A DNA stretch of 28,368 nt from a virus: IMG/VR virus record IMGVR_UViG_3300010288_000003, positions 1 through 28,368 of that record. One strand, 5' to 3'. Below, piece after piece: positions 1 through 28,368 of the stretch. The first letter of the stretch is position 1. Each line of letters starts with the position of its first letter. The translations under genes were made by a program, and so were the position numbers. A model generated the notes under the pieces. The model was given only the letters and a program-made list of their open reading frames with translations. It did no database searches and had not been told where the DNA came from.

Positions 1-1631
1 ACGACTTTAGGTGTGCCGTCGAGGACTGCATAGGTCGCGGCAGATTGCACTCGACGCCAGAAAGCTACAATGTTCGGATTCGAATCCCGCCACGCTCGGC
101 AGATCGTTTCCATCTCGGGCTCCGACGGCGCACTCCGGCCAGCCATCTTCGCGTAGGCGCCGATCCAGCCCTGATAGCCGAGCGCCAACTCTGCGATCTT
201 CCCCTTCTGTCGTTCCGGGCTCTTCCTGTCGATGACCTTGTTCGGGAAGATCTTCTCGGCTGCCAGAGCGTAGATGTCCTTGCCCTCCCGGAAAGCGTGC
301 ACCTTCCATTGCTCGCCGGCGATCGTCGCCAGGATCCTCGCCTCGATCGCGGAATAGTCGCACGAGACGAGCACTTTCCCAGGAGCCGCGACGATCACGT
401 TACGGACCGCGTCCTTCACCGCCTTGGCGGCAGACCCGTAAATCGCCTGCAGCATACCGGTATCACGATCCTTGATGAGATCGACCAGAGCCGCAGGCTC
501 CAGCGTACCGGTCGGTCTGGGGAGGTTTTGTGGCTGGAAGATCTGTCCAGCCCACCTTCCCGTATTGGCTCTATGGTAGACGAGAAGACCGCGTAAACGG
601 CCGTCCCTACAGAGCGCAGTCTTCGCCCTAGTCAGCTTAGCGACACTCGAAAGAGACAGCTGTTGACGAAGAGTGAGCACCTCCTTCACCTGCGGCGGTA
701 AACTTTCATTGTCCATCAGCGCCTCGATCGTCTCTGCGCGAACGTCCTCGATCTCTGGGAGCCATTGACGAAGATAGGTCTGCAAAGACTTTGGCCCGAC
801 TGTGGACAGCCCGGTAAGCACTCGCAGCCGATCGAGAAGTTCCGTACGCTCCTGTTCGATAACGTCTTCCGCCGCGGTGATCAGTTCCAGGTCCACTCCG
901 AGGCCACGATCGTTGATCCGCCGATCGAGATCGTAGACCTTCTGCTCGGGTCCGGGCAGAGCGCCTAGAATGGTCCCGACCTCGTGCTCCAGGTCCACGT
1001 CACGGGCGTTGTACGCGAGCAGCAGCGGGAGGAGGCCGGACATTTCCGGATCGACGAAGCCGTCTTCGCCGACCTCGACCCAAAAAGGTTCGGAGAGGCC
1101 GAGCTCGCTCAGGATCCCTTCATCACTCACCTTGAGCCGTCTACCAGGTTCGTGCCTGCGCGAGAGGATCGACAGTAGCTTGTCGCCGACGGCCAGTTTC
1201 CGGCCACGGCCCAGAGCCTGGGCTACATCGTCCAGACCGCCGGCGAGCCCGCGTAGACGTGCAGCGGACATGGAACAGATCCAAGCCGGCTCGGGCGCGG
1301 CCCCGGTGGCGGGAGCATAGAGCGAGCGCCAGATGACCCGCTCGAACGCCGCGTTGAAGGCCGAGAAGACGAACTTTCCGGGTTGGAGGGATAGTTCGGC
1401 CAACCTGGCGAAGTCGGGCGAGTTCGCAGAGGCAGCCCACGTCCTGCCGTCGCCGATCTTCCAGGCCACCGAGAGGATCCGAGTAGAAGGGTCCTCGGCG
1501 TAGCGGAAGGCCCCACACATCTTGAGATCGACCGAGGATCGCGTCTCGAAATCGACCGTGACCTTGACCGCACTGTGGGCGCCGAAGGTTGCACCGTCGA
1601 CAGCCAGCTGATATTCTATCGGGTCGATCAT
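1..1631 (-). CDS. Family A DNA polymerase with 3'-5' exonuclease (partial, C-terminus off the left edge)
   Basis: Phage replicative DNA polymerase that copies the genome and proofreads. The frame is open from an ATG at 1631 to the window edge (543 codons, no stop). An N-terminal DnaQ-like exonuclease shows motif I VDFETRSSVDLK (D27, E29), a FNAAFE segment and motif III Y207-x3-D211. The polymerase domain shows GRWAGQIFQPQNLPRP, motif A DYSAIEARIL (Asp 425) and motif B R474-QKG-K478 with Y486. Motif C (HDE) must lie beyond the edge. Residue 482, equivalent by motif spacing to E. coli Pol I Phe762, is leucine. It is the last gene visible in the replication unit, 51 bases after the SSB gene, with a G-rich ribosome site (GGGGGC). 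The family call is certain; the complete length is unknown. Confidence 0.96.
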   Translation of the reverse strand, partial: MIDPIEYQLAVDGATFGAHSAVKVTVDFETRSSVDLKMCGAFRYAEDPSTRILSVAWKIGDGRTWAASANSPDFARLAELSLQPGKFVFSAFNAAFERVIWRSLYAPATGAAPEPAWICSMSAARLRGLAGGLDDVAQALGRGRKLAVGDKLLSILSRRHEPGRRLKVSDEGILSELGLSEPFWVEVGEDGFVDPEMSGLLPLLLAYNARDVDLEHEVGTILGALPGPEQKVYDLDRRINDRGLGVDLELITAAEDVIEQERTELLDRLRVLTGLSTVGPKSLQTYLRQWLPEIEDVRAETIEALMDNESLPPQVKEVLTLRQQLSLSSVAKLTRAKTALCRDGRLRGLLVYHRANTGRWAGQIFQPQNLPRPTGTLEPAALVDLIKDRDTGMLQAIYGSAAKAVKDAVRNVIVAAPGKVLVSCDYSAIEARILATIAGEQWKVHAFREGKDIYALAAEKIFPNKVIDRKSPERQKGKIAELALGYQGWIGAYAKMAGRSAPSEPEMETICRAWRDSNPNIVAFWRRVQSAATYAVLDGTPKV

Positions 1632-1649
1632 GGCAGCCCCCGAGAAAGC

Positions 1650-1676
1650 GAGCGGGGCTGGGAGCCGGCCCCGCTC
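1650..1676 (-). terminator. Strong GC hairpin between SSB and polymerase genes, possible weak terminator
   Basis: A perfect nine-base inverted repeat (GAGCGGGGC and GCCCCGCTC) with a nine-base loop fills the short gap between the SSB stop and the polymerase start. On the minus strand it is followed by GCTTTCTC, which is only a weak U-tract. It could be a leaky terminator that lowers polymerase expression relative to SSB, or an mRNA-stabilising or processing hairpin. The pairing is seen directly; the function is inference. Confidence 0.4.
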
Positions 1677-1682
1677 ACCCCG

Positions 1683-2342
1683 TCAAATCTCGAACTCGTC
1701 TCGGGGCACGTCGTTCGGGCTGGAAGCCGTCTTCTGGATATGCGAGAGCAGGGCCGTAGTGTTACCGCGCCTGCCGATATGACCCCCGTCTTGCGTCTTG
1801 ACAAAGGCATTCAGCCATGCAGCCAAGTGGAACTGTCCACCGGCGTCGACCGGACCGACCGCGATCTCGGCATGCCCGTACATGCCACGGTAGCACGCCT
1901 TTGGCGTCAACGGCTTGCTTTGTCCGCCCTCAGTGATATCGAGACACGCCGGTTGGGTCTTTGACGTGGCGGAGATGACCCAATGCCCAGCAAGCGCCGT
2001 CGGCACCACGACATCCGGAACCGCTGCCGCCTTCCGCCGATAGGCCTCGACCATCTCGTCACCGTCACGCAGACGCCTACGGATGATCGCCATGATCTCG
2101 TCGGTGCCGGCATTCTTGAGCGTCGGGAACGTGGTGCGCAAAAGGTTCGCACCGACAGTCACGAACTCCTTGACAAACGTCCTGACCTCTTGGTCGCTCT
2201 TGTCGAAGAACAAGGTGACCTTATACTGGCCTTTCGCATACTGCTTATGAGCTTTACGGTTCTCGGGGAGATCCGGGACCAGCAAGTTTTCGGCCCAAAC
2301 TCTGCCGCGGGGGGTGTAGAAGAGGTGCGAATTGCGTGCCAT
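1683..2342 (-). CDS. Single-stranded DNA-binding protein, Enc34/DUF2815 type
   Basis: The 219-aa product matches the style of the DUF2815 (phage Enc34 ssDNA-binding protein) family. It has an N-terminal strand-rich part (LLVPDLPENRKAHKQYAKGQ), a central region that coordinates ligand contacts in the family, and the typical C-terminal stretch CYRGMYGHAEIAVGPVDAGG then LNAFVKTQDGGHIG. Members coat single-stranded DNA during replication and recombination, the role T7 gene 2.5 fills in T7. The C-terminus is short and acidic (DVPRDEFEI), as is common for SSBs that recruit partners. The ATG at 2342 has an AAGGA ribosome site. It sits between the DUF2800 nuclease (one base apart) and DNA polymerase, the usual company of this family. 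Confidence 0.82.
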   Translation of the reverse strand: MARNSHLFYTPRGRVWAENLLVPDLPENRKAHKQYAKGQYKVTLFFDKSDQEVRTFVKEFVTVGANLLRTTFPTLKNAGTDEIMAIIRRRLRDGDEMVEAYRRKAAAVPDVVVPTALAGHWVISATSKTQPACLDITEGGQSKPLTPKACYRGMYGHAEIAVGPVDAGGQFHLAAWLNAFVKTQDGGHIGRRGNTTALLSHIQKTASSPNDVPRDEFEI

Positions 2343-2343
2343 C

Positions 2344-3549
2344 TTACGATCCTTTCCTGATGCTCTGGAGAAGACCTTCGGCTCCCTTGCGAACCTTCAC
2401 CTCCTTGGCTTGCTCGGAGAGGCGCTTGGGGTAAGCCGACGAGTTGCAGTACGTAACGTAGTCGGTGTCTCGCGTCAAGACCGCATGTTCGGGGTAGCTG
2501 TCCTCGACCTGACTAGGTGTCAAGATCACACGCCGGTACGCCTGCTCACCGAGCACCTCGACCAGCTTGTTCTCGCCGGCCTTCGTCCAGTGCCGGGTCC
2601 CGCGGCGGTTGACGAGTGTATAGTGCGGGATCTCGGCGCCACTCCGCATCCGGCCGACAGCTTCGGCGACCAGCAAGTTCCGATACTCCTCGATGGCGGT
2701 AGCCTTGTCGAGAAGCTCGGACAACTCCTCTGGGCTCAAGCTCTTCACTGGTTTCGGCTCGAACTCCATAGCAAATCTCCTGTAGGCGGGGCAAATCGCG
2801 ATAGCCGGACAATACCGACAATGTGCTCCGACCGAGAGATAAGGCTCGATATCGTTGGCGGCTCTTGCCTCTACTGCCCGCATCGCTGCTGGGCGCACCT
2901 CGATATCGTACCAAGCCCTCAACTCGTCTATCGAGAACACCAGTCCTCTTCCGCGCCGGTGCCCTCCCTGCCGCTGCGAGACTACGATTTGCGCCTCCTT
3001 AGCCTCGAACACTTTCGCGGCTGCGAGAGCGTAGAGCCGGAGTTGTGGGGTCTCCTCGACATCAACCGCGTTGCGCCCGGTCTTCATATCGAGCACGACC
3101 ACCCGCTCGATGGCCGGGAACCAGCCGAGCACGTCAGCCGTCCCGGCGATGTGCTCATCGAGGACGAGCCTAGTCTCTGGTCGCCAGCCGCCATCGGGCG
3201 GACAGCCGATCGCCTCCTCGACTTCGTGAAGCGCCCGCAACGCACTATCGACGTGGAGCGCCTGGTCCGTATCGAAGGTGATCCAGATTTTTCCGTCGCC
3301 AGCCCGCACCGTGACGCCTGTGAACGAGGACAGATCGGCCGGTATGTCCTTGGCGATCTCGATCTCGCTTCCGATCAGCTCGAACGGCTCCTGACCAGTA
3401 GTCAAACAGTGCTCCAAAATTTTATGGAGCGCTGTCCCGATTACCGCCGCGGCGGATGTCGGGCGATCGACCAGGTCAGCGAGGACCGGGAAGCCCGGGC
3501 AAGCTATCCAACGACTGCTCGCCGACGGGCTCAAAACCCGGCCAGGCAC
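2344..3549 (-). CDS. DUF2800 Cas4/RecB-like PD-(D/E)XK nuclease with iron-sulfur cysteines
   Basis: A 401-aa predicted DNA exonuclease. The N-terminus has the family signature LSPSASSRWIACPGF containing Cys17, then GTALHKILEH (His42), GTADVLG (Asp139) and VLDMKTG (Asp154, Lys156), which together form the RecB/Cas4 nuclease active site. Cys244, Cys247 and Cys253 (HCRYCPAIAICP) with Cys17 reproduce the one-plus-three cysteine layout of the 4Fe-4S cluster in AddB and Cas4. It likely resects or processes DNA ends during phage recombination, handing ssDNA to the adjacent SSB. It starts at a GTG directly after the upstream stop, with GAGGGT as ribosome site. Family assignment is firm; substrate polarity cannot be read from sequence. 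Confidence 0.88.
   Translation of the reverse strand: MPGRVLSPSASSRWIACPGFPVLADLVDRPTSAAAVIGTALHKILEHCLTTGQEPFELIGSEIEIAKDIPADLSSFTGVTVRAGDGKIWITFDTDQALHVDSALRALHEVEEAIGCPPDGGWRPETRLVLDEHIAGTADVLGWFPAIERVVVLDMKTGRNAVDVEETPQLRLYALAAAKVFEAKEAQIVVSQRQGGHRRGRGLVFSIDELRAWYDIEVRPAAMRAVEARAANDIEPYLSVGAHCRYCPAIAICPAYRRFAMEFEPKPVKSLSPEELSELLDKATAIEEYRNLLVAEAVGRMRSGAEIPHYTLVNRRGTRHWTKAGENKLVEVLGEQAYRRVILTPSQVEDSYPEHAVLTRDTDYVTYCNSSAYPKRLSEQAKEVKVRKGAEGLLQSIRKGS
2450..2478 (-). promoter_or_regulatory. Weak candidate promoter for SSB, inside the nuclease gene
   Basis: On the minus strand TTGACG (2478-2473) is followed after 17 bases by TACGTA (2455-2450), about 100 bases upstream of the SSB start. The sequence lies within coding DNA, so the match may be chance; it is listed because spacing and the -35 copy the better candidates elsewhere in the window. 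Confidence 0.22.
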
Positions 3550-4104
3550 TCAACCCTCGACGAGCGCAGCGCCACGAGCCAGGAAGTCGGCCCACTTGTC
3601 CTGCGGGAGCGCCTGCAAGGTCGGCACCCCGTAGCTGGCACGGAGCTCACGAAGCCGTGCCCCACCGTCCGGACCGAGCTTTTTCGCCAACTCGTAGACG
3701 AACTTCTGAAGCTCATCGTAGTTGGCCGGAACCCTGTGAGCAGTCGGCTCGGGCTGCGGAGCGGGCTCGGGCAGCTTCTCGGGCTGCGGAGCGGGCTCGG
3801 GCAGCTTCTCGGGCTGCGGAGCGGGCTCGGGCAGCTTCTCGGGCTGCGGAGCGGGCTCGGGCAGCTTCTCGGGCTCGGACTTGAGCTTAGGCCGAAGCTT
3901 GACCTTGGGCTCCGGCTTGGGGTCGGCCTCGGTAGCCCGCATCAACGTCTGGTTCACTGCCAAACGAGCACGATCGAGATACTCCTCGACCATCTCGGGC
4001 GTGATTTCCCCGTGGCCGAGAACGAGGGTGACCTCTGCCTCTGCCGGGGCGTACTCCGCTACTTGCCGGCGGCGGAGAAAGCGGACGGTAGCCGTCTCAA
4101 TCAT
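3550..4104 (-). CDS. Hypothetical protein with EKLPEPAPQP tandem repeats
   Basis: A 184-aa protein of unknown function in the replication unit. Three parts are visible: an N-terminal folded segment (about 1-60, including VAEYAPAEAEVTLVLGHG), a proline-rich linker (about 62-118) made mainly of four perfect EKLPEPAPQP repeats, and a C-terminal helical segment (about 122-184, DELQKFVYELAKKLGPDGG through LPQDKWADFLARGAALVEG). The C-terminal part resembles the small helical tails seen on several phage DNA-metabolism proteins. The linker should be an extended, rod-like polyproline spacer. The ATG at 4104 overlaps the SNF2 stop by four bases. Its position between helicase and nuclease suggests an accessory role in recombination or replication (inference). 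Confidence 0.8.
   Translation of the reverse strand: MIETATVRFLRRRQVAEYAPAEAEVTLVLGHGEITPEMVEEYLDRARLAVNQTLMRATEADPKPEPKVKLRPKLKSEPEKLPEPAPQPEKLPEPAPQPEKLPEPAPQPEKLPEPAPQPEPTAHRVPANYDELQKFVYELAKKLGPDGGARLRELRASYGVPTLQALPQDKWADFLARGAALVEG
3751..3870. repeat. Four perfect 30-bp in-frame tandem repeats
   Basis: Units at 3751-3780, 3781-3810, 3811-3840 and 3841-3870 are identical at all 30 positions, with a degenerate partial copy on each side. They encode EKLPEPAPQP on the minus strand. Identity at the DNA level, including third codon positions, implies recent expansion or continuing copy-number change by slippage or recombination. Confidence 0.97.
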
Positions 4105-5735
4105 CGGGATGCTCCTATCCCATGGTCCAACACTGCGAACACGTTCCTAGCCTTTCTTAGAGCAGTCGTCAAGACCTTTTGATCGAGCGACCGATCAGCG
4201 ACCAGGAACTGAACCGTGACAGGGTATCGCTGCCCGTGGCGGTGAAGCCGGTCGGCAGCTTGCTCGTTGTCGGCGAAGGTCCAGGAACATTCCGCGAACA
4301 CCGCCACCGAGGCGGCATTCTGAAGCCCGTCCACACCGACACCGCCAGAGGTGATCTGCGCGATGACCACCCGGACACTCGGGTCCTCGACGAACTTGGC
4401 GATCACCGCCTGTCTCCGAGAAGCCGGGGTGCGCCCGGAAAGCGTAACGGCTGGCAGGCCTTTTTGATCCAGGATGGCAGCGATCAGGTCGATGACCTCG
4501 TGATGCCAACAGAAGAGCACCAGCTTCTGGACCCCACCATCGAGGACCATCTCGACGTGCTCGACCACCCTAGGTACCTTGGCTATCCCCATTTGGCGCC
4601 TGGTTGCCGCCACGGCGGCTCGCTCCTCGATCGACACCCGCTCACCACCGAGCAAGCTCTTCACGTCGATCGTCAGAAGGCTCTCCGCTCGCAAAGCCGT
4701 CCGGATCGCCGCATTGTCCGGGACCTCGACGATTTCGTAGGTCTTGTCCGGAAGTTGTGGCGCCACGTCGGCTTTTAGACGCCGAATCATCATAGAGCGC
4801 ACACGAGAACCGAGCTCCAACGGAAAGAAAACTTTTTCGTAGGTCGCACCGTTGGAAGTCTTGACCAGAGGATTGAAGCGCTCACAGAACTTGTCATAAG
4901 ACTGTCTACCGATCGCATCCCAATTGAACGCCCTGAGCAAGGTATAGATCTCCCTAGGACGATTGGGCAATGGCGTCCCTGTGAGCGCAATGACTTTTTT
5001 GGCACAATCCATTACACATCGATTACGCTTCTCCTGCCACGCCCCCAAGATAATATGAGTGCGCGCGCTGGTATGGTTCTTGAGATAGTGCGCCTCGTCC
5101 AGTATAGCCAAGTCATACTCTCGTGAAAAAAGAGCATCGGCGAGTAGCCCACCAATCGATATCATAGTATACGACACGATAACGATACGAGCAGCCGGAG
5201 AAATTTTCTCAGAGCTTTTTTCGATGACTTGGATAAACCATTTGTTGCCGTTGAGAAGCCAGGTGCGGCACATGTTCACCCATTGACGACGGATCGAAGC
5301 AGGGCAAATAATCAGGATCGACCTCGCCCCGATCGCGTTCGCCACTCCGAGCGCCTGGACGGTCTTCCCGAGGCCCATCTCGTCGGCGATGAGTGCGTGC
5401 CGGCGGGTGACGGCGAATTGGATCCCCGCTCGCTGGAACGGCAGATACTGCAGCCCCGGCGGAACGGGGTAATCGTCGATCGCGTCGGTGGCGCGGCTCA
5501 GCCAGTGATCGACGGCTAAGTCACCGAGCGCATCGAGCGCCGCCCGGTCTGCGACCTCTGTGAACACCGCCGCCGACCAGCGGGACCTGGTACCCCACCA
5601 TACCCAGTCCGGCGAAAGCCTCGCAGAATGCCACTCCACCTTTACCAGGTTGGCATCCCTGGCGGCCGCCGCCGCGCGATCGTCTTGAGGAGGTGCTCCG
5701 AGGTACCACACGCCATCGTGGTACGTCAGCTTCAC
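4101..5735 (-). CDS. SNF2-family DEAH helicase/ATPase
   Basis: A 544-aa superfamily 2 ATPase of the SNF2 type. RecA domain 1 has a Q-motif-like LPFQRAGIQF (about 98-107), Walker A DEMGLGKT (118-125), ICPASI (motif Ia), DEAH (213-216) and TGTP (252-255). Domain 2 has QKLVLFCWHHEVID (about 403), ITSGGVGVDGLQNA (about 461-474) and the arginine-finger motif QAADRLHRHGQ (492-502). Such proteins translocate on duplex DNA or anneal and remodel forks; phage copies occur in the DUF2800/DUF2815/polymerase replication cassette. The GTG start overlaps the upstream stop as GTGA. The roughly 90-residue N-terminal region before the ATPase core is not recognised. Family is certain; the exact role in this phage is inferred. 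Confidence 0.93.
   Translation of the reverse strand: MKLTYHDGVWYLGAPPQDDRAAAAARDANLVKVEWHSARLSPDWVWWGTRSRWSAAVFTEVADRAALDALGDLAVDHWLSRATDAIDDYPVPPGLQYLPFQRAGIQFAVTRRHALIADEMGLGKTVQALGVANAIGARSILIICPASIRRQWVNMCRTWLLNGNKWFIQVIEKSSEKISPAARIVIVSYTMISIGGLLADALFSREYDLAILDEAHYLKNHTSARTHIILGAWQEKRNRCVMDCAKKVIALTGTPLPNRPREIYTLLRAFNWDAIGRQSYDKFCERFNPLVKTSNGATYEKVFFPLELGSRVRSMMIRRLKADVAPQLPDKTYEIVEVPDNAAIRTALRAESLLTIDVKSLLGGERVSIEERAAVAATRRQMGIAKVPRVVEHVEMVLDGGVQKLVLFCWHHEVIDLIAAILDQKGLPAVTLSGRTPASRRQAVIAKFVEDPSVRVVIAQITSGGVGVDGLQNAASVAVFAECSWTFADNEQAADRLHRHGQRYPVTVQFLVADRSLDQKVLTTALRKARNVFAVLDHGIGASR
4144..4172 (-). promoter_or_regulatory. Candidate internal promoter for the nuclease-SSB-polymerase genes
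   Basis: TTGACG (4172-4167), 17-base spacer, TAGGAA (4149-4144) on the minus strand. The -10 box and flanks (TAGGAAC) repeat the candidate at 28046-28074. It lies in the last codons of the SNF2 gene, 40 bases before the ATG at 4104, and could give extra transcription of the downstream replication genes. Being inside coding sequence lowers confidence. Confidence 0.35.
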
Positions 5736-5968
5736 CCTCCGCGCTCCTCCGGCCGAGGACCCTCGACAACAGGCACGTTGACGAGCATACAGACGATCTC
5801 GCCGTCCGGAGTGACGTAGGCTACGACTGCGGAGACCGGCGGCTTGTTGTCCTGGAAGACCAGGACCGCCCCCCGGTTCTCGGGCAGCTTGACCGTCTCG
5901 ACGTAGGCGAGCCGCGTTTTCTCGGCATGAAGGAGCGCGGTGAAGTCAGCAGCAGGCAGACAAGCCAT
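5732..5968 (-). CDS. Hypothetical protein, first gene of the replication unit
   Basis: A 78-aa protein with no recognised family. It appears to be a small beta-rich fold (KLPENRGAVLVFQDN, SAVVAYVTPDGEIVCMLVNV) with a charged C-terminal tail. ATG at 5968 has a strong GGAGGG ribosome site six bases upstream. Its stop overlaps the helicase GTG start, so the two are translationally coupled. As promoter-proximal gene it may be expressed early, but nothing in the sequence gives a function. Confidence 0.75.
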   Translation of the reverse strand: MACLPAADFTALLHAEKTRLAYVETVKLPENRGAVLVFQDNKPPVSAVVAYVTPDGEIVCMLVNVPVVEGPRPEERGG

Positions 5969-5996
5969 GACAGGCCCTCCAGGTCAGTGATGCCTC

Positions 5997-6025
5997 GGCA
6001 TAGCACACGCCCGAACACCGCGCAA
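5997..6025 (-). promoter_or_regulatory. Candidate leftward promoter for the replication genes
   Basis: On the minus strand TTGCGC (6025-6020), 17-base spacer, TATGCC (6002-5997), giving a leader of about 22 bases before the ATG at 5968. The -35 is only a partial match to TTGACA. Support comes from its intergenic position and correct spacing, and from the facing promoter candidate at 6030. Confidence 0.5.
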
Positions 6026-6029
6026 GGGG

Positions 6030-6058
6030 TTGCAGGCTCACCGCCACGGGGCTATACT
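6030..6058 (+). promoter_or_regulatory. Candidate rightward promoter for the lysis genes
   Basis: TTGCAG (6030-6035), a 17-base spacer and TATACT (6053-6058) give a good sigma-70-like promoter. The predicted transcription start (about 6065) falls at the AGGAGG ribosome site (6065-6070) of the endolysin, so the mRNA would have an unusually short leader of about 11 bases. Confidence 0.6.
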
Positions 6059-6075
6059 CCGAGCAGGAGGTACCC

Positions 6076-6702
6076 ATGGGCAAACCCGCCAAAACCGAGA
6101 TCTCCGAGCTGACCCTCACCTGGGAAGGCGGCTACGTTTGGCACCCGAAAGATTACGGGGGGCCGACAGCGTTCGGTGTCACGTGCTGGACGCTAGCCGA
6201 CTTGGCCGGAGTGGACCGTCCGATCTATCCGCGTAACCAGGAAGAACTGAACTCACCAGACGTTCAGGCGTTCTTCCGCAAAATGGATCTGGTCGTTCGG
6301 CAGCTGACGAAGGAAGAGGCGAAGAGGATCCTCTACACTCAATTCGTTCAGCGTCCGAAAATAACCCAACTGCCCGTCGAAATAATCGATCAAGTGGCAG
6401 ATATGGCGGTCAACATGGGCCCGAAAAACGCGCTCAAGTTGACCCAAAAAGTCCTGCGCGAGATCACAGAAGACGAGATCCCGACTACTGGTGTCATGGA
6501 CGCGAACACTTCCCGAGCCGCGAAAGCCGTAGTGGCTCAAGTCGGAGGTGAACTAGTCAACGATGCGCTGGCCTTGGCAAGAGCCGACTATTACCTCTCA
6601 CTGAACCGACCGGCGTTCACCCGCGGCTGGCTTCGCAGGGCAGCAGCATTTGCCAGTAGCGAACGGGCGAAGCGAACGATCCTCGGAATGATCCCTACAT
6701 GA
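6076..6702 (+). CDS. Endolysin, GH108-type peptidoglycan hydrolase
   Basis: A 208-aa muramidase-type lysin. The N-terminal domain carries the GH108 signature WEGGYV (predicted catalytic Glu17) followed by DYGGPTAFGVT. The C-terminal part has the peptidoglycan-binding type-3 pattern of these enzymes, TTGVMDANTSRAAKAVV then LARADYYLSLNRPAFTRGWL. There is no signal peptide or membrane anchor, so release to the periplasm would depend on the holin encoded next (four-base ATGA overlap). The start ATG at 6076 has a perfect AGGAGG five bases upstream. The gene is on the plus strand, opposite to almost everything else in the window, with its own promoter candidate. Family and role are well supported. 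Confidence 0.93.
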   Translation: MGKPAKTEISELTLTWEGGYVWHPKDYGGPTAFGVTCWTLADLAGVDRPIYPRNQEELNSPDVQAFFRKMDLVVRQLTKEEAKRILYTQFVQRPKITQLPVEIIDQVADMAVNMGPKNALKLTQKVLREITEDEIPTTGVMDANTSRAAKAVVAQVGGELVNDALALARADYYLSLNRPAFTRGWLRRAAAFASSERAKRTILGMIPT

Positions 6703-7253
6703 TCGGACCCTTCCTCGATCTGCTCGGAAAGCTAGGTCTCGGCTGGCTAGCGAACTCTGCCGAGGCGGAAAGACACAAGCATGCCGAGACCACCGCCGTG
6801 GCAGAAGTCGCTGCTCAAGTGGAGCGCTCGATCGGCCGGGGACAAGGGAAGTTCGGGGCTTTCGTCGACGCCTACACCCGATTGATGCGGCCGCTGATCT
6901 TGACCAGCAGCATGGGCGGGATCGGCTGGATCGTATGGCTTTGCTATGCCGAGCCGATGCGCGCGGCCGCGTTCCTTCAAGCCGTCCAGATGGCAGAAGA
7001 CCTGCTGCTGATGCTCTTGGTGTTCCCACTGGCGCACTTCGGGATCCGCCCGTTCGAGAAGGCCGGCATCCTCAAAAAGGCCGCGGACGTAGCGATCGCC
7101 ACCACCGCTGCCCGACGGATCCAGACCACCAAGGAAGAGGCCGAAAAGGAAGAGCGCTTCGAGCGCGAGATGGCCGACACCTCGAAGCCCCTCTCCAACT
7201 GGGCGATCTTAGAAGCTAACCGGAGAATGAAGCTCAGCTCGAACTCGTCATGA
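6699..7253 (+). CDS. Holin with predicted membrane segments (three-TM / gene-transfer-agent holin type)
   Basis: A 184-aa membrane protein matching the pattern of the three-helix holin family first named in gene transfer agents. It has an amphipathic N-terminus (FLDLLGKLGLGWLANSAEAE), then RPLILTSSMGGIGWIVWLCY and AEDLLLMLLVFPLAHFGIRP as strong membrane helices (about residues 66-86 and 99-119). A charged coiled-coil-like tail (KEEAEKEERFEREM) follows. It should form the inner-membrane lesion that lets the endolysin out. The ATG overlaps the endolysin stop. Its last 20 bases overlap the 3' end of the convergent gene at 7234-7515. Confidence 0.85.
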   Translation: MIGPFLDLLGKLGLGWLANSAEAERHKHAETTAVAEVAAQVERSIGRGQGKFGAFVDAYTRLMRPLILTSSMGGIGWIVWLCYAEPMRAAAFLQAVQMAEDLLLMLLVFPLAHFGIRPFEKAGILKKAADVAIATTAARRIQTTKEEAEKEERFEREMADTSKPLSNWAILEANRRMKLSSNSS

Positions 7254-7515
7254 AAGCCTTGATCTGAGCCAACGCGCTGAGCGCCCACGTCAGAACAGAA
7301 ACCGCTACAGCAATCAGAGTAGAGGCCTTGTAGACCCGCCGCTCGTGAGCCTCGATCCGAACATCGAGATCCTCGTACCGCTCGTCCATCTCCCGGTAGT
7401 GATCGTCCAACCGGAGCTCGAACTTCTGCAACTGCTTCTCCGCCCGGGAAAGCAGGTCGATTACGTGATCCAGCCTGGCGGAAACCTTCGCCAACTCGAT
7501 ACCGGTCTGATCCAT
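7234..7515 (-). CDS. Small coiled-coil protein with C-terminal membrane helix (XhlA-like)
   Basis: A 93-aa protein: residues 5-65 form a long charged helix (SARLDHVIDLLSRAEKQLQK, DERYEDLDVRIEAHERRVYK), and about 66-88 is one hydrophobic segment (STLIAVAVSVLTWALSALAQ). This is the layout of XhlA-type hemolysin/holin accessory proteins, though I see no diagnostic motif. It is the last gene of the structural transcription unit and faces the holin, overlapping it by 20 bases. GAGAGG precedes the ATG at 7515. It may be a second holin, a holin regulator (antiholin-like) or an unrelated membrane protein; the location favours a lysis role. Confidence 0.8.
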   Translation of the reverse strand: MDQTGIELAKVSARLDHVIDLLSRAEKQLQKFELRLDDHYREMDERYEDLDVRIEAHERRVYKASTLIAVAVSVLTWALSALAQIKAFMTSSS

Positions 7516-7525
7516 CGAACACCTC

Positions 7526-8809
7526 TCACAGGAAGAACCTTATCCACCGGAAAAGCATGGTCCAGTTGGAGGCCGACGCGGTAACCGCCGCACCCGTCGT
7601 CTTGTGACGTATACGAAGATTACCATCTACGATGATACCAATATTGGTCGAGTTTGCCCAGATGGTGAGGCCATTCGACGCAGTGAACGTGACCCGATCG
7701 CCAGTAGAGTATCCGTGCTCGGGGCTAGTGCACCGCAAGTACGCCTCATAGATACTCGGTGGCGCCGAAAGTCCATGTGAAGCAGAGTACTCGAAGTCAG
7801 GATTGGAGATCGGAATGTCGGAAAGACCACCAGTAACTGGGAAACTCAGGAGAGCTCCATCTTTGTAATACTCGGCAGCGTTAACTGTTCCAAGACCCAT
7901 TGCGCCGCCAGAGGGGCTCCCAACAACTAATCCACCGTCTACCAAGACTTCTCGTGTCGGTACGCCAGCCCTGCGATTAACGATCTCGACCCAACCACTT
8001 TCCGAGCCGGGTGTATCCGAGCCCCGACCCAAATCGATCCGACAAGGCGTAAACTGGCCACCACCAGTGTTCTTGGCGATGCCCTGAATACGGCCGGTCA
8101 GAGTGGAGGTGCTGTTCGCGTTGCCGACCACAAGTACGCCAGGATCAGAACTCGTATCGCTGTAGCCGACGTGCGTTTGCGTTGGAAACAGCTGCTCGGC
8201 CGTCCAGACCAGTGAGGCGTTCCCGATACCGAGATTGAGACGTGCAGCAGCAGGAGTGGTCGCCCCCGTCCCGCCGTCGGACACCGCCACGGGGACCAAC
8301 AGCGGTACACCACCGAGCTCCGACAACAGCCGGTTCTCCCAACCGCTCCCGTCCAGTTTGCCGACGAGTAGACGGTTCGCTGCCGGCGGCGGAAAGTCCG
8401 GCTTGGGCGGAGCGACCCAATCGACGGTATCGTCCAGCGCAATCGCCCGAGCAACCCGATCGTCGATCTCCTGTATACGAAGCACAAGCCTGTCCAGCGC
8501 GTCCTCGATGGTCTGCGCCTTGAGCACGGACCCAGTAACGAAATCAGTAGCCTGGATCGACGGTGTTTGACGATAGAAGACGATGATGGATCCAGACGGC
8601 GGGGCGACGTTGAAAGTCACCATCGCGAAACCAGGAGTGGTGATCAAAACGTCGTAATCCGCCGGATAGTTCTTCGGGATCTTAACCCCGTCGACGATCC
8701 AGTAAATCTTGAGATCAGTCGGTGCCTTGATCTGGATCGAAGTTGCAAACCCGATAGCGACACCATTTCCGGTTGCCACATTACGGGCATAGGACAACGG
8801 GATCGTCAT
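7526..8809 (-). CDS. Tail fibre / receptor-binding protein with T7 gp17-like N-terminus
   Basis: A 427-aa fibre. The first 120 residues follow the T7 gp17 particle-attachment domain: GVAIGFATSIQIKAPTDLKI, DYDVLITTPGFAMVTF, SIIVFYRQTPSIQATDFVTG and SVLKAQTIEDALDRLVLRIQ, the last matching the DFTDGSILRAYDLN region of T7. A linker with PPKPDFPPP and GVPLLVPVAVSDGGTGATTP follows, the latter being a very common fibre motif. The distal part (about 215-427) is unlike anything I recognise and should bind the host surface. Base composition in 7600-8250 looks less GC-biased than in flanking genes, fitting exchange of the receptor-binding region. The ATG overlaps the stop of the upstream ejection protein. 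Confidence 0.88.
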   Translation of the reverse strand: MTIPLSYARNVATGNGVAIGFATSIQIKAPTDLKIYWIVDGVKIPKNYPADYDVLITTPGFAMVTFNVAPPSGSIIVFYRQTPSIQATDFVTGSVLKAQTIEDALDRLVLRIQEIDDRVARAIALDDTVDWVAPPKPDFPPPAANRLLVGKLDGSGWENRLLSELGGVPLLVPVAVSDGGTGATTPAAARLNLGIGNASLVWTAEQLFPTQTHVGYSDTSSDPGVLVVGNANSTSTLTGRIQGIAKNTGGGQFTPCRIDLGRGSDTPGSESGWVEIVNRRAGVPTREVLVDGGLVVGSPSGGAMGLGTVNAAEYYKDGALLSFPVTGGLSDIPISNPDFEYSASHGLSAPPSIYEAYLRCTSPEHGYSTGDRVTFTASNGLTIWANSTNIGIIVDGNLRIRHKTTGAAVTASASNWTMLFRWIRFFL

Positions 8810-11800
8810 TGCGCAGTCCTCGTCAATCGTTGATCAGGATTACCGGCAGCGCGAGCCTTCGCCCGCTGCTCGTCCTGGTGCGCCTGATAGCCGGTGAGCT
8901 CGTCGAGCAGATAGTTCGTCGCGAACCAATTTCGGAGCGGCATCAACGTCCGGAGCACCCACAGATCCCGCTGATCGACCTTACCGTCCGTCCAGGTCTT
9001 CGCCGCTGCCAAGCCAGCATCTATGAGACCGGCAGTCGGGCCGAGTGCCTGATCGAGAGCCGTCCGCTCACGGAACCGTGGCGGCAACTCGCCCGATATC
9101 AGGCGCGACACGCTCCACCCCGTCGTCATGCCGGCCATCGCGTCCGCCTCGCTCACGATACCGAGTAGACCCGACCGATCGATACCGTGATAGATCCAAG
9201 CCCGCGCCGAACGGTTCTCGACCCGACCGTCAGCCGCCAAGTCCCGCAAAGCTTGCGACATCATGCCGGCCGTTGTCAACAAAGCGACGCTCGCCAACAT
9301 CGGTCCATATTCGCCCATGGCCGGTTTCTGAGCGAGCTGCAAAAGAACACGGCCCATCGAAGCCATGGTCCACTTCCGGAACTGCCCGACCAGCTTCCCG
9401 ATCTCCGTCCTGTCCATCCATGCCGGAATATCACCGACACCGGGCGAAATGACCGTGTCGTTGACCGAAGCGTACAACGCCTTGACCAGAGCATCCGCCG
9501 CATCGGGATCCTCGGCTTTCCAGGCATCGAGGTTCGCCTGGAGCAGGCCGTCGGTCTCGATCCACTTGGCCTTATGCTTGGCGATCTTGCCGATCATCTG
9601 ATCGCTCACACCGCTCACCGCCAGAAGCCGCTTACGCCGGGCAGCGATCGTCTTGCCGTCCGCCACGTCCGAAATCGTTCGCAGCAGCTCATCAGTCGTC
9701 AGCATGCTATCGAGCGCTTTCATGGCGTCTGACCATTGCGGCAGCAAGAACAGCCGAGCAGCGAACGGTGTAGCCCGCTTAGTCAGAAAAGCTTCCCAAC
9801 GAGTTCGGCCGCGGTAGCCTTCATCCAGACTTTCGACGACCAACATACGGTAGTTCAGAACCGTTTCGAGAGCCACGTTCATCTTACGCGCTTCTTTCAG
9901 CGCGCCGCGCCAACCAGAGAACCCGCGCACCATGTCCCGAGCAATGAAACCAAGGGTCCGGGTCAGCCCCCGAGCCAGCACGACACGAGCGAAATCAGGA
10001 ATGTTCGACAGCACAGACGAGCCCATGAGCCGCATGAAGTTCAGATTACGAGCCTGCTCAGCCGCCCGGTAGAGCCCCAGCATCGAAGCTGGGATCCTGT
10101 GCGCATTCGTTCCCCGGACACGACGGAAGAGCTCAGCGAGCATATCCACTTCCGTCCGCGCCTTCTCGACGACCCTTCCTGCCCGCTCCCGGAGCTCGGC
10201 CGCCTCCTTGGTCCTGCCGGCCGCGGCAGCCTCGTCAGCCTCCTTCGACAGAGAAGACGCCCGAGCCTTGGCAGAATTCAAAATTGCCTCGAAAGGATTA
10301 CTCAGATCACCGGTCGGCGGATCAGTCCACCCGAACATCCTTTGGGTTTCGATATCCGCCACCATGCCGTTGATGTAAGTGGAAAGGACATTAAAAGCAT
10401 CAGTATCACCAAAGTCACGGACGATGTCCGGCGGCAAACTGATAGTACGCGCCTTGAGCGCACCAAATGTTCCGCGGAAACTAGTGAACCGAGATATATC
10501 GTTTTTATTCAACTTATCGATGTAGTCCTCGATGATCTCCCAGATATGCTCATCCTCCACGAACTCGAGTGTGCCAGCTTTTTTAGAAAGCTCCGCCGCT
10601 TCCCGCTCCAATACATTGACACGAGTCCGCTCGGCCTGAACCTTCTCGAAGAATGCCCCCAACTTGTCCGCCGGAAGACCGCCGATATTCTTAACTTTCG
10701 TGCGTTGCTGAAAGTACGCCAATCGAGCCTTTCGGACCTCCTTGTAGTGCTCCCGCACGATCTTGTAAGCCTCTGCTAGACGAGCCTTGTCCGCTTTGAT
10801 CTGCTCCGGTGTACGGGTCGGGCCGCCATTCCTCTCCAAGAACTCCAGCCGCTTGATACTCTTGAGCCGGATCTCGTAGGTCTCACGATGTCCTCTGAGA
10901 GCCGCCTGGGCATTACGCAGCGCGCGATACATCTTGTCCAGCTTGCGAGCTTCGGCTACGCGAACCTCTGGACTGACCTCGGGGTCCATGTGAGCAGGGA
11001 TCGCGTGCGCCATCGGCTCAGCGTCTCTCTGCCGCCGCGAAAGCCGCTCGGTCTCCTCCTGGACTTTGAACCGGGCTTCGAGCTCCCGAAGCTTCTCGCG
11101 CTCAGCCCGAGCCAGATCGGCGCGATTTCGAGCCTCCTCGACCAGATTGTTGAACTCTTCGAACTTCGGCTTCAAGGCTGCAAACACCCGATTACGGAAC
11201 TCTGGCAAAGACTGGTTCACCTTGTCAGCCAGAATCCGCTGCGGATAGTAGCCCATATAATCGTTGACGCCTTCTGGCCCGAAGAGGAGGCCATCGATCA
11301 GACCGAGCTCCTTGGCCTGCTGCCCGAGCGGTACAAGGATGGTCTGGCGGATGGCCTTCGCAGTCTTCTCGATGACTGGATCGCCATGCTTGTCGCCAGA
11401 AGCCAGAGCAAGAGCAACCTCACGGTGGAAGTCGTCCCTGCTCATCCTCGACCCCATGTCCGCATAGCCAGTCGAGAACAGATTGACCAGTGCGTGCTGA
11501 TAGCGCGCCTTGTCGGCCCGGATCGCAATATCGAGAGAGATCCCAGGTGACAGCCCGAGCTGGTGCCCCTCCGTGACAACCCCTGTCGAAACCAGCTGAT
11601 GCGCCAACTTCCGGACCAAGGGATCGTCAGAGAACGCGAGTGCCTGCCCTGGACCGAGAAGACCCCACCGCCCGAGCTTCTGCATGATCGCGGCCAAATA
11701 GGAGTGGCCAACGGCCCGGGTGGCGTCATCAGTGAACGGATCCGTGAACCCAGCCCGCGCCGCCGAAAGCGTTCCAGGAGCCTCCGCAACAGCCGCCGAA

Positions 11801-12483
11801 TGGATCAGAGTAGCGGCGTCCTGAACGGCCCGGCTCACCATCTCGTTCTTCGCCGCCCGGAACAGTAGACCGCCGGCCGCAGCGCCGACGCCCGCCCCGA
11901 ACGCACCGCCCAGAAGGACCGCAGCCACACTCTCGGCATACTGCCGCTCGACCTGCTCGGACTGCATCACCGCTTCCTGGGCCGCGATGATGGCCGCGTT
12001 GGCGCCACCGATCGCCAGCGCCCCACGGCCGGCTGCCTGAGCCCCGGACCGCGCAGATAGAGCGACCCTGCCGGCGAACGTGAAGGGGACGAGGTTAACG
12101 GGATCGACGAGCCCACCAGAAATCACGGCCGCGAGCCAGGAGGGCAGCGGGCCGCGCTCCATCGTCCGCATCATCTCCTGCTCACGGCGACGCTTCCCCC
12201 GCAGCCAGTCCAGATGCTCCAGACTGACAGCATCGGCCAGATACGATGCGTTCTCCCGCTCCTCCTCGGTCAGATACCTGGTAGCAGAGAACCCCTCGAC
12301 TGCCGGGAAATCAGGTTCCATCGCCTTCCGATAAAGCGAAGCGACCCAGTTCTCCCGCTCGAATGCCGCCACGAGCTGCTCACCAAGTGTGGCCCCACCA
12401 GCTTCCTCGATCTTCCGGCGAAGAGCGAAGTCAGCCAGCGGCGCATCGAGAAACAGCTCACCGTCGGCGTGCAAGATGGGCAT
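8806..12483 (-). CDS. Large internal virion / DNA ejection protein (T7 gp16-like position)
   Basis: A 1225-aa protein in the slot of T7 gp16, which forms the channel that carries DNA through the cell envelope. Visible features are hydrophobic, glycine/alanine-rich segments at about 112-137, 150-172 and 184-208 (AESVAAVLLGGAFGAGVGAA), long charged coiled-coil stretches around 380-540, and a mostly helical C-terminal half. I see no clear lytic transglycosylase signature of the kind found in T7 gp16. I prefer the ATG at 12483 (GAGAGG ribosome site, start MPILHADGEL) over an in-frame ATG at 12528, which would add 15 residues deeper in the upstream gene. The role comes from position, size and composition. 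Confidence 0.85.
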   Translation of the reverse strand: MPILHADGELFLDAPLADFALRRKIEEAGGATLGEQLVAAFERENWVASLYRKAMEPDFPAVEGFSATRYLTEEERENASYLADAVSLEHLDWLRGKRRREQEMMRTMERGPLPSWLAAVISGGLVDPVNLVPFTFAGRVALSARSGAQAAGRGALAIGGANAAIIAAQEAVMQSEQVERQYAESVAAVLLGGAFGAGVGAAAGGLLFRAAKNEMVSRAVQDAATLIHSAAVAEAPGTLSAARAGFTDPFTDDATRAVGHSYLAAIMQKLGRWGLLGPGQALAFSDDPLVRKLAHQLVSTGVVTEGHQLGLSPGISLDIAIRADKARYQHALVNLFSTGYADMGSRMSRDDFHREVALALASGDKHGDPVIEKTAKAIRQTILVPLGQQAKELGLIDGLLFGPEGVNDYMGYYPQRILADKVNQSLPEFRNRVFAALKPKFEEFNNLVEEARNRADLARAEREKLRELEARFKVQEETERLSRRQRDAEPMAHAIPAHMDPEVSPEVRVAEARKLDKMYRALRNAQAALRGHRETYEIRLKSIKRLEFLERNGGPTRTPEQIKADKARLAEAYKIVREHYKEVRKARLAYFQQRTKVKNIGGLPADKLGAFFEKVQAERTRVNVLEREAAELSKKAGTLEFVEDEHIWEIIEDYIDKLNKNDISRFTSFRGTFGALKARTISLPPDIVRDFGDTDAFNVLSTYINGMVADIETQRMFGWTDPPTGDLSNPFEAILNSAKARASSLSKEADEAAAAGRTKEAAELRERAGRVVEKARTEVDMLAELFRRVRGTNAHRIPASMLGLYRAAEQARNLNFMRLMGSSVLSNIPDFARVVLARGLTRTLGFIARDMVRGFSGWRGALKEARKMNVALETVLNYRMLVVESLDEGYRGRTRWEAFLTKRATPFAARLFLLPQWSDAMKALDSMLTTDELLRTISDVADGKTIAARRKRLLAVSGVSDQMIGKIAKHKAKWIETDGLLQANLDAWKAEDPDAADALVKALYASVNDTVISPGVGDIPAWMDRTEIGKLVGQFRKWTMASMGRVLLQLAQKPAMGEYGPMLASVALLTTAGMMSQALRDLAADGRVENRSARAWIYHGIDRSGLLGIVSEADAMAGMTTGWSVSRLISGELPPRFRERTALDQALGPTAGLIDAGLAAAKTWTDGKVDQRDLWVLRTLMPLRNWFATNYLLDELTGYQAHQDEQRAKARAAGNPDQRLTRTAQ

Positions 12484-14722
12484 TGACCGCCTCTCTGACC
12501 TTCGGCCACTTGTCCGGATCGCGACCATGTGCCTCGATGATCTCGATCAACTCGTCATCGAGCACCCCGTCCTCTTCCAGTTCATCGTAGAGGGCGAGCA
12601 TCTCGTTCTCGATAGAAGACACCCCACTCGGACCACCGACGATCCGAAGGACATCCCCTCGCCCACGAAGCTGCGGCGGCAGGATCCTCGGCGGCTCGCC
12701 CCGCAACGTCCGCGCCCGGATCTCCTCAGCGCCTCCGCCAGCAGCGACATTCTCGATGATCTGATGGTACACCCCGCTCGACCGGAACTCGTCATCGGTC
12801 GGAGGCCGCCACCGGACCGTGACACCGTCGCTGTTCTTGACCGGCGCATAGAAGCCATAAGGGGTCAGGACCTCGACAATCGGTTGAGGGACCCCTTCGA
12901 TCTTGAGCAACCGCTGCGCGGCATCGTCCATTCTCAGCCGCCACTTGGGCGCCATCGAGCCACCCGTGACCACCCGGATATCGGCGGTATCCATCGGTTC
13001 GATCCCAGCGCTCTTCAAGAGGCCCTCGATCTCCTCCTCGACGTACTGGACCCGAAGCGATGTCGGGAGCGACTTGGCGGCCTCGGGCAGCCAGTTCTCG
13101 GGGACGAAGTTCTGGACACTGGACACACCACCAACGGCCGTCTTCCCGAACCCTCGCCGAATGAGCACAGACTTGGCGGCCGACAGCGCGCCCTCTTTCG
13201 TAGCCCCGATACGGATCAACGACGTGAATGCCTCGCGGAGAACCTGCTCAGCCTCGGGGTTCTGGCCATCGAGGACACTGGCCACTTCGGCAGCCCAGTC
13301 GATGCCCCGGGACGCATCAGCCACGATCGTGTTCTTCTGGCTGACAGTCTTGGCGCCCATCTCGCGCTCGGCGTCCATCACCCGGCGAGAAGCCTGGCCG
13401 TAGTCGCCATTGAAGACCTCCGCCAGGGTCCGGACCAGCTCGACACGTTCGTTGGCATCGGTGTCGAGGTTCGGATTGACAGCCATGATCGCATCATGAA
13501 GCCGAGCAGCCCTGGACAGCTGAACCGGGTCATCCGTGATTGCAGCCGCACGCATCAGATTGCGGACCTTGCCGGGGATGTTCCCGACCTCCTTGACGAA
13601 CGGCAGCAAGACGGCAGGATCCTCGGGGTCCGCACCTTCGCCGGCCATCGCCTCCCAAGCCAAATCGACATCCTTGTTCGAGATCGGATAGCTGGAGAGC
13701 GCCCGTTCCGGCTTCGGGTCTTCCGCCGCGGGGGACCCCTTGGCGACGGCCCCGAGAATGCTCAGCTTCTTGGCTTCCTTGGCCAGCCGGCGATCCTGCT
13801 CGGCCTGAAAAGCCAAGAGGAGGTCCCACTTCATCTCGGGCCGATTGATAAAGAGCCCCCTCTTCTCCGCGGCAGCGATCTCCTCCGGCCCAGCCGCACC
13901 GGTCACCACCTTGTAACGCAACTCAGCAAGGTCCTTGGCGGCGGCCCTCATGAACTCGACCTCGGACCGCTGCTTCAACTCGACGATCCGTCGCTCCATG
14001 TTCCGGAGAATATCCGGGTCGATCCTAGCCGTCTGGGCGGACCGGAGAAAATCCATCGCCGCCTGGAACTGGCCCTTCATAGCCAAACCTTCGGCGGTGG
14101 CCAGCAACACACTCTCTTCAAGAGCCGCCATAGCTTTGGCGCGTACCTCGGGCGCCAACGATCCGGCAAGCGCGTCGATCCGCGCCCGGTTCTCGGCCAA
14201 GATCACCTCGGCCTGCCCAGGGTTGCCGAGGACGGTGTTCTGAAGCTCGGAAGACAAATCGTCGAACTCGACCAGAGCCTGACGTTCGAGCGCATCCCGA
14301 CGAACACGAGCAGCGTTTCGCACGGAAAGCTCGACCCTGGTCGTGATCTCCGCCTCGAAGAGTTGCCTCCCTTCACTGGTCTGAAACTGGGCGTTCTCGA
14401 TCGCCGCCCCAGCCAAACCTTCCGCCGCTTCCCTGACCTTGGTCTCGTAATCCGCCGCGAGGGGGTCGAGATTGGCGATCGCGTCCTCGATGTCGACCTT
14501 GAACTTACCGGCATGACGAGCAAAACGGATCCGATCGGACAAGGAGGCCGCCCGTTCCCGCTCGGCAACGAGAGCCTCGGCCGCCCCCTCGATCGACCGG
14601 AAGCCGGCAGCGAGTGGACGAGTGTCGATCGGAGCCAACGTCGATGCGCTGGTAGCCTGGAGCAGGTTACCAGGCTGTCTGAGGTCTCTCGGATCCGGAG
14701 CCGGCTTGAGCGGAGAGGCCAC
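12458..14722 (-). CDS. Internal virion protein (T7 gp15-like position)
   Basis: A 754-aa, largely alpha-helical, alanine- and glutamate-rich protein just upstream of the giant ejection protein, as T7 gp15 is upstream of gp16. It opens with a disordered, proline-rich segment (MASPLKPAPDPRDLRQPG) and then long helices (EGAAEALVAERERAASLSDR). The C-terminal part contains SVQNFVPENWLPEAAKSLPT and a beta-rich patch (MAPKWRLRMDDAAQRLLKIE). Such proteins leave the capsid and build the periplasmic tunnel at infection. The start is GTG at 14722 with GGAGG eight bases upstream, one base after the previous stop. It overlaps the next gene by 26 bases. Function is from synteny. Confidence 0.85.
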   Translation of the reverse strand: MASPLKPAPDPRDLRQPGNLLQATSASTLAPIDTRPLAAGFRSIEGAAEALVAERERAASLSDRIRFARHAGKFKVDIEDAIANLDPLAADYETKVREAAEGLAGAAIENAQFQTSEGRQLFEAEITTRVELSVRNAARVRRDALERQALVEFDDLSSELQNTVLGNPGQAEVILAENRARIDALAGSLAPEVRAKAMAALEESVLLATAEGLAMKGQFQAAMDFLRSAQTARIDPDILRNMERRIVELKQRSEVEFMRAAAKDLAELRYKVVTGAAGPEEIAAAEKRGLFINRPEMKWDLLLAFQAEQDRRLAKEAKKLSILGAVAKGSPAAEDPKPERALSSYPISNKDVDLAWEAMAGEGADPEDPAVLLPFVKEVGNIPGKVRNLMRAAAITDDPVQLSRAARLHDAIMAVNPNLDTDANERVELVRTLAEVFNGDYGQASRRVMDAEREMGAKTVSQKNTIVADASRGIDWAAEVASVLDGQNPEAEQVLREAFTSLIRIGATKEGALSAAKSVLIRRGFGKTAVGGVSSVQNFVPENWLPEAAKSLPTSLRVQYVEEEIEGLLKSAGIEPMDTADIRVVTGGSMAPKWRLRMDDAAQRLLKIEGVPQPIVEVLTPYGFYAPVKNSDGVTVRWRPPTDDEFRSSGVYHQIIENVAAGGGAEEIRARTLRGEPPRILPPQLRGRGDVLRIVGGPSGVSSIENEMLALYDELEEDGVLDDELIEIIEAHGRDPDKWPKVREAVNAHLARRR

Positions 14723-14723
14723 C

Positions 14724-15161
14724 TCACTTCCCTCCGGTCAACAGTCGAGCTTTGCCGAGCCCACCAGCCAGAGCGAGCCCACCACCAACAAGATCGAGAC
14801 CGAGCTGGATAGGGGCCCCCGCCCGCTCAGCCTGGGCGGCGGACACCCTGACAGCCGTGTCCTGCAGAATACGAGTGCGAGCGGAAGCCGCCGCACGCGC
14901 GTTTGCCGCCAGCATAGTCTGCAGCTCGGTGTCCGAAGCCCCAGCGGTCGACAGGATGGCTCGGATCCGGCCGGCGTCAGCAGAAAATTGCTCCTTCGCC
15001 GTTCGGATATCTCGCTGCGCCTCGATCTCGGCCGCCTTCTGCGCAGCCCGAGCGTTCTCGCGAGCCGTCAACCCTCCGACAACAGACCCCGCGGCAGAAG
15101 CAACGGCACTCCCGACTGTGGAAATGGTAAGCAGAGTTGAGGGGTCGAATAGGATGAACAC
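14724..15161 (-). CDS. Internal virion protein (T7 gp14-like)
   Basis: A 145-aa alanine-rich protein with one hydrophobic glycine-zipper-like helix near the N-terminus (STVGSAVASAAGSVVGGLTA), a central helical repeat-like region (RAAQKAAEIEAQRDIRTAKE) and a hydrophobic glycine-rich end (LDLVGGGLALAGGLGKARLL). That matches T7 gp14-type proteins, which insert into the outer membrane during ejection. I chose GTG at 15161, beginning VFILFDPSTLL, because AGGAGG lies nine bases upstream (15171-15176). An ATG at 15218 would add 19 residues without a good site. The 5' end overlaps the 3' end of the gp13-like gene by 94 bases in another frame. Confidence 0.85.
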   Translation of the reverse strand: MFILFDPSTLLTISTVGSAVASAAGSVVGGLTARENARAAQKAAEIEAQRDIRTAKEQFSADAGRIRAILSTAGASDTELQTMLAANARAAASARTRILQDTAVRVSAAQAERAGAPIQLGLDLVGGGLALAGGLGKARLLTGGK

Positions 15162-15559
15162 GGCTTCTGTCCTCCTTCCCGAAGCCCTGTCCTGACGAGC
15201 CCGAGCATCCTGGCCCAACGGACAGCCTCGTGGTGGGTATCATCGATATCCGCCACAAAGGTCACGTCACGGTTCAGTTCGATAACGCCTTTTACCACAC
15301 GATGCAGGGCGAGCATAGCCCCACGCTTCAAGTCGTGACCGAGAAATGCCCAGGTCAGCATGACACCAGGGCAAACTTCCTTGCACCCGATTACGGCCAC
15401 CGGGATATCGTTCTGGAGCAAGGCCAGCGCGTTCTCGAACTCGGCTTCGTCACTCAGGTCGGAAAGGACTTCACATGCTACCTCCCACTCGTCCAGATGA
15501 CGGGGTTGAACGACTAGCCCCCGAAGATGCCCAACTGTCGCAGATACGAACCTAAGCAT
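15068..15559 (-). CDS. GNAT-like internal virion protein A (T7 gp13-like)
   Basis: A 163-aa protein resembling the T7 gp13 / phage GNAT-fold family: LVVQPRHLDEWEVACEVLSD, DIPVAVIGCKEVCPGVMLTW and THHEAVRWARMLGLVRTGLR. In T7, gp13 is needed for assembly of internal proteins but has no shown acetyltransferase activity. The recognisable domain ends near residue 125. The last 38 residues (from about GQKPCSSYST) are encoded in DNA that also encodes the start of the gp14-like protein, and look low-complexity (SGVPLLLPRGLLSEG). The ATG at 15559 overlaps the nozzle gene stop by eight bases. Gene call is firm; whether the tail is functional is unclear. Confidence 0.82.
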   Translation of the reverse strand: MLRFVSATVGHLRGLVVQPRHLDEWEVACEVLSDLSDEAEFENALALLQNDIPVAVIGCKEVCPGVMLTWAFLGHDLKRGAMLALHRVVKGVIELNRDVTFVADIDDTHHEAVRWARMLGLVRTGLREGGQKPCSSYSTPQLCLPFPQSGVPLLLPRGLLSEG

Positions 15560-17975
15560 CAGTCCCCACCACCGTGTTCACAACAAGCCCTAGGACAGTC
15601 AACGGTGACGGGTCGTCAACTCTGACGACAATAGTCGCCGGACTGTCCCAACTCCCCGTCAAAGAGATTGTCTTCGGGCCTTCGAACAGCGGTGCTGGGC
15701 GATCGAGCGCATCACCTACCACTCGGAACTCTAGATCTTCATAGCTACTTGGGACTGGGCCACGGCCTACTTTACCGCCACCCGAGGCAGCCAGCAAGAG
15801 GGTCACACGTCCAAGAGCAGCCGGCGAGCCGCGATCCGACCCCCGAGGATTGCCGCCAGTGATCGGAGTAGTCTCGAGGATCGATGAGTAAGCGAACCCG
15901 ACATGGATAAGAGAACCCGACCGTGGCAGCACGATCGCACCAGAGCTATCGACAGTTACACGGCCGGCGGGGCCCCCATCGATCCAAACCTCGACCTCGG
16001 CCCCGGCCAGATGGCTCAGCCCGGAAAGCGTAGTGACCTCCTTGTAAACCCGGGCCGTGCCGTAGGGGTCTTGAAAAGTCGAGAACCCGCTTCCGTCGAC
16101 AGCTACCATAGTGTCGTAATCGCCCAGCCGAAACATCGTAGGCGAGCCGACATTGTGGACACGATAGAGCCGTTGGTCTACCTCGGCGCATCCCCAGGGT
16201 GCACGATCGACACCTTCTCCGCTCCAGCCACCTACGCCACGAAAGCGGATCGGGTCGCCCAACGATAGCCCGTGCGGAACGGCAGTAACGATATCTGGAG
16301 GAACTCCAGCGAAAATATTTGTCACCGCGATCGGTTGATCATAAGTAACCCCACAGTCGACGAAAAAGGCGTCGTCGAGATGACCAGACCGCTCCCAACG
16401 GGTCTCCGAGGCCTCCACCAGTACACGAAAAGACGGTGTCAAATATTCGACATAACGAACCCAACCACTAGACAGCCGTCGACGGACAGCTAACCACAAC
16501 TCATCTTCACCATCAGCGCCCGGGACCACCGCTACACTCTCGACCTGCGGAGCTTCCTTGAAGTTCGGATCGCCTCCCAGGTCGTGCAGGTGTGCGGCGA
16601 TGATCTGCTGGTCCCTCTCGAAGGTCACCCCGACCAGCTTGCCGTCGCCACGCACCGCCCAGATCACGGAATAAGGCGTCTGATGATAGACGATCTCCCT
16701 GACCCCAGGGCGGAAAAGATGCTCAGCCAGGACCGAGACATCGACAGAGGAGAACTGATCGTTGTCGAAATCATAAGAAAGCCGGCGAAGTGCGCGGCCA
16801 CCGCGCTGGACAAAGAACACGGACCCGTCCAGAACGACTGGAATATGCGGCTCGGACCCGCGAACCGTGGCGGGCTTGACCACCGCATCCGCCGGGGTCA
16901 TGATCCCGTCGACATTTCCCTGAGCCAGGAACTCCGCCCCGGACGTTCCTATGACGAGAGCCTGTCCGGTGGAGGCGAGCCATCGGATGGCGTTGACTTC
17001 TCGGGAGACAGTTCGACGTCCGAAAGCCTTGTCGGCATTGAAAGCATCGTCAATTTCCGGATCGACGTTCTCAAGCTCGAAGTTATCGAAGTCATCGGAA
17101 ACAGAAGCGACGAAATAGTCCGGCCGACGCTTGAAGCCACCGTAGACCAACCGCCCCTCGTGAAACGTAACGGCATTGCATCCCTCCGTGGCAGAAAACA
17201 GACCGAGAGCCCAAGTGTAACTGTCCGCCCCAGAAATATTAGAAGCGTCGCCAGCCTCGTACTCCCAGTCCACGTCTACTTCTATAATCGTAGCGGAGAC
17301 GATCTGTCGGATCGTACACGTGGCCGCTCTGAACTTGACACCCGCTGTCTTTCGATAGCGATAGACGTGAAAAGTCCGCCCAAGATCAGCAGAAGTCAAC
17401 CCATGCGCAGCGGAGAACGTGAACCGACGATCGTAAGTCGTACCAGCAACATTCGTCGAGATGAAGACGTTCTTGTTCGTGTTGTACGGCCCGAGGGGAG
17501 CCCGTCCATTCGAGAACGCTACTGTAGAGAGAGAAAACGAGGTCGGCCCAGTTCTGGTCAGCTTCCTGGGCCAATAGTTCGGATGCACGATGTAGAGGAC
17601 ATCCGCCTCTTGAGCCCATTGGAGCTGATCGAGGTCATCTTCGGACCAAGGCGTACTGACGACTACGGGGCTGCCTCCGGATGTCACGATCCCGCCATTG
17701 CTATAGAAGCGGGCAGTGTAATGACCAAGCTCGACCACGTAAACGTTCGTCACCGAGAAGCGGAAGGGCGCCAGCCTGACCTTCCGCGTGCTGTCGTGAA
17801 CCTCGGAGACGAAACGAGTGCCCGGCCTGCGGGTGACGCCGCCATGGGGGAGAACGATGAAGTTCCGGATCCTCGACGCCGCCTTCCGGAACTGATCGAG
17901 ATCGTCCCGAGCGAGCAGAAGCGGGGAGATCTCGCCGGCAATGAACGAGTTCCGGATCGGGTCGAAACGAGGCAT
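15552..17975 (-). CDS. Tail tubular protein B (nozzle, T7 gp12-like)
   Basis: An 807-aa beta-rich structural protein forming the tail nozzle below the adaptor ring. The N-terminus has the family hallmark FIAGEISPLLLARDDLDQFR, then RIRNFIVLPHGGVTRRPGTR and VRLAPFRFSVTNVYVVELG. Further conserved pieces include DVLYIVHPNYWPRKLTRTGP, NAVTFHEGRLVYGG, ALVIGTSGAEFLAQG and PYSVIWAVRGDGKLVGVTFE. The length agrees with T7 gp12. ATG at 17975 has GGAG seven bases upstream, and the gene lies three bases after the adaptor stop. Family assignment is secure. Confidence 0.93.
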   Translation of the reverse strand: MPRFDPIRNSFIAGEISPLLLARDDLDQFRKAASRIRNFIVLPHGGVTRRPGTRFVSEVHDSTRKVRLAPFRFSVTNVYVVELGHYTARFYSNGGIVTSGGSPVVVSTPWSEDDLDQLQWAQEADVLYIVHPNYWPRKLTRTGPTSFSLSTVAFSNGRAPLGPYNTNKNVFISTNVAGTTYDRRFTFSAAHGLTSADLGRTFHVYRYRKTAGVKFRAATCTIRQIVSATIIEVDVDWEYEAGDASNISGADSYTWALGLFSATEGCNAVTFHEGRLVYGGFKRRPDYFVASVSDDFDNFELENVDPEIDDAFNADKAFGRRTVSREVNAIRWLASTGQALVIGTSGAEFLAQGNVDGIMTPADAVVKPATVRGSEPHIPVVLDGSVFFVQRGGRALRRLSYDFDNDQFSSVDVSVLAEHLFRPGVREIVYHQTPYSVIWAVRGDGKLVGVTFERDQQIIAAHLHDLGGDPNFKEAPQVESVAVVPGADGEDELWLAVRRRLSSGWVRYVEYLTPSFRVLVEASETRWERSGHLDDAFFVDCGVTYDQPIAVTNIFAGVPPDIVTAVPHGLSLGDPIRFRGVGGWSGEGVDRAPWGCAEVDQRLYRVHNVGSPTMFRLGDYDTMVAVDGSGFSTFQDPYGTARVYKEVTTLSGLSHLAGAEVEVWIDGGPAGRVTVDSSGAIVLPRSGSLIHVGFAYSSILETTPITGGNPRGSDRGSPAALGRVTLLLAASGGGKVGRGPVPSSYEDLEFRVVGDALDRPAPLFEGPKTISLTGSWDSPATIVVRVDDPSPLTVLGLVVNTVVGTDA

Positions 17976-17978
17976 CGG

Positions 17979-18608
17979 TCAGCTCCAGAACCCGCCACGA
18001 AACCAAGGATCGGTCGGAGGGTCGAACCAGCTACGGCCGCCTTCGACGATCTCGACACCCTGCTCGATAGCTGCCGCGAGGCGGGCCCTGCGGATCACCT
18101 CCCGCATCTCCCCGCGCGCCTGGTCGGCCCGAGATGGCGAATTGGCCAAGCTCAACGCAAAGTCCACCGCCAGCGACCATGACAAGGCCTCGACGAAGAG
18201 GCTATCGAACTGTGTCGGATCCGTGACCCGCTCGATGTAGACGATCTTCGCAACCGTGTCGTCGACGAGGATATGCCGCCCCTCGACCTTCCAAGGTATA
18301 TCCCCGGTCGTGTAGTTGACTTGGTGATAAGGATCGGACGGATCGAACAACCCGATGACACGAAGGCAATCGGGCGGGAGCAAAAACTTCTTCGCGAACC
18401 CGAACGGAGGCGCCGCCAGATCGGGAGCGAGCACCGCACGACGGATCGCGAAGCGCCAATTGTAGAGCCGAAGCAGCCCATCTCGATGCAGAGGGTACTG
18501 CTGGGATGCGACACGAGCGGCCTTACGGCTCTCGGTCAGCGAAGAAATTGGGTCCTCGTGAACCTTCGCCAGCGCAGAGTTGACGATCTCGACCTCAGAC
18601 GTCGGCAC
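17979..18608 (-). CDS. Tail tubular protein A (adaptor, T7 gp11-like)
   Basis: A 209-aa adaptor that sits between portal and nozzle. Conserved stretches are EIVNSALAKVHEDPISSLTE, YPLHRDGLLRLYNWRFAIRR, FAKKFLLPPDCLRVIGLFDP and FVEALSWSLAVDFALSLANS. The length matches the T7 gp11 family. It starts at a GTG (18608) with GGAG eight bases upstream and overlaps the thyX 3' end by 14 bases. In T7 it follows the capsid gene; here three small genes and thyX lie between. Confidence 0.92.
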   Translation of the reverse strand: MPTSEVEIVNSALAKVHEDPISSLTESRKAARVASQQYPLHRDGLLRLYNWRFAIRRAVLAPDLAAPPFGFAKKFLLPPDCLRVIGLFDPSDPYHQVNYTTGDIPWKVEGRHILVDDTVAKIVYIERVTDPTQFDSLFVEALSWSLAVDFALSLANSPSRADQARGEMREVIRRARLAAAIEQGVEIVEGGRSWFDPPTDPWFRGGFWS

Positions 18609-19452
18609 GGTCTACGCTCCCCTCGACGGCCCTCTTGATGGCCGGAAACCGCGACCACAGTTCCGATAACTCACTGATCGGAAGCTTATCGAGGTGATGC
18701 TTCTCGACAGGCCGACCAGAGAGCACCCGGTCCAACAAAGCTACCGCCGAAGCAGACAAAGACACCCCGTCCAATCGGTATTCCTTGAACGCCTCGGCAG
18801 TGAGCGGGACCCAGTTTCGCACGAACTCCCAGATCGCCTCGGCATACTCCCGGATCTCGTATTGAGCATGCTCATGAAGCCGAAGTTCCAAAAAGTGCAG
18901 CAAGTTGTGAAGGTCGATTTTCCAGACCCACTCGGTGTAGACGGAGACCGGGAGAACCATCCTGGCGAGTTCAGGAGCAACGTTTCGATCGAGCAACTGG
19001 CGATAGAGCGCGGCACTGTTGTTGCCCATCGCTTCGAAGACGCTGGCATAGAACTCGGCATCGGGGAGCGGGGCGTTCGCACGACCTTGCTTGTTGTTTT
19101 CCGCCGGTGGGCGGATCTGGTCCGGCTCGGGGACGTAGGTGTCGGCCGGGAGCGCGACATACCGGGCGGAGATTTCGTTGATGCTAGCCGTCCGGTGGCG
19201 CATCCACTGCCGAGCGACGAAGATGGGCGCCCGGATCTGGAACTTGACCTCGCACATTTCGAATGGGCTCGTATGCCGGTGGCGCATCAAGTACCGGATC
19301 AACGAGCGATCGAGATGCCCGGGTCGGTTTTCGTCATGCTTCCCGTAGGAGACCCGGGCGGCCTGGACCACCGCCCTGTCGTTCCCCATGCAGTCGATAA
19401 CCCGGACGAAGCCGGCGTTCAAGACTTCGCGCTCGAAGAGAAAATCGGCCAT
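18595..19452 (-). CDS. thyX: FAD-dependent thymidylate synthase ThyX
   Basis: A 285-aa flavoenzyme converting dUMP to dTMP with methylenetetrahydrofolate and NAD(P)H. The defining ThyX motif RHRTASINEISARY occupies residues 85-98 (R-H-R-x2-S-x2-E-x-S-x-R-Y), and the substrate-binding segment RHRHTSPFEMCEVKF lies at about 57-71. Further family pieces are LPVSVYTEWVWKIDLHNLLH and LRLHEHAQYEIREYAEAIWE. All residues needed for activity appear present. The gene interrupts the virion operon between capsid and adaptor genes. It has its own strong promoter candidate (19476-19504) and GAGGAGG ribosome site, so it can be expressed apart from the structural genes. It probably boosts dTTP for replication. 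Confidence 0.97.
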   Translation of the reverse strand: MADFLFEREVLNAGFVRVIDCMGNDRAVVQAARVSYGKHDENRPGHLDRSLIRYLMRHRHTSPFEMCEVKFQIRAPIFVARQWMRHRTASINEISARYVALPADTYVPEPDQIRPPAENNKQGRANAPLPDAEFYASVFEAMGNNSAALYRQLLDRNVAPELARMVLPVSVYTEWVWKIDLHNLLHFLELRLHEHAQYEIREYAEAIWEFVRNWVPLTAEAFKEYRLDGVSLSASAVALLDRVLSGRPVEKHHLDKLPISELSELWSRFPAIKRAVEGSVDRADV

Positions 19453-19475
19453 GGCGAGACCCTCCTCTCACGGGA

Positions 19476-19504
19476 AGCCTACGCCACGGCCGATCTGCTG
19501 TCAA
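19476..19504 (-). promoter_or_regulatory. Candidate promoter for thyX
   Basis: TTGACA (19504-19499), 17-base spacer and TAGGCT (19481-19476) on the minus strand, start predicted near 19469, 17 bases before the thyX ATG. The -35 overlaps the TGA stop of the preceding gene in the context GCTTGACAG, identical to the capsid promoter candidate at 21150-21178. Confidence 0.6.
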
Positions 19505-19737
19505 GCCTCCGGAGGAAGCGGAGCAGTAGCAGACTCCACCGCACTGTCCTGTCGGATAGTCCCCGAGATCAGACGACGGAGCCCACGAAGAGCCGTCCTG
19601 GCACCGTGGAGGATGTCCTCCGGGTCATCGCCCTCGTTGTACGCGATCCAAACCTCCCCAGCGGGAACGGTCGTGGAAGATCGCGAGAACGTGGTCCTGC
19701 GGTTCGGCTGACGAACGGCCTTCAACAGCACGCCCAC
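19501..19737 (-). CDS. Hypothetical small protein
   Basis: A 78-aa protein with no family I can name. It has a basic N-terminus (KAVRQPNRRTTFSR), a central predicted strand and acidic loop (VPAGEVWIAYNEGDDPEDI), an arginine-rich helix (LHGARTALRGLRRLISGTIR) and a low-complexity tail. It starts at GTG 19737, supported by AGGAGG six bases upstream. It lies 13 bases after the decoration protein, in the head-gene run, so a minor virion or chaperone role is possible but unsupported. Confidence 0.7.
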   Translation of the reverse strand: MGVLLKAVRQPNRRTTFSRSSTTVPAGEVWIAYNEGDDPEDILHGARTALRGLRRLISGTIRQDSAVESATAPLPPEA

Positions 19738-19750
19738 GGATCACCTCCTC

Positions 19751-20170
19751 TCAGGCAGTGGCGTAAAGACAGATGACTTCGAGCGACTGATCGTCCGCAG
19801 GATTGGCGCTCTTGAAGGTAGCGTGAACCAGGGTATCGTTGGCCAGCACCGCAAGCGTGAGCGGAACGGTCGCCACGCGGCCGGCCGCAGCGACGGAAAG
19901 CCCGCTCACGAAGGTATTCGCGCCGGGGGAAGTGCCGATGTCGAGAGTGACGCCGGTACCGAATGCGCCATGGTTGACGATGAACAGAAGCGGGCGCGAG
20001 CCGGCCGGGAGGACGAACAGCCTGACATCGTCGTTGGTGTTGAGAACCTGCTCGCCACCGACCAGCTGGGCGTAAGCGACCCGGACCCGACCTTCGAACT
20101 CGGTCGGGAACATCGCCACCGGGGGGACCGAGAGCTGCTTGGCATACTGCTTGCTGTTGAACGACGCCAT
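19751..20170 (-). CDS. Probable capsid decoration / minor head protein
   Basis: A 139-aa beta-rich protein directly downstream of the capsid gene (15 bases apart) with a good GGAGG site. Segments such as PLLFIVNHGAFGTGVTLDIG and AGRVATVPLTLAVLANDTLV predict a compact beta sandwich, as expected for head decoration proteins. I do not recognise a specific family. The assignment rests on position, size and predicted fold; a head fibre or other minor structural role is also possible. Confidence 0.82.
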   Translation of the reverse strand: MASFNSKQYAKQLSVPPVAMFPTEFEGRVRVAYAQLVGGEQVLNTNDDVRLFVLPAGSRPLLFIVNHGAFGTGVTLDIGTSPGANTFVSGLSVAAAGRVATVPLTLAVLANDTLVHATFKSANPADDQSLEVICLYATA

Positions 20171-20185
20171 TTCCGTTCCTCCCTA

Positions 20186-21049
20186 TCACTCGACGCACAG
20201 GATCTTGAGGACCTTCGCGTCCTCACGCCGGACCGCACCCCAGCTGCCCCAGGTATAGATTTGGGTAGCGTGCCGCTTGTCCGGGCGCTCCGAGACGACG
20301 GTGTCGACATCCTGCCGCAGGCCGAACGTAATCGCCGACCGGGTGAAGGCGTAGCAGGCACGGGCGCCGCTCTCGACCTTGAGCCGCTGGCACCGAATGA
20401 ACCGGAACCCGGCGTAGGTGTCGATGTCACCCTGGACGAGAGCCCGGATCACGTTGTAGTCAGCCGAGGTCACGCGGTCGTCGTTGAGCAGATTGGTGAG
20501 CTGCCGAGCAGTGCAGACCACGTACCGCTCCATCTCGTCCACCTCGGCCGCATCGAGAGCCTCCTTGGCGGTGAGGAGCTTCGAGATGGTGAGGCCGACA
20601 CCGGAAGCGCCGATCACGTTGCCAGCCGGGAAGGCCGAGCTGCCAGTCGGGGTCGCGCCGGTGACGACGTTCGCGTCGAACGCGGTGATGATGACGTCGT
20701 CCATCTGCCGACCCATCGCGCCCGCCTGATTACGGGTGTACGAGTTGTTCGGGTCGAGCAGGATGTCCAGCCGATCCTTCTTGTCGATCAGATCAGCTAC
20801 ATCGTAGGTGTCGAAAAAGATCCACCGACGCGAATGCTCCTGCGTGTTCAGCGGCGTGTCGCCATGCCGAACGAGGATCTTGTTCGGGACATCGGGTCCC
20901 ACACCGATGGCATCGTAACTCTTGCTCTCGCCCTGAACGTCCGTGTCGATGTCCACGAACGGGCGAAGCTTGCTCATCCGCTGAGCAGTCAGCATGCGAA
21001 CGGTCGCCGAGTACTGGCGAACGAACGCCTCCGTGATCGAATGCGCCAT
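20186..21049 (-). CDS. Major capsid protein
   Basis: A 287-aa capsid subunit of the podovirus type. The N-terminus ITEAFVRQYSATVRMLTAQR and SKLRPFVDIDTDVQGESKSY is typical, followed by WIFFDTYDVADLIDKKDRLD and LLDPNNSYTRNQAGAMGRQM. A long helix (ISKLLTAKEALDAAEVDEME) comes next, and the C-terminal part (ATQIYTWGSWGAVRREDAKV) is typical of this coat-protein group, probably with an HK97-type fold. The ribosome site (AGGAGG six bases before ATG 21049) is among the strongest in the window, fitting high expression. It follows the scaffold gene across a 125-base leader that holds a promoter candidate and a terminator-like hairpin. Confidence 0.92.
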   Translation of the reverse strand: MAHSITEAFVRQYSATVRMLTAQRMSKLRPFVDIDTDVQGESKSYDAIGVGPDVPNKILVRHGDTPLNTQEHSRRWIFFDTYDVADLIDKKDRLDILLDPNNSYTRNQAGAMGRQMDDVIITAFDANVVTGATPTGSSAFPAGNVIGASGVGLTISKLLTAKEALDAAEVDEMERYVVCTARQLTNLLNDDRVTSADYNVIRALVQGDIDTYAGFRFIRCQRLKVESGARACYAFTRSAITFGLRQDVDTVVSERPDKRHATQIYTWGSWGAVRREDAKVLKILCVE

Positions 21050-21071
21050 CCCTAGCCTCCTCGCCAGAAAT

Positions 21072-21125
21072 AAAAAAAGGGGACAACCCAGGGCTGCGTA
21101 TCAAGGCAGCCGCCGGATTGTCCCC
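21072..21125 (-). terminator. Strong intrinsic-terminator structure in the capsid gene leader
   Basis: On the minus strand GGGGACAA (21125-21118) pairs with TTGTCCCC (21086-21079). Three further pairs (TCC with GGG) and an inner stem GGCTGC/GCAGCC (21111-21106 with 21097-21092) around an eight-base loop follow. Seven T residues (21078-21072) come directly after the outer stem. This is a textbook intrinsic terminator pointing leftward, yet it stands 22 bases before the capsid start codon rather than after it. The structure is seen in the sequence; attenuation or partial termination of scaffold readthrough is inference. Confidence 0.85.
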
Positions 21126-21149
21126 AAGCGGGGGTCCGCCACTAGGGCG

Positions 21150-21178
21150 TACATAACATCGAAGGGAAAGCCTGTCAA
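21150..21178 (-). promoter_or_regulatory. Candidate capsid-gene promoter
   Basis: TTGACA (21178-21173), 17-base spacer and TATGTA (21155-21150) on the minus strand; predicted start near 21143, about 95 bases before the capsid ATG. The -35 overlaps the scaffold stop codon in the context GCTTGACAG. Transcripts from it would run into the hairpin at 21072-21125 within 20 bases. Confidence 0.55.
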
Positions 21179-21969
21179 GCCCCCGTCATCGCCGTGCGCA
21201 TACGATAAGCTTCCTGGGCCAACCGGCGAGCCTCCAGCGGATCCTTGGAAGCCAGCTCGACCGCTCGGCGGGTCAGATCCTCGGCCGCCACCTGCAGACT
21301 GCCCACACCAGGTGCAGCGACATTCGTAGCAGCGACCTCTTGGCGGAAGAACCGGGAGAGCGAAGAGAAAGCGTGGACGAGAGCAGGATGATTAGCAAGG
21401 CCGGCCTTGTCGAGAACCTCAGCCAGCTTCTCGCCCTTGTAGCCGTTGGCGGCCATCAGATCGGACACCGCCGCAAGGGCACGGTTCGCCGACTTGACCT
21501 TGTCGTCGAACCCCTGCCCCCACTCCAAGCGGAGCTGGGCGATCTGCTCGGCAACAGCCTTCTCCCGCTGCTCGATGGTATTCTTCTCGACCTCCGCCGC
21601 CCGGCCGAGATACGCCTCGTACAGTTTCGCGGCTGCCGCAGGGGGAATGCGGAGCGCCTTCGCCTGCTCGATGAACCAGGTGACGCCCTCACCGTTCCTA
21701 GCCTCAGCCGGGACGTTCTCCGACAGGGGAAGAGAATAGTTCTTCTCGTCCTCCGGGAAACCCAGCATACGGGCAGCGAAGACAGCCCGCTCCTCCTCCT
21801 TCTCGGGCAGAACCAGAACCCGATCAGGAGGATGGCCAACGGTCTTCTGGAGATGGACATAAGATCTAGCGAGATCCTCGACCCCGTTGAACTTCAAGAT
21901 CGAAGGGTCGGAACGGAGATCCTCCGGCAAACCGACCCGCCAATCGACAGTCTGCTCAGTCGTCGTCAT
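21175..21969 (-). CDS. Capsid assembly scaffolding protein
   Basis: A 264-aa helical, charged protein immediately before the capsid gene. The start TVDWRVGLPEDLRSDPSILK with FNGVEDLARSYVHLQKTVGH is characteristic of podovirus scaffolds, followed by RMLGFPEDEKNYSLPL. A coiled-coil middle (RAAEVEKNTIEQREKAVAEQ) and a basic C-terminal helix (EARRLAQEAYRMRTAM), likely the capsid-binding end, complete it. I chose ATG 21969 (GGAGG nine bases upstream) over an adjacent TTG at 21972. It overlaps the Bbp19-like gene by 14 bases. Confidence 0.9.
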   Translation of the reverse strand: MTTTEQTVDWRVGLPEDLRSDPSILKFNGVEDLARSYVHLQKTVGHPPDRVLVLPEKEEERAVFAARMLGFPEDEKNYSLPLSENVPAEARNGEGVTWFIEQAKALRIPPAAAAKLYEAYLGRAAEVEKNTIEQREKAVAEQIAQLRLEWGQGFDDKVKSANRALAAVSDLMAANGYKGEKLAEVLDKAGLANHPALVHAFSSLSRFFRQEVAATNVAAPGVGSLQVAAEDLTRRAVELASKDPLEARRLAQEAYRMRTAMTGA

Positions 21970-22180
21970 CAAGCTTTTCCTCCGGGTGGACTTCCAGCTT
22001 ACGAAGGAACACGATCACGGATCGCGCCCCCTCGTTGTAAGCCGTGGCGCAAGGGTCGCCGGGCACGAAAACCGACCGGTCCAGCGCACCGAACCGAGCT
22101 TCCAAGCCGGCGACGAAAGCCTGGAAGCGATCGTCTTTCAGGAGTTCCTGATACAACTTCGCGAACTCGAACTTGGTCAT
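21956..22180 (-). CDS. Bbp19-like small phage protein
   Basis: A 74-aa protein starting at ATG 22180, overlapping the portal stop as ATGA. Its pattern FEFAKLYQELLKDDRF then FVPGDPCATAYNEGARSVIV matches the small Bbp19-like family (named from Bordetella phage BPP-1), where a conserved F-x-P-G-D-P-x2-T-A-x-N-E-G-x-R-S core is found near portal and scaffold genes. The molecular function is not known; a virion or assembly role is likely. An upstream in-frame start at 22399 is rejected because it would lie inside the portal gene. Confidence 0.85.
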   Translation of the reverse strand: MTKFEFAKLYQELLKDDRFQAFVAGLEARFGALDRSVFVPGDPCATAYNEGARSVIVFLRKLEVHPEEKLDDDD

Positions 22181-23784
22181 TTCTGGGCAGCCTGGAGCTT
22201 GGCCGTAGCCTCGACCGCGGCGAGAGCCTGCTGCTGAGCAACGAGCGCATCTTCGGCTTCCTGCCTCTTCCGCCGCACGGCTTCGACATGCGAACGGGTG
22301 TTCAGCACGTTCATCGGAGCGCCCGTGGCTAAGTGAAGCGCCCGAACAACCTCGTCCGTGTCGAGCCAGTCGAAAGAACCGCGGTCCACCTGGTACCAAG
22401 GCGAGACCAATTCGAACAGCCGGGCGATCGCCATACCGGACTGCATCCGCTGCGAGGCGATCACCGGGGACGTGAACTCGACGTCGATCCCGCGAATATC
22501 CACTCCAGCCGGGGGAGCCGGCAAACGGCCGGCATCTTCGAGCGCCGACAAGATCCGCCTCAGCAACGGCGTGAACAGCTCGTGATGCAGCCGGGTGATC
22601 ATCGGAGCGGTTGCACGGTTGCGCTCGTCCGTGATCTGCATAACCTGCGTGGCCGTCATCACAGGGCTTTCCGACGTAATGAACAGCGGCACGAAAAAGC
22701 CCTCGCGAATGGCCTGCTGCCGCTTCTCGATCAGCGCGTCACCGAGCTCGATCCGGGAAGCCCCAGGAGGCAAGAGCGGGACCGGCTGGATCTGCCCGTC
22801 CGAATAGCTGATGCCACCAGGGAAGGCGCGGAGAGGCGACAGAAGCGCCCCGTCGGGGATCAGGAGCGGTGGATCGACCAGCTTTTCGGCACCGCGCAGG
22901 ACGGTAGCCGCCATTCGGTTGACCATCAGGATATCGCCGATCACGGTCATCGCCGGCGATCGTCCGTATACCTCCTGGCGGGTCTTCAGCCACCGGGGGG
23001 CCATGAACGGCTTTTCACGATACCCCGCTACGGACACGACAACCTGGTCTTCCACGTTGACCCAGACCGACACCCAGGGAAACGGGACAGGTTCCGGCAG
23101 AAGATCCACCAGATCCTCGTCGGTCGACGGAAACACGAAGTGAAGGAACTCGACCCGCCGGCGGACCATCTCGACGGGAGTGGCCTCGTCCACCGCCCGG
23201 CCGATAGTACGGCCAGGCCATTTCTGCCGAGCCTGCCGAGGGGTCATCAAGACCTTGCGGCCGAAGGTATCGATCTCGCCGCCGGCGCTTTCGTCGAGAA
23301 CGACCGTCGCCAGATGGTAGTTCTGAAACTTCAGCCGGCCGTTCTCGTCCTGATCGACGTAGACGACGGCCGTACCGAAAGCGCCCAGGTCGATGTAGAG
23401 CTCGTGCAGGGCGGTGTAGATGTTCGTCTGCCCGGCAGTAAGCTCGGTCATCACGGCTTGCCGGAGATCATCGAGCCACCGGGCCAGGGGGATGTCACGG
23501 CGAACCTCCTCCGGCGTCCTGCCCACCGGAACCAGCTCGAACCAACGAGACGCCGGAGAGGACAGGGACGAGTGCATGAACGCCGAGAACAGTTCGAGAG
23601 CCCTCGGTGCCGTGCTGTCGAGGACCTGTCTCTCCCGGGCCAGATTGGTCGAGCTGTCGGTCTCGTAGAACGAAGCTTTCCGGGGAAGCACGTAGCGAGC
23701 GATCAACTTCCAAGTCTGCTCGAACCGAGACCGCTGCTCGACGAGCGCCTGATAGCGTTCCGTCAAGGCTTCAGCCAGCGACAT
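22177..23784 (-). CDS. Portal protein (head-tail connector)
   Basis: A 535-aa dodecameric portal of the podovirus head-tail connector family. It begins LAEALTERYQALVEQRSRFE and QTWKLIARYVLPRKASFYET, typical of these proteins. DSTAPRALELFSAFMHSSLS, DLGAFGTAVVYVDQDENGRL, EVYGRSPAMTVIGDILMVNR and FITSESPVMTATQVMQITDE follow in the expected order. The C-terminal helix is glutamine/alanine rich (QQQALAAVEATAKLQAAQK). Its size matches T7 gp8. ATG 23784 abuts the preceding stop. It anchors the head vertex where terminase docks and adaptor proteins bind. Confidence 0.94.
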   Translation of the reverse strand: MSLAEALTERYQALVEQRSRFEQTWKLIARYVLPRKASFYETDSSTNLARERQVLDSTAPRALELFSAFMHSSLSSPASRWFELVPVGRTPEEVRRDIPLARWLDDLRQAVMTELTAGQTNIYTALHELYIDLGAFGTAVVYVDQDENGRLKFQNYHLATVVLDESAGGEIDTFGRKVLMTPRQARQKWPGRTIGRAVDEATPVEMVRRRVEFLHFVFPSTDEDLVDLLPEPVPFPWVSVWVNVEDQVVVSVAGYREKPFMAPRWLKTRQEVYGRSPAMTVIGDILMVNRMAATVLRGAEKLVDPPLLIPDGALLSPLRAFPGGISYSDGQIQPVPLLPPGASRIELGDALIEKRQQAIREGFFVPLFITSESPVMTATQVMQITDERNRATAPMITRLHHELFTPLLRRILSALEDAGRLPAPPAGVDIRGIDVEFTSPVIASQRMQSGMAIARLFELVSPWYQVDRGSFDWLDTDEVVRALHLATGAPMNVLNTRSHVEAVRRKRQEAEDALVAQQQALAAVEATAKLQAAQK

Positions 23785-23979
23785 TCAGCCTCCCAGAAGC
23801 CGAGGACGGGTGCCTACCCCGCTCAGATCGACTTCACCTGTCAGGATCGAGCCCGACCGGCCGGAGCGGGCAGCCGCTTCCGCCCGGGCCCGACGGGCAG
23901 CCTCCTCCCGCTTCTTGGCCTCGTCATCCGGTTCCGGCGTTTTGATCTTGGGAACCAAGGGACCGTAGAGGATCACCAT
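23785..23979 (-). CDS. Small conserved phage protein upstream of portal
   Basis: A 64-aa protein with a basic, alanine-rich helix (DDEAKKREEAARRARAEAAA) and the ending GSILTGEVDLSGVGTRPRLLGG split by charged residues. The short S-x-L-T-G ... L-L-G ending is shared by many small proteins encoded just before portal genes in podoviruses and P22-like phages. The function is unknown. The start is ATG 23979 with GGAG nine bases upstream; it overlaps the preceding gene by seven bases and its stop abuts the portal ATG. A longer in-frame start at 24363 would be embedded in another gene and is rejected. Confidence 0.75.
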   Translation of the reverse strand: MVILYGPLVPKIKTPEPDDEAKKREEAARRARAEAAARSGRSGSILTGEVDLSGVGTRPRLLGG

Positions 23980-24470
23980 AGGAGGGATCTCCCGAAAATC
24001 GGGTTCAGGAGGTTCTGGCCAACTTGCCAAGGCATGCCATTTGCTGCCGCGACCACCCTGAACGCCACCACCGGGAAACCGAGCAGAAGCTGCAGCCGAA
24101 GATCCGTGTCGTTCGTGCCGGCCGTGCCTTCTGCAAGCAGACGGACATACGGCATCATCCAGGTGTTGGCGCTCTGGATCGAGGTGGAGTTCAGTGTCAA
24201 AATCGTAGCCTCCAAGCCGGCCTGGGCCGCCCCGAACCGAGGACCGATATCCGCCTGGCCAATACCGATCTGGGCGGTGATGCTCGTGAACCCGGCCGGC
24301 TTGTTGGCGAAGCGGCCGCGAAAGACCGAGTTTCCAGCGGTCTGCGGGATGAACATGCGCCACCCCTCTCCAGGGGCAGGAGTGACCTCGAACAGACCAA
24401 TTTGAGTGCCGGCGGCATACGTCCCGGCAGGGATGAACTCGCCAGGGCGGAACAACTCGATCAGAGCCAT
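23973..24470 (-). CDS. Hypothetical probable virion protein
   Basis: A 165-aa protein of unknown family beginning MALIELFRPGEFIPAGTYA at ATG 24470, with GAGG nine bases upstream. It is predicted beta-rich and aromatic (IGLFEVTPAPGEGWRMFIPQ, LRLQLLLGFPVVAFRVVAAA), with few charges and a hydrophobic end (LLNPIFGRSLLW). It sits among head and packaging genes, so a minor capsid or head-completion role is a reasonable guess, without direct evidence. Confidence 0.75.
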   Translation of the reverse strand: MALIELFRPGEFIPAGTYAAGTQIGLFEVTPAPGEGWRMFIPQTAGNSVFRGRFANKPAGFTSITAQIGIGQADIGPRFGAAQAGLEATILTLNSTSIQSANTWMMPYVRLLAEGTAGTNDTDLRLQLLLGFPVVAFRVVAAANGMPWQVGQNLLNPIFGRSLLW

Positions 24471-24471
24471 G

Positions 24472-24681
24472 TCACCAATCCTCGTTATCGATAACAGGAC
24501 CTCGCTGATAGACCACCGCCGAGCGGGCATCGGGGCGCCTACTAGCGGAAAACCTGGCCCACCACCGAGCCTGCTCCATAGGCTCCCTGAACTCGGGAGA
24601 CAGGAAGCGACGGGACTTCGGGTCGTCCTCCGATGCCAAACGACCGAACTCGGGGTGAAGGGGCTTCCTGGTCGGCTTCAC
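24472..24681 (-). CDS. Hypothetical small basic protein
   Basis: A 69-aa, arginine- and tryptophan-containing protein (KSRRFLSPEFREPMEQARWW, ARFSASRRPDARSAVVYQRG) with no recognised family. It starts at a GTG (24681) that overlaps the stop of the 21-aa membrane peptide as GTGA, and ends one base before the next gene. Tight coupling on both sides supports it being translated. Its function is unknown. Confidence 0.65.
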   Translation of the reverse strand: MKPTRKPLHPEFGRLASEDDPKSRRFLSPEFREPMEQARWWARFSASRRPDARSAVVYQRGPVIDNEDW

Positions 24682-24743
24682 GAGAGCAGGTACTCCACCA
24701 CGACCAGGAAACAGTACACCAAGACAGCGAGATAGGCAACCAT
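24678..24743 (-). CDS. 21-residue single-helix membrane peptide
   Basis: A tiny reading frame fills exactly the gap between two genes. Its ATG (24743) directly follows the stop of the metallopeptidase-like gene and its TGA overlaps the GTG of the next gene. The peptide starts MVAYLAVLVY and ends VVVEYLLS; it is almost entirely hydrophobic with a single glutamate near the end, so it would be one transmembrane helix. No strong ribosome site is visible, so expression would rely on translational coupling. Function unknown. A chance frame is possible given its length, but exact tiling with both neighbours argues against it. Confidence 0.6.
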   Translation of the reverse strand: MVAYLAVLVYCFLVVVEYLLS

Positions 24744-25337
24744 TCAGATCATCCCGTCGAAGAGGTCGAGAAAACTTTTCTTGTAGTTCGGAAGCGTCTT
24801 CGCCAGATCGTAGGCTTCACGATAGACGGGCCCTGCTGCCGTGGAGGCTTCGAGATGGGCGTCTACTTCGGTTCTCGGCCACCGGGGGTAGAGGAAGTCC
24901 ATGGAGGCCCGGAAAGCCAGCGCCTCCAGCTTGGGCCGCCAGGCAGGCGCGGAAACCTTCTTCCGGACACCGCCAGGGAGGCGAGCCCAGGTCAGATAGT
25001 GGCCAAGCTCGTGCGCCAGGATGGAAGCGTTCTCCATGGAGAGTGAAGCTCGCATGTCGAGAATGCGCGCCTCGGAGAGGACCATGTACGGTCGAGTGCG
25101 TACACTGGTCGGGCAGTAGGTGAAGCATTCCGGTCCATCGTGGACGACATAGAGGGCGAAGGTCTGCCATTGAGACCAGAAGCCACGTAGGACCTCCGCG
25201 ATCTGCGGGGTGATGTCCTCGCAATCGCGGGGAAGCCAGATTTTCCGCCCAGTCGTCTGGACCAGATAGGAGAGTGTCCGCTCCTGGCAGACCGAATAAC
25301 GCACCCGCACGATCGCGGGAAGGTCATCGCCAGACAT
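24744..25337 (-). CDS. Predicted zinc metallopeptidase (HELGH) in the head operon
   Basis: A 197-aa protein with the zincin motif HELGH (His109, Glu110, His113) in NASILAHELGHYLTWARLP. A downstream KLEALAFRASMDFL, with Glu138 placed 25 residues later, is a good candidate for the third zinc ligand, as in gluzincin and ImmA/IrrE-type peptidases (E-x2-A-x-F). The preceding helix (LDMRASLSMENAS) fits that fold. The N-terminal 100 residues are not recognised and contain several cysteines (Cys17, 39, 71, 75). There is no signal peptide. ATG 25337 has AGGAGG close upstream; a second ATG at 25352 is less likely. It lies between terminase and portal genes. Catalytic activity and substrate are inference. 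Confidence 0.85.
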   Translation of the reverse strand: MSGDDLPAIVRVRYSVCQERTLSYLVQTTGRKIWLPRDCEDITPQIAEVLRGFWSQWQTFALYVVHDGPECFTYCPTSVRTRPYMVLSEARILDMRASLSMENASILAHELGHYLTWARLPGGVRKKVSAPAWRPKLEALAFRASMDFLYPRWPRTEVDAHLEASTAAGPVYREAYDLAKTLPNYKKSFLDLFDGMI

Positions 25338-25632
25338 CGCTCCTCCTCGCATGCGGGCGTGGGCCGATCTGCTGGGCCGTAGCAGCGGAGGCTGGAACGA
25401 TTTCGGTGATCAGATCCCGCCACATGCTCTGAAACATGCCGGGGCGATCGAGCGGAACCTGACGGACGCGCTGCTCCTCGCCCTTACGAGCGATCAGCAT
25501 GGTGCCGGTCTGGTCCACGACGAAGCAGACCTTCCAGCCCTCCACTGTCAAGGCGGACGCACATTTCAGCGCAGCCAAGCAGTCCGCCATGTTCTGGCCG
25601 AGGGCCGCTTCCAGTTCGGTTACGAAGCGCAC
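25324..25632 (-). CDS. Hypothetical protein downstream of terminase
   Basis: A 102-aa protein starting at GTG 25632, chosen because AGGAGG sits five bases upstream (25638-25643) and the frame then begins just after the terminase stop. It reads as a small alpha/beta domain (FVTELEAALGQNMADCLAAL, GWKVCFVVDQTGTMLIARKG) plus a basic, probably disordered tail (QQIGPRPHARRSDVWR). No family is recognised. It overlaps the metallopeptidase gene by 14 bases, suggesting coupled expression. Confidence 0.72.
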   Translation of the reverse strand: MRFVTELEAALGQNMADCLAALKCASALTVEGWKVCFVVDQTGTMLIARKGEEQRVRQVPLDRPGMFQSMWRDLITEIVPASAATAQQIGPRPHARRSDVWR

Positions 25633-25642
25633 AGGAACCTCC

Positions 25643-27127
25643 TCAGAATACCGCCGCGTCGGGGCGCTCGTCCTGATCCGGTGGCGGAGCGACCCGCTTG
25701 AGCCCGAGAGCAAGCGTCATCAGGGCATCCGCCGCGTGGGAAGCGAAGTCGTGGACGGGCTCGGCACGGTAGACGCCCTTGCGATCGTCCATCTCCCGCC
25801 GGTAAAGGCCTAGCATGTCCAGACCGTGCGCGCAACGGTCTTCGTCGATCCAGCAGCGGTCGAGAAGCGCCTGCGCAGCCGAGATCGCATCCTGCTTGAT
25901 CCTGGGCTTCGGGGCGACCGCGGGGAGGATGCCCAACTCGCGCAGGATCGACTTCCGGTCCTTACCCGTGCCCAACTCGGACACCGCCACGTCCCATGGC
26001 AGGATATGCATCCCGTAACGGTAGCCCTTCTCGGCCAGCTTCGCGGCGATGTCGGCCAGGCTGTGGTGCGTGACCTCGAGGTAGTCGATCAAGTAGATCT
26101 CCCGGCTGGCCAGGTGATCGGTCCCCGGAGCGAACTGCCAGAACCAGATCGCAGTCGCGTCATCCCAGCCGAGATCCCAAGCCGTATGGACGGGATCGTT
26201 CGGCCGGCAGGCTATCTGCCCGATGCGGCCATGGCGCCTCAACTGGGCCAGCTGGTTGCCGAACACTGCTCCCACGACTACCGCGTCGAACGAACATTCG
26301 AACTCTTGCATGTACTTGCTCTCGCCCATGTCACGGCGGGCGATCGCAAGCTCGTCGGGCGGGATGAGGCCGGTCTCGGAAGCTCGATGGAGGGCCGCGT
26401 ACCAGTCGCTGGACGTGACACTGACGTAACGGTTAGATGCCGGGTCGAACTCCGTAGCAGCCTTGCCGGCATGCCACTTCGCTGCCCTGGAGTACATCGC
26501 ATAGAGCTGATTGCGGCCCATGGGCGTACCGACGAAGACCGCCCATTGGTTCGGGAAACCGAGGTGATCCTCTCCTCGGCGAGAGAGATCCGCCAACATG
26601 GGTCGGACTTGTTCGGTCCACACCGTTCCCGGGATCTGTTGAAACTCATCCAGAACAACGCCATCGAGATAGATCCCGCGTAGACGCTGCTTAGGGTTGT
26701 CCACGCCATAGAGGCGAATACGAGAGGTCGAGCCGCCGATATTCGGCAGCGTGACAGACAGCTTCGTCACCTCCACGTCACGACCGAGAGGTTCGAACGG
26801 TTCAGTAAAACGGAGCAGGTACGACCAAGCGATGTCTTCCGCCTGGGCAAAAGTGGGCGCCATGAACGCGAAGCGCGCGTCCTTCAGTTTCGAGAACACC
26901 GCCCGCTCGATCAGCCGGACGATGTTCATGACGGTCTTCCCAGCCCGCCGGTGCCAAACCTCGACAGCAAAGCGCTTCTTCTGCATCAGGCTCGTTTCCT
27001 GGATCGCCCGGGGCTGGAACCCGATGAACGCCCAGAGCTCCGCTTGCGTCTTCGGCAGACGATTACGGACGTTGCCGGCCTTCTTGTGAAGCGCGGCGAG
27101 CTTCTCGACCTCGCGGAGGATGCTCAT
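25643..27127 (-). CDS. terL: Terminase large subunit (packaging ATPase/nuclease)
   Basis: A 494-aa DNA-packaging motor. The ATPase domain has FQPR (37-40), a Walker A variant HRRAGKT (59-65), MAPTFAQAEDIAWSYL and Walker B VVLDEF (Asp160, Glu161). The RNase H-like nuclease domain shows HTAWDLGWDDATAIWFW (Asp318) and the C-terminal SHAADALMTLALG (Asp467). I chose ATG 27127, which overlaps the upstream stop as ATGA; an in-frame start at 27175 would be buried in that gene. It pumps DNA through the portal and cuts the concatemer. Family is certain. Confidence 0.96.
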   Translation of the reverse strand: MSILREVEKLAALHKKAGNVRNRLPKTQAELWAFIGFQPRAIQETSLMQKKRFAVEVWHRRAGKTVMNIVRLIERAVFSKLKDARFAFMAPTFAQAEDIAWSYLLRFTEPFEPLGRDVEVTKLSVTLPNIGGSTSRIRLYGVDNPKQRLRGIYLDGVVLDEFQQIPGTVWTEQVRPMLADLSRRGEDHLGFPNQWAVFVGTPMGRNQLYAMYSRAAKWHAGKAATEFDPASNRYVSVTSSDWYAALHRASETGLIPPDELAIARRDMGESKYMQEFECSFDAVVVGAVFGNQLAQLRRHGRIGQIACRPNDPVHTAWDLGWDDATAIWFWQFAPGTDHLASREIYLIDYLEVTHHSLADIAAKLAEKGYRYGMHILPWDVAVSELGTGKDRKSILRELGILPAVAPKPRIKQDAISAAQALLDRCWIDEDRCAHGLDMLGLYRREMDDRKGVYRAEPVHDFASHAADALMTLALGLKRVAPPPDQDERPDAAVF

Positions 27128-27999
27128 TTCGCCTTCGCACTGCCACCGGAGACGTGCCGGAAAGTCTTGTCCCACTCGATGTACCTCTGGACGAGGGGAA
27201 GGTTCGTCAGCCCGCGCTTCTGGGCTTTACGGATCCACTTCTGAACCTTCTGCTTATCGTTCCAAGTGGGCGTAAACTCGTCCGACACATCCGGCGGGTC
27301 TCCCAGCTGCTTCAGCTGAAAGTCGAGAAGCCATTTTCTCGCAGCCTCCCTCTGCTCTTGACAGATCCTTTGAGTTCTCGGGTCCGCAGAAGGTGGCGGA
27401 TTGAGGTAGCCCATCAGTTTTTTGACCGCGGCGAAATAGACGTGCGAGCTCTTACCGTCGAACGGATGCTCTGCGAGAAAATGCATCATCTTGGCGGCAT
27501 AAAGCGTATAGTCGTTCCGCGGCCAGTTCTCCTTACTATTCAGAAACCGCTCATATACGGCACTGTCGCGCATCTGCTTAAGGGTACGATCCGAAAGACT
27601 ATTGATGCTCATCTCAACCGATTTCTTCTCCTGTTTGGGCTGGTTGGATCGACTGACACGGCACTCCTCTCGAAGCTTATTCGCCTCGGACACGATCCGG
27701 TCGAACTCGGCGTGCAGAGCTTGCGCGTTCGGATACTCTTGATTGATCCTCTTCCGCGCTTCCTTCGCCGCATCGATCAGCCGCGTGATCTGAGCGAACG
27801 CCCAAAAAGGCGCTTCCCGCTCGACCGCTTCCCGAAGACGGTTCAGCCAGACACCAAGCTTCACGAGCGAGCGCGGGCGCTTGTTGCTGAGCCACTCCCT
27901 GTAATAGGAGATGACCTTCCCCACGACCTCCGGCGCATCTTTTTGCGGGAGGTTCTCCTGAAGGTACTTGAGCGACGAGTTGACAAGTAGAGGCTTCAT
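27124..27999 (-). CDS. Hypothetical protein in the small-terminase position
   Basis: A 291-aa helical, highly charged protein directly before the large terminase, where phages usually encode the DNA-recognising small subunit. It has no helix-turn-helix I can point to and is long for a small terminase. Notable parts are VKLGVWLNRLREAVEREAPF, a lysine/serine linker (VSRSNQPKQEKKSVEMSINS) and a repeat-like helical C-terminal half (YAAKMMHFLAEHPFDGKSSH). The ATG at 27999 has GGAG six bases upstream and is preferred over ATG 28011. Codon use is more AT-tolerant than in terL. It is the first gene after the promoter candidate at 28046. A small-terminase role is inference from position only. Confidence 0.82.
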   Translation of the reverse strand: MKPLLVNSSLKYLQENLPQKDAPEVVGKVISYYREWLSNKRPRSLVKLGVWLNRLREAVEREAPFWAFAQITRLIDAAKEARKRINQEYPNAQALHAEFDRIVSEANKLREECRVSRSNQPKQEKKSVEMSINSLSDRTLKQMRDSAVYERFLNSKENWPRNDYTLYAAKMMHFLAEHPFDGKSSHVYFAAVKKLMGYLNPPPSADPRTQRICQEQREAARKWLLDFQLKQLGDPPDVSDEFTPTWNDKQKVQKWIRKAQKRGLTNLPLVQRYIEWDKTFRHVSGGSAKAK

Positions 28000-28045
28000 A
28001 TTCGTCTCCATCGTTCACGCCCGGCCACCGCGGTCGAGCGAGCAG

Positions 28046-28074
28046 TTCCTACACCGGTGCGCAACCTGTGTCAA
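28046..28074 (-). promoter_or_regulatory. Candidate promoter for the packaging/head operon
   Basis: TTGACA (28074-28069), a 17-base spacer and TAGGAA (28051-28046) on the minus strand; predicted start near 28039, 40 bases before the ATG at 27999. It has the context GCTTGACA seen at two other candidates. The rest of 28012-28113 holds no convincing gene. Confidence 0.6.
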
Positions 28075-28113
28075 GCAGAAATCAGCGGCACCGTAAGGCT
28101 GTTCACCGAGCCA

Positions 28114-28368
28114 GCAGCTGCGGCACTTCTCACGTGGGTGCGCGGGGCCGCCGCCCGAAAACCGTCGTTCACCGCCGCGGGGCCGCTGCCCGGAAGCCGT
28201 CGCTCGCCGGGTCGGCAGCTGCGGCACTTCTCACGTGGGTGCGCGGGGCCGCCGCCCGAAAACCATCGTTCACCGCCGCGGGGCCGCTGCCCGGAAGCCG
28301 TCGCTCGCCGGGTCGGCAGCTGCGGCACTTCTCACGTGGGTGCGCGGGGCCGCCGCCCGAAAACCATC
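28114..28368. repeat. 101-bp GC-rich tandem repeat array, continuing past the right edge
   Basis: Two full units (28114-28214 and 28215-28315) and 53 bases of a third (28316-28368) are identical except for G/A at 28164. Each unit contains two 35-bp half repeats (28243-28277 and 28278-28312 in the second unit) plus a 31-bp segment with the palindromes GCAGCTGC and CACGTG. Sequence just left of 28114 is a decayed further copy. 101 is not a multiple of three, so the array is unlikely to be coding. Position next to the packaging genes suggests a pac/cos, terminal-repeat or replication-origin role. Confidence 0.95.

Follow-up and report, generated by a model that had tools for sequence, protein, structure and literature searches.

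The leader of the major capsid gene of this phage probably acts in cis as an RNA switch, in which a conserved sensor is coupled to outputs that vary among lineages, the output here being antitermination. The important part of the leader is a small hairpin, rather than the strong terminator whose stem it overlaps. This hairpin is one copy of a 25-nt motif that comparison of leaders indicates to be conserved in many marine and soil phages, ahead of their coat genes, and that appears to form an RNA class absent from Rfam. As the motif competes with a hairpin expected to stop transcription, it probably decides whether the coat protein is made.

The phage and its capsid leader

The window, that is, the whole stretch of DNA analysed, is a 28,368-bp virus contig with 61% G+C. 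Its structural genes lie on the minus strand and specify a large terminase, a portal-like adaptor, an assembly/protease-like protein, the major capsid protein, a tail tube and internal virion proteins. Profile matching (phrog_3437, major head protein; PHROGs, 6e-78) bears out the capsid assignment made in the original prediction. Among annotated capsids, the nearest come from HTVC010P-type Pelagibacter phages (about 40-46% identity by tblastn), and the phage belongs with the HTVC010P-type podoviruses; no relative at the DNA level was found in the annotated phage collection. The original prediction had set the leader against that of T7, where the terminator follows the capsid gene. This comparison is misleading, since the phage groups with the HTVC010P-type podoviruses, of which Skadi reportedly lacks an RNA polymerase of its own (PMC10504331).

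Other features of the window include a thymidylate synthase (Thy1/ThyX) gene (18595-19452) within the structural cluster, between the capsid and tail tube genes, whose start region is covered by a strong hairpin (19443-19495, minus strand, -37.3 kcal/mol). A 30-bp tandem repeat lies at 3718-3921 within an open reading frame (3550-4104), and 101-bp direct repeats (about 2.6 copies) occupy the very end of the contig (28103-28368).

The elements of the leader and the genes on either side are:

21175-21972, minus strand: upstream capsid-assembly/protease-like gene (phrog_3742; PHROGs, 8e-26); the leader starts at its stop codon
21150-21178, minus strand: promoter candidate TTGACA-17-TATGTA with TG before the -10 (TGTTATGTA), read in the sequence; putative transcript start near 21143
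21114-21138, minus strand: conserved capsid-leader RNA motif CGGA-C-[CCCC GCUU GGGG]-ACAA-UCCG, from covariance model R1 (built without the window) and enrichment in leaders
21079-21125, minus strand: terminator hairpin (RNAfold) of 19 bp and a single bulge; GGGGACAAUCCG serves both as its 5' arm and as the 3' half of the motif
21092-21111, minus strand: apical hairpin GGCUGC-CUUGAUAC-GCAGCC, which makes up the upper portion of the terminator; compatible with the motif, and predicted from folds of the growing transcript to form before the motif is lost
21072-21078, minus strand: U7 tract of the terminator, followed by AUUU
21056-21061, minus strand: Shine-Dalgarno (SD) sequence AGGAGG of the capsid gene, 6 nt 5' of the ATG
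20186-21049, minus strand: major capsid protein gene, behind the proposed switch (ATG at 21049)

A terminator-like hairpin preceded by a promoter candidate

A canonical intrinsic terminator is made of a GC-rich stem with a U tract directly after it. In the capsid leader, a stable G+C-rich hairpin is directly adjacent to such a tract. Its computed energy of -37.8 kcal/mol (z -7.8; RNAfold) was reached by none of 200 shuffled sequences. On both strands of the window, no other hairpin with a T tract is as strong as this one (21125-21079). Among 40 dinucleotide-shuffled windows, no hairpin attained -37.8 and only two had -30 or less with at least six Ts. Hairpin and U7 together are predicted to be an intrinsic (Rho-independent) terminator-like site, by far the strongest in the window. 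The original prediction had rightly placed a hairpin and seven Ts ahead of the ribosome site and the ATG; its stem of 17 bp becomes one of 19 bp with a bulged C when folded with RNAfold.

Other assemblies of the same phage have an identical terminator stem, and these are the only sequences that carry the leader of the window (L042, 99.95% identical over 14.6 kb; L127, one mismatch in 6.9 kb). All other relatives have capsids at most 52% identical to that of the window; other structures stand in place of the stem, and no conservation of it was found in relatives beyond the same-phage assemblies. The exact 3' arm with U7 is seen again only in unrelated phages, within other terminator-like hairpins. 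In the loci L043-L047, the exact 18-base arm and U7, GGGTTGTCCCCTTTTTTT, lie in intergenic hairpins of this type.

The promoter candidate can be read in the sequence just as originally proposed: its -35 hexamer (TTGACA, 21178-21173) overlaps the stop codon of the upstream gene (TGA, 21177-21175), and a 17-nt spacer separates it from the -10 (TATGTA, 21155-21150), which TG directly precedes. Relative to the sigma-70 consensus, the -35 is perfect and the -10 weak, with three of six matches and without the final T, which is why a consensus promoter scan of the window did not list it. A TTGACA-N15-19-TAT arrangement is expected 0.23 times per window by chance. By itself, the element is plausible and weak as evidence. 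It gains weight from its recurrence: of 98 related capsid leaders, 14 contain a promoter with at least 11 of 12 matches (0.1 in shuffles), and a TTGAC occurs at -121 to -186 in all of the capsid-closest GC-rich relatives (L049, L050, L051, L052, L093, L128).

Two further arrangements were observed around capsid promoters. In L049, L050, L052, L040 (VP5) and L041 (K300), inverted repeats of 10-14 bp straddle the promoter spacer or -10, about 110-190 nt before the capsid gene; their sequence differs from phage to phage, and they are perhaps operators or hairpins in read-through RNA. In L003/L051 and L146, a terminator-like hairpin lies 5', not 3', of the capsid promoter, about 194 nt and 125 nt before the capsid gene, respectively.

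The small hairpin is a copy of a motif found in related capsid leaders

The capsid leaders compared came from annotated phages and from contigs of viral, bacterial or MAG origin; because a 24-sequence capsid alignment was too diverse for searching, a smaller one was used instead. When the leaders were compared by reading, a small repeated fold stood out, and 98 related leaders were scanned for its 25-nt architecture, stem1-Y-[C-stem2-G]-RYAR-stem1', in which the asymmetric internal loop is conserved and the stems are variable. The structural scan identified 56 strict copies in 50 of the 98 leaders, whereas dinucleotide shuffles yielded 1.3 +/- 1.1 (maximum 4); about half of the leaders are without a strict copy. 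Counted by lineage (less than 55% capsid identity), the motif is present in 12 of 24 groups, where 0.5 are expected, and no copy is seen on the reverse complement. A sharp peak of copies lies 20-200 nt ahead of the capsid ATG, over a low background; the motif is thus concentrated before capsid genes.

The original prediction had called for a comparison of this leader among related phages for compensatory changes. Such changes are found in the small hairpin, whose stems vary with pairing kept: in a set of chosen copies, both sides have changed in seven of the eight pairs, with 78 cells changed on both sides against 26 when shuffled. In the same copies, 93% of cells are paired; the figure falls to 57% on shuffling and to 51% at most on sliding. 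As these copies had been picked by pairing, the weight rests on the shuffle, lineage and position controls. Lack of conservation of the stem in relatives, which had been named as evidence against the prediction, applies to the terminator stem alone, the small hairpin being conserved.

A covariance model, R1, was built from 27 copies of the motif with the window left out. Its sole significant match in the window is at 21138-21114 (20.7 bits, E 0.00094; the next has E 3.6). This is the small CCCC-GCTT-GGGG fold that the original prediction had pointed to, with CCCC at 21133-21130 and GGGG at 21125-21122 on the minus strand, and it is the window's copy of the motif. Over 405 kb of relatives, nearly all matches at E < 1 precede the capsid gene, and those reported in the complete phages VP5 and K300 are in the capsid leader only. 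One weak match (E 0.25) was obtained in 53 kb of unrelated phage DNA. The loose first look of the whole-genome search lost several leader copies, and its negatives are therefore given no weight. Rfam gave no match at gathering score for the window and 18 loci, and nothing relevant at a relaxed threshold; no earlier description of a capsid-leader RNA motif was found in the open-access literature. In the near relatives L049, L050 and L128, stem2 contains a further conserved hairpin, GCTCCG...GACGGCAG.

The motif is predicted to compete with terminator and SD-covering structures

Because the 3' half of the motif doubles as the 5' arm of the terminator, the two structures are mutually exclusive. 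Computed folds of the growing transcript give stem1 of the motif a probability of 0.97-0.99 at 32-38 nt and again of 0.99 at 53 nt, when the re-formed motif is predicted to stand beside the apical hairpin of the terminator. The motif is displaced in these folds only once the 3' arm of the terminator emerges. The energy of the leader is -38.3 kcal/mol with the motif enforced, against -55.6 kcal/mol for the best fold; with the terminator ahead by 17 kcal/mol at equilibrium, any factor would need to act while transcription is under way.

Competition of this sort recurs. Eight copies from different lineages (the window, L137, L139, L144, L150, L007, L014 and L038) show a larger gap between best and motif-enforced fold than any of 60 shuffles, where about one such copy is expected, and the competitor is different each time. 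The SD region of the capsid gene is predicted to be paired in L139, L150, L144, L038, L137 and L007, either with motif strands or with bases immediately adjoining the motif. Complementarity between motif and SD is significant (p <= 0.05 versus shuffled SD regions) in 22 of 60 cases where three are expected, and in 11 of 60 versus the SD regions of other leaders, related leaders being counted in both figures. We infer that, in nearly all competing cases, formation of the motif would mean that the capsid gene is on, and in these models the polarity agrees between terminator and SD outputs.

The mutually exclusive folds noted in the original prediction are therefore supported by comparison, with different partners in other lineages. 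So is its reading of the leader as an attenuator or antitermination switch, given that the small fold is the conserved capsid-leader motif. One defining trait of riboswitch-type attenuators, a conserved element that excludes a terminator or an SD-covering helix, is thus predicted for this leader. The generality of the arrangement is incomplete: AT-rich pelagiphage leaders mostly have no strong competing fold, many despite carrying the motif, and about half of all leaders are without the strict motif. In L130, a terminator-like hairpin is unopposed by the motif.

A model for the proposed switch, and other readings of the leader

In the mechanism that we propose, transcripts that start at the leader promoter, or that run in from upstream genes, would make the 25-nt motif first. 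If nothing held the motif, the 40 nt transcribed next would capture its 3' half (GGGGACAAUCCGG) to build the 19-bp hairpin, and RNA polymerase would stop at U7, ahead of the capsid gene. We infer the existence of a factor that would hold the motif through recognition of its conserved internal loop, where Y faces RYAR next to a closing C-G pair; the lower stem of the terminator would then be blocked, and transcription would enter the capsid gene and the genes behind it. The motif would be the conserved sensor and the terminator the output of this phage; in other lineages, the motif would instead uncover the SD sequence of the capsid gene.

A promoter closely followed by an intrinsic terminator ahead of late genes is a feature of the pR'-tR'-Q late control of phage lambda. 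The window has the same order of parts, with promoter and terminator within about 70 nt of each other and late genes behind, and promoters are recurrent in capsid leaders. A phage or host antitermination protein might thus be loaded at the promoter, with the motif having no say. We regard this as unlikely. Many leaders without a terminator conserve the motif, which there competes with SD-covering helices, and a protein loaded onto polymerase would leave that competition unexplained. No Q-like antiterminator gene was recognised among the scanned proteins of the window, a partial contig. The site further differs from the lambda arrangement in lying inside the structural cluster, before the capsid gene, and in the overlap of a conserved RNA motif with the terminator.

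The original prediction had also considered a leader that stabilises the capsid mRNA. In such a plain 5' leader, the hairpin would protect the message, the U-rich stretch would aid ribosomes as an S1 site, and termination would be rare. U-rich stretches before the SD are indeed common among relatives, and the hairpin starts about 18 nt from the putative transcript start. A 19-bp GC-rich stem with U7 is, on the other hand, a canonical terminator, with the same 3' arm and U7 in hairpins of unrelated phages, and a stabilising role explains neither a conserved motif with an internal loop nor its recurrent competition; we consider this reading unlikely.

The geometry of promoter and terminator would also yield a discrete RNA of about 70 nt with a U-rich 3' end, comparable to the 6S RNA of lambda. 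Such an RNA could work in trans, with capsid mRNA arising from upstream by partial readthrough. The presence of the motif before capsid genes in leaders without such a terminator points to a role in cis and makes a stand-alone RNA very improbable. Least likely of all, the terminator would insulate the capsid gene, served by another promoter downstream, from the upstream packaging, portal and assembly transcript, as the hairpins ahead of the capsid promoter in L003/L051 and L146 might suggest: the promoter candidate of the window sits before the terminator rather than after it, and the 22 nt from U7 to the ATG are too few for a usual promoter.

Returning to the proposed switch, the identity of the factor is a matter of guesswork, a phage assembly protein being our guess. 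In L150, L139, L011/L108, L070, L034 and L146, the motif is also found at the upstream assembly/scaffold gene, about 50 nt or less from its start codon; the scan gives 6 of 89 loci against 0.6 in shuffles, to which L139, whose start was uncalled by the script, is added. Loci without a full-length upstream assembly gene (L017, L134, L135, L140, L039), few in number, are also without the strict motif. No clear association was seen between the motif and the N-terminal signature of the assembly protein. These observations hint at an RNA-binding assembly protein that might act on both genes. It is conceivable, and we put it forward tentatively, that the motif is the RNA target of an assembly protein, either assembly/scaffold or capsid, able to monitor the state of the assembling head. 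Its binding at the assembly-gene start would damp expression there, and its binding to the capsid leader would switch the capsid gene on, through antitermination here and through a freed ribosome site in other lineages. The scaffolding protein of phage P22 is autoregulated, and there too the output of an assembly gene is tuned post-transcriptionally, as the motif at the assembly-gene start of some relatives would suggest. We know of no RNA element common to the P22 system and the capsid-leader motif.

Relation to known systems

Riboswitch-type leaders are characterised by a conserved element whose outputs can be exchanged. As in other attenuators (riboswitches and ribosomal-protein leaders), the 3' half of the conserved element doubles as the 5' arm of the terminator, and the same element is coupled to a terminator in one lineage and to SD-covering helices in others. 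Unlike these, the leader of the window governs a phage capsid gene, and its 25-nt motif with the Y/RYAR loop lies outside the Rfam families.

The put RNA of phage HK022, about 70 nt long and located after early promoters, has two stem-loops; it binds RNA polymerase and works on distant terminators in early operons (PMC9378689). In both cases, termination would be overcome by nascent phage RNA made close to a promoter; the motif of the window, at 25 nt, would do so by excluding one overlapping hairpin. Membership in the put family was considered and rejected, since a single 25-nt element before a late capsid gene is set apart by the description of put (PMC9378689). Cis-regulatory RNAs of marine phages include a glutamine riboswitch, of a known metabolite class, before ssrA in Melnitz, and a cyanophage riboswitch at psbA; both differ from the capsid leader in serving non-structural genes (PMC9004378). 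In Skadi, an HTVC010P-type pelagiphage, the genome study found no terminators or riboswitches (PMC10504331).

How the most abundant protein is timed and dosed in phages without an RNA polymerase of their own is poorly known. A conserved capsid-leader RNA with exchangeable outputs would add to the known RNA classes one absent from Rfam, would offer a compact genetic switch and would give the HTVC010P-type group a shared control point. If the motif is also the target of an assembly protein, one RNA code would balance scaffold and coat across a widespread group of podoviruses.
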